Below the pieces are notes generated by a model. It saw only the letters and a list, made by a program, of their open reading frames with translations, was not told the DNA's origin and did no database searches. Below, one piece after another: positions 1-64,000 of a stretch of 64,000 bases of DNA. Position 1 is the stretch's first letter, and every line of letters starts with the position of its first letter. The stretch is from Anaeromyxobacter dehalogenans 2CP-C (GTDB lineage Bacteria > Myxococcota > Myxococcia > Myxococcales > Anaeromyxobacteraceae): NCBI RefSeq assembly GCF_000013385.1, contig NC_007760.1:3880001-3944000 (forward strand), given 5' to 3'. Both the position numbers and the translations under genes were made by a program.

Positions 1-1089
1 GCCGATCCAGGGGCGGCGCCGCCGCCGGCGACCCCACCCCCGATCACCGCTCCCCCGACCGGCGGGTCGAGCGTCCCGCCGCGCCTGGGGGTGTCGTTCA
101 CCGAGACCGACTTCCGGTTCCTCGGGATCGGCGCGGACGGGACCGCCTACGCCGTGAACCTCTCCGGGCCCATGCGGATCCACGCCAGCACGGACGGTCG
201 CACCTGGACGCCGCGCGGCCCGACGCCGGGCGGGCGCGGGGTGCGCGTCTTCACCACCCTCTCGGGCGGCGCGCTGCTCGCCGACACGGCCGACGCGACC
301 GGCCACGTGATCTCGCGGTCCGGCGACGGCGGCCGGACCTGGACCGACGTCCTCTCGCTGGGCGACTACCGGATGCTGACCCCGGGCAGCGTGGCGGAGC
401 TGGGCGGCGAGACGTTCCTGCTCGAGTACCAGTCGTTCACCGGCGCCAGCGTGCCCATCCGGCTGTGGGCGAGCGCCGACGGCGGCCTCACCTGGGCGGT
501 GCGCGCCGAGACCTCCGAGCACCGCCACGGCCACGGGCTGCTCGCCGACCCCGCCGCGGGGGCGCTCTGGATCTTCTACGGCGACCGGGCCGGCGGCACG
601 TACCTCTCCTTCGACGGCGGCCGCACCCAGACGCTGGCGCGCGGCCCGCTGGAGGGCGGCGTGCTGGTGCGGGCGGTGGCGACGCCCCAGGGGCTCCTCG
701 GCGGGATCGACTCGCCGTTCACGCTGGTCGAGCCGCGGGTGATCACGCTGTCGTTCGGCGGCGAGTACGCGGCCGGCTTCCGGCTGCCCGGCCCGAGCTA
801 CTCGGCGCTCGCGCTGCGCGGGGGCGGCTACCTCGTCGGCGCCGCGCACGAGCCCGCCGGCGACGTCTACCCGGACGGCGACGTGTCGGCCCACCTGTTC
901 GCGTCCGCGGACGGCGACGCGTTCGACGAGGTGTTCGCCTGCGCGCGGCTCGACCCCGCCCGGACCGCGCGCGCCGACGCGTACTGGCAGCTCGCCGGCG
1001 GGGACGTGGTGGTGGAGGTCCAGAACTGCGACGGCTTCGGGCCGGGCGGCGCGGGGTACGTGCTGCTCGCGCCCTCGGGCGCGCCCTGA
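1..1089 (+). CDS. Asp-box (BNR) beta-propeller protein, 5' end outside window
   Basis: The frame is open from base 1 with no convincing start, so the N-terminus lies to the left; a GTG at 91 is internal. The first ~30 visible residues are a Pro/Ala/Thr-rich linker, as often follows a lipoprotein or secretion signal. Five spaced Asp-box (BNR) motifs of the S-x-D-G-x-x-W type follow (for example STDGRTW, SGDGGRTW, SADGGLTW, SFDGGRTQ, SADGDAF), which mark blades of a sialidase-like propeller. No sialidase Arg triad or FRIP motif is evident, so enzymatic activity should not be assumed. It is probably an exported binding or structural protein. It ends 3 bp before the convergent helicase gene. Confidence 0.75.
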   Translation, partial: ADPGAAPPPATPPPITAPPTGGSSVPPRLGVSFTETDFRFLGIGADGTAYAVNLSGPMRIHASTDGRTWTPRGPTPGGRGVRVFTTLSGGALLADTADATGHVISRSGDGGRTWTDVLSLGDYRMLTPGSVAELGGETFLLEYQSFTGASVPIRLWASADGGLTWAVRAETSEHRHGHGLLADPAAGALWIFYGDRAGGTYLSFDGGRTQTLARGPLEGGVLVRAVATPQGLLGGIDSPFTLVEPRVITLSFGGEYAAGFRLPGPSYSALALRGGGYLVGAAHEPAGDVYPDGDVSAHLFASADGDAFDEVFACARLDPARTARADAYWQLAGGDVVVEVQNCDGFGPGGAGYVLLAPSGAP

Positions 1090-1092
1090 CGG

Positions 1093-3108
<2,016 letters not shown>

Positions 3109-3288
3109 GGCGCGGGGCCCGCGTATCTGGCACGCCGGAAGGCGCCCCGCAAGACTTGAAAATGCCGGCGCGGCCTCGCGCCCGCGCCGTCGCGCGCCGC
3201 GCAACCGTGAGTTCCCCGTTTTGCCGCACCGGCGCGGGCCGCGGCCGTTAGGAGAACGCCGGTCCGTTCCACCCGGAGGTCCCCCACC

Positions 3289-3750
3289 ATGATGCGCTTC
3301 CTCGAGACCGACGACTCCACCACCCGCCTGTTCCAGCGCGCCGTGCTGGGCCTGGTGATCTTCCCGCACGGCGCGCAGAAGCTCCTCGGCTGGTTCGGCG
3401 GCCGCGGCCTGGACGCCACGCTGACCGGCTTCACCCAGGGCATGGGCATGCCCTGGCTCCTCGCGCTGCTCGTGGTGCTCGCCGAGTCGGTGGGCGCGCT
3501 CATGCTCGTGGCGGGCGTGCTCTCGCGCCTGGCGGCGCTCGGCATCGCCTCGGTGATGGTCGGCGCGATCGTCACCGTGCACGGTCAGCACGGGTTCTTC
3601 GCGCCGGACGGCTTCGAGTACCACCTGCTCGCGCTCGGCCTGGCGCTCCCGCTCGTCGTGACCGGCGGCGGTCGCCTCTCGGTGGACCGCGCGCTGGTGC
3701 GCCGGCGCTCCGCCGGGCGCGCCCCCTCGGCGCTCCCGGCGGAAGGCTAG
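3289..3750 (+). CDS. DoxX family membrane protein
   Basis: A 153-residue DoxX-family integral membrane protein. About four hydrophobic segments follow a short N-terminal stretch, and the typical family motif FPHGAQKLLGWFGG sits near residue 25. The second conserved part, around residues 40-65, contains FTQGMGMPW and a Glu in a membrane segment (VVLAESVGALML). The SD sequence CGGAGGT at 3274-3280 lies 8 nt before the ATG; a second ATG follows at once. DoxX proteins are linked to quinone and thiol-redox functions in some bacteria, but nothing here fixes a specific role. It appears monocistronic, converging on the small gene at 3763. Confidence 0.85.
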   Translation: MMRFLETDDSTTRLFQRAVLGLVIFPHGAQKLLGWFGGRGLDATLTGFTQGMGMPWLLALLVVLAESVGALMLVAGVLSRLAALGIASVMVGAIVTVHGQHGFFAPDGFEYHLLALGLALPLVVTGGGRLSVDRALVRRRSAGRAPSALPAEG

Positions 3751-3762
3751 CGCCCCACCTGC

Positions 3763-3975
3763 TCATGCGCCCGGGGTCCGCAGCGGCGCGCTCACCGCGG
3801 CCCCCGGCGCGCCGGCGCCCATCCGCCCGAGCGGCGCGGCGACGCCGACGGCCACCCAGGCCCACAGCGACAGCCACACCGCCAGGATCAGCAGGCTCCC
3901 CAGCAGGTCCATCAGCCTTCGCCAGCCGTCGGCCTTCGGGGCGCGGGGGGCGGTCGGGTTCGCGAGACGGGCCAT
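3763..3975 (-). CDS. Small single-span membrane protein, unknown function
   Basis: A 70-residue protein with a basic N-terminus followed by one strong hydrophobic helix (about residues 22-45) rich in Leu, Trp and Val, and a Gly/Ala/Pro tail. The ATG at 3975 is chosen because AAGGAGAG lies directly upstream; a longer in-frame start at 3999 would discard this site. It is divergently arranged with the CGNR regulator gene, and the shared intergenic region holds an inverted-repeat operator, so it is a likely target of that regulator. No family is recognised. Confidence 0.65.
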   Translation of the reverse strand: MARLANPTAPRAPKADGWRRLMDLLGSLLILAVWLSLWAWVAVGVAAPLGRMGAGAPGAAVSAPLRTPGA

Positions 3976-3988
3976 GGCCTCTCTCCTT

Positions 3989-4065
3989 GTAACCGGCATG
4001 CTGCGTTTGACAGGTTACAGCTTGGCCCTGGCCATCTAACCTGTCAAGTGGCATCATGCAGGTTA
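3989..4065. promoter_or_regulatory. Four-half-site operator between divergent genes
   Basis: Four copies of a TAACC/GGTTA half-site alternate in orientation: GTAACC at 3989-3994, AGGTTA at 4012-4017, TAACCT at 4037-4042 and AGGTTA at 4060-4065. Centre-to-centre spacings are about 23, 25 and 23 bp. The middle two belong to a perfect inverted repeat, TTGACAGGTTA (4007-4017) and TAACCTGTCAA (4037-4047), which also places a consensus -35 TTGACA on each strand. The layout suits autoregulation by the divergent CGNR protein at 4077. No convincing -10 was placed. Confidence 0.7.
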
Positions 4066-4076
4066 AAGGAGCGTCC

Positions 4077-4712
4077 GTGACCCAGCCTCCCTTCCAGTTC
4101 GACCTCTCCGGCGGGCGCCTCTGCCTGGACTTCGCGAACACCGTCGGCGGGATGCGCGGGGTGACGCCGAGGGAGCGCCTGGCCGGCTACCCGGATCTCG
4201 TCGAGTTCGCGCGGCAGACCGGCGCGGTGGACGACGCGGGCGCCCGCCGGCTCCTGGCCGAGGCGCGCCGGCGCCCCGCCGAGGCGGACCGCGCGTTCGC
4301 GGACGCGATCGCGCTGCGCGAGGCGCTGTACCGGATCTTCCTGGCGCGCGCGCAGCGGCGGCCGCCGTCCGGCGAGGACGCGGAGCGGCTCTCGACCGCG
4401 CTGGGCGCGGCGCTCGCGCACCGGCGGCTGGAGCGCCGCGGCGAGGCGTTCGCGCTGGCCTGGGACGCGGACCCGGGCGCGCTCGACGCGCCGCTCTGGC
4501 CGGTGGTCCTCTCCGCGGCCGACGTGCTCACGTCCGGCGCCGAGGCCGACCGGGTGCGCGTCTGCGGGCTGTTCGAGACGCACGAGTGCAGCTGGCTGTT
4601 CGTGGACGAGACGCGCGCCGGCACCCGCCGCTGGTGCTCGATGCAGGACTGCGGCAACAAGGCGAAGGCGCGCCGCCACCATCAGCGCGCCCGCGAGCAG
4701 CGGGACGGCTAG
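4077..4712 (+). CDS. CGNR zinc-finger / ABATE-domain transcriptional regulator
   Basis: A 211-residue regulator. The N-terminal ABATE domain begins at the typical LCLDFANTVGG segment. The C-terminal finger shows two Cys pairs and the CGNR signature (here CGNK) in a WCSMQDCGNKAKARRHH context. The GTG at 4077 is preferred because AAAGGAG (4065-4071) lies 5 nt upstream. The alternative ATG at 4056 would place the start inside the operator half-site and upstream of that SD. ABATE/CGNR proteins are thought to sense small ligands or stress. The four-half-site operator and the divergent small membrane gene make it a probable autoregulated local regulator. Confidence 0.85.
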   Translation: MTQPPFQFDLSGGRLCLDFANTVGGMRGVTPRERLAGYPDLVEFARQTGAVDDAGARRLLAEARRRPAEADRAFADAIALREALYRIFLARAQRRPPSGEDAERLSTALGAALAHRRLERRGEAFALAWDADPGALDAPLWPVVLSAADVLTSGAEADRVRVCGLFETHECSWLFVDETRAGTRRWCSMQDCGNKAKARRHHQRAREQRDG

Positions 4713-4727
4713 CGGACCGTCGCGCCC

Positions 4728-5642
4728 TCACGCCAGCAGCAGCCAGGCCAGGCCGCCGAGCAGCGCGAACTTCACCGCGTAGTAGGTGGGCCGGTTCCAG
4801 GCCTTGAGCCGCTTGCCCACCAGCCGCACCTGGTAGACGCGCGAGAAGGCGCGGTTCACCCAGCCGATCTCCTCGCCGTCCTCGTTCCGGGTCCGGCTGG
4901 CGCGCATCAGGTGATCGCCGAGCCAGCGGTTGAGGCGGGCGGCGGCGCGCCAGCGCATCGGCCGCTCGACGTCGCAGAACAGGATGATGCGGGCGCGGTC
5001 GGTCTGGTTCACCGCGTGGTGGACGTAGGTCTCGTCGAACAGCACCGCCTCGCCGTCGTGCCAGGCGTAGGGCTCGCCGTCCACCACGATGCGGCAGGCG
5101 TCCGAGCCGGGCGTGACCAGGCCGAGGTGGTAGCGGATCGAGCCCGCGAACGGATCGCGGTGCTCCATGAGCGTCCCGCCCGGCGGCAGGAGCGCGAACA
5201 TGGCCGCGCGCACCCCGGGGATCGCCTCGAGCAGCTCCACCGTGCGCGGGCAGCGGGCGCGCGCCGAGGGGAGCGGCTCGCCGTACCACTTCAGATAGAA
5301 GCGCTTCCAGCCGCGGCGGAAGAACGAGTTGAACCCCGCGTCCACGTGGCCGTCCGCCGCGCGGATGCGCTCCTCGGACTGGAGGCGCAGCGCCTCGTCG
5401 CGGATCTCCCGCCAGTGCGCCTGGAGCGGCGCGAGCGCGGGGAAGTCGCCGAGGTCGAGGAACGGGCGGCCCGGGACCGCGGAGGCGAGGTAGACGAGCG
5501 CGTTCAGCGGCGCGAGGAACGTCGAGTGGTCGGTGAGCTGCCGGAGGAAGGAGTGGCGGACGCGGCCGCGGAGGTGCACGTAGGCGGCGGAGCCGACCAG
5601 CGTGCCCACGGCGCCGAGCTTCAGCACGAGGGCGGGGTTCAC
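4728..5642 (-). CDS. Aspartyl/asparaginyl beta-hydroxylase-like Fe(II)/2-oxoglutarate enzyme
   Basis: About 304 residues with an N-terminal hydrophobic stretch (residues 3-22) and a hydrophobic C-terminal tail, suggesting membrane attachment. The jelly-roll domain carries the iron motif H161-x-D163 (MEHRDP), a distal His at 208/209 (YVHHAVN) and an Arg about ten residues later for 2-oxoglutarate. This is the Asp_Arg_Hydrox family, which includes LpxO lipid A hydroxylases, so a lipid A or envelope substrate is possible but unproven. The GTG at 5642 is a tentative start without a good SD; the frame remains open to 5738. It converges on the CGNR gene with a 15 bp gap. Confidence 0.78.
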   Translation of the reverse strand: MNPALVLKLGAVGTLVGSAAYVHLRGRVRHSFLRQLTDHSTFLAPLNALVYLASAVPGRPFLDLGDFPALAPLQAHWREIRDEALRLQSEERIRAADGHVDAGFNSFFRRGWKRFYLKWYGEPLPSARARCPRTVELLEAIPGVRAAMFALLPPGGTLMEHRDPFAGSIRYHLGLVTPGSDACRIVVDGEPYAWHDGEAVLFDETYVHHAVNQTDRARIILFCDVERPMRWRAAARLNRWLGDHLMRASRTRNEDGEEIGWVNRAFSRVYQVRLVGKRLKAWNRPTYYAVKFALLGGLAWLLLA

Positions 5643-5798
5643 GGCCGCGTGTGTAGGGCGCGGCGCGCCCGGGGGCCGCTCCCGGGCGGGGATCCCGCGG
5701 CGCGCCGGCGCGGGCGGATCGGCGGCGCGCGCGCGCACCGCCGCGAGCTAAGCTGTGCGCGCGACCGGGTGGGCGGCCCCGCCGCGGAGGGTCGGACC

Positions 5799-7001
5799 GT
5801 GCAGGCGCAGGGCGACGAGCGGCGGCGCGCGCCGGAGCGGATCCCCACCGGCGTGTGGGTGCTGGGCGGCGTCAGCCTGCTCATGGACGTCTCCTCGGAG
5901 ATGATCCACGCGCTCCTGCCGCTGTTCATGGTGACCGCGCTCGGCGCGGGCGCGCTGATGGTGGGCGTGGTCGAGGGGCTGGCCGAGTCCACCGCGCTCG
6001 TGGTGAAGGTGTTCTCGGGCGTGCTGAGCGACGCGCTCGGGCGGCGCAAGGCGCTGGCCGTGGCCGGCTACGCGCTGGGCGCGGCGACGAAGCCGCTCTT
6101 CGCCCTGGCGCCGACCGCGGCGGTGGTGCTCGGGGCCCGGCTGCTGGATCGCGTCGGCAAGGGCATCCGCGGCGCGCCGCGCGACGCGCTGGTGGCCGAC
6201 ATCACCCCGCCGGCCCTGCGCGGCGCCGCGTTCGGCCTGCGCCAGGCGCTCGACACGGTGGGCGCGTTCGCCGGGCCGCTCCTCGCGACGGGGCTGATGC
6301 TGCTGTGGGCGAACGACTTCCGGCGGGTGTTCTGGGTGGCGGTGATCCCGGGGGCGCTCTCGGTCGCGCTGCTCTGGCTCGGGCTGCGCGAGCCGGAGCA
6401 CCACGGCGACGGCCGGCGCGCGAACCCGCTCCGCCGCGACAGCCTGCGGCGCCTCGGCCCGCGGTACTGGTGGGTGGTCGGCGTGGGCGCCGTGTTCACG
6501 CTCGCCCGCTTCAGCGAGGCGTTCCTCGTCCTGCGCGCGCAGCGGGGCGGCGTCCCCCTGGCGCTCGTGCCGCTCGTCATGGTCGCGATGAACCTGGTGT
6601 ACGCGCTGACCGCCTATCCCTCGGGCCGCCTGTCGGATCGCGTGAGCCGCAGGGGACTGCTGGCGGCGGGCCTGGCCGTCCTCGTCGCCGCCGACCTCGT
6701 GCTGGCGATGGAGGGCGGCTGGCCGGTGGTCCTCGCCGGCGTGGCGCTGTGGGGCGTGCACATGGGCATCACGCAGGGCCTGTTCGCCACGCTGGTGGCC
6801 GACACCGCCCCGCCGGACCTGCGCGGGACCGCGTTCGGCGTCTTCAACCTGCTCGCCGGGATCGCCACGCTCGTGGCGAGCGCGGTCGCGGGCCTCCTGT
6901 GGGAGCGGCTGGGCGCGCCCTTCACGTTCCGCGCCGGGGCGGCGTTCTGCCTGCTGGCGCTGGCCGGGCTCGCGTGGCGGCCCCGCGCGCTGCGCGCCTG
7001 A
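5799..7001 (+). CDS. Major facilitator superfamily transporter
   Basis: A 400-residue MFS protein with about 12 hydrophobic segments. The loop-2 MFS signature appears as SDALGRRKAL (about residues 75-84) and is echoed after TM8 as SDRVSRRGLL, supporting the two-halves architecture. The N-terminal region around LLMDVSSEMIHALLP resembles MFS proteins often annotated as multidrug or tetracycline-like exporters, but the substrate is not predictable. The GTG at 5799 is chosen because GGAGG (5785-5789) lies nearby; the longer open frame upstream is antisense to the hydroxylase gene. It converges on the pseudouridine synthase gene. Confidence 0.85.
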   Translation: MQAQGDERRRAPERIPTGVWVLGGVSLLMDVSSEMIHALLPLFMVTALGAGALMVGVVEGLAESTALVVKVFSGVLSDALGRRKALAVAGYALGAATKPLFALAPTAAVVLGARLLDRVGKGIRGAPRDALVADITPPALRGAAFGLRQALDTVGAFAGPLLATGLMLLWANDFRRVFWVAVIPGALSVALLWLGLREPEHHGDGRRANPLRRDSLRRLGPRYWWVVGVGAVFTLARFSEAFLVLRAQRGGVPLALVPLVMVAMNLVYALTAYPSGRLSDRVSRRGLLAAGLAVLVAADLVLAMEGGWPVVLAGVALWGVHMGITQGLFATLVADTAPPDLRGTAFGVFNLLAGIATLVASAVAGLLWERLGAPFTFRAGAAFCLLALAGLAWRPRALRA

Positions 7002-7021
7002 GCGGGCGCCGGCGCGCCGGC

Positions 7022-7924
7022 CTACGGGGCGGCCGCGAGCGCCGCGATCGCGCGCTCCAGGTCCTCGGGCACCGGCGCGCGCACCTCCACGCGCGCGCCG
7101 TCCGACGGGCGCGGGAACGCCAGCCGCTCGGCGTGGAGCGCCTGCCGCGCGATCGCCTCGCCGCGGACCCCGTACACCGCGTCGCCCAGCACCGGGAACC
7201 CGGCCTCTGCGAGCTGCACGCGGATCTGGTGGGTGCGCCCGGTCTCCAGCCGGACCCGCAGGAGCGCGGCGCCGCGGAGCGGGCGCTCCACCTTCCAGGA
7301 CAGCCGCGCGCGCCGCGGGGACGGGAAGCGGGTGGTGAAGCGGCGCGGGTCCTCCGGGTCGCGGCCGTAGGGCGTGTCGAGCCGCCCCTCCGGCGGCGGG
7401 GCGCCCGCCACCAGCGCCAGGTACTCCTTCTCGATCGCGCCGGCCTCGAACGCGGCGCGCAGCGCCGCCAGCGCCCGGTCGTGGCGCGCCAGCAGCAGCG
7501 CGCCGCTCGTGTCGCGATCGAGCCGGTGCGCCAGGCCGGGCGCGGCGCGGCCGTCCACGTCGAACGCGCCGAGCCGGCTCGCCGCCGCCACGGCCGACGC
7601 GCCCCCGGGCGCCCCCGCCTCCACCGCGAGCCCGGGCGGCTTCGCGACGACCAGGCAGTCCGCGTCGTCGTACAGCACCGCCAGCGCCGGGCCCGACGCC
7701 TCGGCGGCGCGCGGGGCGGGGCGCTCGACCGCGACCTCCTCGCCGCCGAACAGCTTGCGGTGCGGCGAGCAGGTCTTCCCGCGGATGCGCACCCGGCCCG
7801 TCTCCACCAGCCAGCGGGCGCGCTCCGCGGTCGCGCCGAGCGCCGCGGCCAGCCAGCGGTCCAGCCGGGCGCCGGCCGCCTCGCGGGGCACGCGCAGGAG
7901 CTCCGGCGCGGCGGGCGTACCCAC
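7022..7924 (-). CDS. RluA-family RNA pseudouridine synthase
   Basis: A 300-residue enzyme converting uridine to pseudouridine in rRNA or tRNA. An N-terminal S4-like RNA-binding region (residues ~15-65) precedes the catalytic domain, whose signature AHRLDRDTSG places the catalytic Asp at about residue 136. Later motifs YLALV and GRTHQIRVQLA are also typical. The GTG at 7924 is a plausible start just before the first conserved residues; an in-frame start at 8002 would add a Gly/Arg/Pro-rich extension and reach the SD of the divergent GST gene. The exact RNA target (RluC- or RluD-like) is unresolved. Confidence 0.88.
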   Translation of the reverse strand: MGTPAAPELLRVPREAAGARLDRWLAAALGATAERARWLVETGRVRIRGKTCSPHRKLFGGEEVAVERPAPRAAEASGPALAVLYDDADCLVVAKPPGLAVEAGAPGGASAVAAASRLGAFDVDGRAAPGLAHRLDRDTSGALLLARHDRALAALRAAFEAGAIEKEYLALVAGAPPPEGRLDTPYGRDPEDPRRFTTRFPSPRRARLSWKVERPLRGAALLRVRLETGRTHQIRVQLAEAGFPVLGDAVYGVRGEAIARQALHAERLAFPRPSDGARVEVRAPVPEDLERAIAALAAAP

Positions 7925-8006
7925 CGTGAACGGCCCCCTTCTTCCGGGCCCCGCGGGGCCGCGACCCGGTCTAGAACGATCCGAACCCTTCACGGAGGAC
8001 ACCGGG

Positions 8007-8612
8007 ATGAAGCTCTACTACGCGCCGCGCACGCGGGCCACCCGCCCCCGCTGGCTGCTGGAGGAGATGGGCGTTCCCTACGAGCTGGTCCGGCTCGACC
8101 GCGCCGCCGGCGCGCTGCGCACGCCGGAGCACCTCGCCCGCCACCCGCTGGGCCGCGTGCCGGTGCTGGAGGACGGCGACGTCCGCGTCTTCGAGTCGGC
8201 CGCGATCTGCCTGTGGCTCGCCGAGCGCTTCCCGGAGAAGGGGATGCTCCCGCCGGCCGGGACGCCCGGCCGCGCGCTCACCTACCAGTGGCTGTTCTTC
8301 GCCATGGACGAGCTGGAGCCGCCGCTCGAGGCGCTGCACGGGCTCCTCCGCCCGCCCGAGGGCGAGCGCGACGCGGCCGCGATCGAGGCCCAGAAGGCCC
8401 GGTTCCTGGAGGGGGCGCGCGTCCTCGACCTCGCGCTCCGGACGCGCCCGTTCCTCGCCGGGGACGCGTTCGGCGTGGCCGACCTCGTCACCGGCGCGGT
8501 GGCCTCCTGGGGCAAGGCGCTGGTGGGCGGCATCGACGGGATGCCGGCGCTCGCCGCCTGGCTCTCCGGCGTGAAGGCGCGGCCCGCCTGGAAGCGGGCC
8601 ATCGCCGACTGA
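8007..8612 (+). CDS. Glutathione S-transferase family protein
   Basis: A 202-residue cytosolic GST-fold protein. The thioredoxin-like half starts MKLYYAPRTRATRPRW, and the GSH-binding strand-turn is LGRVPVLEDGDVRVFESAAI with the cis-Pro and the Glu-Ser pair. The alpha-helical C-terminal half includes FLAGDAFGVADLVTG, the usual N-capping Asp region. SD GGAGG at 7994-7998 is 8 nt before the ATG. It is likely monocistronic, with the substrate unknown. A strong hairpin lies beyond its stop, between it and the convergent M16 gene. Confidence 0.87.
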   Translation: MKLYYAPRTRATRPRWLLEEMGVPYELVRLDRAAGALRTPEHLARHPLGRVPVLEDGDVRVFESAAICLWLAERFPEKGMLPPAGTPGRALTYQWLFFAMDELEPPLEALHGLLRPPEGERDAAAIEAQKARFLEGARVLDLALRTRPFLAGDAFGVADLVTGAVASWGKALVGGIDGMPALAAWLSGVKARPAWKRAIAD

Positions 8613-8656
8613 TCCGTGCACCGCGAGCTTACGCGCGGCGCAGCCGCGCCCGCGGG

Positions 8657-8694
8657 GACCTCGCGCGAGCCCGCGAACGCGGGCGCGCGAGGTC
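8657..8694. terminator. Hairpin between convergent genes, no T-tract
   Basis: An almost perfect inverted repeat: GACCTCGCGCG plus CCCGCG on the left pair with CGCGGG plus CGCGCGAGGTC on the right, with a 2-nt AG bulge and an AA loop. A second palindrome, GCGGAGCTCCGC, lies downstream near 8724-8735. There is no T-run, so factor-independent termination is uncertain. The M16 protease stop codon is encoded inside its right arm. Confidence 0.5.
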
Positions 8695-11536
8695 ACGGGA
8701 CCCGCGCAGCCCGGTGGGGCCCCGCGGAGCTCCGCTCCGTGGGGCGGGGCGCAGCCCCGTCAGATGCCGCGGCCGCCCCCGGCTTCACGTTGCCGTCGGC
8801 GTCCACGAGCTGGATCTGCCCGAGGCCGATCTCGCGCAGGCCGGGCTCGATCTTGGCGCGGTCGCCGATGATCACCCAGGTGACGCGCTCCGGCTCGAGC
8901 ATGCGCGCCGCGTCGGCGAGGTCCTTCGGGCCGAGCGCGGCCACCTTGTGCGCGAAGCCGTCGAAGTAGCGGTCGTCGAAGCCGAAGCGGACGATCTGCG
9001 CGATCGACCGCGCCACCGCGCGCGACGTCTCCCAGCGGCCGGGCAGCGACAGCGTCAGCGTGCCCTGCGCCACGGCGGTCTCCTCGGCGGTGACGGGCTT
9101 CGCGCCGCGGATGCCGGCCAGCTCCTTGCGGATCTCCAGCACCGTCTCCTTGGTCTTGTCGGCCTGCACCGGGGCGAGCGCGAAGAACGGCCGCTGCCCG
9201 CGGGCGTCGGTGAGCAGCGCCCGGGCGCCGTACGACCAGTGCTTGTCCTCGCGCAGGTTCATGTTGAGGCGCGAGGTGAACGCGCCGCCCAGCACCGTGT
9301 TCATGGCGGTCTGCGCGATCTCCTCGGGGTTCGCCCGCGGCGGGGCGACCTGGCCCGCGATCACCACCGACTGGATCGACCCGGGCCGGTCGAGCAGGAA
9401 CACCCGCTGCCCGGCGGGCAGCGCCACCTGCGCCAGGTTCTTCTTCGGGACCTCGCCCGCCTTCCAGCCGCCCAGGAGGCGCTCCAGCTTCGGCACGATC
9501 TCCGCGGCGGTCGTGTCGCCCACCACCACCAGGGTGGCGTTGTTCGGCTTCACCCAGGTCGCGTGCCAGCGCGCCGCGTCCGCGCGGGAGAGCTTCCCGA
9601 CGGTGGCCGCGGTGCCGGAGCCGGTGAGCGGGTTGGAGTAGGCGTGCCCCTCGCCGTAGAGCAGCCGCGGCAGGATGCGGAACGCGGCCGTCACCGGCTG
9701 CACCGCCTCCTGCCCGAGGGCCGCGAGCTGCTGGGCCTTCAGCCGCTCGAAGTCGGCCTCCGGGAACACCGGGTTCACCACCACGTCGGCGAGCAGCGCG
9801 AGCGACGCGTCGAGGTTCGCGCGCAGCGCCGCCATGCTCACCAGCGAGGTGTCGAGGTCGGCGCCGGTCTCGAGGCGCGCGCCGAGCCGCTGCAGGGTGT
9901 CGGAGATCTCCAGCGCGGAGCGCGAGCGGGTGCCCTCGTCCAGCATGGCCGTCGCCAGCTTCGCGAGCCCGGGCGCGCCGTGCTGGTCGGAGGCGTAGCC
10001 CGCGTCCACGAGCAGGTCGAGCTGCACGTCCGGGACCGCGTGGCGCTCGGCCACCACGACCTTCAGGCCGTTGGAGAGCTGGTGGCGCGTGAACGCCGGG
10101 AAGCGCGGCGCCGGGGCCGGCCCGGGCTCGGGCCGCACCTTGCGATCGGCGCCGGTGGCGGCGGCCTGGAGCTCGGGGAACGGCAGCACCGAGAGCACGT
10201 ACACGCCGTCGGAGAGCCAGCGGCGGCAGGCCTCGCGGACCTGGGCGGCGGTGGCCGAGCGGATGCGCGCGAGCCGGGTGCGGTAGGCGTCCGGCGTCCC
10301 GCCGTAGACCTGGCTCTCGGCGAGCACGTCCGAGACGCCGCCGAAGCCGCCGATGCGCTCCACGCCGCGCACGAACCCGGCGAGGATGCCGGTCTTGGCC
10401 CGCACCAGCTCCTCCGCGGTCGGCCCCTGCGCCACGAGCCGCGCCACCTCCTCGCGCACGGCGCGCTCGACCTTCGCCAGGTCCCCGCCCGGCTTCGCCG
10501 TCGCCTCGACGAAGAACGTCGAGCCGATCTCGCCGGTGCCCGGGTCGGCGCTCACGTCGGTGGCGATCCGCTCGTCGTAGACCAGCCGCTTGTAGAGCCG
10601 CGAGGTCTTCCCCGACGCGAGCACCCCGGCCGCGAGCGTGAGCAGGTCGTCGTCCGGGTGGCCCCACTCCGGCGTGTTCCACACCAGGTAGGCGCGGGCC
10701 TGCGGCACGCGGTCCTGCATCACCTGGCGCTGCTCGCCGGTGCGCTTCGCGATCCAGGCCTGCTGCTTCGCGATGGGCTCGCCCGGCGGGACGTCGCCGA
10801 AGTAGTGCTCGACCTTCTTGCGCACCTCGTCCGGCTTCACGTCGCCGGCGATCACCAGCACCGCGTTGCTCGCGCCGTAGTAGCTGGTGAACCACTCCTT
10901 CACGTCGGCGAGCGAGGCGGCCTGCAGATCCTCCATCGAGCCGATCACGGTCCAGGAGTACGGGTGCGCCTTCGGGTAGAGCGACGGCGTCATCACGTCG
11001 TACACGCGCCCGTACGGCTGGTTCTCGCCCTGCCGCTTCTCGTTCTGGACCACCCCCCGCTGCTCGTCGAGGCGCGCCTGCGTGATGGCGCCGAGCAGGT
11101 GGCCCATGCGGTCGGACTCCATCCACAGCACCGTGTCGAGCGCCGAGACCGGCACGTTCTGGAAGTAGTTGGTCCGGTCGTTGTTCGTGGTGCCGTTCAG
11201 GTCGCTGGCGCCGACGCGCTCCAGCACCTTGAACCAGTCGTCGTCGAAGTGCTCCGAGCCGTTGAACATCAGGTGCTCGAAGAGGTGCGCGAACCCGGTC
11301 TTGCCCGGCCGCTCGTTCTTGGAGCCGACGTGGTACCAGACGTTCACCGCCACGATCGGCGCCTTGTGGTCCTCGTGGACGATGAGCGTGAGGCCGTTCG
11401 GCAGCACGGTCTTCACGTAGGGGAGGTCCGGGATCTCCGGCAGGCGCGCAGCGGACGCGGCCGGCGCGGCGGCGGCCGGCGCGGCCAGGGCGGCGAGGGC
11501 GACGAGGGTGAGGGACGCGAGGGTGCGCATGGGCAT
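8693..11536 (-). CDS. Two-domain M16 (pitrilysin-family) zinc protease, exported
   Basis: A 947-residue protein with an Ala-rich signal peptide (to about residue 30) and two M16 repeats. The first holds the inverted zinc motif H84-L-F-E87-H88 with the distal Glu at about 166 (VVQNEKRQGEN). The second repeat (from about residue 495) lacks HxxEH, as in the inactive half of bacterial two-domain processing proteases. It probably degrades peptides in the periplasm. The ATG at 11536 is chosen for the GGAG just upstream; 11530 is an alternative. The last ~28 residues are low-complexity and are read from the intergenic palindrome region, so the functional protein may end near the sequence DADGNVKPG. 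Confidence 0.88.
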   Translation of the reverse strand: MPMRTLASLTLVALAALAAPAAAAPAASAARLPEIPDLPYVKTVLPNGLTLIVHEDHKAPIVAVNVWYHVGSKNERPGKTGFAHLFEHLMFNGSEHFDDDWFKVLERVGASDLNGTTNNDRTNYFQNVPVSALDTVLWMESDRMGHLLGAITQARLDEQRGVVQNEKRQGENQPYGRVYDVMTPSLYPKAHPYSWTVIGSMEDLQAASLADVKEWFTSYYGASNAVLVIAGDVKPDEVRKKVEHYFGDVPPGEPIAKQQAWIAKRTGEQRQVMQDRVPQARAYLVWNTPEWGHPDDDLLTLAAGVLASGKTSRLYKRLVYDERIATDVSADPGTGEIGSTFFVEATAKPGGDLAKVERAVREEVARLVAQGPTAEELVRAKTGILAGFVRGVERIGGFGGVSDVLAESQVYGGTPDAYRTRLARIRSATAAQVREACRRWLSDGVYVLSVLPFPELQAAATGADRKVRPEPGPAPAPRFPAFTRHQLSNGLKVVVAERHAVPDVQLDLLVDAGYASDQHGAPGLAKLATAMLDEGTRSRSALEISDTLQRLGARLETGADLDTSLVSMAALRANLDASLALLADVVVNPVFPEADFERLKAQQLAALGQEAVQPVTAAFRILPRLLYGEGHAYSNPLTGSGTAATVGKLSRADAARWHATWVKPNNATLVVVGDTTAAEIVPKLERLLGGWKAGEVPKKNLAQVALPAGQRVFLLDRPGSIQSVVIAGQVAPPRANPEEIAQTAMNTVLGGAFTSRLNMNLREDKHWSYGARALLTDARGQRPFFALAPVQADKTKETVLEIRKELAGIRGAKPVTAEETAVAQGTLTLSLPGRWETSRAVARSIAQIVRFGFDDRYFDGFAHKVAALGPKDLADAARMLEPERVTWVIIGDRAKIEPGLREIGLGQIQLVDADGNVKPGAAAASDGAAPRPTERSSAGPHRAARVP

Positions 11537-11766
11537 GTGGGCTCCGTTCGGTCGCAGAGGCCAGGAGGCCGGAGACGTGACGGCCGGCGCCGCCGCAACC
11601 CCGGCCGGGTATGCGCCGAGGCGCGCACCGCCCGCGCACACGAACGCACCGTACGCACGGGCGTCCGCGGTCGGGTCACCGCGTACCCGCCACGCATGAT
11701 ACCGTTCTCATGGTACGGCAGATCGCCGTCCCCTTCGAAGCCGACCGCCCCCTCCGCCCGCCCACC

Positions 11767-12939
11767 ATGCGCTCCATCTCCCTCGAGCTCCGGCTCATCG
11801 TCGCCATCGTCGCCCTCTGCGTCGGGGCCGCCCTCCTCGGCGCCCGGCTCGGCGGCGGGATCGTCGAGCAGCAGGTGGAGGAGGCGGGCGCGAGCCGCCT
11901 GCGCGGCGCGGCGGAGGCGTTCGCGTCGCAGGAGCGCGCGGAGGTGGAGAAGCTCTCCTCGACGCTCGACGCGCTCCTGTCGCGCGACGACCTGCGCGAC
12001 GCGTTCGCGGCGCGCGACCGCGAGCGCCTGCTGGCGCTCGCGGCGCCGCTGTTCGAGACCATGCGCGAGCGGGACCGGATCACCCACTGGTACTTCATCG
12101 CCCCCGAGCCGGACGCCACCGTGTTCCTGCGCGTGCACCGGCCCGAGCTGCGCGGCGACAAGGTCGATCGGGTGACGTTCCGCCGGGCCGTCGAGACCGG
12201 TGACGTCGGCGCCGGCAAGGAGCTGGGACGCACCGCGTTCGCGCTGCGGGTGGTGCGGCCCTGGATGCGGGACGGGAAGGTGATCGGCTACCTCGAGCTG
12301 GCCGAGGAGATCGACCACTTCCTGGGCGCGATGAAGTCGCGCACCGGCGACGACTACGGGATCCTGGTGAAGAAGCGCTTCCTGGACCAGCGGCGCTGGG
12401 CCGAGGTGCTCGGCGAGCGCTCCAACACCTGGAACGACCGCGCCGACGTGGTCGTGGTGGACACCACCACGTTCACCGAGGGCATCATCGACTACGAGGG
12501 CGACCTCGAGGCGCTGCCGGACGACGGCGTGGCGCTGGGCGAGGTGGTCCGCGAGGACCGCGCGTACATGCGCGGCATCTTCCCGCTGCGCGACGCGGGC
12601 GGGCGCAAGGTGGGCGGCCTGTTCGTGCTGCACGACTTCTCCGCCGAGCACGGCGCGGCCCGCGCCGCCATGCTCCGCTCCTTCATGATGCTGATCGGCC
12701 TGGGCGCGGTCCTGACGGTGCTGCTCGCGACCCTGCTGCACTACGCGGTGTTCGCCCGACTGCGGCGGCTGGAGCGGCGTCTCGCGCGCGAGGCGGACGA
12801 GCGGCAGCTGCCGCCCGGACGGATGGTCGAGCTCACCGACGACGAGATCTCCCGGCTCGAGGTGCTGCTGCGGCGCGCGCTGTTCCCGAGCCGCGACGAA
12901 GTGCCACGCGACCCTTCGTCCTCCCGTGGCCGGGGTTGA
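11767..12939 (+). CDS. Membrane-anchored Cache-type periplasmic sensor without an output domain
   Basis: About 390 residues: TM1 at residues 5-27, a large periplasmic region (about 30-295) and TM2 (about 300-325), then a short ~60-residue charged cytoplasmic tail. The periplasmic part, with segments such as THWYFIAPEPDATVFLRVH and GYLELAEEIDHFL, resembles double-Cache ligand-binding domains of chemoreceptors and kinases. No HAMP, kinase, GGDEF or MCP domain follows TM2. The histidine kinase gene starts 72 bp downstream in the same direction, so the two may form a split sensor. ATG 11767 begins right before TM1; 11710 is an upstream alternative, and neither has a clear SD. Confidence 0.72.
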   Translation: MRSISLELRLIVAIVALCVGAALLGARLGGGIVEQQVEEAGASRLRGAAEAFASQERAEVEKLSSTLDALLSRDDLRDAFAARDRERLLALAAPLFETMRERDRITHWYFIAPEPDATVFLRVHRPELRGDKVDRVTFRRAVETGDVGAGKELGRTAFALRVVRPWMRDGKVIGYLELAEEIDHFLGAMKSRTGDDYGILVKKRFLDQRRWAEVLGERSNTWNDRADVVVVDTTTFTEGIIDYEGDLEALPDDGVALGEVVREDRAYMRGIFPLRDAGGRKVGGLFVLHDFSAEHGAARAAMLRSFMMLIGLGAVLTVLLATLLHYAVFARLRRLERRLAREADERQLPPGRMVELTDDEISRLEVLLRRALFPSRDEVPRDPSSSRGRG

Positions 12940-13011
12940 CCCGCCGCAAGGCCGCGCAGATCCCGCCGGCGCATCCTGCGCCTGGGCCCGCAGGAATCGC
13001 CCAGGGGGATC

Positions 13012-14748
13012 ATGGCGGAAGCACGCGCAGCCGGGGACGTCCACGCCAGCGCCTCGCCGCCGGCGGGTGGCGTCCCCGGCGGGCATGCGTCCGTGCGCGC
13101 AGTGCCCTTCTGGCGCCGCCTCTCGACCAAGCTGCTCGCCGCCGTGGTGCTGCTCGCGCTGCTGGCGCTCGCGGGGGTGGTGCTGGCGGAGCGGCGCTTC
13201 GAGCGGCACCTCCAGGACGAGGTCATCCGCTCCACCGCGCTGCTCGGCGACGCGGTCACCACCGTGGGCCAGGCCGCCCTGCTCTCGGCGGCCGAGCGCC
13301 ACGACTTCCGGACCATCGGGCGGGTGGCGGCGCTCGAAGGCGTGGAGCGCCTGCGCGTCCTCGGCCCCCGCGGCGCCGTCCGGTTCTCCAGCGTCCCCGA
13401 GGAGGTGGGGCAGACCCGCGACAAGGGCCACCGGTCCTGCTCCCCGTGCCACGCGGACCGCGAGGTGCCGCTCTCGCGCGTGCCTCCCGCGCAGCGGTGG
13501 CGCGAGGAGCGCGGCCCCGGCGGCCGGCGCCTCGTGCTCACCACCCCCATCTACAACGACCACGGCTGCGCCACCGCCGAGTGCCACGTCCACCCGCCCG
13601 GCCGGCAGGTGCTGGGGCTGCTCGAGACCGACGTGGCCATCGATCCGATCCTCTCCGGCGTGGCCTCGTTCCGGCGCGGCTTCGTGTCGCTGCTCGTGAT
13701 CGCGATCGTCGCGACCTCGGCGCTCATGTACCTGTTCCTCCGCTCCGAGGTGCTCGGGCCGGTGGCCGCGCTGGTCGAGGGCACGCGGCGCGTGGCGAAG
13801 GACCAGCTCGACGTGGAGGTGCGCGTCCGCTCGCGCGGCGAGCTCGGCAACCTGGCCGCGTCGTTCAACGACATGACCCGCTCGCTCCGGCGCCTGGAGG
13901 ACGAGCTGAACGGGCTGCTGGCCGGGCTGGAGGAGCAGGTCCAGGCGCGCACCGCCGACCTGCGCAACGCGCAGGAGCAGCTCGTGCGCACGGAGAAGCT
14001 CTCCTCGCTGGGCAAGCTCTCGGCCTCCATCGCCCACGAGATCAACAACCCGCTCGCGGGCATCCTCACGTTCGCGAAGCTGGTGTCGCGCACCCTGGCC
14101 GAGGGCCCGCCCGACGACGCGCGGCGCGCCGTGCTGCAGCGGAACCTGGGGCTGGTCGAGCGCGAGGCGCAGCGCTGCAGCGCCATCGTCCGCAACCTGC
14201 TCGACTTCGCGCGCGAGCGGCCCATGGCCAAGAAGCCGGTGGACCCGGGCGCGGCGGTGGAGGAGGCCCTGTCGCTCATCGCGAACCAGATCGCCATCCA
14301 GGGCGTGAAGCTGCAGCGCGACCTGCCGCCGCTCCCGCAGGTGCTCGCCGACTTCGGCCAGCTCCGCCAGGCGTTCGTGAACGTGGCGATGAACGCCTGC
14401 GAGGCGATGGGCGCGAAGGGCGGGCGGCTCCGGGTCAGCGCGCGCGCGCCGGAGGGCGCGGTGGAGATCGCGTTCGCGGACGACGGGCCGGGCATGCCGC
14501 CGGAGCGGGTGAGCCACATCTTCGACCCGTTCTTCACGACCAAGGAGAAGGGCACCGGCCTCGGGCTCTCGGTGGTGTACGGCATCGTGCAGCGCCACGG
14601 CGGGAGCATCGCGGTGGACAGCACCGAGGGCCAGGGCACCACGTTCACGCTCCGGCTGCCGGCGATGCCGGCGGAGCGGCCGGCGGAGCCGCCCGTGCCC
14701 CCCATCCCGGCCGACCCGGCCGCCGCGCCGGCGCGCGCGCAGGGCTGA
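13012..14748 (+). CDS. Sensor histidine kinase with periplasmic haem-binding motifs
   Basis: A 578-residue membrane kinase. TM1 lies at ~36-59, a periplasmic sensor region at ~60-220, TM2 at ~222-245, then HAMP, a coiled coil, HisKA with phospho-acceptor H342 (SIAHEINNPL) and HATPase_c with N-box NVAMNACEAM, DDGPGMP and GTGLGLSVVYG. The periplasmic region carries a c-type haem motif C143-SPC-H and a second, unusual CX4CH at C186-C191-H192, so one or two covalent haems are likely. That suggests sensing of redox state or a haem ligand such as NO, CO or O2. No response regulator gene is adjacent. The start ATG follows an AGGGGG tract; the gene probably shares a transcript with the Cache gene. 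Confidence 0.88.
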   Translation: MAEARAAGDVHASASPPAGGVPGGHASVRAVPFWRRLSTKLLAAVVLLALLALAGVVLAERRFERHLQDEVIRSTALLGDAVTTVGQAALLSAAERHDFRTIGRVAALEGVERLRVLGPRGAVRFSSVPEEVGQTRDKGHRSCSPCHADREVPLSRVPPAQRWREERGPGGRRLVLTTPIYNDHGCATAECHVHPPGRQVLGLLETDVAIDPILSGVASFRRGFVSLLVIAIVATSALMYLFLRSEVLGPVAALVEGTRRVAKDQLDVEVRVRSRGELGNLAASFNDMTRSLRRLEDELNGLLAGLEEQVQARTADLRNAQEQLVRTEKLSSLGKLSASIAHEINNPLAGILTFAKLVSRTLAEGPPDDARRAVLQRNLGLVEREAQRCSAIVRNLLDFARERPMAKKPVDPGAAVEEALSLIANQIAIQGVKLQRDLPPLPQVLADFGQLRQAFVNVAMNACEAMGAKGGRLRVSARAPEGAVEIAFADDGPGMPPERVSHIFDPFFTTKEKGTGLGLSVVYGIVQRHGGSIAVDSTEGQGTTFTLRLPAMPAERPAEPPVPPIPADPAAAPARAQG

Positions 14749-14762
14749 CGTCGGCGGCGGGC

Positions 14763-15059
14763 TCACCCGCCCCGCTGCGCGCCGCGCAGCAGCGCGGCGG
14801 CGAGCGAGAGCGGCCCGGACGCGATCTCGTCGGCGTCGATCACGATCACCTCGTCGTCGCCGTCCCACTGCGCCTCGCGGCGCGGGAGCGGCCCGGCGCC
14901 GGGGTCCACCACCAGCACCGCGGCGGGCACGAGCGCGCGCACCCAGCGCAGGACCGCCGCGAGCCGGCGCGGGCTGGCGCCGCGGCGCACGATCACCACC
15001 CGAGGCTCGGAGCGATCCCGCACGTGATCCAGAACAGGCGTCCCGCCGGCGCATTTCAC
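14763..15059 (-). CDS. Short hypothetical protein
   Basis: About 98 residues from a GTG at 15059, without a family I recognise. It shows alternating hydrophobic strands and helices (PRVVIVRRG, AAVLVVDPG, DEVIVIDADEIASG), resembling a small alpha/beta Rossmann-like fragment. The start is uncertain because no SD is properly spaced and shorter GTG starts exist. It converges on the haem kinase (14 bp gap) and diverges from the tandem ABC gene. It could be a spurious frame, but the hydrophobic pattern looks protein-like. Confidence 0.4.
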   Translation of the reverse strand: MKCAGGTPVLDHVRDRSEPRVVIVRRGASPRRLAAVLRWVRALVPAAVLVVDPGAGPLPRREAQWDGDDEVIVIDADEIASGPLSLAAALLRGAQRGG

Positions 15060-15083
15060 CCCCTGGCGGGCATGTCCGCATTA

Positions 15084-15097
15084 GCATCCCGGGATGC
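15084..15097. promoter_or_regulatory. 14-bp perfect palindrome over the ABC gene start codon
   Basis: GCATCCCGGGATGC is perfectly self-complementary and includes the ATG at 15094. It could be a repressor site or an RNA dimerisation or occlusion element, or it could be chance in GC-rich DNA. A CATTAG hexamer (15079-15084) just upstream could serve as a -10. Confidence 0.35.
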
Positions 15098-16530
15098 GCC
15101 GGCCGCTCGTCACGCTCGACCGGGTGGACGTCCGCCTGGGCGGCGTCCCCGTCCTCGCCGGCGTCACCCTGGCGCTCCACGCCGGCGAGGGGCTGGCGGT
15201 GCTGGGCGGGAACGGCGCGGGAAAGTCCACGCTCCTGCGGCTGCTCCGCGGCGAGCTCTGGCCGGATCCGCGCGGCGGGCGGCGCCTCTTCCACGGGCCG
15301 GACGGGGCCTTCGAGAGCCCCATCGGCGCGCGCGAGCGGTTCGCGCGGGTGGCGCCCGAGGCGCAAGACGCCTACCTGCGCAACGAATGGGACCTGCCGG
15401 TCGAGGCGGTGATCCGCTCCGGCTTCTTCGACGCGCTGTGGCCGTCCGAGGCGGCGACGGCGGAGCAGTCGCGGCGCGTCCGCGAGGTGGCCCGCGCGCT
15501 GGGCGTGGCGGGGCTGCTGGGGCGATCGGTGCTGGAGCTGTCGCGCGGCGAGGGGCGCCGCGTGCTGCTGGCGCGCGCGCTCGCGCCGCGGCCGGAGGCG
15601 CTGTTCCTGGACGAGGCCTGCGACGGGCTCGACGCGCCGGCGCGGGCCGGCCTGCTCGAGACCGTCTCCGCGATCGCGCGCGGCGGCGTGGCCGTGGTGA
15701 TGGCCACGCACCGGCCCGAGGAGCTCGTGCCCGAGCTGGGCCGCGTCATCCGGCTGGAGGGCGGGCGGATCGCGTGGGAGGGCGACCGCGCCGCCGCGCG
15801 GGCGGGCGCGCGCGAGGCCCCCGCGCCGCCCCGCGCGCCGGGGCGCGAGGCCGGCCCGCGCGCGGCGCTGTTCGAGCTCCGCGGCGCTACCGTGCTCGTG
15901 GACGGGCGCGCGGTGCTCGACGGCGTGGACTGGACGGTCCGCGCCGGCGAGCGCTGGGCGATCACCGGCCCGAACGGCGCGGGGAAGTCCACGCTGCTCC
16001 GGCTGCTCGCGGGCGAGGAGCAGCCGGCGCGCGGCGCGGTGGACCGGCTCGGCCTCGGGCCGCGCGCGTCCGCCGAGGACCTGCGCGGCCGCGTGGGCCT
16101 GGTCTCGCCGGAGCTGCAGGCGCGCCACCGCTTCGACGCGCGCGCCGCGGACGTCGTGCTCTCCGGGTTCGCCGGGACGATCGGGCTCGCGGTGGAGCCC
16201 ACCGCGCGCGAGCGGGCGCTGGCCGCCGCCGCGGCGGAGCGGCTCGGGGTGACGCCGCTGCTCGGGCGGCACGTGCTGTCGCTCTCCTACGGCGAGCTCC
16301 GCAAGGTGCTCATCGCCCGCGCGCTCGCGCCGGCGCCGCGGGCGCTGCTGCTCGACGAGCCCCTCGCCGGCCTCGACCCCGCCGCGCGCGCCTGGGTGCT
16401 CCGGGTGCTCGACGAGCTGGGCGCGGCCGGCACCGCGATCGTGGCCGTGTCCCACCACGCCGACGAGCTGCCCGGCGCGGTGGACGAGCGGGCGCGGCTC
16501 GACGCGGGACGGCTCGCCGTGGACGCCTGA
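15094..16530 (+). CDS. Tandem two-domain ABC ATPase (ModF/PhrA-like)
   Basis: A 478-residue protein with two nucleotide-binding domains and no membrane segments. Domain 1 has Walker A GGNGAGKST, an altered signature ELSRGE and Walker B ALFLDEACDGLD. Domain 2 has GPNGAGKST, signature LSYGE and Walker B ALLLDEPLAGLD, with the H-loop in VSHHADE. This layout matches the ModF/PhrA group rather than ABC-F translation factors, which carry a long charged linker between domains; the linker here is short and Pro/Ala-rich. No permease gene is nearby, so its partner is unknown. Confidence 0.82.
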   Translation: MRRPLVTLDRVDVRLGGVPVLAGVTLALHAGEGLAVLGGNGAGKSTLLRLLRGELWPDPRGGRRLFHGPDGAFESPIGARERFARVAPEAQDAYLRNEWDLPVEAVIRSGFFDALWPSEAATAEQSRRVREVARALGVAGLLGRSVLELSRGEGRRVLLARALAPRPEALFLDEACDGLDAPARAGLLETVSAIARGGVAVVMATHRPEELVPELGRVIRLEGGRIAWEGDRAAARAGAREAPAPPRAPGREAGPRAALFELRGATVLVDGRAVLDGVDWTVRAGERWAITGPNGAGKSTLLRLLAGEEQPARGAVDRLGLGPRASAEDLRGRVGLVSPELQARHRFDARAADVVLSGFAGTIGLAVEPTARERALAAAAAERLGVTPLLGRHVLSLSYGELRKVLIARALAPAPRALLLDEPLAGLDPAARAWVLRVLDELGAAGTAIVAVSHHADELPGAVDERARLDAGRLAVDA

Positions 16531-16617
16531 CGGGCGCCGCGGACCCGCGGGCGGGCGGGCGCACGGCGCGCCGGCCGGGCGGTGGCGTCGCGCGCCGGCC
16601 GGGGGTATCACCGTCGC

Positions 16618-17574
16618 GTGCCGCTCGCCCCGCTCCTCGCCCTGCTCGCCGCCGCCACCCCGTCCCTGACCCTCGCGCCCGAGGTGGCCCGCCCGGGCGA
16701 CGCGGTGCTGGTGCGCGTGACGGGCGCCGGGCCGGAGGCGCCGCGCGCGACGCTCGGCGGGCGTCCGCTCACGTTCTGGCGCGCCGGCGCGGAGTGGCGC
16801 GCGCTGGCGGCGCTCCCCATCGAGACGCCGGCCGGCGACCTCCCCGCCGAGGCCGAGGCCGCCGGCGCCGCGCTGCGGGGCGTCCTGCGGATCGTCGAGC
16901 CCGGGTTCTCCTCGCGCGCGCTCACCCTCGCGCCGAAGTACGTGGAGCCGCCCGAGGCGGTGAAGGCGCGCATCGCGGCCGATCGCAAGGCGTTCGCCGA
17001 GGCCTACGCGCGCCCGTTCGAGCCGCCCGCGTTCTCGCGCCCCTTCGCGCTCCCGCGGCGCGCGCCCACCTCGGGCCGCTACGGCGACCAGCGGGTGCTG
17101 AACGGCGAGAAGCCGAGCGTGCACTACGGGCTCGACCTGACCGGGCCGCGCGGCGCGCCGGTCGCGGCCGCGAACGCCGGGCGGGTGGTGCTGGTGCGCG
17201 ACGCCTACCTGTCCGGCCGGAGCGTGGTGCTGTGGCACGGGGCGGGCATCTACACGCTCTACTTCCACCTCGACCGGGTGGACGTCCGCGCCGGCCAGGT
17301 GGTGCGCCGCGGGCAGCGCATCGGGCGGCTCGGCTCGACCGGCCGCTCCACCGGGCCGCACCTGCACTGGAGCGTGCGGGTGGACGGCCTGCTCGTGGAT
17401 CCGGAGTCGCTGGTGGCCATCGACTTCGCCCGCGGCGTCGCGCCGGCCCGCGCGCCGGCGCCCTCGCGCGCGGTGGCCGCGCCGGCCGCGGTCGCTGCGC
17501 CGGGTGCGCCAGCCGCGCCGATCGCGCCCGCCGCCGCCGGGGCGCCGCCCGCGCTGCCCGGCGCGCAGCGCTGA
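16618..17574 (+). CDS. M23-family (LytM) peptidase, exported
   Basis: A 318-residue protein with a short signal peptide, a beta-rich N-terminal region (~20-130) and a C-terminal M23 domain. Zinc ligands fit HYGLDL (His and Asp, about residues 164-168) and the final HLH of TGPHLHWSV. It probably cuts peptidoglycan cross-bridges or peptides in the periplasm. The GTG at 16618 is preferred because the signal peptide follows at once; an in-frame ATG-like start at 16582 would bury it. TATCAC (16606-16611), 6 nt upstream, may be a leaderless -10. An Ala/Pro-rich tail of ~60 residues ends the protein. Confidence 0.87.
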   Translation: MPLAPLLALLAAATPSLTLAPEVARPGDAVLVRVTGAGPEAPRATLGGRPLTFWRAGAEWRALAALPIETPAGDLPAEAEAAGAALRGVLRIVEPGFSSRALTLAPKYVEPPEAVKARIAADRKAFAEAYARPFEPPAFSRPFALPRRAPTSGRYGDQRVLNGEKPSVHYGLDLTGPRGAPVAAANAGRVVLVRDAYLSGRSVVLWHGAGIYTLYFHLDRVDVRAGQVVRRGQRIGRLGSTGRSTGPHLHWSVRVDGLLVDPESLVAIDFARGVAPARAPAPSRAVAAPAAVAAPGAPAAPIAPAAAGAPPALPGAQR

Positions 17575-17584
17575 GCGCGCGCGA

Positions 17585-18379
17585 CTACCCCTCGCGCCGG
17601 ATGACCTCCAGCATGCGCGCGTGCAGCGCCGGCGCCGCGGCCAAAATGTCCCCGGTCTCCAGCATCCGGTCGCCGCCCTCCAGGTCGGTGACCAGGGCGC
17701 CGGCCTCGCGCGCGATCAGGATCCCCGGCGCGACGTCCCACGGCTTCAGCCGCTCCTCCCAGAAGCCGTCGAAGCGCCCCGCCGCCACGTAGGCGAGGTC
17801 GAGCGCCGCGCTCCCGAGCCGCCGGACGCCCCGGGCGCGCCGCACGAACGCGCCGAACAGGCGGAGCGGCCGCTCGTGGCGCTGGTGCACGTCGTAGGGG
17901 AAGCCGGTGACGAGCAGCGCCTGCACCAGCTCGCCCCGGGCGGACGCCCGCAGCGGTGCGCCGTCCAGGTGCGCCCCGCCGCCGCGGGCGGCGGTGAACA
18001 GCTCGTCGCGGAGCGGGTCGTAGGTCGCGCCGGCGGCGATCCCGGCGGCGTCGAGCGCGGCCACGTTCACCGCGAACTGCGGCAGCCCGTGCGCGTAGTT
18101 CGTCGTCCCGTCGAGCGGGTCCACCACGAAGCGGAGCCGGCCCTCGCCGCCCGGGCCGCCGCTCGCGCCCGACTCCTCCGCCAGGATCCCGGCCCCGGGG
18201 AAGCGGCCGCGCAGGAAGCCCAGCACCGCCGCCTCGCTCGCCCGGTCCGCGTCGGTGACGAGGTCGATCTCGCCCTTCAGCTCCACCGAGCGCGCCTGGC
18301 CCCACCGCTCCCGCAGCACCGCCCCGCCCCGCCGCGCCGCCTCGGCGCAGGCCTCCCGCAGCTCCGTCGCCTCGCTCAT
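17585..18379 (-). CDS. suhB: Inositol monophosphatase family protein
   Basis: A 264-residue Mg2+-dependent phosphatase of the IMPase/SuhB family. The metal-binding motifs are present: AEES near residue 68, VVDPLDGTTNYAHG near residue 88, and the C-terminal KPWDVAPGILIAREAGA near residue 214. It hydrolyses inositol phosphates or related sugar phosphates; SuhB homologues also modulate transcription antitermination, which cannot be judged here. The ATG at 18379 follows AAGGAG with 9 nt spacing. It converges on the M23 gene. Confidence 0.88.
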   Translation of the reverse strand: MSEATELREACAEAARRGGAVLRERWGQARSVELKGEIDLVTDADRASEAAVLGFLRGRFPGAGILAEESGASGGPGGEGRLRFVVDPLDGTTNYAHGLPQFAVNVAALDAAGIAAGATYDPLRDELFTAARGGGAHLDGAPLRASARGELVQALLVTGFPYDVHQRHERPLRLFGAFVRRARGVRRLGSAALDLAYVAAGRFDGFWEERLKPWDVAPGILIAREAGALVTDLEGGDRMLETGDILAAAPALHARMLEVIRREG

Positions 18380-18483
18380 CCGCCCCGGCTCCTTTCCGCC
18401 CGCGCGGAGGATAGCCCGCCCCGGCCCTCGCCGCAGCGGCGGCGCAGGCGCGCTCGGACGGAGCGCCCGGCCCGCGCGCTTGG

Positions 18484-18489
18484 TAGGAT
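18484..18489 (+). promoter_or_regulatory. Candidate -10 box for a leaderless transcript
   Basis: TAGGAT lies exactly 6 nt before the ATG at 18496, and no SD precedes that start. Transcription would begin at or next to the start codon. No -35 match was found. Confidence 0.3.
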
Positions 18490-18495
18490 GACGGG

Positions 18496-18795
18496 ATGCT
18501 CAAGGCGCTCGCCGTGCTCCGGACGATCTTCCTCCTCGGCCTGGTGGTGTACGTGGTCGCCTGGGCGATGCCCTGGTCCACCTACGTCGCCGATCCGATC
18601 GAGGTGCAGTACCGCCACTGCTCCGCCAGCCTGAGCCGCATGAGCGGCGCCGTCTGGATCGCGATCGGCTGGATCGCGTTCGAGACGATCGTGGGCTGGA
18701 TGATGTCCGCCTGGTCCGGCCGCCGGAAGGGCACGCCCCGCGTGCCCCCGCCGGCCAGCGCCGAGCCGCCGTTCGCGCCGCCGCCGCGCGGGTGA
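18496..18795 (+). CDS. Small two-span membrane protein, unknown function
   Basis: 99 residues with two hydrophobic helices (about residues 5-26 and 50-72) flanking a short polar loop that contains the protein's only Cys, and a Pro-rich cytoplasmic tail. No family is recognised. It lies 15 bp upstream of the HDAC-like gene and is probably cotranscribed with it. A leaderless-type TAGGAT precedes the start. Confidence 0.62.
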   Translation: MLKALAVLRTIFLLGLVVYVVAWAMPWSTYVADPIEVQYRHCSASLSRMSGAVWIAIGWIAFETIVGWMMSAWSGRRKGTPRVPPPASAEPPFAPPPRG

Positions 18796-18810
18796 CCCCG
18801 GCGCCGCGCA

Positions 18811-20595
18811 ATGCGCCCGCGCGCCCTCCTCTACCGGCTCCGCTCCTGGTTCTACCGCCGGGACGTGACGCTCTGGTACGACCCGCGCTACCGGCTTCCG
18901 CTCTCCGGCCTGGAGTCCGGGGCCGGCATGGAGCCGCGCCGCGCGGACTTCGTGGCCTGGTGGCTGGCCGAGTGCGGCGCGGTGCCGCGCGCCCGGCGCC
19001 GCGCGCCGCGGCGGATCTCGTTCGAGGACCTGGCGCGCGTCCACGACGCGGAGCTGCTCGAGTCGCTGGGCCACCCCGACACGCTGGCGCGCGTGTTCGC
19101 GGTGGACCCGTCCGACGTGCCGGTGGACGAGGTGATGACCACGGTGCGCCTGGCCTGCGGCGGCACGCTGGGCGCGGCGCGAGAGACGCTCCGGACGCGC
19201 GCGCCCGCGGTCAACCTGCTGGGCGGCTTCCACCACGCGTTCCCCGGCGCGGCCGGCGGGTTCTGCCCGGTCAACGACGTCGCCGTCGCGATCGCCGCGC
19301 TCCGCGCCGACGGGTTCACGGGCCGCGTGGCGGTCCTCGATCTCGACGCGCACCCGCCCGACGGCATCGCCGCCTGCCTGGCGCGGGATCCCGATCACTG
19401 GATCGGCTCCATCTCCGGGTCGGACTGGGGGCCGCTCGAGGGCGTGGACGAGACGGTGCTCCCGCCCGGCAGCGGCGACGCCGCCTACCTCGAGGCGCTG
19501 GGCGCGCTGCTCTCGCGGATGCCCCGGCCGCAGCTCGCGTTCGTGCTGGCCGGGGGCGACGTGCTGGCCGGCGATCGCTTCGGCCAGCTCGGGCTCTCGC
19601 TGGACGGCGCGCGCGAGCGCGACCTGCTCGTCGCCGCCGAGCTGGACTTCGTGCCCAGCGTGTGGCTGGCGGCGGGCGGCTACTCGCGGCGCTCCTGGCG
19701 CGCCCTGGCCGGCACCGGCATGGCGGTCGCGGCCGGCTCGCTGGCGCCCATCCCGGACGAGTACGACCCGCTCTCCGCCCGCTTCGAGCTGGTCTCCCAG
19801 CGGATCCTGCCCGGCGACCTGGGCGACACCGGCGACATCACCGCCGAGGACCTCGAGGAGGCCCTCGGCATGCGGCCGCGGCGCCAGCGGCTGCTGCTCG
19901 GCTTCTACACGGCCTCCGGGATCGAGCACGCGCTGTTCCGCTACGGCGTGCTGGAGCAGCTCGAGCGGATGGGCTTCCGGCAGTTCCGGGTCGGGTTCGA
20001 CTCCGCCGGCCTGGGCGAGCGGGTGCGGCTCCACGGCGAGGCGGAGGGGCAGGAGCACCTGCTCGTGGAGCTGATCCTGGAGCGGCGGCACGTCCTCGGG
20101 GTGGAGGTGCTGTTCGTCCACTGGCTCTCGCTGCGCAACCCGCGGGCGCAGTTCAGCGACCGCCGGCCGCGCCTGCCGGGCCAGGAGGTGCCCGGGCTCG
20201 GCCTGGCGCGCGAGGCCGGGTCGATGCTGGCGCGCATGGCCATCCGCCTCGGGCTGGGCGGCGTCGCCTTCCGCCCGGCGCACTTCCACACCGCCTACGC
20301 CGCCCGCCACGCGTTCGCGTTCATCGACCCGGAGCGGCAGGGGCGCTTCGAGGCGCTGGTGCGCGACCTCGCGGCGGTGCCGCTGCTCGAGGCGACGCGC
20401 GCCGTCTCCGACGGCCGCGTGCTCCTCGACGGGCGGCCCTACGCGTGGGAGGCGGACGAGATGGCGTACTGGCTGCGCGAGTCGCCGTCCGAGCCGGGCG
20501 AGGTGGAGCGCGAGCGCGAGCGGGTCCGCTTCACGCTGCTGCCCGAGGCGCCCCCGGCGGCGGTCAGGGCGCCGGCTCCGCCAGGAGCTGCCTGA
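18811..20595 (+). CDS. Histone-deacetylase-family enzyme fused to a C-terminal domain of unknown function
   Basis: 594 residues. Residues ~15-310 form an arginase/deacetylase fold with all expected catalytic elements: tandem His H141-H142 in GGFHHAFPG, the NDVA segment, zinc ligands D179 and H181 (DLDAH), a third Asp in AGGDVLAGD, and a Tyr in AAGGYSRR. The usual HHGDG turn reads HPPDG. Bacterial members deacetylate lysines, polyamines or acetoin-related substrates. Residues ~335-594 form a second conserved-looking region containing HFHTAY and PERQGRFEAL that I cannot assign. The end overlaps the convergent TlpA-like gene by 32 bp. Confidence 0.82.
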   Translation: MRPRALLYRLRSWFYRRDVTLWYDPRYRLPLSGLESGAGMEPRRADFVAWWLAECGAVPRARRRAPRRISFEDLARVHDAELLESLGHPDTLARVFAVDPSDVPVDEVMTTVRLACGGTLGAARETLRTRAPAVNLLGGFHHAFPGAAGGFCPVNDVAVAIAALRADGFTGRVAVLDLDAHPPDGIAACLARDPDHWIGSISGSDWGPLEGVDETVLPPGSGDAAYLEALGALLSRMPRPQLAFVLAGGDVLAGDRFGQLGLSLDGARERDLLVAAELDFVPSVWLAAGGYSRRSWRALAGTGMAVAAGSLAPIPDEYDPLSARFELVSQRILPGDLGDTGDITAEDLEEALGMRPRRQRLLLGFYTASGIEHALFRYGVLEQLERMGFRQFRVGFDSAGLGERVRLHGEAEGQEHLLVELILERRHVLGVEVLFVHWLSLRNPRAQFSDRRPRLPGQEVPGLGLAREAGSMLARMAIRLGLGGVAFRPAHFHTAYAARHAFAFIDPERQGRFEALVRDLAAVPLLEATRAVSDGRVLLDGRPYAWEADEMAYWLRESPSEPGEVERERERVRFTLLPEAPPAAVRAPAPPGAA

Positions 20596-21112
20596 CCTCG
20601 TCCTCCAGCTTCTCGCCCTCGGCGCGGTCGTAGCCGCGGTGCACGTGGCGCACCACCCCGCGCCGGTCGATCACGAGCGTCGTGGGCAGCCGCTGCACGT
20701 CGAGCCGCTCGCCGAGCGCGGCCCCGCCCGGATCCCACAGGATCTGGAACGCGACCGGGGCGGGCGCGAGGAAGGCCTCCACGGCGGCCCGCTCCTCGTC
20801 GAAGGCCACGCCGGTGACCCGCAGCCCGTCGTCGCGGTGCTCCCGCGCCATCCGATCGAGGTGCGGCAGCTGTTCCTTGCAGGGCTCGCACCAGCTCGCC
20901 CAGAAGTCCACCACCTGCACCAGCCCGCGCCCCGCTGCGCCGCCCACCTGGACGTCGCGGCCGGCGAGGTCCGGCGCGGAGAACGAGACCTCGGCGCCGA
21001 CCAGGCGCGACGGCCCCGGCGGCGGGCGCGGGATCGGGCGCTGCTGCGTGCGCGGGGCGGCGCAGGCGGCGGCGAGCGCGAGCAGGGCGGCGGCGAGCGG
21101 GGGGCGGCGCAT
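20564..21112 (-). CDS. TlpA/ResA-type thioredoxin-fold lipoprotein
   Basis: 182 residues with a lipoprotein signal (lipobox LAAAC, Cys17), a Pro-rich tether and a thioredoxin domain with active site W-C75-E-P-C78 and cis-Pro in LPTTLVI. Such proteins reduce apocytochrome c cysteines or other periplasmic disulfides. A role in haem attachment would fit the c-type cytochrome genes on both sides (13.0 and 22.7 kb), but this is inference. Its 3' end overlaps the HDAC gene by 32 bp on the opposite strand. The ATG at 21112 starts a good signal peptide. Confidence 0.85.
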   Translation of the reverse strand: MRRPPLAAALLALAAACAAPRTQQRPIPRPPPGPSRLVGAEVSFSAPDLAGRDVQVGGAAGRGLVQVVDFWASWCEPCKEQLPHLDRMAREHRDDGLRVTGVAFDEERAAVEAFLAPAPVAFQILWDPGGAALGERLDVQRLPTTLVIDRRGVVRHVHRGYDRAEGEKLEDEVRQLLAEPAP

Positions 21113-21259
21113 CCCCCGATTGTAAGCGCGACCCTCGGGCCCCGCCCGGAACCGCCGCGCGGGCCGTGAACGCGCCCTTGCGCTCCGCCCTGGTTCACGC
21201 GCCGTGACCGCCCGCCCCGGCCCCCGGGTCCCAGGTGGGAGCGTGCCTCCCGCTTACGC

Positions 21260-21301
21260 GTGATCTAGCGCAAGATTGCGCACGCCTGCCTGTGCGATCT
21301 T
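21260..21301 (+). promoter_or_regulatory. Candidate CRP/FNR-family site and inverted repeat upstream of the cytochrome operon
   Basis: GTGATCTAGCGCAA (21260-21273) differs by one base from TTGATCTAGCGCAA, a typical FNR/FixK-type box (TTGAT-N4-nnCAA). Directly after it, AAGATTGCGCAC (21272-21283) and TGTGCGATCTT (21291-21301) form an imperfect inverted repeat. The region lies 70-110 bp before the barrel gene start, suitable for oxygen- or redox-responsive control. The rest of the 258-bp gap (21113-21370) shows nothing else I can name. Confidence 0.45.
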
Positions 21302-21370
21302 CCGCGCCGACCCGGGCGGCGGACACCGCGCCGCCGGGTGAATCATGACCCGCCGTCGAGTGAGATCCTG

Positions 21371-22705
21371 ATGCGCACTCCGAGACACATCGTCGCCGCC
21401 GTGGCGCTGCTCGCCGCCACCGGCGCCGGCGCCGACACGGTCGAGGTCACCTCGACCACCCTCGTCTCCGCCGGCCAGCAGACCCGCGACCGCAGGCTGG
21501 GCGAGGACCCCGACCTCGTCACCGTGGTGCCCGCCTACGAGATCGTCAGCATCACGGCGCGGGACATCCGCACCAAGGTCGCCGACGACCTGCAGCTCCA
21601 GCTCTCGGGCTGGGGCTCCTACGACTTCGACAGCCTGCGCTGGGACAACGGCACCAGCGAGGCGCTCACCGGCGACCTGATGAGCGCCCAGGTGCAGGCG
21701 AAGTTCCTCGACCGGCGCCTCACGCTGCGGCTGGGCCGCGAGCACGTCATGAGCGGCGTCGCGCGCATGATCCAGATCGACGGCGGCGAGGCCATCCTGG
21801 TGCTGCCCGGCGGCTTCCGGCTGTCCGGCTACGTCGGCTCGCCGGTGGCGCAGCGGTTCGCGTCCCGCAGCGGCGTGAAGAGCTGGAACCCGGCTGGCGG
21901 CGACTTCGCCTACGGCGGCCGGGTGGGCTGGTCGCTGGCGATCCCCGGCCACGCCGGGCGCGGCCTGGACGTGGGCGCGTCGGCGAACGTGGTCGAGGAC
22001 GCGGGCGACCCGGTCCGCCAGGAGGTGGGCGCGGACTTCCGCCTGCAGCCGCTCCAGGACGTGTCCTTCACCGGCTTCGGCGCGTTCAGCGTCTACGACG
22101 AGCGCTTCAGCGAGGCGAGCGTGGCGGCGCGCTGGAAGCCGGTGCACCGGCTCGAGGTGACGGCCGACTGGCGGTTCCTGGCGCCCGACCTGTTCCTGGC
22201 GCGGAACTCGATCCTCTCGGTGTTCTCGGCCTCCACCCGCAAGGAGTACGGCGTGGGCCTGGACTACGAGCTCGGGCGCGGCCTCTCGGTGGGCGCCGAC
22301 TACCACCTGTCGGTGGAGCCGGGCGAGACCGCCGAGGACGACAGCTACCTCGGCCACGACCTGGTGATGCGCGCCGACTGGACCCGCGGCGCCACCGACG
22401 CCGGCGCCGAGATCACCTACCTCGACGCGCTCGAGAACGGCTACTGGGCCGGGCGGCTCTACGGCAAGCAGGGCTTCGGCAAGGTGTTCGCCGCGGCCGA
22501 CGTGATGAGCTACTTCTTCAAGGAGGACGTGAACGGCGAGTCCTTCGCCGTCACCGGCTCCCTCAGCGGCGGCATCGAGCTGGCCCGCGGCTTCAGCGCG
22601 GTGCTGGCGGGGCGCGCCGGCGTCACCCCGTACATGGAACAGACCTACGACGTCATGGCGAAGCTCGTCTACAACCAGACCTACACGGTGCGGGAGGTGC
22701 GGTGA
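21371..22705 (+). CDS. Outer-membrane beta-barrel, probable partner of the multihaem cytochrome
   Basis: 444 residues: a signal peptide (cleavage near GAGA-DTV), then alternating amphipathic strands rich in Tyr, Trp, Gly and Asp, ending in a long strand with YDVMAKLVYNQTYTV. No globular enzyme motif is seen. The downstream 12-haem lipoprotein overlaps its stop (TGATG), so the two proteins are translationally coupled and probably work together. In porin-cytochrome conduits of metal reducers, a barrel holds a multihaem cytochrome across the outer membrane; that role is inferred from arrangement. ATG 21371 is used because the signal peptide starts there. Confidence 0.8.
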   Translation: MRTPRHIVAAVALLAATGAGADTVEVTSTTLVSAGQQTRDRRLGEDPDLVTVVPAYEIVSITARDIRTKVADDLQLQLSGWGSYDFDSLRWDNGTSEALTGDLMSAQVQAKFLDRRLTLRLGREHVMSGVARMIQIDGGEAILVLPGGFRLSGYVGSPVAQRFASRSGVKSWNPAGGDFAYGGRVGWSLAIPGHAGRGLDVGASANVVEDAGDPVRQEVGADFRLQPLQDVSFTGFGAFSVYDERFSEASVAARWKPVHRLEVTADWRFLAPDLFLARNSILSVFSASTRKEYGVGLDYELGRGLSVGADYHLSVEPGETAEDDSYLGHDLVMRADWTRGATDAGAEITYLDALENGYWAGRLYGKQGFGKVFAAADVMSYFFKEDVNGESFAVTGSLSGGIELARGFSAVLAGRAGVTPYMEQTYDVMAKLVYNQTYTVREVR

Positions 22706-23739
22706 TGAACCGGATCGTCCCGGTGATCGCGGCCGCGCTGCTGGCGGCCTGCGGCGCGAAGAGCAGCAAGACGGTGACCGCGGCGGCGGCTGAGCAGCCG
22801 GCCGTCGAGTTCACGCACGAGGCGCACATCATGGCCGAGGTGGCCTGCCTCGACTGCCACTCCGGCATCGACAAGGCCACCCGCCTCGAGCCCAAGCGCC
22901 ACGTGAGCGTGAGCTGCTCGGACTGCCACGACGACGCGCGCGGCCAGGTGAAGGTGCCCGAGCGGGTGAAGGAGGTCCGGTTCACCTTCTCGCACCAGGA
23001 CCACCTGGCGAAGGTGAAGGACTGCAAGACCTGCCACCAGGCGCTGCCCGAGCCCGGCGACAAGGAGATCAAGGCGCCGCCGATGGCCGCCTGCACCTCC
23101 TGCCACAACCACCAGATGGACTTCGCGCAGGCGAAGTGCACGCCCTGCCACACCGACCTGAAGGGCTTCGTGCCCGAGTCGGCGTTCGCGCACACGGGCG
23201 ACTGGCTCCGGACCCACGGCAACTACTCGCGGACCAGCGCGCAGAGCTGCGCGGCCTGCCACGACCAGACCTACTGCGCGACCTGCCACGCGTCGCAGAC
23301 CACGCCCGCCCTCCCCTCCTCGATCTTCCCGGAGGAGGTGAAGCGCGACTTCATCCACCGCGGCGACTACGTCTCGCGCCACATGATCGAGGCGGGCGCG
23401 AACCCGGCGAGCTGCCGCCGCTGCCACGGCAGCCCGTTCTGCGACTCCTGCCACACGCAGCAGAGCCTGACCATGAAGTCGCTCACGCCGTTCCCGGTGC
23501 ACCCGGCCGGCTGGGCGAACGACAAGGCCAGCGGCCACTTCCACGGCGACGCGGCCCGGCGCGACATCACCTCCTGCGCCGGCTGCCACGACAACGGCGC
23601 CTCCGCGGTGTGCGTCGCCTGCCACCAGGTGGGCGGCCTCGCGGCGAAGAGCCCGCACCCCAAGTCGTTCGCGCGCAAGCACGACGCCGGCGACCGCCGG
23701 TCGAACGCGATGTGCGCGGCCTGCCACCACGGCGCGTAG
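22705..23739 (+). CDS. Dodecahaem c-type cytochrome lipoprotein
   Basis: 344 residues with a lipobox LLAAC (Cys16) and twelve CXXCH motifs: CLDCH, CSDCH, CKTCH, CTSCH, CTPCH, CAACH, CATCH, CRRCH, CDSCH, CAGCH, CVACH and CAACH. Upstream His pairs such as FTHEAH and FSHQDH are typical sixth ligands of c3/c7-like modules. It is likely anchored to a membrane and carries electrons to or from extracellular acceptors such as Fe(III) with the preceding barrel. The SD GGGAGG (22692-22697) sits 7 nt before the ATG at 22705, which overlaps the barrel stop. No periplasmic cytochrome partner gene is adjacent. Confidence 0.93.
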   Translation: MNRIVPVIAAALLAACGAKSSKTVTAAAAEQPAVEFTHEAHIMAEVACLDCHSGIDKATRLEPKRHVSVSCSDCHDDARGQVKVPERVKEVRFTFSHQDHLAKVKDCKTCHQALPEPGDKEIKAPPMAACTSCHNHQMDFAQAKCTPCHTDLKGFVPESAFAHTGDWLRTHGNYSRTSAQSCAACHDQTYCATCHASQTTPALPSSIFPEEVKRDFIHRGDYVSRHMIEAGANPASCRRCHGSPFCDSCHTQQSLTMKSLTPFPVHPAGWANDKASGHFHGDAARRDITSCAGCHDNGASAVCVACHQVGGLAAKSPHPKSFARKHDAGDRRSNAMCAACHHGA

Positions 23740-23762
23740 CCGTCGGAGCGAGCACGAGCAAC

Positions 23763-23803
23763 GAAGGCCCGGTCGCGCGAGCGGCCGGGCCTTCTTCCTT
23801 TCC
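23763..23803 (+). terminator. Rho-independent terminator of the cytochrome operon
   Basis: A 14-bp stem (GAAGGCCCGGTCGC with GCGGCCGGGCCTTC, one wobble pair) and a GCGA tetraloop are followed by TTCCTTTCC. This is the clearest intrinsic terminator in the window. Confidence 0.88.
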
Positions 23804-23821
23804 AGGCGCCTCCCGCGGGAT

Positions 23822-23852
23822 CCGCTCGCGGTGAGCCCGTCGAACCGCGAGC
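23822..23852. repeat. Convergent-gap repeat, type B hairpin (copy 1)
   Basis: GCTCGCGGT (23824-23832) pairs perfectly with ACCGCGAGC (23844-23852) around the loop GAGCCCGTCGA. Related copies are at 36722-36750 and 60323-60352. It lies between the convergent cytochrome and mpl genes. Confidence 0.7.
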
Positions 23853-23867
23853 CGTCGGCTACGCCGC

Positions 23868-25292
23868 TCAGCGCCCCAGCCGCGCGAGCAGCTTGCCCCA
23901 GATGCCGCCGAAGGCGCCGTTCGACATGGCCACCGCCACGTCGCCGGGGCGCGCGCCGGCCGCCATGGCCTCGACCATGGGATCCACCGCGTCGAACACG
24001 CGCGCGGGCAGCCCGTGCGCCGCGAGCGCGCGCACCACCGCGTCCACGTCCAGCCGCTCCGCCTCGGGCACGCGATCGGTCGGGGCCGGACGCAGGACGA
24101 ACACCTCGGCCGCGCCGGACCAGGTGGCCGGGTCGGAGTAGTCGGCCTGGTGCAGGTTGCGCCGGCTGGTGTTGGAGCGCGGCTCGAACGCGGCCAGCAC
24201 GCGGGCGCCGGGGAAGCTCCCGCGCACCGCGGCCAGGGTCTTCCTCACCGCGCGCGGGTGGTGCGCGAAGTCGTCGATCACCGTCACGCCGCCGGCCGTG
24301 CCGCGCACCTCCTGGCGGCGCCGCACGCCGTGGAACGCGCCCAGGCCGGCCGCGATCTCGGCGGGGGAGAGCCCGAGCGCGGTGGCGGCCGCGGCGACCC
24401 CCAGCGCGTTCTCGACGTTGTGCGCCCCGCCCACCGGCAGGTGGACCTCGGCGAGGGCCGCGCCCTTGCGCACGAGCGTGAAGCGCGCGCCGTCCGGCCC
24501 GAGCGACAGGCCGCGCGCCTCCCAGTCGGCGCCAGGGACGTCCACGCCGTAGGTCTCCAGGCGGCACCTGGCCCGCGCGGAGATGCGCCGGACGCTCTCG
24601 TACGCGGCGCAGGCGGCCAGGAAGCCGTCCGGCGGGAGCAGGTCGGCGAACCGCTCGAACGCCGACTCGTAGTGCGCCTCGTCCCGGTAGATGTCGGCGT
24701 GGTCCAGCTCGCAGCTCGTGAAGATGGCGGTGCGCGGGCGGTAGTGGAGGAACTTCGGCCCCTTGTCGAAGTAGGCGGTGTCGTACTCGTCGCCCTCGAC
24801 CACGAAGTGCGGGCCGCTCCCCAGGCGGAAGTTGGAGTCGAAGTCGCGGGTCACGCCGCCCACCAGGAACGACGGATCCCGGCCGGCGTGGTGCAGCACG
24901 AACCCCATCATCGCGGAGGTGGTGGTCTTGCCGTGCGTGCCCACCACCACCACGCCGTGCCGCGGGCCGATGAACAGCTCGCCCAGCGCCGCCGGGAACG
25001 AGACGTGCGGCAGGCTCCGCTCGCGCACCGCCGCCGCCTCCGCGTTCACCGAGCGCACCACGTTCCCCACCACCACCAGATCGGGCCGGGCGCGGTCGAG
25101 GTTCGCGGCGGCGTAGGGCGTCATCGCCTCGATGCCCCAGCGCTCGAGCTGGGTGGACATCGGCGGGTAGACGTTCTCGTCCGAGCCGGTGACCTGGTAG
25201 CCGGCGGCCTTCAGCATGCCGGCGAACGAGCCCATGCCCGTGCCGGCGACGCCGATGAGGTGGATGCGCTTCACGCTCTTCCAGTCGATCAC
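23868..25292 (-). CDS. mpl: UDP-N-acetylmuramate:L-alanyl-gamma-D-glutamyl-meso-diaminopimelate ligase
   Basis: A 474-residue Mur-ligase-family enzyme that attaches recovered murein tripeptide to UDP-MurNAc. The N-terminal Rossmann segment HLIGVAGTGMGS, the Mpl-typical TGSDENVYPPMSTQLE, the ATP loop GTHGKTTT (residue ~117) and EGDEYDTAYFDKGPKFLHYRP distinguish it from MurC. The GTG at 25292 has GGAG 6 nt upstream. It is the last gene of a minus-strand unit with a serine hydrolase and LdcA, whose tripeptide-releasing chemistry supplies its substrate. Confidence 0.93.
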   Translation of the reverse strand: MIDWKSVKRIHLIGVAGTGMGSFAGMLKAAGYQVTGSDENVYPPMSTQLERWGIEAMTPYAAANLDRARPDLVVVGNVVRSVNAEAAAVRERSLPHVSFPAALGELFIGPRHGVVVVGTHGKTTTSAMMGFVLHHAGRDPSFLVGGVTRDFDSNFRLGSGPHFVVEGDEYDTAYFDKGPKFLHYRPRTAIFTSCELDHADIYRDEAHYESAFERFADLLPPDGFLAACAAYESVRRISARARCRLETYGVDVPGADWEARGLSLGPDGARFTLVRKGAALAEVHLPVGGAHNVENALGVAAAATALGLSPAEIAAGLGAFHGVRRRQEVRGTAGGVTVIDDFAHHPRAVRKTLAAVRGSFPGARVLAAFEPRSNTSRRNLHQADYSDPATWSGAAEVFVLRPAPTDRVPEAERLDVDAVVRALAAHGLPARVFDAVDPMVEAMAAGARPGDVAVAMSNGAFGGIWGKLLARLGR

Positions 25293-25355
25293 GTTCGCTC
25301 CGGTGCCGCTCCGGCGGGCGCGCGCGGGCGCGGGCGCGGCGGCGAGATGCAGGGC

Positions 25356-26540
25356 CTACCCGATCCCCAGCGCCTCCGCCACCGCGTCGTGGAAGCGCTG
25401 CCGGAAGGCGCGGATCCGCGGCCGGTCGCTCCCGCCGGCGGGGTGGACGTGGTTCGTGAGCAGCGCGCACACCAGGCGGGCGTCGCGGTCGATCCACAGC
25501 GAGGTCCCGGTGAACCCGAGGTGGCCGAGCGCGCCCAGCGGACCGCGCCCGAGCCGGCCGCCCAGCGACGAGGCGCCGCGGCTCGGGGTGTCCCAGCCCA
25601 GGGCGCGCTCGCTGCCGGGGGTCGGGTCCCGCTCGGCGAAGGCGGCGGCGGCGCGCGCCGGCACCACCGAGGGCCGGCCCTCCAGCGCGTCCAGCCAGGC
25701 CTGGCCGAGCGCCGCCACCTCCGGCGCGGTGGAGAACACGCCCGCGTGGCCGGCCGCGCCGCCCATGGCCCAGGCGTTGTCGTCGTTCACCTCGCCCGCC
25801 AGCGCCGCCTCGCCGCGCCGCGGGCACGCGCCGGTGGGGACGAAGGCGCGGCCGGCGGCCCGGGCGGCCGCGGCGGCCGGGTCGAGGCCGTCGAGGAAGA
25901 ACGTGGCGCCGAGCCCGAGCGGCCGGAACACCCGGCGCTCCGCGAGCGCGGCCAGCGGCGCGCCCCCGAGCGCCTCGACGAGCAGCCCGAGCGCGATGAA
26001 GCCGGGGTCGCAGTAGACGGCGCGGGCGCCCGGGGCGGCCTCGAGCGGCTCCGCCAGCACCGCGTCGCGGACCAGGGCGCGGCCGCGCGCGAACGGGCCG
26101 GCCAGCGCGGCGCGCGGGGGCCGCCGCCCCGGGGGCAGGAACGCCGCGCCGGCCTCCGGGTCCGCGGCGGCGCGCTCGAAGTACGGCCTCCAGCGCGGCA
26201 GGCCGCTCGAGTGCGCGAGCAGGTGGCGCGCGGTGACCCGGCCCTTGCCGCCGGCCTCGAAGCCCGGGAGCCGGGCGGCCACGGGCGCGTCGAGGTCGAG
26301 CGCGCCCTCCTCCACGAGCTGCGCCGCGAGCGTGGCGGTCGCCATCACCTTCGTGAGCGAGGCCACGTCGAACAGGTCGTCCGGCCGCAGCGCGCGGGGG
26401 GCCGGCCCGGACAGCTCGCCGTGCCAGCTGGCGTGGACGAGCCGCCCGTCGCGGAGCACCACCGCCGAGAGCGCCGGCGCCACGCGCTCGCGCGCGCCCG
26501 CCTCCAGCGCGGCCGTCACCGGCGGCAGCGCGGCGCTCAC
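25356..26540 (-). CDS. Serine hydrolase of the beta-lactamase / class C esterase family
   Basis: 394 residues with the catalytic S61-LTK64 motif (SxxK) and a YxD/N-like motif (YCDPG, about residue 167); the third motif is represented by HLGFTG near residue 330. No signal peptide is visible, so it appears cytoplasmic, unlike periplasmic beta-lactamases. The GTG at 26540 overlaps the ldcA stop by 4 nt (GTGA), giving translational coupling. Placement between ldcA and mpl suggests a muropeptide-processing or esterase role in recycling rather than antibiotic resistance; this is inference. Confidence 0.82.
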   Translation of the reverse strand: MSAALPPVTAALEAGARERVAPALSAVVLRDGRLVHASWHGELSGPAPRALRPDDLFDVASLTKVMATATLAAQLVEEGALDLDAPVAARLPGFEAGGKGRVTARHLLAHSSGLPRWRPYFERAAADPEAGAAFLPPGRRPPRAALAGPFARGRALVRDAVLAEPLEAAPGARAVYCDPGFIALGLLVEALGGAPLAALAERRVFRPLGLGATFFLDGLDPAAAAARAAGRAFVPTGACPRRGEAALAGEVNDDNAWAMGGAAGHAGVFSTAPEVAALGQAWLDALEGRPSVVPARAAAAFAERDPTPGSERALGWDTPSRGASSLGGRLGRGPLGALGHLGFTGTSLWIDRDARLVCALLTNHVHPAGGSDRPRIRAFRQRFHDAVAEALGIG

Positions 26541-27502
26541 CGGCGGGCGCCCTCGCCTTCGCGGGCCCACCAGCCGTCGAACAGCAGCCGCGGCGCGCCC
26601 TCGTCGCCGGGGCCGGGCGCCACCAGCGTCGCGCGGGCGCCGAGCGGGACCGAGAAGTTCGCGTCGTCGTGGCCGGCCGGGAAGCCCTCCGCCACCGGGA
26701 CGCCCAGGCCCGAGACCAGCTCCCGGACCACCTCGGCGCCGCGCACGCCCGCGGCGTCGCACTCCGTGAACTGGCCCAGCGCCACCCCGGCCACCCCGTC
26801 CAGCGCGCCGGCCAGCCGGAGCTGGGTCAGGTAGCGATCGAGCCGGTAGGGCTTCTCACCGACGTCCTCGAGCAGGAGCAGCGCGCCCTCCAGCCGCGGC
26901 ATGAACGGGGTGCCGCACAGGTGCGCGAGCAGCGTGAGCGACCCGCCGAGCAGCGGCCCGGCCGCGCGGCCCGGCCGAACGGTGGCCGTCCCGGGCAGCC
27001 CGGCCCCCGCCGCGGGCGGCGCCCACGGGTCCGGGCGCGGCCCGCCGCCCATGAGCAGGGCCTCCAGCTGGGCGACCGCGGCCTCCGGCGCGCGGCCGAG
27101 CTGCGTGAGCACCGGGCCGTGGACGGTGGCGAGGCCGGCGCGGTTGAGCGCCGCGTGGAGCGCGCACACGTCGGAGAAGCCGACCAGCGCCTTGGGGCGC
27201 TCGAGCAGCGGCGCCGGGTCCACCTCGGGGAGCAGCCGGCTCGCGCCGAAGCCGCCGCGCGCGCAGAAGATGGCGCGGGCGTCCGGATCCGCCACGGCCT
27301 CGCGCCACTCCTCCAGCCGCCGCGCGTCGTCGCCGGCGAGGTAGCGCGCGCGCGCGCCCAGGTCGGCGCGCATGCGCGGCTCGAGCCCGAGCCGGTCGCG
27401 CAGCACGGCCAGGCCGCGGGCGAGCTGCTCCGGCTCGAAGGGGCTCGAGGGCGCGATCACGCGGACGGGGTCGCCGCGGCGCAGCAACGGGGGAAGGCGC
27501 AC
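26537..27502 (-). CDS. ldcA: LD-carboxypeptidase (S66 family)
   Basis: A 321-residue cytoplasmic serine peptidase that removes the terminal D-Ala from murein tetrapeptides, giving tripeptide for Mpl. S66 triad positions are visible: the nucleophile S110 in VGFSD, a Glu in LLLLEDVGEKPYRLDR, and the His in PAGHDDANF near the C-terminus. The N-terminus PPLLRRGDPVRVIAPSSP is typical. The GTG at 27502 has no strong SD. It is first in the ldcA, hydrolase, mpl unit and diverges from acs. Confidence 0.9.
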   Translation of the reverse strand: MRLPPLLRRGDPVRVIAPSSPFEPEQLARGLAVLRDRLGLEPRMRADLGARARYLAGDDARRLEEWREAVADPDARAIFCARGGFGASRLLPEVDPAPLLERPKALVGFSDVCALHAALNRAGLATVHGPVLTQLGRAPEAAVAQLEALLMGGGPRPDPWAPPAAGAGLPGTATVRPGRAAGPLLGGSLTLLAHLCGTPFMPRLEGALLLLEDVGEKPYRLDRYLTQLRLAGALDGVAGVALGQFTECDAAGVRGAEVVRELVSGLGVPVAEGFPAGHDDANFSVPLGARATLVAPGPGDEGAPRLLFDGWWAREGEGARR

Positions 27503-27847
27503 GGCGCGGAGGATAACCGCGCGGCCGGTGGGGGTCGAGGCGGCGTCCCCGCCAAGGCGGGAGGCGCTCGGCGCGCGACGCCCCGGGCGTCACCCTCCGT
27601 GCAGGCCGGCGGGCCGGGGCGAGGCGGGGGACCCACCGGGGGACACGCTGCCGGCGTGCCCTGGACGCATGATTCTTCGCTTGTCCGCCGCCGCCCGCCC
27701 GCGGTGGCTGCGACGAAAACCCGCGGGGCTCGCCTGTCCGTCTGCTAATGTCGATGGTCCGACTCGATCTCCGATGCCCCCACGCCGCGCCGGCCGCCCC
27801 CAGCCGGCGCGCGACGTCCGGCCCGATCCGGCGAAAAGGAGCCCGTG
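27503..27847. promoter_or_regulatory. 345-bp divergent intergenic region with candidate acs promoter
   Basis: No gene is evident. An extended -10 element, TG-C-TAATGT (27743-27751), faces acs; no -35 match lies 17-18 bp upstream. The remaining sequence is GC-rich with several short G/C palindromes. The acs SD AAAAGGAG ends at 27841. Confidence 0.4.
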
Positions 27848-29743
27848 ATGAGCTCGAAGCCGCAGCTGGAAGGTGAGGTCTTCTTCCCCTCCGCCGAGGT
27901 GGTCTCGCAGGCGCGCGTGCCGGACTGGGCCGCGCTGGCGAAGCGCGCCGACGAGGACCTCGAGGGCTTCTGGGCCGCGGAGGCCGAGGAGCTCGAGTGG
28001 TACCGCAAGTGGGACAAGGTCCTCGACGCCTCGGAGAAGCCGTTCTACCGGTGGTTCAAGGGCGCGCAGACCAACATCGTCCACAACTGCCTGGATCGCC
28101 ACCAGCGCACGTGGCGCAAGAACAAGCTCTCGCTGGTGTGGGTGGGCGAGAAGGGCGAGGTCCGCACCTACTCGTACTTCGCGCTGAACCGCGACGTCTC
28201 CAAGTTCGCCAACGTCCTGAAGGCCATGGGCGTGAAGAAGGGCGACCGCGTCACCATCTACATGCCGCGCATCCCCGAGATCGTGATCGCCATGCTGGCG
28301 GCCGCGAAGATCGGCGCCATCCACTCGGTGGTGTACGGCGGGTTCTCGGTGGACGCGCTGCAGGGCCGCATCGAGGACTCGGAGTCGAAGGTCGTGATCA
28401 CCGCCGACGGCGGGTTCATGAACGGCAAGATCGTCGAGCTGAAGAAGACGGTGGACGACGCCGTCCGCCGCTGCCCGACGGTGGAGACGGTCATCGTGGT
28501 GCAGCGCACCGCGCACGAGGTCCGCATGGAGGCGGGCCGCGACTACTGGTACCACGAGCTGATGAAGCTCCCCCTCGCCGCGGGCGTCTGCCCGACCGAG
28601 GTGATGGACGCCACCGACCCGCTCTACATCCTCTACACCTCCGGCACCACCGGGAAGCCGAAGGGGCTCATCCACGGGCACGGCGGCTACCAGGTCGGCA
28701 TCTACTCCACGCTCAAGTACGTCTTCGACATCAAGGACGAGGACCGCTACTGGTGCGCGGCGGATCCGGGCTGGGTCACCGGCCACAGCTACATCGTGTA
28801 CGGGCCGCTGCTGATGGGCGCGACCACGTTCATGTACGAGGGCGCGCCGACCTACCCGTACCCGAACCGCTGGTGGTCGCTGGTGGAGAAGTACGGCATC
28901 ACCATCCTCTACACCGCGCCGACCGCCATCCGCGGGCTGATGCGCTTCGGCGAGTCGTGGCCGAACCGCCACGACCTCTCCACCCTGCGGCTGCTCGGCT
29001 CGGTGGGCGAGCCCATCAACCCCGAGGCGTGGAAGTGGTACCACCGCGTCATCGGCAAGGGCCGTTGCCCGGTGATGGACACGTGGTGGCAGACCGAGAC
29101 CGGCATGTTCATGATCACGCCGGTCCCGACGCTCCCGCTGAAGCCCGGCTCGGCGGCGAAGCCGTTCTTCGGCCAGCAGGTCTCGATCCTCGACGAGACC
29201 GGCAAGCCGGTCCCCGACGGCGAGGAGGGCTTCCTGGTCCTGGAGCGGCCCTGGCCGGCGATGGCCATGACCGTCTACAAGGACCCTGAACGGTTCGTGA
29301 AGACCTACTGGGAGAAGTACCCGGGCCGCTACATGGCGGGCGACGCCGCCAAGCGCGACGCGGACGGCTACTACTGGGTCATCGGCCGCACCGACGACGT
29401 CATCAAGGTCTCGGGCTACCGGCTCGGCACCGCGGAGATCGAGAGCGCGCTCGTCTCGCACCCCGCCATCGCCGAGGCGGCGGTGATCGGGCTGCCGCAC
29501 GAGGTGAAGGGGCAGGCCATCCACTGCTACTGCCTGCTGCGCCAGGGCTTCAAGCCCAGCCCCGAGCTGGAGGACGAGGTGAAGCAGCACGTGGCGCAGC
29601 ACCTCGGGCCCATCGTGCGGCCGGAGAAGGTGACGTTCGTGGACTCGCTGCCCAAGACGCGCTCCGGCAAGATCATGCGGCGCGTGCTCAAGGCGCGCGC
29701 CCAGGGGCTCCCCGAGGGCGACGTCTCCACGCTCGAGGAGTGA
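27848..29743 (+). CDS. acs: Acetyl-CoA synthetase (AMP-forming)
   Basis: A 631-residue acyl-adenylate enzyme converting acetate, ATP and CoA to acetyl-CoA. The P-loop [11 protein letters not shown], the acetate-pocket region [22 protein letters not shown] and the C-terminal [11 protein letters not shown] with the acetylatable catalytic K608 are all present. The length matches bacterial Acs. SD AAAGGAG (27835-27841) precedes the ATG at 27848; an overlapping GTG at 27845 is less likely. It stands alone and is followed by a strong hairpin. Lysine acetylation of K608 may regulate it, as in other Acs enzymes; an HDAC-family gene lies 8 kb away, with no evidence of a link. Confidence 0.95.
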
Positions 29744-29759
29744 TCGCCCTCCCCCCGGC

Positions 29760-29803
29760 CCGCCCCGTCCGCTCCCGGCGCGAAAAGGGAACGGGCGGGG
29801 CGG
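29760..29803 (+). terminator. Long hairpin after acs
   Basis: A 12-bp GC stem (CCGCCCCGTCCG with CGGGCGGGGCGG, one wobble), a C/A mismatch and an inner 4-bp stem TCCC/GGGA enclose GGCGCGAAAA. There is only a weak T-tract afterwards (CTTTC). Confidence 0.6.
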
Positions 29804-29815
29804 CGCGCTTTCGGC

Positions 29816-29821
29816 GATACT
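29816..29821 (+). promoter_or_regulatory. Candidate -10 box for the AI-2E-type permease gene
   Basis: GATACT lies 9 nt before the ATG at 29831, which has no SD. A leaderless or near-leaderless transcript is possible. No -35 match was found. Confidence 0.33.
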
Positions 29822-29830
29822 CGCCGCCCG

Positions 29831-31069
29831 ATGCAGACCGACCTGCCCCTCTGGAGGCGACCGCGCACCCGCCTGTACGCGCTCACCGCCCTGCTCTGGG
29901 CGATGATGCTGGGCGTGGTGGTGATGGCCTGGCCGGTGCTGCTGCCGTTCACCCTGGCCGGGCTCGCCGCCTACGTCATCGACCCGGTCATCGCCGGGAT
30001 CGCGCGCCAGCGCGTGGCGGGGCGGCCGGTGCCGCGCGTGCTGGCGGTGCTGATCGTCTACGCGGTGCTGGGCGCGCTCGTGTGGATCGCCGCGGTGTCC
30101 TTCGTCCCGGCGGTGTACCGCGAGGCGATCCGCGCGCTGCTCGAGCTGCGGGACTTCCTCGCCTCGATCACGCCGGACCGTGTGCAGGAGTGGACGCGCG
30201 CCATCGACGCGTTCCTGCAGCGCTACGGGATCCCGCTCGACGTGACGCCCTCCGCGGGCGGGCTCGACACGCCGGGCGGCCGGTTCTCGGTGGACCTCGC
30301 CGCGGGGATGGCGAGCGCGCTGCACGACCTCACGCTGGCGCTGCGCGGCCGGGTCAGCGACGTGGTGGCGTTCTCGCGCGCCATCCTGGCCGGCACGGTC
30401 CAGACGCTGTTCTTCGTGGTGCTGCTGTTCATGCTGACCGCGTTCATCTCGATGGACGCGCCCCGCATCCTGCGCTGGTTCGAGACCGTGGTCCCCTCGC
30501 ACTGGCGCGCCGACCTGCGCCGGCTGCGCACCGGGATCGACGCGGGGCTCTCCGGCGTGGTGCGCGGGCAGCTCACCATCATGGTGGTGAACGGCATCCT
30601 CACGCTCGTCGGCCTGCTGGTGCTGAAGGTGCCGTTCGCGTTCGCGCTCGGCTTCCTCGCCTTCGTCCTCTACATCGTGCCCATCTTCGGCACGATCCTC
30701 TCCTCCGTCCCCATCGTGCTCCTGGCGCTCACCGGCGGCGGGCCCACCAAGGCGCTGCTGGCGCTGGGCTGGATCACGGTGGTCCACGCGCTCGAGGCGT
30801 ACGTCCTGAACCCGAAGATCATGGGCGACGCCGCCCGGATCCACCCGGTGCTCATCGTGCTGGCGCTGGTGGTGGGCGAGCGCAGCTTCGGGATCGTGGG
30901 CGCGCTGCTGGCGGTGCCGGTGGCGAGCGTGGTGGTCGCGGTCTTCCGCTTCCTGCACCGGAAGCAGGTCGAGCTGGACGAGCGCGCCGCCGTCCCGATC
31001 GGCCAGAGCGTCTCCGCAGCGCCGGGACCGGCCCCGTCAACGCCGGACCAGAAAGGGAGCCCCACATGA
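29831..31069 (+). CDS. AI-2E family (PerM/TqsA-type) membrane permease
   Basis: 412 residues with about eight hydrophobic segments: two at the N-terminus, one or two before a soluble domain (~105-190), then a dense helical block containing [22 protein letters not shown] and [15 protein letters not shown], both family hallmarks. Members have been linked to AI-2 export or Na+/H+ exchange, so the substrate here is open. Its stop overlaps the FKBP start (ATGA), making a two-gene operon. Confidence 0.87.
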
Positions 31070-31779
31070 AGCCGATCCGCATCGCCCTCCTCGCCGCCCT
31101 GGTGCTGGCCACCGCGGCGCGCGCCGAGGACAAGAAGCCGGCCGCGCCTGCGGCCAAGCCGGCGGCCCCGGCCGCCAAGGCGCCGGCCGACACCGACCGC
31201 GCCCTGTACTCGGTCGGCCTGGCGGTGGCCAAGAGCCTGGACGTGTTCGCGCTGCAGCCGGGCGAGCTCGAGAAGGTGATCCAGGGCATCCGCGACGGCG
31301 CCACCGGCAAGCCGAAGTTCCAGCTCGACGAGAAGTCGCAGCAGCAGGTGAACGAGCTGGCGCGCTCGCGCATGTCGGTCACCGCCGAGCGCGAGAAGAC
31401 CAAGGGCGCCGGTTACCTCGACAAGATGGCGAAGGAGAAGGGCGCCATCAAGACCGCGTCCGGCGCGGTCGTGATCCCGGAGAAGCAGGGCACCGGCGCG
31501 ACCCCCACCGCCACCGACAAGGTGAAGGTGCACTACGAGGGCAAGCTGGTGGACGGCACGGTGTTCGACTCCTCCCGCAAGCGCAACGAGCCGGCCGAGT
31601 TCCCGCTGAACGGCGTCATCAAGTGCTGGACCGAGGCGCTGCAGAAGATGAAGGTCGGCGGCAAGGCCAAGGTGGTCTGCCCCGCCGCGATCGCGTACGG
31701 CGAGCAGGGCCGCCCGCCCGTCATCCCGGGCAACGCGGTCCTCACCTTCGACGTCGAGCTGCTCGACATCGTGAAGTAG
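31066..31779 (+). CDS. FKBP-type peptidyl-prolyl isomerase, periplasmic
   Basis: 237 residues: a signal peptide ending near ARA-ED, an Ala/Pro/Lys linker, an N-terminal helical dimerisation domain as in FkpA/Mip (~45-125), and a C-terminal FKBP domain with [15 protein letters not shown] and IAYGEQG. The family pocket residues (Tyr, Phe, Asp, and a Trp in KCWTEAL) are visible. It probably assists folding of envelope proteins. SD AAAGGGAG lies at 31052-31059, and its ATG overlaps the upstream permease stop by 4 nt. Confidence 0.9.
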
Positions 31780-31793
31780 CGCCTCGCGGCGCG

Positions 31794-31817
31794 CCGCCCG
31801 CGCCCGCGCGCGGGCGG
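31794..31817 (+). terminator. Hairpin after the FKBP gene
   Basis: A perfect 10-bp stem (CCGCCCGCGC with GCGCGGGCGG) and a 4-nt loop, 14 nt past the stop; no T-tract follows. Confidence 0.45.
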
Positions 31818-31870
31818 CGGCCGCGCAGGCGGGCTTGCGGCCGGGGCCGCCGGCGCATAGAGAGCGCGGC

Positions 31871-32512
31871 ATGACCGACGACCTCGTCCTGTACGGCAAC
31901 AAGGGCTGGACCAGCCCCTACGTCTTCTCCGCCTTCGTCACGCTGAAGGAGAAGGGGCTCCCGTTCCGGCTGGAGGTGCTCGACCTCCAGGCCGGGCAGC
32001 ACCGCCGGCCCGAGTACGCCGAGCGCTCCTTCACCGGGCGCGTCCCGGCGCTCCGCCACGGCGACTTCTGGGTGGCCGAGTCCTCCGCCATCGACGAGTA
32101 CCTGGAGGAGGTCTTCCCCCCGCCCGCCCACGCGCGGCTCTACCCCGCCGACCCGCGGCAGCGCGCCCTCGTCCGCATGGTGCAGGCGTTCGCGCGCAGC
32201 GACGTGCTCGAGGTGCGGGTGGAGCGCTCCACCGCGACGCTGTTCGAGGGCGCCGCGGCGAAGCCCCTCACGCCCGCCGGCCGGGCCGCGGCCGAGCGGC
32301 TCGTGGCGGTGGCCGGCCGCTTCCTCCCGCCGGGCGCGGAGCACGTGACCGGCGAGTTCACCATCGCGGACGCCGACCTCGCGCTGCTGCTGCAGCGCCT
32401 GGTCCACAACGGCGACCCGTGCCCCGAGCGGCTCGCCGTCTACGCGCGGCGGGTGTTCCAGCGCCCGTCGGTGCGCGAGTGGCTGAGCCAGACCGCCTGG
32501 CGCGACCGGTAG
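31871..32512 (+). CDS. Glutathione S-transferase family protein (YfcF-like)
   Basis: A 213-residue GST-fold protein. The N-terminal thioredoxin-like half has GNKGWTSPYVFSAFVTLKE, FTGRVPALRHGDFWVAES with the cis-Pro and Glu-Ser contact pair, and SAIDEYLEE. The helical half contains the cap FTIADADLALLLQRL. The pattern resembles E. coli YfcF. The ATG at 31871 opens directly into the first strand; an upstream in-frame start lacks support. The substrate is unknown. Confidence 0.82.
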   Translation: MTDDLVLYGNKGWTSPYVFSAFVTLKEKGLPFRLEVLDLQAGQHRRPEYAERSFTGRVPALRHGDFWVAESSAIDEYLEEVFPPPAHARLYPADPRQRALVRMVQAFARSDVLEVRVERSTATLFEGAAAKPLTPAGRAAAERLVAVAGRFLPPGAEHVTGEFTIADADLALLLQRLVHNGDPCPERLAVYARRVFQRPSVREWLSQTAWRDR

Positions 32513-32584
32513 CGGGGCCCGGCCCCGGCTTCGCCCTCCCCGCCGCGCGCCGGCCGTGGCACCATGGGCGGCGGGAGGGCCTCC

Positions 32585-33040
32585 ATGTCCGACGATCCCC
32601 GCGCCACCGCCAGCCTGCTCGCCCGCTTCCGCACCGCCCTCCTCGCCACCCGCGGCGAGGACGGGCACCTGCGCTGCCGGCCCATGGCCATGCGCCACGA
32701 GGTGCGCGGCGAGGAGATCTGGTTCGCGACCGCGCCGGACTCGACCAAGTGCCGCGACCTGGAGCACGACCCGCGCTGCGCGCTCATCTTCTTCGACGCG
32801 CAGGACGGCACGACCGTCACGGTGTCCGGCGCCGGCGAGGTGATCCGCGACCGCAAGCTCATGACCGAGCTGTGGGACCCGTCGTGGAGCCGCTGGTTCC
32901 CGGCCGGGCCGGACCCGCGCGAGGTGGCGCTGCTGCGGGTGATCCCGGAGCACGTCGAGCGGCACGACGGGACCACCGGGCGGCTGCAGGTGCTGTTCAC
33001 CGCGCCGGCGCGCAAGCGCGCGCCCGCCCGCGGCAAGTAG
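32585..33040 (+). CDS. Pyridoxamine 5'-phosphate oxidase-fold protein (general stress protein 26-like)
   Basis: A 151-residue split-barrel flavin-binding protein. Segments HLRCRPMAMRHE, IWFATAPDSTKCRDLEHDPRCALIFFD and a Trp-rich WDPSWSRWFPAGPDP stretch are typical of the GSP26/PNPOx-like group, which bind FMN or F420 and act in redox stress. It lacks the full PNPOx active site, so pyridoxal phosphate synthesis is unlikely. SD GGGAGG (32572-32577) precedes the ATG at 32585. Confidence 0.83.
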   Translation: MSDDPRATASLLARFRTALLATRGEDGHLRCRPMAMRHEVRGEEIWFATAPDSTKCRDLEHDPRCALIFFDAQDGTTVTVSGAGEVIRDRKLMTELWDPSWSRWFPAGPDPREVALLRVIPEHVERHDGTTGRLQVLFTAPARKRAPARGK

Positions 33041-33043
33041 CGG

Positions 33044-34126
33044 CTACGCCTCCACCGCGCGCTTCAGCCCGGAGGCGAGGTCGTTGAGCGCCTTCGCCTC
33101 GGTCGCCACCGCGTGCGTGGTGCTCATGGTCTCCTGCGTCGCCAGGTAGATCTCGTTCATCGCCTTCAGCACCTGGTCGATCCCGTGGTCCTGCTGCTGG
33201 GCCACCGCCGCGATCTCCTGCGCGGCCTGCGACGAGTCGCGCAGCGCCGAGGCCAGCCGCCGGATCGTGTCCCCGGTGCCGCTCGCCACCTGGGCGCCCT
33301 GCTCGGCGCGCCGGATCCCGACCTCGGCGGCGGTCATGGCGGCCAGCATCGCCTTGTGCACCTCGGCCAGGATGGCGCGCACCTGGCCCGAGGCGCGCTT
33401 CGCGTCGTCGGCGTGCTGCCGCATCTCGGCGGCGACCTCGCGGAACCCGTCCGCGCCCGCGCCGGCCCGCTGCGCCACCTGCCCGGCCTGGTCCGCCAGC
33501 CGCTGGGAGCGCTCGGCCACGAACCCGACCACCGAGGAGATCTCGAACACGTCGCGCATCCGCCCGTTCAGCGCCTCGATCCGCTGCGAGAGCCCGCGCA
33601 CCTCGTCGGCCAGCTTCGCCAGCTCGCCGATGCCCGTCTCGACCGCCTGCAGCCCGTCGGAGGATGCGCGCTCGCCCTGGCGCGCGAGGCCGATGACCGT
33701 CTCCGCGGTGAGCGCCGCGCGGGTGGCGGTCTGGCCGAGCTGGCCCATGGTGGCGGTGGTCTCGCGGACGGAGGCGGCGGTCTCGGCGGTCATGGACGAG
33801 AAGGACGAGACCGTCGAGAGCAGGGACTGCGCGGCGGTGAACAGCTCGGACGCGGTCTTCAGGAACCCGTCGCGGCGCACCGACTCGATGGCGACCAGCT
33901 GATCCTGGCGCTGCCCGGCGAAGCTCGCGAGCACGCCCAGGAAGAACGGCGCTGTGAAGATGATCCAGAGCAGCGGGGTGCCGCCGATGGCGCGGACCAT
34001 GCCGGCCGCGCTCAGGCCGTACTCGGGCCGGCTGGCCGCCTCCACCACCGTGCCGGCGACGGGGAACAGGACGCCGAACAGCGCGCCCCACAGGGCATAC
34101 GTGGTGGCGTGGCTACGGGTGCGCAT
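33044..34126 (-). CDS. Membrane-bound chemoreceptor-like (MCP signalling-domain) protein with degenerate tip
   Basis: 360 residues: two N-terminal membrane segments (~10-32 and ~45-70) with no periplasmic sensor domain, then a long helical coiled coil with the heptad pattern of MCP signalling domains (TAASVRETTATMGQL, IAAVAQQQDHGIDQVLKAM, EIYLATQETMSTTHAV). At the hairpin tip, where receptors have NLLALNAAIEAARAGE, the sequence reads RSQRLADQAGQVAQRAGA, so CheA/CheW binding is doubtful. GAGGG lies 9 nt upstream of the ATG. Its paralog is the next gene upstream. Confidence 0.8.
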   Translation of the reverse strand: MRTRSHATTYALWGALFGVLFPVAGTVVEAASRPEYGLSAAGMVRAIGGTPLLWIIFTAPFFLGVLASFAGQRQDQLVAIESVRRDGFLKTASELFTAAQSLLSTVSSFSSMTAETAASVRETTATMGQLGQTATRAALTAETVIGLARQGERASSDGLQAVETGIGELAKLADEVRGLSQRIEALNGRMRDVFEISSVVGFVAERSQRLADQAGQVAQRAGAGADGFREVAAEMRQHADDAKRASGQVRAILAEVHKAMLAAMTAAEVGIRRAEQGAQVASGTGDTIRRLASALRDSSQAAQEIAAVAQQQDHGIDQVLKAMNEIYLATQETMSTTHAVATEAKALNDLASGLKRAVEA

Positions 34127-34198
34127 CGGCGGAATCCCTCCCGGATCCGCGCGATTGTGCACCAGGCGAGGGGCGCCCGCCAGATCGCCGCGCCCGGC

Positions 34199-34975
34199 CT
34201 AGGCGCGGGTCGCGGCCCGCAGCGACGCGGCCAGCCCCTCCAGCTCGCGCGCCTCGCGCGCCACGTGCTGCGTCGAGGTCACCGTCTCCTCGGTCGCGAG
34301 CGCGATCTGGTTCATGGCCTTCAGCGCCAGCTCGATGCCGCCCTCCTGCTGCTGCGCCACGCGCGCGATGTCCCGGGCCGCGCGCGCCGACTCGCGCAGC
34401 GCGGCGGAGAGCCCGCGCACCTCCTCGGCGAGCCGGGGCAGCCCGGCGTCCGGCGCCTCCGCCTGCCGCAGCCCCTCCTCGCCCGCGCGCTCCGAGCGCA
34501 GCGCCAGCCCGATGACGCCGTCGGCCGTGAGCGCCGCCGCGGCCGCCGTCTGCGAGAGCTGGTTGATGGCGGTGGTGGTGGCGCGGACCGAGGCGGCGGT
34601 CTCGGTGGTCGTGCGCGTGATGTCGCGGACGTCGGCCAGCAGCGCCTGCGCGGCGTGCGCCAGCTCCGAGGCGGTCCGCTCGAAGCTCTCGCGGCGCGCC
34701 TGCTCCAGCCGCACGATCTCCTGGCTCTGCCGCACCAGCTCGTCGCTCTGCCGGACCAGCTCCTGGTGCTGGCGGACGATCACCCGCCCGAGCCCGCCCA
34801 GCACGAACGGGGTGGTGTCCATGATCCACAGCAGCGGCTGACCGAGGTGCGCGTGCAGCAGCGCCCCCGGCGCCAGGCTCCCCAGGTGCGTGGCGGCCTC
34901 GATGACCGTGCCGACCAGGGGCAGGCCCACGCCCGCCAGCGCACCGTACCAGTCGTACCGGAACTTCCTCGCCAT
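34199..34975 (-). CDS. Short paralog of the chemoreceptor-like protein, signalling tip deleted
   Basis: 258 residues, clearly homologous to the neighbour over both ends (FRYDWYGALAG, TAASVRATTTAINQLSQTA, VIGLALRSERA, IARVAQQQEGGIELALKAM, ATEETVTSTQHVAREA). About 90-100 residues around the hairpin tip are missing: LAEEVRGLS runs directly into ALRESARAARDIA. Two N-terminal membrane segments (~12-30 and ~45-65) are kept. The ATG at 34975 has GAGGTG upstream. It is the first gene of the two-gene pair, separated by 72 bp from its relative. Confidence 0.8.
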   Translation of the reverse strand: MARKFRYDWYGALAGVGLPLVGTVIEAATHLGSLAPGALLHAHLGQPLLWIMDTTPFVLGGLGRVIVRQHQELVRQSDELVRQSQEIVRLEQARRESFERTASELAHAAQALLADVRDITRTTTETAASVRATTTAINQLSQTAAAAALTADGVIGLALRSERAGEEGLRQAEAPDAGLPRLAEEVRGLSAALRESARAARDIARVAQQQEGGIELALKAMNQIALATEETVTSTQHVAREARELEGLAASLRAATRA

Positions 34976-35147
34976 CCGCACCACCTCGCCGCCGCGGGAC
35001 GCCGGGATTGTGCCCCCGAGGGCGCCCGTCCGCCACCCCGGTCGTGCGGGCGCGCCGCGGCGGGGTGCGGCGGCCGATCCCGGGCGCGGCGCGGCGCCGC
35101 GAATGCTAGGCTCCGCACCTCGTCCCCGTCCTGGAGGAGCACCGAAC

Positions 35148-36608
35148 GTGAACATGGCCGCCGCCCTCGCCGCGCTCGCCGGCGCCGCCGCCCCGCCCAC
35201 CGGGGCCCCCTTCCCGCCGCCGCTCGACAGCTACGCCGGAGAGGAAGGGCTGTCGCTGTGGGGGGTGCTCCTCCACCGCGCGCAGGCCGAGCCGCTCAAC
35301 GCGGTCGCCACGGCGCTGTTCCTGCTCGCCATCCTCCACACGTTCCTCGCGCCGCGCTTCCTCGCCGCCTCGCACCGCCTGCGCGAGCGGGTGGAGGCGG
35401 CCCACGGCCCCGGCGCGCACAGCGGCAAGGTGGAGGTGCTGCACTTCCTGGGCGAGGTCGAGGCGGTGTTCGGCATCTGGGTGCTGCCGCTCATGATCGC
35501 CATCACCGTCGCGAAGGGCTCGAAGACCGCCGAGGCGTTCCTGGGGCGCGTGAACTTCACCGAGCCGCTGTTCGTGGTGGTGGTGATGGCGCTCGCCTCC
35601 ACCCGGCCGGTGCTGTCGTTCGCCGAGGCGGTGATGGGGCGCGTCGCTCGGCTGGGGGGCGGGACGCCGTTCGCGTGGTGGCTCTCGACGCTCACGCTCG
35701 GGCCGCTGCTCGGGTCGCTCATCACCGAGCCCGCCGCCATGATCATCTGCGCGCTCCTGCTCGGCCGGCGCGTGCTCGACCTCGATCCCACCCGCCGGCT
35801 GCGCTACGCCACGCTGGGCCTGCTGTTCGTGAACGTCTCGGTGGGCGGGACGCTGACGCACTTCGCCGCGCCCCCCGTCCTGATGGTGGCGGCCCGCTTC
35901 GGCTGGGACACGCCGCACATGCTGGCGAACTTCGGCTGGAAGGCGGCCGTGGCCATCGCCCTCTCGAACCTGCTCTACGCCGCGATCTTCCGGAAGGACC
36001 TGCAGGCGCTGGCCGCGCGGGCCGAGGCCGAGGCGGCGGCGCGCGACGCGGGGGCGCGGCCCGACGAGCCGACCCCGCGCTCGCCGGTGTGGATCGTGGT
36101 GGTGCACCTCGTCCTGCTCGCGCTGGTGGTGAAGGCGGCGCACACGCCCCCGCTGTTCGTGGGGCTGTTCCTGTTCTTCATGGCGTTCCACGCCGCCACC
36201 GCCCCACACCAGCAGCCGCTCGACCTGCGCGCGCCCATCCTGGTCGGCTTCTTCCTGGCCGGCCTGGTGGTGCACGGCGCCCTCCAGCAGTGGTGGATCG
36301 CGCCGGTGCTGGGGCGCCTCGACCCGCTGTCGCTGCTGTTCGGCGCGGCAGGCCTGACCGCGTTCAACGACAACGCCGCCATCACCTACCTGGCCTCGCT
36401 GGTGCCGACGTTCGACGCGGCGGCGCGCTACGCGGTGGTGGCGGGCGCCGTGGCGGGCGGCGGCCTGACCGTGATCGCGAACGCGCCCAACCCGGCCGGC
36501 CAGGCCGCGCTCGCGCGCTACTTCCCGGACGGCGTGAAGCCCGCGTCGCTCGCGGCCGCGGCGCTCGCGCCCACCGCGATCGTCCTGGCCTGCTTCCTGT
36601 GGCTGTAG
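35148..36608 (+). CDS. Putative Na+/H+ antiporter (PF07399-like family)
   Basis: A 486-residue polytopic membrane protein with about 11-12 hydrophobic segments. Conserved polar patches inside the helices, GSLITEPAAMI, VSVGGTLTHFAAPP and GLTAFNDNAAITYLASLVP, match the family annotated as putative Na+/H+ antiporter and resemble the ion-transporter superfamily. GTG 35148 is preferred: GGAGGAG (35133-35139) is 8 nt away, versus 14 nt for the ATG at 35154. It is monocistronic, followed by the tandem repeat element. Confidence 0.8.
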   Translation: MNMAAALAALAGAAAPPTGAPFPPPLDSYAGEEGLSLWGVLLHRAQAEPLNAVATALFLLAILHTFLAPRFLAASHRLRERVEAAHGPGAHSGKVEVLHFLGEVEAVFGIWVLPLMIAITVAKGSKTAEAFLGRVNFTEPLFVVVVMALASTRPVLSFAEAVMGRVARLGGGTPFAWWLSTLTLGPLLGSLITEPAAMIICALLLGRRVLDLDPTRRLRYATLGLLFVNVSVGGTLTHFAAPPVLMVAARFGWDTPHMLANFGWKAAVAIALSNLLYAAIFRKDLQALAARAEAEAAARDAGARPDEPTPRSPVWIVVVHLVLLALVVKAAHTPPLFVGLFLFFMAFHAATAPHQQPLDLRAPILVGFFLAGLVVHGALQQWWIAPVLGRLDPLSLLFGAAGLTAFNDNAAITYLASLVPTFDAAARYAVVAGAVAGGGLTVIANAPNPAGQAALARYFPDGVKPASLAAAALAPTAIVLACFLWL

Positions 36609-36708
36609 CCCTTCGACTCCGGCTCGCCTTCGGCTCGCCTACGCTCAGGGTGAGCGGACCCTTCGACTCCGGCTCGCCTTCGGCTCGCCTACGCTCAGGG
36701 TGAGCGGA
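36609..36708. repeat. Perfect tandem duplication of a 50-bp convergent-gap element (type A)
   Basis: Two identical 50-bp units, 36609-36658 and 36659-36708, begin right after the antiporter stop codon. Each starts CCCTTCGACTCCGG and ends with a small hairpin CGCTC-AGGGT-GAGCG. The internal octamer GGCTCGCC occurs twice per unit. Related single elements are at 54390-54470 and 60271-60308. Confidence 0.85.
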
Positions 36709-36721
36709 GATCCTCGAAGCC

Positions 36722-36750
36722 GCTCGTGGTGAGCTCGTCGAACCACGGGC
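36722..36750. repeat. Convergent-gap repeat, type B hairpin (copy 2)
   Basis: GCTCGTGGT (36722-36730) pairs with ACCACGGGC (36742-36750) around GAGCTCGTCGA. Compared with copy 1, a C-G pair is replaced by T-A on both arms, a compensatory change. It ends 1 bp before the stop codon of the DUF481 gene. Confidence 0.7.
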
Positions 36751-36751
36751 G

Positions 36752-37543
36752 TCAGAACGCGACCTCGACGGTGGCGCCGAGCGCGGTGTCGGTGCGCACC
36801 TTGCCCGGCGCGGGCGCCGAGTCGTAGGCCACCTGGTAGGACAGGCCGAAGCTCACCGCCTTCACCAGGCGGCTGGCGAGCTTGGTCAGCGACCGCACCT
36901 GCCACCGCTCGCCGTCGGTGACGTTCGCGAGCACCTCGGCCTCCTGCACCAGCTTCACGTGGTCGGAGAAGCCGTAGCGGAACGCGAGGCCGGCGCGCGG
37001 CGACACCGCCTCGACGTCGGGAAGGTCGCCCTCGGGCGCCTCCGCGGTCCCGTAGTACTGCCAGCGCGCGTCGTAGGTGTAGCGCACGCCCAGGTCGGTG
37101 CGGAGGAACAGCTCGCCCCCCGCGTCCTGCTTCCGGTCCAGCCACAGCCAGCCGGCGCCGGCCTCGCCGTACGCCCGGTACTCCAGGCTGGCCACGTGGT
37201 CGGTCTCCGCGCCGCCCAGGGCGAACACCGTGACGTGCTCCGCGACCTTGCGGTCGGCGCGGAGCTGGCCGGTCGCCCCGAGCGCCACGGTCTCCGCGGG
37301 CTGGTCGCGGCTGGCCGGGCGCGTCCGCCCGTACACGCCGGTGGCCTTCCCGGCCAGGGTCCACCCGCCCGCCTCGCGCTGCGCGCTCGCCGCGCCGTTC
37401 ATGGTGGTGGTCTCGGCGTTGCCGGTGAGCACGATCACGCCCGCGCCCACCACGCCCGACCACTCCGGCCCGGGCTTCGCCGGCGCGTCCGCGGCCGCGG
37501 CCAGCGCCGGCGCGAGCAGCGCCACCCACGCAGTCCTCTTCAT
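36752..37543 (-). CDS. DUF481 (YdiY-like) outer-membrane beta-barrel protein
   Basis: 263 residues with a signal peptide (to about residue 20), then the DUF481 opening GVVGAGVIVLTGNAETTTMNG and regularly spaced amphipathic strands ending in the aromatic C-terminal VEVAF, the usual Phe-terminated barrel signal. Residues ~225-245 contain SFGLSYQVAYDSAP, typical of the family. Function is unknown for the whole family. SD GGAGG lies ~10 nt before the ATG at 37543. It converges on the antiporter gene with the repeat cluster in between. Confidence 0.85.
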   Translation of the reverse strand: MKRTAWVALLAPALAAAADAPAKPGPEWSGVVGAGVIVLTGNAETTTMNGAASAQREAGGWTLAGKATGVYGRTRPASRDQPAETVALGATGQLRADRKVAEHVTVFALGGAETDHVASLEYRAYGEAGAGWLWLDRKQDAGGELFLRTDLGVRYTYDARWQYYGTAEAPEGDLPDVEAVSPRAGLAFRYGFSDHVKLVQEAEVLANVTDGERWQVRSLTKLASRLVKAVSFGLSYQVAYDSAPAPGKVRTDTALGATVEVAF

Positions 37544-37669
37544 CCGGTTCGTCCTCCTCCCTCCCTGATACCCGGCCGGCGGTGGGACGGGCAACCGGTC
37601 GCAGCGCCGCAGCGCGCCCGTCCCGCGCGGCTGGCGCCGCGGGCGCGCACGCGGTACGAAGGCGCACGC

Positions 37670-40255
37670 ATGTCCACGCCCAGCCCCTCGCCCGCGTCCG
37701 GCCCCGAGCCCCTGCGCGCCCCGCTCGCGGCGCTGCTCCCGCCCGCGGGGGCGCCGCCGCTCCCGCCCGACGCGGTGCTCGACCGCTTCGTGTCGTGGGT
37801 CGCCTCCACCGGGCTCTCGCTCTACCCGCACCAGGAGGAGGCGATCCTCTCGCTCCTGGACGGCGACCACCTCGTGCTCTCCACCCCGACCGGCTCGGGC
37901 AAGTCGCTGGTCGCGACGTTCCTCCACTTCCAGGCGATGGCCGCCGGGCAGCGGTCCTTCTACACCTGCCCGATCAAGGCGCTCGTCAACGAGAAGTTCT
38001 TCGACCTGTGCCGGCTGTTCGGCCCGGAGAACGTGGGGATGATGACCGGCGACGGCGCGGTGAACCGCGACGCGCCCATCGTCTGCTGCACCGCCGAGAT
38101 CCTGATGAACCTGGCGGTGCGCGAGGCCGAGCCGCCCGTGGACGCGGTGGTGATGGACGAGTTCCACTACTACGGCGACCGCGAGCGCGGGGTGGCCTGG
38201 CAGGTGCCGCTCCTGGTGCTGGAGCGGGCGCGCTTCCTGCTCATGTCCGCCACGCTCGGCGACACGCGCGCCATCGAGGCCTCGCTGCGCGAGGTGACGG
38301 GGCGGGAGGTGGCGGCGGTCCGGAACGCGGCGCGGCCGGTGCCGCTCGAGCACGAGTGGCGCGAGACGCCGCTGCACGAGACCATCGAGGAGCTGGTCAC
38401 GTCGAGCCGGGCGCCCATCTACCTCGTGAACTTCACCCAGCGCGCCGCCGCCGAGCAGGCGCAGAACCTCATGAGCGCGAACTTCTCCTCGAAGGAGGAG
38501 AAGGCGCGCATCGCCGAGGCGCTGGCAGGGGCCCGCTTCGACTCGCCCTACGGCAAGGAGCTGCAGCGCTTCCTGCGGCACGGGATCGGGCTGCACCACG
38601 CCGGCCTGCTCCCGCGGTACCGGCTGCTCGTCGAGAAGCTCGCGCAGGGCGGGCTGCTGAAGGTGGTCTCCGGCACCGACACGCTGGGCATGGGCGTCAA
38701 CATCCCCATCCGCACGGTGCTCTTCACCCAGCTCTGCAAGTTCGACGGGACGAAGACCGCCATCCTCACCTCGCGCGACTTCCACCAGATCTCCGGGCGC
38801 GCCGGCCGGAAGGGCTTCGACGAGCGCGGGTACGTGGTGGCGCAGGCCCCCGAGCACGTGGTCGAGAACAAGAAGCTCGCCGAGAAGGCCGCCGCCGGGA
38901 AGAAGGTCGTCAAGAAGCAGCCGCCCACCAAGGGCTACGTGCACTTCGACCGGAACACCTTCCAGCGGCTGCAGGAGAAGGAGCCGGAGGCGCTGGAGAG
39001 CCGCTTCGAGCCGACGTTCGCGCTGCTCGTGAACCTGCTGCAGAGCGAGACCACGCGGGTGGGCGGCGGCTACGGCCGGCTGGTCGAGATCATCGCCCGC
39101 TCGCACGGCAACGACTACGTGCGCGCGCGCCACCGGCGCGTGGCCGCCCAGCGCCTCCGCACGCTCCGGGCCGCGGGGCTGGTCGAGGTGCGCCGGATCG
39201 AGGGCTACCGCGGCGCCTACCTGCGGCCCGCGTCCGGCCTGCAGCGCGACTTCTCGCTGTTCCACACGCTCGCGCTGTACCTGCTCGACACGCTGCCCGC
39301 CATCCCGCGCGAGCGCGAGACCTACGCGCTCGACGTCCTCTCCATGGTGGAGTCGATCCTGGAGGACCCGGACGTCATCCTGTGGAAGCAGCTCGACCGC
39401 GCCCGCGGCGAGGCCGTCGCCGAGATGAAGGCGCGCGGCATGGAGTACGACGAGCGCATGGCCGAGCTGGAGAAGGTCGAGTACCCGAAGCCCAACCGCG
39501 ACTTCGTCTACGCCACCTTCAACGAGTTCGCCGCGAAGCACCCCTGGGTCGGCGCCGAGAACATCCGCCCGAAGTCGGTGGCGCGCGAGATGGTCGAGCG
39601 GTTCATGACGTTCGCGGACTACGTGCGCGAGTACGAGCTGCAGCGCTCGGAGGGGGTGGTGCTGCGCTACCTCTCGGAGGCGTACAAGACGCTGGTCCAG
39701 ACCGTCCCCGAGACCTACCGCGACGACGCGCTCCTCGACGTGATCGCGTTCCTGCGCGCGACCGTGCGCGGCGTGGACTCCTCGCTCATCGACGAGTGGG
39801 AGCGCATGCGCGACCCGGCGTACCAGGCGGCCGCGGTGGACGCCCGCGCGGCCGTCGCCGCGACGCTGGGGCCGCCGCCGGTCTGGGCCGACCCGCGCGC
39901 GTTCGCGGCGCGGATCCGCAACGAGCTGCACGCGCTGCTCGTGGCGCTCGCGCGGAAGGACCACGCCGCGGCGGTGGCGGCGCTCGCGCCCGGCGCGGAG
40001 TGGACGCCGGCCAGCCTCGAGGCGGCCATGGCGCCGTACTGGGAGGCGCACCCGCGCATCGACGTGACCCCGGCCGCGCGCCGGCCGCACAACACGTTCG
40101 TGAAGGAGCTGGGCCCGCGCCGCTGGGAGGCGGTGCAGCGGATCGTGGACGAGGCCGGCGAGGTGGACTGGGCCATCACCTGCGAGATCGACCTCACCGA
40201 GCCGCCCCGCGATCCCGACCAGCCGCTGCTCGCGCTGGTCCGCGTCGGCCCCTGA
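37670..40255 (+). CDS. Ski2-like DEAD/DEAH helicase with DUF3516 C-terminal region
   Basis: 861 residues. RecA domain 1 carries Q-like YPHQEEAI, Walker A TPTGSGKS (~residue 75), the DEFH box in VVMDEFHYYGD and SAT motif LLMSATLG. Domain 2 has HHAGLLPRYR, GTDTLGMGVNIP and motif VI QISGRAGRKGF. This Ski2/Mtr4-like layout suggests an RNA helicase for turnover or ribosome-related work. The long C-terminal half matches the DUF3516 family in actinobacteria and myxobacteria (inference from pattern). It ends with an NTF2-like segment. No SD precedes the ATG; TACGAA lies 9 nt upstream. Confidence 0.85.
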   Translation: MSTPSPSPASGPEPLRAPLAALLPPAGAPPLPPDAVLDRFVSWVASTGLSLYPHQEEAILSLLDGDHLVLSTPTGSGKSLVATFLHFQAMAAGQRSFYTCPIKALVNEKFFDLCRLFGPENVGMMTGDGAVNRDAPIVCCTAEILMNLAVREAEPPVDAVVMDEFHYYGDRERGVAWQVPLLVLERARFLLMSATLGDTRAIEASLREVTGREVAAVRNAARPVPLEHEWRETPLHETIEELVTSSRAPIYLVNFTQRAAAEQAQNLMSANFSSKEEKARIAEALAGARFDSPYGKELQRFLRHGIGLHHAGLLPRYRLLVEKLAQGGLLKVVSGTDTLGMGVNIPIRTVLFTQLCKFDGTKTAILTSRDFHQISGRAGRKGFDERGYVVAQAPEHVVENKKLAEKAAAGKKVVKKQPPTKGYVHFDRNTFQRLQEKEPEALESRFEPTFALLVNLLQSETTRVGGGYGRLVEIIARSHGNDYVRARHRRVAAQRLRTLRAAGLVEVRRIEGYRGAYLRPASGLQRDFSLFHTLALYLLDTLPAIPRERETYALDVLSMVESILEDPDVILWKQLDRARGEAVAEMKARGMEYDERMAELEKVEYPKPNRDFVYATFNEFAAKHPWVGAENIRPKSVAREMVERFMTFADYVREYELQRSEGVVLRYLSEAYKTLVQTVPETYRDDALLDVIAFLRATVRGVDSSLIDEWERMRDPAYQAAAVDARAAVAATLGPPPVWADPRAFAARIRNELHALLVALARKDHAAAVAALAPGAEWTPASLEAAMAPYWEAHPRIDVTPAARRPHNTFVKELGPRRWEAVQRIVDEAGEVDWAITCEIDLTEPPRDPDQPLLALVRVGP

Positions 40256-40270
40256 GCCGCGCCGCGCGGG

Positions 40271-41023
40271 CTACGGCCGGAACGCGGCCGGGTCGATCCG
40301 GGCCGGGAGCTCCACCTTCTCGAGCACCGTCTCGCCGGTGGTCTGGCCGTTCGCCCAGTTGCCCTCGCGGAACGCCACCAGCACGCCGTCCACGGTGCGG
40401 AAGTCCGAGTAGGTGGTGACGAACTCGACCGGCGCGCCGCCGCGCGAGGCGCCGCGGGAGCGCAGGATCCGGCCGGTGGCCGGGTCGATGCCCGCCTCCA
40501 CCACCACCCCCGGCGCGACCTCCAGCGCCAGGACCCGCAGCGTCGCCCCGTCCGCCTCCCACGCGCCGCGGTCCTCGACCTTGTTCTCCCAGGCGGCGAG
40601 CAGCGCCGGCAGGTCGAGCCGCGCGGCCTGCAGGATCATCGACATCAGGAACGGGCCGCCCACCTCCTCGCCGAAGCGCCAGCCGCGGCCGCCGTCCAGC
40701 ACCCGGACCTCCACCGGCGCGCCCGGGAACGCGATCTCGACGCGCAGCTTGCCCGACCGCTGGTAGACGCGGGTGATGCGCCCGGGCTGCCCCGGGTGCA
40801 GCAGCGAGGTGACCGTGCCCTCCTCCCGGACGCGGGCGAGCCGGACCACCGCCTTCTTCCCGCCGTAGGCCGCGACGCAGCGCTCCACCAGCGCGTGGAC
40901 CTCGGCCCGCGCCGCGGCGGCGGGCGGCTGCGCGGCGGCCGGGGCGGCGGGCGCGCCGGCGGCGGGCAGGGAGGGGGCGGCGGCGAGGACGAGCGCGGCG
41001 AGCGCGAGCGCAGCGGTGGGCAC
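40271..41023 (-). CDS. Periplasmic LolA/outer-membrane-lipoprotein-sorting-like protein
   Basis: 250 residues: a signal peptide, an Ala/Pro spacer and a domain (~55-250) opening AAYGGKKAVVRLARVREEGTV with a following beta-rich region and a late DFRTVDGVLVAFRE strand, the pattern of LolA-like or DUF-type lipid-binding half-barrels. Its partner lipoprotein is unknown. The GTG at 41023 has GGAGG 5-6 nt upstream and starts the signal peptide; the longer frame upstream is unsupported. It converges on the Ski2-like helicase with a 15 bp gap. Confidence 0.75.
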   Translation of the reverse strand: MPTAALALAALVLAAAPSLPAAGAPAAPAAAQPPAAAARAEVHALVERCVAAYGGKKAVVRLARVREEGTVTSLLHPGQPGRITRVYQRSGKLRVEIAFPGAPVEVRVLDGGRGWRFGEEVGGPFLMSMILQAARLDLPALLAAWENKVEDRGAWEADGATLRVLALEVAPGVVVEAGIDPATGRILRSRGASRGGAPVEFVTTYSDFRTVDGVLVAFREGNWANGQTTGETVLEKVELPARIDPAAFRP

Positions 41024-41130
41024 GGGGACCTCCGGATCGGGCGGCGGGGCGGCGGCCAGTGTCGTGGCTGGGCGGGCGGAAGGCAACCGCGGCGTGCCCG
41101 CGCGGCGGCCCGGGGCCACCGTGATCCGGC

Positions 41131-41400
41131 GTGACCGAGCTCCTCGGCTGGCTCAGCTCCGCGGTGCTGCTCGCCACGCTCGCCCGCCAGGTGCACAAGC
41201 AGTGGCGGGAGGGCACCGGCGCGGGCGTCTCGCGCTGGCTCTTCGCCGGGCAGACCACCGCGTCCGCCGGGTTCACGCTCTACAGCCTGCTGGTGGGCAA
41301 CTGGGTCTTCGTGGTGACGAACGCGCTCATCCTGGCGAGCGCGATCGCCGGCGTGGCGATCACGGTGCGGCAGCGGCGGGCCCGTCCGCAGGGTACGTGA
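41131..41400 (+). CDS. SemiSWEET / PQ-loop repeat membrane protein
   Basis: 89 residues forming one triple-helix bundle: TELLGWLSSAVLLATLARQV, then SRWLFAGQTTASAGFTLYSL and a third helix from GNWVFVVTNALILASA. The RQVHKQWREGTG loop stands where PQ-loop proteins have PQ. Such half-size units dimerise to form sugar transporters or uncharacterised carriers. The GTG start at 41131 has no SD. Its 3' end overlaps the convergent DUF488 gene by 41 bp. Confidence 0.75.
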   Translation: MTELLGWLSSAVLLATLARQVHKQWREGTGAGVSRWLFAGQTTASAGFTLYSLLVGNWVFVVTNALILASAIAGVAITVRQRRARPQGT

Positions 41401-41896
41401 CGCGCCGCCCGTCCACCCGCGCGAACGGGGTGAGCCGGTGCGGGCGCGTCCGCCCGGGGCCGGTCACGTGCTCCACCACCACGCCGCGCGCCAGGAGCGC
41501 GTCCGCCACGAGCGAGCGGTGGCAGCGCCAGGGGACCGCCTCGGCGCAGACCAGCGCCACCGGCCCGCGGCGCGCCAGCTCGCGCAGCTCGAGCAGCCCC
41601 TCCTCGAACTCCGGCGTGCCCATGTGGTCGGCGTAGCCGCGGAAGCTCGCGTTGCGCCAGGCGCCGTTCGGCGAGTCTCGCCGCGCGTGGCGCAGGCCGC
41701 CGAGCCGCGGGAGGTGTGCGTAGCCGATCCCCGCCGACGCGAGCGCCGCGCGCAGCGCGGGCCCCTCGTACTGCGGGTTCGCGCGCGAGCGGGGGATGGT
41801 GCGGATGTCGGCCACCGTCACGGCGCCGACCGACCGCAGCAGGTCGAGGAAGGCGTCGATGGGGCGGGTGGAGTGCCCGAGCGCGAGCACGCGCAC
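41360..41896 (-). CDS. DUF488 family protein
   Basis: 178 residues of the DUF488 family. The strand-helix opening VRVLALGHSTRPIDAFLDLL, DIRTIPRSRANPQYEG and the Cys-rich CAEAVPWRCHRSLVADALLARG are family hallmarks; the C-x(n)-W-R-C-H-R motif is conserved and may be catalytic or metal-binding. Function is unknown in general. The GTG at 41896 is chosen because it starts directly at the first conserved strand; two upstream ATGs (41965, 41977) would add an unstructured extension. It overlaps the SemiSWEET gene convergently. Confidence 0.78.
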   Translation of the reverse strand: MRVLALGHSTRPIDAFLDLLRSVGAVTVADIRTIPRSRANPQYEGPALRAALASAGIGYAHLPRLGGLRHARRDSPNGAWRNASFRGYADHMGTPEFEEGLLELRELARRGPVALVCAEAVPWRCHRSLVADALLARGVVVEHVTGPGRTRPHRLTPFARVDGRRVTYPADGPAAAAP

Positions 41897-42061
41897 CCCG
41901 CCCCAGCCCGGCGCCGCCCTGCGGCGCGGCGCGTCCGCCGACCCGGCAGATGCCCGCGAGACCATGGACGGTTGCATGCCGCCGCGGCGGCGCGGGCGCA
42001 CGGATCCGGGATCCGCCGTCCGGCCGGAACCCTTCCGCCCGGTCCCGGCTCCCACCCCTCC

Positions 42062-42388
42062 ATGAGTGCCTCCACCGAGACGACTCCCACGATCGAGGTG
42101 ACCGACGCGGCGCGAACCGCGCTGCTCGAGCACCTCTCCCGCGACCCGCACAGCCGCTACGTCCGCATCCACGTCGGCCACGGTTGAGGTGGCGTCAGCT
42201 ACCAACTGACTCTGGACGAGTCGGCCGACCCCGAGCGCGACGCGCTCATCGAGCAGGACGGGATCACGTTCCTCGCGGAGCACCGGCAGAAGCACCTCAT
42301 CCCGGGCCTCCGCATCGAGGTGCAGAAGGTGTTCGGGCGCGAGGGCCTGGTCGCCTGGAACACGGCCTGGGAGGGCGGCGCCTGCTGA
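42062..42388 (+). CDS. HesB/IscA-like protein with in-frame TGA, probable selenoprotein
   Basis: Reading through the TGA at 42185-42187 gives a continuous 108-residue protein with selenocysteine at position 42. Upstream TDAARTALLEHL and RYVRIHVGHG, then U, then GGVSYQLTLDE match the HesB/IscA fold, and U replaces the conserved first Cys of the GGCSG-type motif. Homology on both sides of the TGA argues against a truncated gene. Seven base pairs of stem with a 5-nt loop (42206-42224) start 19 nt after the TGA. Of the two other Fe-S cysteines, only a C-terminal Cys107-108 region (GGAC) remains, so iron-sulfur assembly is uncertain. HesB-like selenoproteins are known from related bacteria. Confidence 0.85.
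42206..42224 (+). promoter_or_regulatory. Candidate bacterial SECIS hairpin
   Basis: CTGACTC pairs with GAGTCGG (seven pairs, one wobble) around the loop TGGAC. The loop begins 25 nt after the TGA and has G at its second position, both in line with the bacterial SECIS consensus. Confidence 0.65.
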
Positions 42389-42441
42389 TCCCTCGCCGGC
42401 CCGCGCGCGCGCCGGCGCTTGACGCTTCCCAGCCGTTGCGG

Positions 42442-42471
42442 TTGACAAGGACCGGCCGGAAGGCCGATACC
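42442..42471 (+). promoter_or_regulatory. Promoter for the small gene at 42484
   Basis: A consensus -35 TTGACA (42442-42447) and -10 GATACC (42466-42471) are 18 bp apart. The ATG is only 12 nt past the -10, so the 5' leader would be about 5 nt or less. Confidence 0.55.
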
Positions 42472-42483
42472 CGTCCTCCGACC

Positions 42484-42873
42484 ATGCAACCGAAGCCTCG
42501 GGAAGGTCCGCGCTGGGCGCGCGGGCAGAAGTTCACGCTGTCGCCCGCCGGGCGCGACGCCGAGGAGGCGTACCGCGCCGCGGTGCTGGGCGCGCGTGGC
42601 GCCGGGCGCGCGGTGCTGGACGGCGCGCTGGCCGGCTGGGCCTCCCCGCGCGCGGTGGAGCCGGGCGACGGCGTGCTGCTCGCCGAGCTGAAGGGCAAGC
42701 CGCGCGGCCTCTCCGAGCTGGGCCACGCCCTCGACGACGCCGGCATCCCGGGCGCCGAGGTCCGGGCCGCGCTCGACCGGCTGGTCCGCGCGGGCCTCGC
42801 CGAGCTGGTCCCGCTCGCCTCGCAGCTCGAGGCGCAGCGCGCGCCGCCGCCGCCGGCCACCGGCCGCTGGTAG
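42484..42873 (+). CDS. Small basic hypothetical protein with a winged-helix-like C-terminus
   Basis: 129 residues, unrecognised. The C-terminal half (LAELKGKPRGLSELGHALDD, then VRAALDRLVRAGLAELVPL) has the spacing of a winged helix, so DNA binding is possible. The N-terminus is basic and Gly/Arg-rich. It is preceded by a consensus-like promoter and has no SD, so it may be read from a leaderless message. It converges on the ArfB-like gene. Confidence 0.6.
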   Translation: MQPKPREGPRWARGQKFTLSPAGRDAEEAYRAAVLGARGAGRAVLDGALAGWASPRAVEPGDGVLLAELKGKPRGLSELGHALDDAGIPGAEVRAALDRLVRAGLAELVPLASQLEAQRAPPPPATGRW

Positions 42874-42888
42874 CGGCCCGCCCCGGCC

Positions 42889-43256
42889 TCACTCCCACCC
42901 GCGCCGCGAGGCCTTCCGCTCGCCGCGGCGCTTCTTCTCGGTGAGGCGCCGCTCCTTCGCGCCGCGCGTCGGCTTGGTGGGCCGGCGCGGCTTGGGGCGG
43001 TGCGCGAGCGGCTGGAGGCGCGCGCGCAGCCGCTCCAGCGCGGCGCCGCGGTTCTGCAGCTGGCTGCGCCGCTCGGTGGCGGTCACCGTGATCTCGGTGG
43101 GCCGGTGCACCAGCCGCACGCCGCTCTCGGTCTTGTTGCGGTGCTGGCCGCCGGGCCCGCCGCCCACGAAGAAGCTCTCGTCGCACTCGGCGAGCAGCGC
43201 CTCGTCGGACAGGGCGAGCGCCCGGCGGGCCTCGGCCCGCAGCGCCTCGGGGACCG

Positions 43257-43260
<4 letters not shown>
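42889..43260 (-). CDS. arfB: Release-factor-like peptidyl-tRNA hydrolase (ArfB/YaeJ-like)
   Basis: 123 residues with the catalytic GGQ loop in [21 protein letters not shown] and a Lys/Arg-rich C-terminal tail that in ArfB enters the mRNA channel of stalled ribosomes. It lacks the codon-recognition domains of RF1/RF2, so ribosome rescue or a related hydrolase role is expected. Its ATG at 43260 overlaps the ABC ATPase stop by 4 nt, an unusual coupling to a transport operon. PrfH-like proteins are an alternative. Confidence 0.82.
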
Positions 43261-43968
<708 letters not shown>

Positions 43969-43976
<8 letters not shown>

Positions 43977-45186
43977 AGCGGATCACCACCGCCGGATCGA
44001 GCTTCGCCGCGCGTCGCGCGGGGTAGGCCGCGGCCACCAGGCCGGTGCCGACCGCCACCGCCGAGGCCAGCAGGAACAGCCCCGGGGTCAGCTCCACCGG
44101 GAAGAGCGCCTCGCCGTACGGGTTGCGGACCAGCGTCGCGAACGCGACCGACATGGCCGTGCCGAGCAGGGCGCCGAGGACCGAGCCGGCCCCGCCGACC
44201 AGCGCGCCCTCGATGAGGAAGATGCGGAGCACGGTGCCGGTGGTGGTCCCGGTGGCCTTCAGGATCCCGATCTCGCGCGACCGCTGGATCACCGAGATGC
44301 CGAGGACGCTCGCGATCCCGAGCGCCACCGCCAGCACCACGAACGACTGGATCAGCAGCGAGGAGGCGCTCTGCGAGCGCAGCGCGGTGAGGAGCTGCTG
44401 GTTGAGCTGCATCCAGCTCTCCGCCAGCAGGCCGGTCCGCGCGGCCAGCGACCGCGCCACGCGCTCGGCGGCGAACGGGTCCCGCACCTTCAGCTCGATC
44501 CCGGTGATCCCGCCCTGCAGGTCGAGCAGCGTCTGCGCCGCCCGCAGCGAGACCAGCACCCAGCGCTGGTTCACGTCGCGGCTGCCCAGGTCGAAGACGC
44601 CGGCCACCGTGAACAGGTCGGAGCGCGACTCGGCGCTGGTGATCCGGAGCTTGTCGCCCACCGCGAGCCCCAGCTCGTCCGCGAGCACCGCCCCGATCAC
44701 CACCTCCTCGCCGCCGGCCCGGAACGCGCCCGCCTTCATGCGCCGCGACATCGGGATCACCCGGTCGAAGCTCTCGGGCTCGACCCCGCGCAGCGCCACC
44801 GCGCGCGACACCCCTGCCCGGCTCGCGAAGGCCGAGCCCGCCGCGGTGGGCGTGGCCGAGACCACGCCCGGGGCGCCGCGGACCAGCGCGAGCACCTCCG
44901 GCCACTGCTCCACCGATCGATCGCGCTCCGGGATCTTCTCCACCACCGCGGCCAGCGCCTCGCCCGGCCCGGGCGGCAGGACCCGCGGGACGCGCTCGGG
45001 CCGGCGCAGCACCACGTGCGCCTGCGACCCGAGCGTCTGCTCGACCAGCGTCGCCTGGAGCCCGCCGATGAGCGCGGTGAGGAAGACGATCACCCCCACG
45101 CCGACGGTGGCGCCGCCCAGCACCAGCGCGGTCTGCGCGCGGCCCTCGCGCAGGAACCGCAGCGCGACGAACAGCTCAAAGGGCAC
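43969..45186 (-). CDS. FtsX/LolCE-type ABC permease
   Basis: 405 residues: an N-terminal membrane helix (~18-42), a large periplasmic MacB-PCD-like domain (~45-275), then three helices around [18 protein letters not shown] and [29 protein letters not shown], with the cytoplasmic coupling sequence [11 protein letters not shown]. This topology belongs to LolC/E and MacB permeases. The GTG at 45186 overlaps the adaptor stop by 11 nt. With the ATPase and the membrane-fusion protein it forms an efflux or lipoprotein-transport complex; which one cannot be decided here. Confidence 0.87.
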
Positions 45187-46438
45187 GGCCCAGCTCCGGC
45201 CCCGGCAGGCGGCGCACCCGCACCCGGCCCCCCTCCACCACCGCGGCGGACGGCGCCAGCACCTCGTCGCCCGCGGCGAGCCCGCCGGCGATCTCCACCA
45301 GCCCGTCGCCGCGGAGCCCGAGGCGCACCGCGCGCCGCTCCGCCCGGCCGCCGCGGACCGCCAGCACCCAGGGCGAGCCGCCGGCGTCGCGGACGGCGTC
45401 CGCCGGGACGACGAGCGCGTCGGCCTTGCGGCCCACCTCAACGTTCACCGAGACGGTCATGTCGGGGCGCAGGAACGGCGGCGGCGCGGGGACGGCGAGG
45501 CGCACCTCGACCGTGCCGCGGGCGGGATCCACCGAGGGCGCGAGGAAGGACACCGTCGCCTCGAAGGGCGCGTCCGGGAACGCGTCCGCCACCGCGCGGG
45601 CCGGCTGGCCGACGCGCAGCAGCGCCAGGTTCTTCTCGTCCGGCTCGACCGAGAGCCGCGTCTCGCCGGCGCGCGCCAGGACGAGCAGCCGCGCGCCCGC
45701 GGTGACGGTGTCGCCGGGCTCGACCTCGCGCAGGATCACCGTCGCCGCGGCCGGCGCGCGGAGCTGCCGGTCCTCCAGCCGCGCGCGGGCCACCTCCTCG
45801 GCGCCGCGGGCCGCCGCGAGCGCGGCCTCCGCCAGGCGCTGGTCCGGGCCGGCGCCGGCGGCCGCGGCCGCCTGCGCGAGCGCGCTCTCCCGCGCGCTCC
45901 GGGCCAGCGCGAGCGCCTGCTCCGCGTCGTCCAGCTGCGCGACGCTGGCGCTCCCCGCGTCGGCCAGGCTCCGCGCCCGCTCCCGCGCGCGCTCCGCCAG
46001 CTCCACCCGCAGCTCGGCCTGGCGCAGCGCCTCGGTCGCGCCGCGCGCCGCCGGGCCCCGCGACTGCTCGAGCCGCGCCGCCGCCTGGAGCACCTGTGCG
46101 CGCGCCTGCGAGAGCGCGGCGCGGGCCTCGGCGTCGTCGAGCCGGACCAGCAGGTCGCCGGCGCGGACCGCGTCACCCTCGTCCACCCGGACCGCGGCCA
46201 CCTTGCCGGTCGCGACCGCGCCCACCTGGATGCGCGCCGGCGCCATCACCCGACCGCTCGCCACCACCCGCTGCACCAGCGGCCGCCGCTCCACCGCGTA
46301 GCCGGGCGCGGCCGTCCCGCGCGCCGCGCGCACCGCGGCCACCGCCGCGAGCACCAGCACGATCCCGACCGCGGCGCGGCCGGCGCGAGACCGGAGCAGG
46401 GTCGCGACGGCGCGGCGCGGGCTCGCGGGGGCGTCCAT
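45176..46438 (-). CDS. Periplasmic adaptor (HlyD/MacA-type membrane fusion protein)
   Basis: 420 residues with an N-terminal membrane anchor (~18-38), a lipoyl half RVVASGRVMAPARIQVGAVATGKV, a long alpha-hairpin of Ala/Glu/Arg-rich coiled coil (~105-200), the second lipoyl half and beta-barrel domains. The hairpin would meet a TolC-like channel, but no such gene is seen nearby. It is first in the operon with permease, ATPase and ArfB-like gene. GGGG precedes the ATG at 46438 closely, so the initiation signal is weak. Confidence 0.86.
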   Translation of the reverse strand: MDAPASPRRAVATLLRSRAGRAAVGIVLVLAAVAAVRAARGTAAPGYAVERRPLVQRVVASGRVMAPARIQVGAVATGKVAAVRVDEGDAVRAGDLLVRLDDAEARAALSQARAQVLQAAARLEQSRGPAARGATEALRQAELRVELAERARERARSLADAGSASVAQLDDAEQALALARSARESALAQAAAAAGAGPDQRLAEAALAAARGAEEVARARLEDRQLRAPAAATVILREVEPGDTVTAGARLLVLARAGETRLSVEPDEKNLALLRVGQPARAVADAFPDAPFEATVSFLAPSVDPARGTVEVRLAVPAPPPFLRPDMTVSVNVEVGRKADALVVPADAVRDAGGSPWVLAVRGGRAERRAVRLGLRGDGLVEIAGGLAAGDEVLAPSAAVVEGGRVRVRRLPGPELGRAL

Positions 46439-46599
46439 GTCCCCATTGGTACACCGGCGTCGGGCGCGCGCCCAGCGCCGCGGTGCCGCTGCCACCCGCC
46501 GCGACATGGCCGCGCGGCTCCGCGGGGCGACGCCCCGAGACGGGCGACCTCCGCGAGTGGCCGGCCGGCCGGTCGGCGGGTCGAACCGCCACACCGACC

Positions 46600-48171
46600 A
46601 TGGCGCTCACCCACCCGCACAAGCTCGGCCTCACCGTCCTCGCGCTCGTCCTCGGCGCCGCCGGCCTCATGGCGTACAAGGTCCGCGCGCTCGGCTACCG
46701 GCTCGCGGACATCCTGCCGGTGCGCCAGTACGAGGTCACCTACGCGCTCGACCTCGACGGCCACGGCGGCGACGTCCGCGTCCGCAGCTTCCTGCCCTCG
46801 AGCGACGCGCACCAGACGATCTCCGAGGAGCGCGACCAGACCTCCGGCCTGCACCTCTCGCAGGCGATGGAGGGGCCGAACCGGGTGGCCACCTGGAGCG
46901 GCGCCGACGTGCCCAACGGCGCGCGCATCCGGCACGCGTTCAAGGTGCTCCCCCGGCGCGTGTCGTACGAGCTCCCCGCCGGCCTGGAGGTGCCCGCCGC
47001 CTACCCGCCCTCGGCGGCCGCCTGGCTCCGGCCGGAGAAGGAGATCCAGGTGGACGCGCCGGAGATCCGCGCCACCCTGCAGCGCATCGGCGCCGACCAG
47101 GGCAGCGTGGTGGAGCGGCTCCGGCGCATCCACGCGCTGGCCGCGTCGCTGCAGCCGCGGCCGTTCAAGGGGACCACCGACGCGCTCACCGCGCTGCGCC
47201 TGGGCGAGTCGAGCTGCAACGGCAAGAGCCGGCTGTTCGTGGCGCTGGCCCGGGCGGCGGGCATCCCGGCGCGGCTGGTGGGCGGCCTCATCCTCGAGCC
47301 CGGCGCGAAGCGGACCTCGCACCAGTGGGTGGAGGCCTGGGTGGCCGGGCACTGGGTGCCGTTCTGCCCGACGAACGGCCACTTCGCCGAGCTGCCCGAG
47401 CGCTACCTCACGCTCTACGTCGGCGACGAGGCGCTGTTCCGCCACACCGCCGACGTGAACTTCGACTACCGCTTCGAGACGCACGCCGCGCTGGTGCCGT
47501 CCCCGCAGGCGAAGGCGACGTTCACGCTGTTCGACGTGTGGGGGCTGTTCGACCGTCTGCGGCTGCCGTTCGCGCTGCTCCGCACCGTGCTGATGCTGCC
47601 GGTGGGCGCGCTCCTGGTGGTGCTGTTCCGGAACGTGGTGGGCATGCCGACGTTCGGCACCTTCCTGCCCGCGCTGCTCGCCGCCTCGGCGGGCGAGACC
47701 GGCGCCGGGTACGGCGTGCTGGCGGTGCTGCTGGTGGTGGCGGCGGTCGCGGCGGTGCGCTGGGGGCTCACCCGGCTCGAGCTGCTCCACTCCCCCACGC
47801 TCGCGATCCTGCTCGCCGCGGTGGTGCTGGCGCTGCTCACCACCTCGATGGTCGCCGAGCGCGCCGGGATCGCGGCGCTCACCCGCGTCACCATGTTCCC
47901 GATCGCGGTGCTCGCCATCTGCGCCGAGCGCTTCTACCTGTCGCTCACCGAGCACGGCGCGCGCGCGGCCGGGAAGGAGCTGGCCGGGACGCTGGCGGTG
48001 ATGCTGGCGTGCCACGCGGTGATGAGCTCGCTGGCGCTGCAGGTGCTGGTGATCGGCTTCCCCGAGGTGCTGCTGCTGGTGGTGGCGGCGAACGTGTACC
48101 TGGGGCGCTGGGTCGGCATGCGGCTCAGCGAGTACCGCCGCTTCCGCGGGCTGCTCGGGGGCGCGGCGTGA
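46600..48171 (+). CDS. Transglutaminase-like domain fused to seven membrane helices
   Basis: 523 residues: a membrane anchor (~8-28), a beta-rich region (~45-180), a transglutaminase-like core with C206 (GESSCNGKSR) and H241 (TSHQWVEAW), and about seven membrane helices (~315-510). The usual third-position Asp of a DP motif reads C256-P257, so protease or transferase activity is doubtful. This arrangement matches the Pfam families 'inactive transglutaminase fused to 7 TM helices' and '7TM_transglut', usually paired with an ATP-grasp ligase, as here. The stop overlaps the ligase start (GTGA). It opens the five-gene operon. Confidence 0.87.
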   Translation: MALTHPHKLGLTVLALVLGAAGLMAYKVRALGYRLADILPVRQYEVTYALDLDGHGGDVRVRSFLPSSDAHQTISEERDQTSGLHLSQAMEGPNRVATWSGADVPNGARIRHAFKVLPRRVSYELPAGLEVPAAYPPSAAAWLRPEKEIQVDAPEIRATLQRIGADQGSVVERLRRIHALAASLQPRPFKGTTDALTALRLGESSCNGKSRLFVALARAAGIPARLVGGLILEPGAKRTSHQWVEAWVAGHWVPFCPTNGHFAELPERYLTLYVGDEALFRHTADVNFDYRFETHAALVPSPQAKATFTLFDVWGLFDRLRLPFALLRTVLMLPVGALLVVLFRNVVGMPTFGTFLPALLAASAGETGAGYGVLAVLLVVAAVAAVRWGLTRLELLHSPTLAILLAAVVLALLTTSMVAERAGIAALTRVTMFPIAVLAICAERFYLSLTEHGARAAGKELAGTLAVMLACHAVMSSLALQVLVIGFPEVLLLVVAANVYLGRWVGMRLSEYRRFRGLLGGAA

Positions 48172-49085
48172 GCGCGCTCTCGCGGGCGGTCGCGCGGGTG
48201 CGGGGCGTGCTGGCCCGGCGCGCCGCGGTGTACGGGATCAACCGGCGCAACCTGGCGCTGGTCTACCCGAACAACGACCGGCGCCACTACCCGCTCGCCG
48301 ACGACAAGCTGCTCGCGAAGGAGCGGTTCCAGGCCGCCGGCGTGCCGGCGCCGGAGACGCTGGCGGTGTGCGAGGGCCTGTACGCCGTGCCCGGCGTGGT
48401 GGAGGCGCTGCGCGGGCGCTCGCAGTTCGTGGTGAAGCCCGCGAACGGCGCGGGCGGCGGCGGCATCCTGGTGGTGGGCGCGTGGGACGCGGAGGCCGGC
48501 TGCTGGCGGAAGGCCGGCGGCGAGCCGCTCTCGCCGCGCACGCTCGGGCGCCACCTCGCCGACGTCGTGTTCGGGGTCCACTCCAACCAGCTGGAGGACC
48601 GCGCGTTCGTGGAGCGGCGCGTGGAGCCGCACCCGCTGTTCGCCGGGCTGTGGGGCGACGGCCTGTGCGACCTGCGCGTCGTCACGCTCCGGACGTCGCC
48701 GGTCATGGCGATGATCCGCGTCCCCACCGCCGAGTCCGGCGGGCGCGCCAACCTGCACCAGGGCGGCCTCGGCATCGCGGTGGACCTCGCCACCGGCCGG
48801 ACCTTCCGCGCGCTGCACCGCGGCCGCGCGGTGGAGCGCCACCCCGAGTCCGGCGCGCCGCTGCTCGGGCTCGAGCTCCCCGCCTGGCCGGCGGTGCTGG
48901 ACGTCGCGCGCCGCGCCGCCGCGGCGGTGCCGCTCGGCTACCTGGGGGTGGACGTGGTGGTGGACCGCGAGGCGCGCCCGCTGGTGCTGGAGATCAACGC
49001 CCGGCCCGGGCTCGAGATCCAGAACGTGAACGGCCGGGGCCTCGGGCCCGCGCTGGCGGCCGCGACGGACGGGAGGGCCGCGTGA
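48168..49085 (+). CDS. ATP-grasp ligase, alpha-L-glutamate-ligase-like
   Basis: 305 residues of the ATP-grasp fold. GINRRNLALVYPNNDRRHYP opens the family; the ATP-binding Lys and Gly-rich loop follow in FVVKPANGAGGGGILVV, and the metal site in LVLEINARPGLEIQNVNGRG. RimK-related members join amino acids to a carboxylate through an acyl-phosphate. Conserved linkage to the transglutaminase-7TM protein suggests the two build or tailor a peptide or modified lipid at the membrane. It starts at a GTG overlapping the previous stop and ends in the same GTGA style with the TPR gene. Confidence 0.87.
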   Translation: MSALSRAVARVRGVLARRAAVYGINRRNLALVYPNNDRRHYPLADDKLLAKERFQAAGVPAPETLAVCEGLYAVPGVVEALRGRSQFVVKPANGAGGGGILVVGAWDAEAGCWRKAGGEPLSPRTLGRHLADVVFGVHSNQLEDRAFVERRVEPHPLFAGLWGDGLCDLRVVTLRTSPVMAMIRVPTAESGGRANLHQGGLGIAVDLATGRTFRALHRGRAVERHPESGAPLLGLELPAWPAVLDVARRAAAAVPLGYLGVDVVVDREARPLVLEINARPGLEIQNVNGRGLGPALAAATDGRAA

Positions 49086-50998
49086 GCGCCGGCGAACGCG
49101 TCGCGCTGGACCGGCTCTGGCCGATGCTGCTCGGGCTCGCGGCCCTGGTGGCGGGCGCGCTCGTGCTGGAGGCCTGGGCCGGCCGGCGCGGGAACGAGCC
49201 GCTCCGCATCGCGGTGACCGACGAGGCGCTGCCCGCGGGCGAGGAGGACGAGCCGTCCGGCGACGCGCCCGAGGGCCCCGAGGCGCCGCCCGTCTCCGAC
49301 GCCCACGCCCGCGCCCGCACCGCCGCGCGCCGGGCGCTCTACGCCGACGCGATCCCGCTCTACGAGCAGGCGCTGCGCGACCGCCCCGACGCCCCCGCGC
49401 TCGAGGCGGAGCTGGGCGCGTGGCTCCTCGCCGCCGGCCAGCCCGAGCGCGCGCTGCCGCACCTCGCCCGCGCCGACCAGCTCCGCCCGGACCCGGGTAC
49501 TGCGCTCCGCCTCGGCCTGGCCCGGGCCCGCCTCGGGGACCGCGAGGGCGCCGAGCGGGATCTCCGCCGCGCGCTGGCCCAGCGGCCCTCGTCGGGCGCG
49601 GTCCGGATCGCGCTCGGGACGCTGCTGCGCCGGCGCGGCGCGGTGGCCGAGGCGGTGGCGCTGCTCGAGCCCGCCGCGGCGGCGGGCTCGAACGAGGAAC
49701 GCGCGCGGGCGCTCGTGGCGCTCGGCGCGGCGCACCTCGCCGCCGGGCGACGCGCCGAGGCGACGCGCGCCTTCGACCAGGCGGTGCTCTACGCGCCTGC
49801 CCGCGTCGAGATCCGCCTGGGCGTGGCCCGCGCCTGGCTGGGCGGCGACGCCGGCGACGCGGATCGGGCGCTCGCGGTGCTGGCCCGCGCCGCCGACCTC
49901 GCGCCCGACGTGCCGGCCGTGCACGCGGCGCTGGGGCGCGCCCGCGAGCGGACCGGGGACGGCGCCGGCGCGGCCGAGGCCTACGAGCGCGCGCTCCGGC
50001 TCGACCCCTCGAACCGGTACTCCCGCCGCCGCGTGCTGCGCCTCGCGCTCGCGGCCCGCGACTTCGCGCGGGCCCGGCACGAGGCCGACCGGCTGGTGAC
50101 CGACGGGCCGGAGGTGGCCGAGCACCACTTCCTCGCCGCGCTGGTGGCGGACCGCGACGGCCGCCCGGCGGACGCGCGCCGCGCCTACCGGCGCGCCATC
50201 GAGGTCGCGAAGGGCGACTACCCCGAGGCCTGGCTCAACCTGGGCGTGCTGGAGAAGGGCGAGGGCGACCTCGCCGCGGCCCGCGCCGCCTACCGGCGCG
50301 CGCTGGAGCTGCGGCCCGGCTACGGTGCGGCGCTCGTGAACCTCGGCAAGCTGGAGGAGGCGGCCGGCGACGCCGCGGCGGCGGAGGCCGCCTACCGGCG
50401 CGCGGTGGAGCTCGACCCGCGCCACGCGCCGGGCTGGCTCGCGCTCGGCCAGCTCCAGTCCGACGCCCGCCGCTTCGACGAGGCGGTCGCGTCGCTCCGC
50501 CGCGCGCTCGAGGCGCGCCCCGGCTACGACGCCGCCGAGCTGTCGCTGGGCGTCACCGCCGCGCGCGCGGGGCGCACCGCCGAGGCCATCGCCGCCTACC
50601 GCCGCGTGCTGGCCCGCTCGCCGCGCTCCGCCACCGCCTGGTACGACCTCGGCCTGGCGCTGCTCGACGCGGGCGACCCGCGCCAGGCGGGCGACGCGTT
50701 CCGCCAGGCCGCCGCGATCGACCCGGACCACGTGCCGTCGCGGCGCAAGACGGCCGAGCTGGAGCTCGGCTCCGGCCGCGTGGCCGAGGCCCGGGCACGC
50801 TTCGAGGAGCTGCTCGACCTCGTCCCCGGCGACCGCGCGGCCCGCGCCGCGCTCGCCGAGGTCGCCGCCCGCCAGGGCGACCGCGCCGGCTGCGAGGCCC
50901 GGGCGCGGGCGCTGCTCGCCGAGGCGCCCGGCGATCCCGCCGTGCAGCCGCTGCTCGCGCGCTGCGCCACCCTCGCCCCGCGCGCCGCGGCCCGCTGA
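49082..50998 (+). CDS. Membrane-anchored TPR protein
   Basis: 638 residues with one N-terminal membrane helix (~14-33), an acidic Pro/Glu linker and about fourteen tetratricopeptide repeats from ~80 to the end, recognisable by repeated A-x-x-Y-x-x-A-L-x-L-x-P patterns such as AAEAYERALRLDPSN and ARAAYRRALELRPGY. It likely scaffolds the envelope complex in the periplasm. It is translationally coupled to the ATP-grasp gene (GTGA overlap). Confidence 0.88.
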   Translation: MSAGERVALDRLWPMLLGLAALVAGALVLEAWAGRRGNEPLRIAVTDEALPAGEEDEPSGDAPEGPEAPPVSDAHARARTAARRALYADAIPLYEQALRDRPDAPALEAELGAWLLAAGQPERALPHLARADQLRPDPGTALRLGLARARLGDREGAERDLRRALAQRPSSGAVRIALGTLLRRRGAVAEAVALLEPAAAAGSNEERARALVALGAAHLAAGRRAEATRAFDQAVLYAPARVEIRLGVARAWLGGDAGDADRALAVLARAADLAPDVPAVHAALGRARERTGDGAGAAEAYERALRLDPSNRYSRRRVLRLALAARDFARARHEADRLVTDGPEVAEHHFLAALVADRDGRPADARRAYRRAIEVAKGDYPEAWLNLGVLEKGEGDLAAARAAYRRALELRPGYGAALVNLGKLEEAAGDAAAAEAAYRRAVELDPRHAPGWLALGQLQSDARRFDEAVASLRRALEARPGYDAAELSLGVTAARAGRTAEAIAAYRRVLARSPRSATAWYDLGLALLDAGDPRQAGDAFRQAAAIDPDHVPSRRKTAELELGSGRVAEARARFEELLDLVPGDRAARAALAEVAARQGDRAGCEARARALLAEAPGDPAVQPLLARCATLAPRAAAR

Positions 50999-51027
50999 GC
51001 CTCCCCTCCCGCCCCCCCGGAGCCCGC

Positions 51028-52311
51028 ATGCCACACCCCGCCGCCCTCACCGCCCGCCTCGCCGTCGCCGCCCTGCTCGCCACCGCCGCCTGCGGCGGAG
51101 GTGGAGGAGGTGGCGCGAGCGGCCCCGGCGGCGTGCCGCTCGACCCGGCCCGCCCTGGCGACGCGCTGCTCATCTCCGCGCTCGGCCACTACGACGCCGC
51201 CAACGCGCTCGCGGCCGCCTCCCGGGCGGCCACCGACCCGGCGGTCGCCGCCGCGAAGGCCTCGGACGCCGTCGCCGAGTACCGCCTGGCGCAGGCCGAC
51301 CTGCGCCGCCTGCCGGTGGCGTTTCCGCAGTCCATCCGCCTCGACAACGCGGCCTACCTCGACGGCCGCTGCAGCTACGAGGTCGGCACGCTCTCCGCGG
51401 ACCCCGCCGACTTCGCCGACGCGCGCGACCGGCTCGACGCCGCGGAGGCGGCGTTCCCCGGCTCGCCGCTGCTCGACGCCGTCGCCTACTTCGAGGGGCG
51501 CGCCCGGTTCCAGCTGGCGGCCCTCGCGCAGGCGGCGGCCGGCGCCTCCACCGCCGCGGTCCAGGCCGGCTACGCGGCCGCGTGGGACGAGTTCCGGCGC
51601 TCGAGGCAGGCCAGCGGCGGCGGCACCTGGTCGGACAACGCGCTCTACTACCTGGGCCGCGCCGACTACGAGATCGGCTACCTCGCCGTCCACCCGCTCG
51701 AGACCGGCGCGGTCGCGCCCGCCGACGGCACGCCGGCGCAGGCCGCGGCGGTGGCGAGCTTCGACCGGGCCGAGGCGGAGCTCGCCGCCGTCGCCGCCGC
51801 GTCGAGCTACTTCGACAACGCCCGCTACTACCTGGGCCGCAGCCACTTCGAGGAGCCGTCCGACTCGACCGTCACCGGCTGGCAGGCGCTCCGGACCGCC
51901 TCGCTCGGCGCCGCCGCCGCGGCGTTCGGCCAGGTCCTCGGCGTCCAGGGCAGCATCTACCGCGACGGCGCGCAGTACTGGCGCGGGCGCGCGCACCAGT
52001 CGCTCGCGGTCTACGCCGCCGACCCGGCGCCCGAGCTCGCCGCCGCGTCGGCGGACTTCCACGCGGTGATCGCGGGCGCGAGCAGCTGGCGCGACAACGC
52101 GCTCTACCACGCGCTGAAGGCGTACCTGGCCTGGCCCGCGCCGGGCCCCTACTGCTCCGCCGCGCGGCCGGGCGACGCGTCGCCGGCGAGCGCCTGCGCC
52201 GCGTCCGGCGCGCTCTCCACGCTGGTCGCGAGCGACCCGGCCTTCGCCGCCAGCACCTACCCCGCGCTCGCCGCGACGGCGCTGTCCGCCGCCGGCTGCG
52301 CCTGCCCCTGA
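51028..52311 (+). CDS. Lipoprotein with six degenerate TPR-like repeats
   Basis: 427 residues. The lipobox ends TAAC (Cys22) and a Gly-rich run follows. Six helical repeats share D-N-A-x-Y-Y-L-G-R-x-x-Y/F (examples LDNAAYLDGRCSYE, SDNALYYLGRADYE, FDNARYYLGRSHFE, WRDNALYHALKAYL), resembling TPR-like outer-membrane assembly factors. SD GGAG (51019-51022) precedes the ATG. It lies between the TPR and barrel genes and may link them. The specific role is unknown. Confidence 0.85.
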   Translation: MPHPAALTARLAVAALLATAACGGGGGGGASGPGGVPLDPARPGDALLISALGHYDAANALAAASRAATDPAVAAAKASDAVAEYRLAQADLRRLPVAFPQSIRLDNAAYLDGRCSYEVGTLSADPADFADARDRLDAAEAAFPGSPLLDAVAYFEGRARFQLAALAQAAAGASTAAVQAGYAAAWDEFRRSRQASGGGTWSDNALYYLGRADYEIGYLAVHPLETGAVAPADGTPAQAAAVASFDRAEAELAAVAAASSYFDNARYYLGRSHFEEPSDSTVTGWQALRTASLGAAAAAFGQVLGVQGSIYRDGAQYWRGRAHQSLAVYAADPAPELAAASADFHAVIAGASSWRDNALYHALKAYLAWPAPGPYCSAARPGDASPASACAASGALSTLVASDPAFAASTYPALAATALSAAGCACP

Positions 52312-52320
52312 GGTGAACCC

Positions 52321-53547
52321 ATGAACCTGCTCCTCTCCCTCGCCGCCGGCCTCGCCCTCGCCGCCCAGGCGCCCGACGCCCCGGACGCGGCCGACGCCGC
52401 CCGCCCGCGGCACGCCGCCCGCCGCGACGCGTCCGGCTGGACCCTCGACGCCCGCCTCGGCGCCTACGCCGGCGCGTTCGACGGCATGGGCGTGCGCCGC
52501 GACTCCGGCGGGCTCGGCATCGTGGAGGGCGCGCTCGCGCCCGAGTGGCGCGGCGGCGACTGGACCGTCGGCGTCCCGCTCCGGCTCGCGCACCGCCAGA
52601 CGTTCGGCGCGGACCTCTCCGAGACCACCGGCGCGCTGGACCTGACCGCGGACCGCCGCTTCACCCGCAGCTTCCGGGCCGGGCCCGAGCTCGGCGTGTC
52701 CGGGGCGTACCGGCCCGGCTGGCCCGACCTGTACCAGCGCGCGCCCGGCGGCGCGCTCGCCTCCACCGACCGCTTCGGCTACCTGGCCTGGCACGTCGGC
52801 GGCCAGCTCTGGGCCCGGCCGCTGCCGCGCAGCCACCTGCGCCTCCACTACCGCTACGTGTCGTACGCGTACCGGGGCGAGGCGGCGTTCCAGCCGGACG
52901 TGAACCCGATGCACCTCACGCCGCGCGACAACGTCCAGCACCAGGTGGATCTCTCCTGGCGCTACCTGGGCGGCGAGTCCTGGGCGGCCGCGTTCCGCCT
53001 CGACTACACCCACCGTCACGACCTCGACCTGCTCGCCCGGAACGCCGGCACCGGCGGCACGAGCGGCTACACCAACCCCGACCAGAAGCTGAGCAGGCTG
53101 GAGCCGTCGGTGGAGGTGGAGCTGAAGCGTCTCGGCGGCCAGCTCGACGCCTCGCTGCGCTACGGCTACGTGGTCCAGGACGATCCGTTCCAGGGCTACT
53201 ACTCGTACTCGGGCCAGCACCCCCGCCTCGACGTGGACTGGGCGGCGACCGGCCGGCTCACGCTGGAGGGCCGGGTGGAGGCGTGGCTGCTCGAGTACGG
53301 CGCGAACGGCACCAGCCCCGCACGCCTCGAGTCGGGCACCCGCCGGTACGACCGCCGGGTGGCGCTCCGCGCCGGCGCCCGGTACGCGCTCACGCCGGCC
53401 GTGTCGGCGGTGGCCGAGGCGGAGTGGGTGAAGCGCGACACGAACTACCCTGACTACGCGCCCGACCCGGTCACCGACGCCGGCTACGACATCCGCTTCG
53501 ACTACGAGAACGTCCGCGCCATCGCGGGCGTGGAGTGGCGCCTCTGA
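52321..53547 (+). CDS. Outer-membrane beta-barrel protein, last gene of the operon
   Basis: 408 residues with a short signal peptide (to residue ~16), a basic Ala/Asp/Arg spacer and then regularly alternating strands with aromatic girdles, ending VEWRL rather than a terminal Phe. Strands such as HLRLHYRYVSYAYRG and LDASLRYGYVVQDD are typical of porin-like barrels. No substrate is indicated. SD GAGGTG lies just upstream, 9 nt after the lipoprotein stop. It completes a chain from cytoplasmic ligase to outer membrane. Confidence 0.82.
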   Translation: MNLLLSLAAGLALAAQAPDAPDAADAARPRHAARRDASGWTLDARLGAYAGAFDGMGVRRDSGGLGIVEGALAPEWRGGDWTVGVPLRLAHRQTFGADLSETTGALDLTADRRFTRSFRAGPELGVSGAYRPGWPDLYQRAPGGALASTDRFGYLAWHVGGQLWARPLPRSHLRLHYRYVSYAYRGEAAFQPDVNPMHLTPRDNVQHQVDLSWRYLGGESWAAAFRLDYTHRHDLDLLARNAGTGGTSGYTNPDQKLSRLEPSVEVELKRLGGQLDASLRYGYVVQDDPFQGYYSYSGQHPRLDVDWAATGRLTLEGRVEAWLLEYGANGTSPARLESGTRRYDRRVALRAGARYALTPAVSAVAEAEWVKRDTNYPDYAPDPVTDAGYDIRFDYENVRAIAGVEWRL

Positions 53548-53553
53548 CGGCGC

Positions 53554-53619
53554 GGCGGCGGGCCGCGCGGTCCGGGCCTCCCCCCCCCCGGTCCGGCCGC
53601 GCGGCCCCGCCGCCTTTCC
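53554..53619 (+). terminator. Large terminator hairpin of the five-gene operon
   Basis: GGCGGCGGGCCGCGCGG (53554-53570) pairs with CCGCGCGGCCCCGCCGCC (53597-53614) with one bulged base; an inner CCGGG/CCCGG stem and ten Cs form the head, and TTTCC follows. Confidence 0.75.
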
Positions 53620-53638
53620 ACGTGGTACCGTCGCCGGC

Positions 53639-54403
53639 GTGTCCCGGCGAGGCGCCTCCCCCGACGATCCGCGCCGCTGGGTGTTCAACCGCCTGGCGGA
53701 GGACTACGCCGTCCGGCCCGGCTACCCGGCGCCGCTCGCCGACCGGCTGGCGGCGCTCGCGGGCGGGCCGGGCGCGCGGGCGGCGGACCTGGGCGCCGGC
53801 ACCGGGCACCTCGCGCGCGCGCTCGCCTCCCGCGGCCTGCGCGTGTGGGCGGTCGAGCCCGCGCGCGCCATGCTGGACGCGCTCGCCGCCGCGCCGGCGC
53901 CGGACGGGCCGGCCGTCGAGCCGGTGCACGCCGCCGCCGAGCAGACCGGTCTCGCGGCGGGCGGCTTCGACCTCGTGGTCATCGCCGACGCGCTCCACTG
54001 GATCGACCCGGACCGCGGGGCGCGCGAGGCCGCGCGCCTGCTCGCGCCGGGAGGCGCGCTGGCGGTGGTGACGCCGCGCCTCGCGGACACGCCGTTCCTC
54101 CGCGCGCTCGGGGAGCGCATCGCGCAGGCGAACTTCAAGGCCCGCCCGCGCCCGCCGCCGGTGGGGCTGTTCTTCTCGGTGGCCGGGCTCCCCGCCCCCG
54201 CGACCGAGGCGTTCGAGGACGAGGCGCGGCTCGGGGCCGGCGCGCTCGACGCGGTGCTGCGCTCGCTCTCCTACGTGGGCCCGGCGCTCGGCCCGGCCGC
54301 GCTCGAGGCGCTGCTCGCCGACGCCCGCGCCCTGGCCGCGGCGCACGGCGGCGCCGCCTGGCGGCGCGAGATCGCGCTGGCGTGGTCGAGGCGCTCACCC
54401 TGA
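53639..54403 (+). CDS. Class I SAM-dependent methyltransferase
   Basis: 254 residues. The SAM-binding motif I is ADLGAGTGHLARAL (~48-61), motif II VWAVEPARAML and motif IV FDLVVIADALHWIDPDRG (~110-127), then the post-motif APGGALAVV. It resembles the BioC/Methyltransf_11 group, with substrate unknown. The GTG at 53639 has no SD; TACCGT lies 7 nt upstream. Its stop codon is supplied by the repeat element that starts at 54390. Confidence 0.85.
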   Translation: MSRRGASPDDPRRWVFNRLAEDYAVRPGYPAPLADRLAALAGGPGARAADLGAGTGHLARALASRGLRVWAVEPARAMLDALAAAPAPDGPAVEPVHAAAEQTGLAAGGFDLVVIADALHWIDPDRGAREAARLLAPGGALAVVTPRLADTPFLRALGERIAQANFKARPRPPPVGLFFSVAGLPAPATEAFEDEARLGAGALDAVLRSLSYVGPALGPAALEALLADARALAAAHGGAAWRREIALAWSRRSP

Positions 54404-54474
54404 GCGTCCCTCGACTCCGCGCGGCCCGACGGGCCGCGCTACGCTCGGGATGAGCGCCGGAGTCGAAGGGCTCA
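54390..54474. repeat. Convergent-gap repeat element forming a three-way junction (type A)
   Basis: Outer arms CCCTCGACTCCG (54408-54419) and CGGAGTCGAAGGG (54458-54470) enclose two hairpins: GCGCGGCCC-GAC-GGGCCGCGC (54419-54439) and CGCTC-GGGAT-GAGCG (54442-54456). An alternative long pairing, GGCGCTCA (54390-54397) with TGAGCGCC (54451-54458), also exists. The ends of the element provide the stop codons of both convergent neighbours. Confidence 0.78.
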
Positions 54475-55638
54475 CCCGCCGAGCCGCGGGTGCTCCTCCC
54501 GCCAGCGCGCCACGGCCTCCAGGCGCTGCGGGCGCTCCAGCTCGAGGTGGCGGCGGATGGGCGCGTCGAGCCGGCGATCGAGCAGCAGGTGCGCGCTCCA
54601 GGTCTCGGCCGGCTCGAAGCCGCGGGCGAGCTTGTGCTCCCCCCCGGCGCCGCCCTCGAACCGCCGCACGCCGCGCCGGATGCACTCGTCGATCGAGTGG
54701 TACAGCGCCACGTTGAAGTGCAGGAACGGGTGCTGCTCGACGCAGCCCCAGTAGCGGCCGTACAGCACCTCGGCGCTGGCGAGGTTGAACGCCATCCCCA
54801 CCAGCCGCCCCTCCCGCCGGGCCTCCACCACCTCGACCGCGTCGGGGAGCCCGGCGAACACCCGCGCGTAGAAGGCGCGGTTCACGAACCGCATGCCCCA
54901 GGACATCTGGTCGGTGGAGGCGCGGTGCAGCGCGAAGCAGTCGCGCGCCCAGCCCTCCGGGTCCCGCGACAGCTCGTCGCCGCGCACGGTGCGGATGGCG
55001 ATCCCCTGGCGCTCCGGCGCGGCCTTCTCGCGGCGGATGGCGTTCCGGCGCTTGGACGGAAACGCCGCCAGGAACGCCTCCGGGTCGGCGTACCCGGCGT
55101 TGCGCCAGTGGTACTGGAAGTCCACCCGGAGCGCGAGGCCGGCCTCCTCCAGCTCGCGCGCCTCGTCGGCGCCGGGGAACAGCACGTGCAGCCCGTGGAG
55201 CCCCTCCTCGGCGCAGAGCCGCCGCGCCCGCTCCAGCAGCGCCCGGACCAGGGCCGCGCGGTCCTCGCCGGCGGCCACCAGGAAGCGGCGCCCGGTGGCG
55301 GGCGTGAACGGCACGCCCAGCACGAGCTTCGGGTACCAGGGGAGACGGGCCCGAGCGGCCGCCGCCGCCCACTCCCAGTCGCGCCCGAAGTCGCCGTCGG
55401 AGCTCTCGCGCACGTAGGCGAACGCGGCCGCCACCACCCGGCCGCCGCGCCGGGCCACCAGGTGCCGCGGCGCCCAGCCGGTTCGCGGGGTGGCGCAGCC
55501 GCTCTCCTCGCACGCGGCCAGGAACGCATGGCGCGCGAACGGGCTGGCGCGCTCGGGCTCGTGCTCGAGGAGCGCGTCCCAGTCCTCGGGGCGGATCTCG
55601 GTGATGGAGCCGTGGACGGAGAGGATCAGGCCGGACAC
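54472..55638 (-). CDS. FemAB-like / GNAT-fold acyltransferase family protein (peptidogalycan type)
   Basis: 388 residues with the family sequence of FemAB-like proteins (DUF482): SPFARHAFLAACEESGC, the P-L-Y/K-L-V-L-G-V-P-F-T-P-A segment, SKRRNAIRREK, YWGCVEQHPFLHFNVALYHSIDECI, and FEGGAGGEHKLARGFEP. Such proteins are predicted to transfer amino-acyl or acyl groups to cell-wall or polysaccharide precursors. GTG 55638 is tentative; no good SD is present. Its stop codon lies in the repeat next to the methyltransferase gene. Confidence 0.8.
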   Translation of the reverse strand: MSGLILSVHGSITEIRPEDWDALLEHEPERASPFARHAFLAACEESGCATPRTGWAPRHLVARRGGRVVAAAFAYVRESSDGDFGRDWEWAAAAARARLPWYPKLVLGVPFTPATGRRFLVAAGEDRAALVRALLERARRLCAEEGLHGLHVLFPGADEARELEEAGLALRVDFQYHWRNAGYADPEAFLAAFPSKRRNAIRREKAAPERQGIAIRTVRGDELSRDPEGWARDCFALHRASTDQMSWGMRFVNRAFYARVFAGLPDAVEVVEARREGRLVGMAFNLASAEVLYGRYWGCVEQHPFLHFNVALYHSIDECIRRGVRRFEGGAGGEHKLARGFEPAETWSAHLLLDRRLDAPIRRHLELERPQRLEAVARWREEHPRLGG

Positions 55639-55726
55639 CGGCGGTTCATAGCCGCCGGCGCGCCGACGGCGCAATGCGCCACGCGCCGCGCTCGCCCCGA
55701 GAGGGCCCGCCGGCGCCCCGATCCTC

Positions 55727-55767
55727 GGGTCGCAACCCGCCGAGCCACCCATTACTAGGTTGCACCC
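55727..55767 (+). promoter_or_regulatory. Operator-like inverted repeat upstream of the tyrosine operon
   Basis: GGGTCGCAACCC (55727-55738) and GGTTGCACCC (55758-55767) form an inverted repeat with one bulged base, ending 3 nt before the fahA start at 55771. TACTAG (55753-55758) lies within it and could be a -10. A regulator bound here would cover the promoter. Confidence 0.5.
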
Positions 55768-55770
55768 AGA

Positions 55771-56748
55771 ATGCGCTTGGCGACGCAACGTGACGGCAGC
55801 CGTGACGGACGGCTGATGGTGGTCCGCCGGGACGGCGAGGCCCTCCTCGACGCAGCCCCCGCGGCCAGGACGCTCCAGGACGCGCTCGACCGGTGGGAGG
55901 CGGCGGAGCCGAAGCTCCGTGCCCTCGCCGAGTCGCTCGACTCGGGGCGCGCCGCCGGCGTCCCGCTCGATCCGCGCACGCTCCACTCGCCGCTGCCGCG
56001 CGCCTACGAGTGGGTGGACGGCTCCGCGTACCTCAACCACGTGCGGCTCGTGCGGAAGGCCCGCGGCGCCGAGCCGCCGCCCACGCTCGAGACCGACCCG
56101 CTCGTGTACCAGGGCGGCTCGGGCGTGCTGCTCGCGCCCACCGACGACCTCCCGCTCCCGGATCCGGGCTGGGGCCTCGACCTCGAGGGCGAGGTCTGCT
56201 GCATCCTCGGCGACGTGCCCCGCGGCACCCGCGCCGCCGACGCCGGCCGCCACGTCCGGCTGCTCTGCCTCGCGAACGACGTCACCCTGCGCAACCTCGT
56301 GCCGGGCGAGCTCGCCAAGGGCTTCGGCTTCTTCCAGTCGAAGCCCGCCACGGCGTTCTCGCCGTTCGCGGTCACGCCGGACGAGGTCGGCCCGGCCTGG
56401 CGCGACGGCCGGCTGCACCTGCGCATGACGGTGCGGTGGAACGGCGCGGTGGTGGGCACCGTGGACGCCGGCCCGGAGATGCACTTCTCCTTCTTCCAGC
56501 TCCTCGAGCACGTGGCGCGGACCCGCGGCTTCACCGCCGGCACCATCCTGGGCAGCGGCACGGTCTCGAACGCCGATCGCGCCCGCGGCTGGTCGTGCAT
56601 CGCCGAGCAGCGCGCGCTCGAGATGATCGACGGCGGCGCCCCGCGCACGCGCTTCCTGGCCGCCGGCGACACCGTCGAGATCGAGGTCCGCGACGGCGAG
56701 GGCCGCAACGTCTTCGGCACCATCTCGCAGAAGGTGCGCGCGCCATGA
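55771..56748 (+). CDS. fahA: Fumarylacetoacetate hydrolase (fumarylacetoacetase family)
   Basis: 325 residues. The FAH core includes EWVDGSAYLNHVRLVRKARG, GLDLEGEVCCILGDVPRGT, LANDVTLRNLVPGELAKGFGF and GTVSNADRARGWSCIAEQR, with the metal-binding Glu and Asp residues of the family. It splits fumarylacetoacetate to fumarate and acetoacetate, the last step of tyrosine breakdown. The ATG at 55771 has no SD. Its stop overlaps the maiA start (ATGA). This is the first gene of a four-gene operon. Confidence 0.92.
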   Translation: MRLATQRDGSRDGRLMVVRRDGEALLDAAPAARTLQDALDRWEAAEPKLRALAESLDSGRAAGVPLDPRTLHSPLPRAYEWVDGSAYLNHVRLVRKARGAEPPPTLETDPLVYQGGSGVLLAPTDDLPLPDPGWGLDLEGEVCCILGDVPRGTRAADAGRHVRLLCLANDVTLRNLVPGELAKGFGFFQSKPATAFSPFAVTPDEVGPAWRDGRLHLRMTVRWNGAVVGTVDAGPEMHFSFFQLLEHVARTRGFTAGTILGSGTVSNADRARGWSCIAEQRALEMIDGGAPRTRFLAAGDTVEIEVRDGEGRNVFGTISQKVRAP

Positions 56749-57403
56749 CGCTCCGCCTCTACTCCTACTGGCGCTCCTCCTCCGCCTGGCGCGTCCGCCT
56801 CGGCCTCGCGCTGAAGGGGCTCGCGTACGAGTACCGCGCGGTGGACCTGCTCGCGCAGGAGCAGTTCCAGCCCGCGCACCAGGCCCGCAACCCCATGTCG
56901 CAGGTGCCGGTGCTGGAGGTGGAGGAGGACGGGCGGACGCACCTGCTGGCGCAGTCCATGGCGATCCTCGAGTGGCTGGAGGAGCGCCACCCCGAGCCGG
57001 CCCTGCTGCCGCCCGACCTGTGGGGCCGCGCGCGGGTGCGCGCGCTCGCCGAGCACGTGAACTCCGGCACGCAGCCGATGCAGAACGCGCTCGTGCTCCG
57101 GATGCTGCGCGAGAAGGTGCCGGGCTGGGATCGCGAGTGGGCCCGGTTCTTCATCGCGCGCGGGCTCGCGGCGCTGGAGGCCGCGGCGCGGGACGGCGCC
57201 GGCCGCTTCGCGCACGGCGACGCGCCCACCCTCGCCGACTGCTACCTCGTGCCCCAGCTCTACAACGCGCGCCGGTTCGGCCTCGACCTCGAGCCCTACC
57301 CCACGCTGCGCCGCGTGGACGACGCCTGCGCGGCGCTCGCGCCGTTCCAGGCCGCCCACCCCGATCGCCAGCCCGACGCGCCGCCGCCGGACAGGAGGAC
57401 GCC

Positions 57404-57407
<4 letters not shown>
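56745..57407 (+). CDS. maiA: Maleylacetoacetate isomerase
   Basis: 220-residue zeta-class GST. The hallmark SYWRSSSAWRVR (the SSCSWRVR-type loop) and the following QVPVLEVE, QSMAILEWLEE identify the glutathione-dependent isomerase that converts maleylacetoacetate to fumarylacetoacetate. ATG 56745 overlaps the fahA stop by 4 nt, and its own stop overlaps hpd by 4 nt. The second Ser of the usual SSCS motif is followed by Ala here, which is a minor difference. Confidence 0.92.
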
Positions 57408-58585
<1,178 letters not shown>

Positions 58586-58589
58586 GCGG

Positions 58590-59747
58590 ATGCTCGACCG
58601 GATCGTCCAGGGAGAGGTGCCGCGCAAGCACCACCTCGCGTTCCGCGACGCGGAGGGCCGGCTGCTCCACGAGGAGGCGTACACCCGCGCCGGCTTCGAC
58701 GGGCCCTACGCGCTGCTGTACCACCGCAACCGGCCGCACGCGGTCCACGCCGCCCAGGCCCGGAACGGCTTCCCGCTGCCGCAGCCCGCGCCCGCCCGGG
58801 CGCTGCTGAAGCGCCACTACCGGACGCAGGACCTCGCGGCGCGCGGCGGGCCGCCGGTGGACGCCCGGCGCCCGCTCCTGTTCAACGCCGACGTGGTGGT
58901 CGGGCTGGTGACGCCCACCTCCGAGGACCCGGTCTACTTCGCGAACGGCGACGGCGACGACCTCTACTTCGTCGCCGAGGGCGGCGGGCTCCTGCGCTCG
59001 CCCATGGGCGACCTGCGCTTCGGGCAGCACGACTACGTCTACGTGCCGAGGGGCCTGCTGCACCGGATCGTGCCCGACGCCGGGCCGCAGCGCTGGCTGT
59101 CGCTCGAGTTCCCGGGCGGCATGCACCTGCCGGCGCAGTGGCGCAACGAGACCGGCCAGCTCCGCATGGACGCCCCCTACTCCCACCGCGACTTCCGGCG
59201 CGTGGAGCTGAAGGGCCCGGTGGACGAGGGGCTCCGCGAGCTGGTGGTGAAGCGCGCCGGCGCGTTCCACGGCTTCCGCTACGACGCGTCGCCGCTCGAC
59301 GTGGTGGGCTGGGACGGCGCGCTCTACCCGTTCGCGTTCCCCATCCTGAACTTCCAGCCGCGCGCCGGGCTGGTGCACCTGCCGCCGACGTGGCACGGCA
59401 CCTTCGCGGCGCGCGGCGCGCTGGTCTGCTCGTTCGTGCCGCGGGTGACCGACTTCCACCCCGAGGCCGTGCCCTGCCCGTACCCGCACGCCTCGGTGGA
59501 CGTGGACGAGATCCTGTTCTACGTGCGGGGCGAGTTCACCAGCCGCCGCGGCGTCGGCCCCGGCTCGATCTCGCACCACCCCGCCGGCACGATGCACGGC
59601 CCGCACCCCGGCGCGTACGAGGCGTCGATCGGCACGCGCAGCACGAACGAGCTGGCGGTGATGCTCGACTGCTACCTGCCGCTGCAGCCCACGGCCATCG
59701 CGCTCGGCATCGAGGACCCCGGCTACCAGGAGAGCTTCGTCGGCTGA
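58590..59747 (+). CDS. hmgA: Homogentisate 1,2-dioxygenase, short form
   Basis: 385 residues, shorter than the usual ~430-445. It opens the homogentisate ring to maleylacetoacetate. Visible features are LYHRNRPHA, YFANGDGDDLYFVAEG, DYVYVPRGLLHRI, and a C-terminal region with YPHASVDVDEILFY and the HGPHPGAYE motif, where the Fe ligands are expected. In the canonical enzyme a His is followed by Glu at +6; here the His of YPHASVDVDE has Asp at +6 and Glu at +7. ATG 58590 follows the hpd stop by 4 nt. Last gene of the operon. Confidence 0.9.
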   Translation: MLDRIVQGEVPRKHHLAFRDAEGRLLHEEAYTRAGFDGPYALLYHRNRPHAVHAAQARNGFPLPQPAPARALLKRHYRTQDLAARGGPPVDARRPLLFNADVVVGLVTPTSEDPVYFANGDGDDLYFVAEGGGLLRSPMGDLRFGQHDYVYVPRGLLHRIVPDAGPQRWLSLEFPGGMHLPAQWRNETGQLRMDAPYSHRDFRRVELKGPVDEGLRELVVKRAGAFHGFRYDASPLDVVGWDGALYPFAFPILNFQPRAGLVHLPPTWHGTFAARGALVCSFVPRVTDFHPEAVPCPYPHASVDVDEILFYVRGEFTSRRGVGPGSISHHPAGTMHGPHPGAYEASIGTRSTNELAVMLDCYLPLQPTAIALGIEDPGYQESFVG

Positions 59748-59782
59748 ACGCTCCGCCCCTCCCCCCGGCCGCGCGCATCCGC

Positions 59783-59788
59783 TATGGT
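59783..59788 (+). promoter_or_regulatory. Candidate -10 box for the gene at 59797
   Basis: TATGGT lies 8 nt before an ATG without an SD. It fits the recurring leaderless pattern of this window. Confidence 0.28.
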
Positions 59789-59796
59789 GCGCCGCC

Positions 59797-60261
59797 ATGC
59801 CCTTCCGCGTCGTCCGCCCGCCCACGCCGCCCGTCACCCGCTACCGCGGCCTCGTCGAGCACCTCGGCTTCCGCCTGAAGCGCTACGCCTCGGTGGACGC
59901 CGGCTCGGCGTTCGCGGAGGAGCGCTTCCGGAGCGGGCGCGGGCTGGCGCTCTCGGCGCTCCCGGAGCCCGCCGTCCAGCACGACCGCCCGGGCGTGGGG
60001 CTCGTCCTCGAGCACCAGCTCCCGGAGCTGGACCGCGTCACCGTGGCGTGGTGGGACCGCGAGCGCGAGCTGCCGCTCCGCGTGATCGTGGGCGACGACG
60101 CGGGCTGGCGGCCGGCGCGCGAGGGCGAGTCGCTCTGCGTGTGGGATCTCGCGATCGTGGCGGCCGAGCGCGACGCCTACGTCGAGACCGTGCTCACGCC
60201 CGGCGGCGGCGGGATCGACGCCTACCTGGCGCGCTCCTGGGACGGCGCGCTGCGGGGCTGA
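59797..60261 (+). CDS. Unknown protein
   Basis: 154 residues, no family recognised. The middle part (VGLVLEHQLPELDRVTVAWWDRERELPLRV) and the end SLCVWDLAIVAAERDAYVETVL give a strand-helix pattern of a small alpha/beta protein, without signal peptide. The codon use matches neighbours, so it is likely genuine. It is separate from the tyrosine operon and ends before the third convergent-gap repeat cluster. Confidence 0.6.
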   Translation: MPFRVVRPPTPPVTRYRGLVEHLGFRLKRYASVDAGSAFAEERFRSGRGLALSALPEPAVQHDRPGVGLVLEHQLPELDRVTVAWWDRERELPLRVIVGDDAGWRPAREGESLCVWDLAIVAAERDAYVETVLTPGGGGIDAYLARSWDGALRG

Positions 60262-60270
60262 GGCGCGCCG

Positions 60271-60308
60271 CCGCTCGCCCTTCGCTTCGACGGGCTCAGG
60301 GCGAGCGG
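60271..60308. repeat. Convergent-gap repeat, type A hairpin
   Basis: CCGCTCGCCCT (60271-60281) and AGGGCGAGCGG (60298-60308) form a perfect 11-bp stem with a 16-nt loop containing TTCGACGGGCTC. Confidence 0.75.
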
Positions 60309-60322
60309 TCGATCGAGCATCC

Positions 60323-60352
60323 GCTCACGGTGAGCCCCGTCGGACCGCGAGC
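60323..60352. repeat. Convergent-gap repeat, type B hairpin (copy 3)
   Basis: GCTCACGGT (60323-60331) pairs with ACCGCGAGC (60344-60352) except for one A/C mismatch; the loop resembles those of copies at 23824 and 36722. Confidence 0.7.
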
Positions 60353-60365
60353 GGATGGGTCGGGG

Positions 60366-60974
60366 CTACTTCCCCTCGACGGCCTTCCGGGTCTCCTCGG
60401 CCTTCTCGGCGGCCTCGGCGGCCTTCTCGTCGCCCTTGGCCGCGGCCGCCTTCGCCTTCACGGCGGCGTCGGACGCCTTCGCGTCGGCCTTCTGCCCGGC
60501 CTTCACGCCGCTGGCCTTCGCCTTCGCGGCGGCCTGGTGGCCCTTCTTCTTGCCGTGCGCGGACGCGGCGGCGGCCTTCTCCTGGCCCTTCGCGGCGGCG
60601 GCCTCGGCCTTCGCCTTGCCCTCGGCGACCCCCCTCGGCTCGCCGACCGGCGCGACGGCCTCGCCGCCGGCGCCCTGCTCCTGCTGCATCGCCTCGGCCG
60701 CGGACCTCGCCTCGAGCGCCTTCGCCTCGGCGGCGGTCCGGTGCGACCTCGCCTTCGCGGCCGCGGCGTCCTTCTTCTCGACCGCCTTCGACTCGGCCGC
60801 CTTCGCCTGGCCCTCCGCCTTGGCGGCGGCGGCGGCGGAGTGCTCGGCCGCGTGCGCGTCGGCCTTCGCCCTGGCGGCGTCGACGTCGGCGCTGGACGGC
60901 ATGGACGGGACCTGCGCGCGGGCGGTGCCGGCGAGGGCGAGGGCTGCGACGGCGGCTGCGAGCATGAGGCGCAT
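60366..60974 (-). CDS. Secreted Ala/Lys/Glu-rich repetitive protein
   Basis: 202 residues: a signal peptide (MRLMLAAAVAALALAGTARA), then almost only Ala, Lys, Glu, Gly, Asp and Ser in helix-favouring runs such as KAEGQAKAAESKAVEK and AAEAAEKAEETRKAVEG. It resembles histone H1-like or LEA-like low-complexity helices and could bind anionic polymers. The function is unknown. GGAG lies ~9 nt before the ATG at 60974. The charged heptads suggest an extended coiled or single alpha helix. Confidence 0.68.
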   Translation of the reverse strand: MRLMLAAAVAALALAGTARAQVPSMPSSADVDAARAKADAHAAEHSAAAAAKAEGQAKAAESKAVEKKDAAAAKARSHRTAAEAKALEARSAAEAMQQEQGAGGEAVAPVGEPRGVAEGKAKAEAAAAKGQEKAAAASAHGKKKGHQAAAKAKASGVKAGQKADAKASDAAVKAKAAAAKGDEKAAEAAEKAEETRKAVEGK

Positions 60975-61107
60975 GGCGGGACGCTCCGTGGAACGGGTGC
61001 ACTGCGCGTGGATCCGGAACCCCGGCACGCTAGCACCCGTCCGCGGACCCCGCCACCGCCGTCGCGTCCGCCTGCGCTTCGCGGGAGACGGTCCGGGGCG
61101 CGCCCGG

Positions 61108-61644
61108 CTAGGCGGCGCCGCCCGCGCCGCGCGCCATCTCGAGCAGCCGCTGCGTGGAGATCGGGATCTTGAGGCCGCGGCCGCCGTTCTCGAGGAACAG
61201 GCGCAGGCCGTAGTCGTAGTGGCGCTTCACCGCGTTCAGGATCGACTCGTGGAGCGGCTGGAGCGCCTCGGGCGTCGGCTCCGCCATCTCGAAGTCCTCC
61301 ATCCCGAACAGCGAGATGATGTAGCGGGTCTCCAGCTTCTTGAAGCGGATCTCGAGCAGGATCGAGTCGCGCCCCTTCGGCTCCTCCAGCGCGAGCCGGA
61401 GCCCGACGTGCCAGAAGCCGTCCTCGCCGAGGTGGATGGCGTCCTCGATCTTCTGCGTGGGCTCGCCGTTCGCGCCGGGCGAGACCGGCTCGTAGCCGAC
61501 CAGCTCGCGCGGCCAGCCCGAGTACTCGATGAGCCCGCGCGACAGCGTCGCCGCGAACAGCACGCACTCGGAGCGGTAGCCGGCGAACCCGGCGCGCGCC
61601 TGCTCGAGCGACTCACAGAGATCCTGGTAGCGGCTGCGGCTCAT
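61108..61644 (-). CDS. Conserved-looking cytoplasmic protein of unknown function
   Basis: 178 residues without a signal peptide or membrane helix. Aromatic-rich segments (RSECVLFAATLSRGLIEYSGW, FWHVGLRLALEEPKGRDSIL, SLFGMEDFEMAEPTPEAL, KRHYDYGLRLFLENGG) alternate strands and helices. SD GGGAGG 6 nt before the ATG at 61644 supports the start. I recognise no family. It diverges from alr across a 147-bp gap. Confidence 0.65.
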   Translation of the reverse strand: MSRSRYQDLCESLEQARAGFAGYRSECVLFAATLSRGLIEYSGWPRELVGYEPVSPGANGEPTQKIEDAIHLGEDGFWHVGLRLALEEPKGRDSILLEIRFKKLETRYIISLFGMEDFEMAEPTPEALQPLHESILNAVKRHYDYGLRLFLENGGRGLKIPISTQRLLEMARGAGGAA

Positions 61645-61791
61645 GCGCTTCCTCCCGTGCTTGGGCGGCCGAACGCCCGGTCGAAGGGCCGGCAGGGTAA
61701 CACGCGCGGACGCCGGCGCGCGCGTCCCGGCGCGAGGCCGCCCGACGCACCGCGCCGCCTTCTCCTGTCCAGAATTCCGGCGGGGACTAAG

Positions 61792-62979
61792 ATGCGCGCC
61801 ATGTCCATCGTCCCCTCGACCTGGGGTGGCCGGCCCGTGTGGGCCGAGATCGACCTCGACGCCCTCGCCCACAACGTTCGCCTCCTCGCCGCCCGCGCCT
61901 CGCCGGCCCGCCTCTATGCCGTGGTCAAGGCGAACGCCTACGGGCACGGCGCGGTGGCGTGCGGGCGGGCGGCCCTGGAGGCGGGCGCGCACGGGCTGGC
62001 GGTGGTGTGCGTGGACGAGGCGGAGGAGCTGCGCCGCGCCGGCCTCGACGCGCCGCTGCTCGTCATCGGCCACACCCCGGCGAGCGACGCGGCCCGGGTG
62101 GTCGCGCTCGGCCTCCGCCCCGCGGTGGGGGCCATGGACCTGGTGGAGGCGCTCTCGGCCGAGGCCGGCCGCCGCGGCGCGGAGGTCCCCATCCACCTGG
62201 AGCTGGAGAGCGGGCTCAACCGCCACGGCCTCACCCCCGACGCGCTGGTGGCGCTGGCCGAGCGGGCGCGCGCGCTGCCCGGCCTCCGGGTCGAGGGCCT
62301 GTTCACGCACTTCGCGGCGGCGGAGGAGGGGGACCAGCGCTTCACCCGCGCGCAGTTCGAGGTGCTGCGCGACACCTCCCGGCGCCTGCCGTGGGTGCCC
62401 GAGCGCCACTGCGCCGCCTCGGCCAGCATCCTGCTCGACCACGAGATGGCGCTCGAGGCGGTCCGGGGCGGGCTCTCGCTCTACGGCTACCGCCCCGCGC
62501 CGTGGTGCGGCACCGACGCCGACCTGCGCCCGGTGATGTCGCTCCGCGCCCGCGTGGCGCGCGTCTCCGAGATCGACCGCGGCGCCACGGTGGGCTACGG
62601 CCGCACCTGGGCCGCGAACCGCGCCACCCGCGTGGCGCTGGTGATGTGCGGCTACGCCGACGGGTACCGGCGCAGCTTCGGCAACCGGACCCAGGTGCTC
62701 GTGCACGGCCGGCGCGCGCCGGTGGTGGGCCGCGTGGCCATGGACATGTGCATGGTGGACGTCACCGCGGTGCCGGGCGTGGCGGCCGGGGACGTCGTCA
62801 CGCTCATCGGCCGCGACGGCGACGAGCGGGTGGACGCCGACGATCTCGCCACCATCGCCGACACCATCTCCTGGGAGATCCTGGCCGGCATCTCCGCGCG
62901 CGTGCCGCGCCTCTACCTGCGCGGCGGCCGCGCGGTGGAGGCGAGCACGCTGGTGGAGCGGGCGCCGGTCGCGGTCTGA
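61792..62979 (+). CDS. alr: Alanine racemase
   Basis: 395-residue PLP enzyme that makes D-alanine for peptidoglycan. The PLP Lys lies in YAVVKANAYGHG (~residue 46), the catalytic Tyr in VGYGRTW (~residue 268), and conserved contacts are in GLFTHFAAAEE, SLYGYRP, and VMCGYADGYRR. The ATG at 61792 has GGGGA before it; 61801 is an alternative in the same frame. Its product feeds the D-Ala used by the murein pathway whose recycling genes sit at 24-27 kb. It converges on ilvE with a 4 bp gap. Confidence 0.94.
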   Translation: MRAMSIVPSTWGGRPVWAEIDLDALAHNVRLLAARASPARLYAVVKANAYGHGAVACGRAALEAGAHGLAVVCVDEAEELRRAGLDAPLLVIGHTPASDAARVVALGLRPAVGAMDLVEALSAEAGRRGAEVPIHLELESGLNRHGLTPDALVALAERARALPGLRVEGLFTHFAAAEEGDQRFTRAQFEVLRDTSRRLPWVPERHCAASASILLDHEMALEAVRGGLSLYGYRPAPWCGTDADLRPVMSLRARVARVSEIDRGATVGYGRTWAANRATRVALVMCGYADGYRRSFGNRTQVLVHGRRAPVVGRVAMDMCMVDVTAVPGVAAGDVVTLIGRDGDERVDADDLATIADTISWEILAGISARVPRLYLRGGRAVEASTLVERAPVAV

Positions 62980-62983
62980 GCGC

Positions 62984-64000
62984 CTAGACGGGCTCGACCC
63001 AGCCGTGCGGATCCGGCGCCTCGCCGCGCTGGATGGCGTGCACCGCCGCGCGCAGCCGCTCGCCCAGCGACTGCGGGCCGGGCGCGGGGAGGACGAGCTG
63101 CCGGCCCTCCCAGGCGAGCTCGCCGATGGGCGCCACCACCGCGGCGGTGCCGGTGCCGAACAGCTCCTCGAGCGCCCCGGCGGCGTGCGCGCGCTCCAGC
63201 TCCGCGAGCGAGACCCGCCGCTCCTCCACCGGCACGCTCCAGTCGCGCAGCAGCGTGAGGACGCAGTCGCGGGTGATGCCGGCGAGGATCGTGCCCTCGA
63301 GCGCGGGGGTGACCACGGTCGCGCCCAGCTTCGCGAACACGTTCATGGTCCCGATCTCCTCGAGATCGGCGTGCCGGGCCGCGTCGAGCCAGAGCACCTG
63401 GTCGTACCCGCGCGCCTTCGCCTCCTCGCCCGCGAGCAGGCTGGCCACGTAGTTCGCGGCCGCCTTGGACGCGCCGATGCCGCCCTGCGCCGCGCGGGCC
63501 CGCGCCCGCTCCACCCAGATGCGCAGCGCGTGCGGGCCGCCGGAGAAGTAGGCGCCGACCGGCGAGACGATCACGAGCAGCGTGTACGTCTTGGAGGGCC
63601 GCACCCCCAGGAACGCCTCGGTCGCGAACATCACCGGCCGAACGTACAGCGCGGTGCCCGGCGAGGCCGGCAGCCAGTCCGCGTCGGTGCGGAGCAGCGT
63701 GCGGATGCCCTCCAGCACCACGCCCGACTCCGGCTCCGGCATGCTGAGCCGGCGCGCGCTCGCGGCGAGGCGCGCCACGTTCGCCGCCGGCCGGAACAGG
63801 CGCATGCCGCCGTCGCGGTGGCGGAACGCCTTCAGCCCCTCGAAGATCGCCTGCCCGTAGTGGAGCACCGAGGCGGCCGGGTCGATCGAGAGCGGCCGGT
63901 ACGGCTCGACCCTCGGCGCGTGCCAGCCCTTCCCCTCGGACCAGTCGATCCGGAACAGGTGGTCGGTGAAGTGACGGCCGAAGCCGAGGTCGGCGTCGGC
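62984..64000 (-). CDS. ilvE: Branched-chain amino acid aminotransferase (5' end outside window)
   Basis: About 338 visible residues of a class IV PLP aminotransferase; the frame is open to base 64000, so the N-terminus is missing. Key segments are HYGQAIFEGLKAFRH, YVRPVMFATEAFLGV, the PLP-Lys region GASKAAANYVASLLAG and GTMNVFAKLGA with the ITRDCVLTLLRDW motif. It transaminates Leu, Ile and Val. The length and motifs match the larger bacterial and eukaryal BCAT subgroup. No operon partner is visible in the window. Confidence 0.92.
   Translation of the reverse strand, partial: ADADLGFGRHFTDHLFRIDWSEGKGWHAPRVEPYRPLSIDPAASVLHYGQAIFEGLKAFRHRDGGMRLFRPAANVARLAASARRLSMPEPESGVVLEGIRTLLRTDADWLPASPGTALYVRPVMFATEAFLGVRPSKTYTLLVIVSPVGAYFSGGPHALRIWVERARARAAQGGIGASKAAANYVASLLAGEEAKARGYDQVLWLDAARHADLEEIGTMNVFAKLGATVVTPALEGTILAGITRDCVLTLLRDWSVPVEERRVSLAELERAHAAGALEELFGTGTAAVVAPIGELAWEGRQLVLPAPGPQSLGERLRAAVHAIQRGEAPDPHGWVEPV

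Follow-up and report, generated by a model that had tools for sequence, protein, structure and literature searches.

The Predicted Selenoprotein Gene and Its Features

The window analysed here, a 64,000-nucleotide stretch of the complete 5,013,479-base chromosome of the soil bacterium Anaeromyxobacter dehalogenans 2CP-C, contains a reading frame for a small HesB/IscA-like protein that starts at ATG 42062 and passes through an in-frame TGA. Features at the locus, in positions of the window, are the following.

42062–42388, plus strand: HesB/IscA-like selenoprotein gene; 108 residues, with the predicted selenocysteine (Sec) at residue 42; stop codon TGA at 42386–42388
42185–42187, plus strand: in-frame UGA, predicted to be read as Sec; residue 42, in the motif G-U-G-G-V-S; TGA kept in 12/12 clade members
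42206–42224, plus strand: predicted bacterial SECIS hairpin; 42206–42212 pairs with 42218–42224, loop UGGAC at 42213–42217
42209, plus strand: A, the 5' side of a covarying pair whose partner is U 42221; the A is the first base of the Thr50 codon ACT and the U the first base of the Ser54 codon TCG
42383–42385, plus strand: C-terminal Cys108, the protein's only Cys; a Cys lies at or next to the end in 11/11 clade members with a complete 3' end
42484–42870, plus strand: downstream gene, conserved, for a 129-aa protein predicted to be largely helical; a possible partner

The original prediction held that the HesB fold continues across the TGA at 42185, and this observation is confirmed: the Pfam model Fe-S_biosyn (PF01521) covers residues 11–92, straight across residue 42, with 35.3 bits against a cut-off of 26.3. 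The fold is IscA-like, and in alignment the Sec42 column is that of the first conserved cluster-ligand Cys of IscA-type proteins, which agrees with the further claim that the TGA replaces this residue. A single C-terminal Cys had also been noted, and both the translated frame and the alignment of its orthologues leave only Sec42 and Cys108.

Just 5' of the start codon, at 42026–42052, lies the arrangement GGAACC-N15-GGCTCC, which recurs with minor variation upstream of several orthologues in the genus and resembles a promoter of the extracytoplasmic-sigma type that would leave a very short leader. Searched for across the genome as a regulon motif, it matched at 15 places and its reversed control at 7; the genes concerned formed no coherent set, and that use of it was dropped.

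Selenocysteine Machinery

Absence of selC and selB from the genome would argue against recoding of the TGA. Both are present: the gene for tRNA-Sec, with anticodon tca (UCA), is at 2130853, and the matched GTPase part of selB, above cut-off, is at 496438–497577 in an open reading frame that extends into the usual C-terminal region (this region was judged by eye). The search also returned selA at 482171–483586 (514.7 bits) and selD (L207) at 3870998–3871924 on the minus strand (380 bits). The selD gene, about 8 kb to the left of the window start, has an in-frame TGA of its own (motif GAGUACK). Taken together, the general features of a selenoprotein gene are found here, namely an in-frame UGA, a conserved downstream frame, a bSECIS placed within the 16–37 nt rule, and selA, selB, selC, and selD in the genome.

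Conservation Across the TGA

Orthologues were found in 12 of the 79 genomes searched (the window's own and relatives), all of them Myxococcota and each with exactly one TGA, in the same column; protein identity of these clade members to the window's protein ranges from 43% to 98%. A close relative (G003) is without the gene. The protein encoded at L012, a locus from a genome of the same genus, is identical to that of the Anaeromyxobacter soli locus L088. A search with the alignment across 195 Myxococcota genomes recovered the same 12 orthologues, and its other matches were Cys-containing proteins of the IscA/ErpA type (motif GGGCSG, C-terminal CGCG or CSCG) together with five weak TGA-bearing matches, three of which were examined over their whole length and are HesB-like selenoproteins of the UGGP type. 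Among the 195 genomes no orthologue belonging to the window's clade had Cys at position 42; the TGA is found there throughout the clade.

If homologues normally ended at this TGA, the recoded reading would be in doubt. No truncated orthologue of this kind was seen; all continue in frame to the C-terminal Cys, bar one that is cut by a contig end. GC3 after the TGA is 0.95, with a range of 0.83–0.97. For close pairs, synonymous divergence is greater than non-synonymous divergence both before and after the TGA. The excess is no longer clear in the pairs furthest apart, and all of these are rough estimates from a short gene.

A SECIS Hairpin Shared With the HesB-Like Family

The hairpin CUGACUC-UGGAC-GAGUCGG begins 18 nt beyond the TGA, with a stem of 7 bp, a folding energy of -8.3 kcal/mol, and a G at loop position 2; the spacing from UGA to loop is 25 nt. 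The published bSECIS model gives a loop of 3–9 nt, an upper stem of 4–16 bp, a G at loop position 1 or 2, a UGA-to-loop distance of 16–37 nt, and an energy of -7.5 kcal/mol or lower (PMC13188914), and the window's hairpin lies within all of these limits. The predicted 7-bp stem with its G-containing 5-nt loop thus holds in geometry and energy, and it recurs at the homologous site across the family. Folding of the RNA around 42185–42230 gave a more mixed picture: the 46-nt region folds better than shuffled sequence (z -2.25; 5 of 200 shuffles as good), and, judged on energy only, the hairpin is the minimum-free-energy (MFE) structure in only five of the eight clade members tested. Folding energies alone are no proof of the hairpin in all members, and the decisive evidence is comparative. 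In position, stem, loop size, loop G, and energy the element resembles the bacterial SECIS elements read by SelB; it differs from them in that an Rfam search of the window gave no match at the gathering threshold, and in that its sequence is, as far as searched, specific to HesB-like genes.

We searched for the element with a DNA pattern in which TGA and CTGNCTCTGGANGAG were fixed at a set distance and the fourth stem pair was left free. It matched at least 120 stretches, mostly from Bacillota and the former Deltaproteobacteria, nearly all of which encode UGGP-type HesB-like proteins. When the 12 clade members are added to the pattern matches, a hairpin is found at the same site in at least 132 HesB-like loci, and this sequence comparison identifies the window's hairpin as homologous to the bSECIS of HesB-like selenoproteins, a known family. 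The inner stem pairs are invariant in the clade members, whose retrieval relied on protein sequence, and are uninformative in the pattern-found loci because the pattern fixed them. The third base of codon +8 after Sec is T in 12/12 clade members, though their GC3 is mostly above 0.9.

The pair left free is A-U in the window, U-A in the sister species, and G-C or G-U in the wider family; among the matches listed and the clade it is GC in 55, AU in 24, GU in 22, UA in 9, UG in 1, and unpaired in 21. It is paired in 106 of 126 distinct sequences, vs. 81.8 expected and no more than 94 in 5000 shuffles of the 3' letters, and its covariation score over 40 distinct rows is 0.192; shuffles give 0.085, none of the 500 reaching the observed score, and slid controls lie far below it. 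Changes were also placed by parsimony on a quick tree of 132 proteins, from which the two coupled residues had been left out. Both sides of the pair changed on the same branch six times, vs. 11 and 6 solitary changes, over 262 branches (Fisher p ~2e-5, a guide only, since the tree is poorly resolved, the method is parsimony, and two of the six double changes give no standard pair). One of the six is a change from U-A to A-U in the window's own lineage. For an independent-pairs test of coupled change on a 42-row tree, the sample was too small for significance.

Through this base pair residues 50 and 54 are linked, and they are Thr/Ser in the window, Ser/Thr in the sister species, and Ala/Pro in most of the family. 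One clade member (L016) has Ala/Thr with a G.A mismatch and an energy of -3.2 kcal/mol, which falls short of the energy limit for a bSECIS; it seems to be either an exception or an intermediate.

A standard gene caller would place the end of the gene at 42187, as would be expected if the TGA were a normal stop, or a mutation that disrupts the frame, and the sequence beyond it a decayed pseudogene. Conservation of the TGA in 12 genomes, coding constraint and high GC3 past it, and homologous Sec genes in at least 120 further loci all run counter to this reading, which we reject as wholly improbable. A subtler alternative accepts that the gene is recoded and attributes the conservation of 42206–42224 to the protein (LTLDES) and not to an RNA hairpin. 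The third-position T at codon +8 in GC-rich genomes is difficult to reconcile with this, as are coupled changes of a single base pair by which two amino acids are replaced together; so even though family members share the conserved peptide L-x-L-[DE]-E and the hairpin is not the MFE structure in some of them, protein constraint alone is no sufficient explanation, and we consider it very unlikely. Insertion of selenocysteine guided by the hairpin at 42206–42224 is, on the comparative evidence, very probable. SelB would bind this hairpin and bring Sec-tRNA(Sec) to the UGA at 42185, to yield the 108-residue protein.

Place Within the HesB-Like Selenoproteins

Among bacterial selenoprotein families the HesB-like one ranks sixth in frequency (PMC5029168), and the original prediction was right that this kind of selenoprotein had been predicted before. 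In a 58-protein tree the 12 orthologues are monophyletic (99/96) and are joined with the UGGP HesB-like selenoproteins, apart from the Cys-containing A-type carriers (99/95–96). The best NCBIfam match is IscA_HesB_Se (NF038090) at 40.1 bits, under its cut-off of 85, and TIGR01911 (HesB_rel_seleno) gives 19.4 bits, under its cut-off of 66.35; several UGGP members likewise score under the curated cut-offs, which are therefore stricter than the HesB-like family. The family motif is given as UxGP in a 2026 review (PMC13188914). The window reads U-G-G-V-S, and the clade motif is UGG[VIWMY]S in 11 of 12 members; the P is found only in L020, the deepest clade member, whose UGGP ties the clade to the HesB-like family.

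Compared with that family (TIGR01911/NF038090), the fold, the Sec column, the start of the UGGx motif, and the approximate size are the same, as is a bSECIS hairpin at the homologous place with a UGGAN loop. The window's clade differs in standing as a separate clade with UGG[VIWMY]S in place of UGGP in all but one member, in its scores below the model cut-offs, and in a hairpin pair that is A-U or U-A, not the commonest G-C. Since it lies outside both the present motif and the model cut-offs, automatic annotation probably truncates these genes.

A 2006 survey credited A. dehalogenans with 11 selenoproteins (three FdhA, SelD, three Prx, proline reductase, two Trx, and one DsbA-like protein), and there is no HesB-like entry in that list (PMC1794560). 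No later paper naming the window's selenoprotein was found in the literature covered, which is incomplete. The gene is of a known kind and its mechanism is known, in a divergent clade that has apparently been overlooked. What is new is this clade, which the published selenoproteome does not contain, together with the amino-acid pair linked through RNA and the lead from sulfur genes described below.

Gene Neighborhoods

The 129-aa gene lies beside the selenoprotein gene in eight of 11 homologous loci (Anaeromyxobacter and relatives), in two of them at about 48% identity; its product gave no Pfam match and no PDB-fold match. A divergent DUF488 gene also flanks the selenoprotein gene in the window's clade. 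On the minus strand at 42889–43275 the window encodes a small ArfB/YaeJ-like protein that has an RF-1 domain and a GGQ motif; its position near a recoded gene is probably coincidence.

Among more distant relatives, some 15 to 20 loci from Bacillaceae, which represent two HesB-like types, have at least one gene of the following kinds within 4 kb. These neighbors encode rhodanese, TusA-rhodanese or TusA, DsrE-like, metallo-beta-lactamase, TauE, and CsoR/CstR-family proteins, which we take to be parts of sulfane-sulfur (CstR) operons. HesB-like Sec loci in such clusters are L075, L118, L157, L165, L117, L124, L133, L138, and L187. This context was not found around the window's clade itself. The Bacillaceae clusters make sulfur or redox chemistry the best functional lead, and by analogy with these distant relatives in one Firmicutes family they point to a possible sulfur or persulfide chemistry for the HesB-like family.

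Some Bacillaceae (L152, L101, L119, and others) encode a second HesB-like protein about 1.5–2.5 kb from the Sec gene. This protein has no Cys or Sec and is YneR-like, with a GGSS motif.

Fold and Proposed Function

An AlphaFold2 model built from the 12-row alignment, with Cys modelled in place of Sec, has a pLDDT of 84.7, and its best PDB matches are IscA (1r94, E 3e-7) and SufA (2d2a); Cys108 falls in a disordered tail with pLDDT below 50. The protein shares with IscA, SufA, and ErpA the fold and the position of the first ligand. It differs in having Sec for the first Cys ligand and no C-terminal CxC, in its identity of about 22%, and in belonging to a different clade, and the three Cys of A-type carriers (C...CxC) are here represented by Sec42 and Cys108 only. 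Many Bacillaceae relatives keep Sec and have no C-terminal Cys, so Sec looks essential to the family and the tail Cys accessory, though it is always kept in the window's clade.

With Sec42 at the first-ligand place of IscA and Cys108 in a flexible tail as the only notable chalcogen residues, the two would most likely act as a redox or sulfur-handling pair, which could form a selenenyl-sulfide or transiently carry sulfane sulfur or a metal. Unlike standard A-type scaffolds with three cysteines, such a protein would not hold an Fe-S cluster. The suggestion in the original prediction of a redox enzyme rather than a scaffold is one that we also infer, and to a redox or sulfur role taken alone we would give about an even chance.

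The IscA fold, Sec at the first ligand position, and the C-terminal Cys of all clade members with complete ends would also suit a true Fe-S or iron carrier, a selenium variant of the A-type carriers whose cluster or iron is bound by Sec42 and Cys108 from two subunits. We regard this as unlikely given the reduction of the IscA-type CxC pair to one Cys, the many Bacillaceae relatives with Sec but no C-terminal Cys, and the sulfane-sulfur genes within 4 kb of some distant relatives. In the one system studied, the archaeon Methanococcus maripaludis, the HesB-like selenoprotein was found through 75Se labelling, and a disruption mutant still fixes nitrogen, with no defect in this process (PMC11097638).

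Tentatively, we propose that HesB-like selenoproteins, including the window's clade, handle sulfane sulfur or selenium and are not Fe-S scaffolds, with Sec taking the persulfide and the terminal Cys, where present, resolving it, and that the SECIS hairpin dictates which pairs (Thr/Ser, Ser/Thr, or Ala/Pro) occur at residues 50 and 54. As a joint proposal this has somewhat less than an even chance of holding in both parts. If it is true, linked changes at these two residues of the protein are driven by RNA structure. The hairpin offers a clean natural case of RNA pairing that links two amino-acid positions. The Bacillaceae neighborhoods provide a testable lead on the role of the HesB-like family, and the gene itself would extend by one the eleven selenoproteins listed for this bacterium in 2006.
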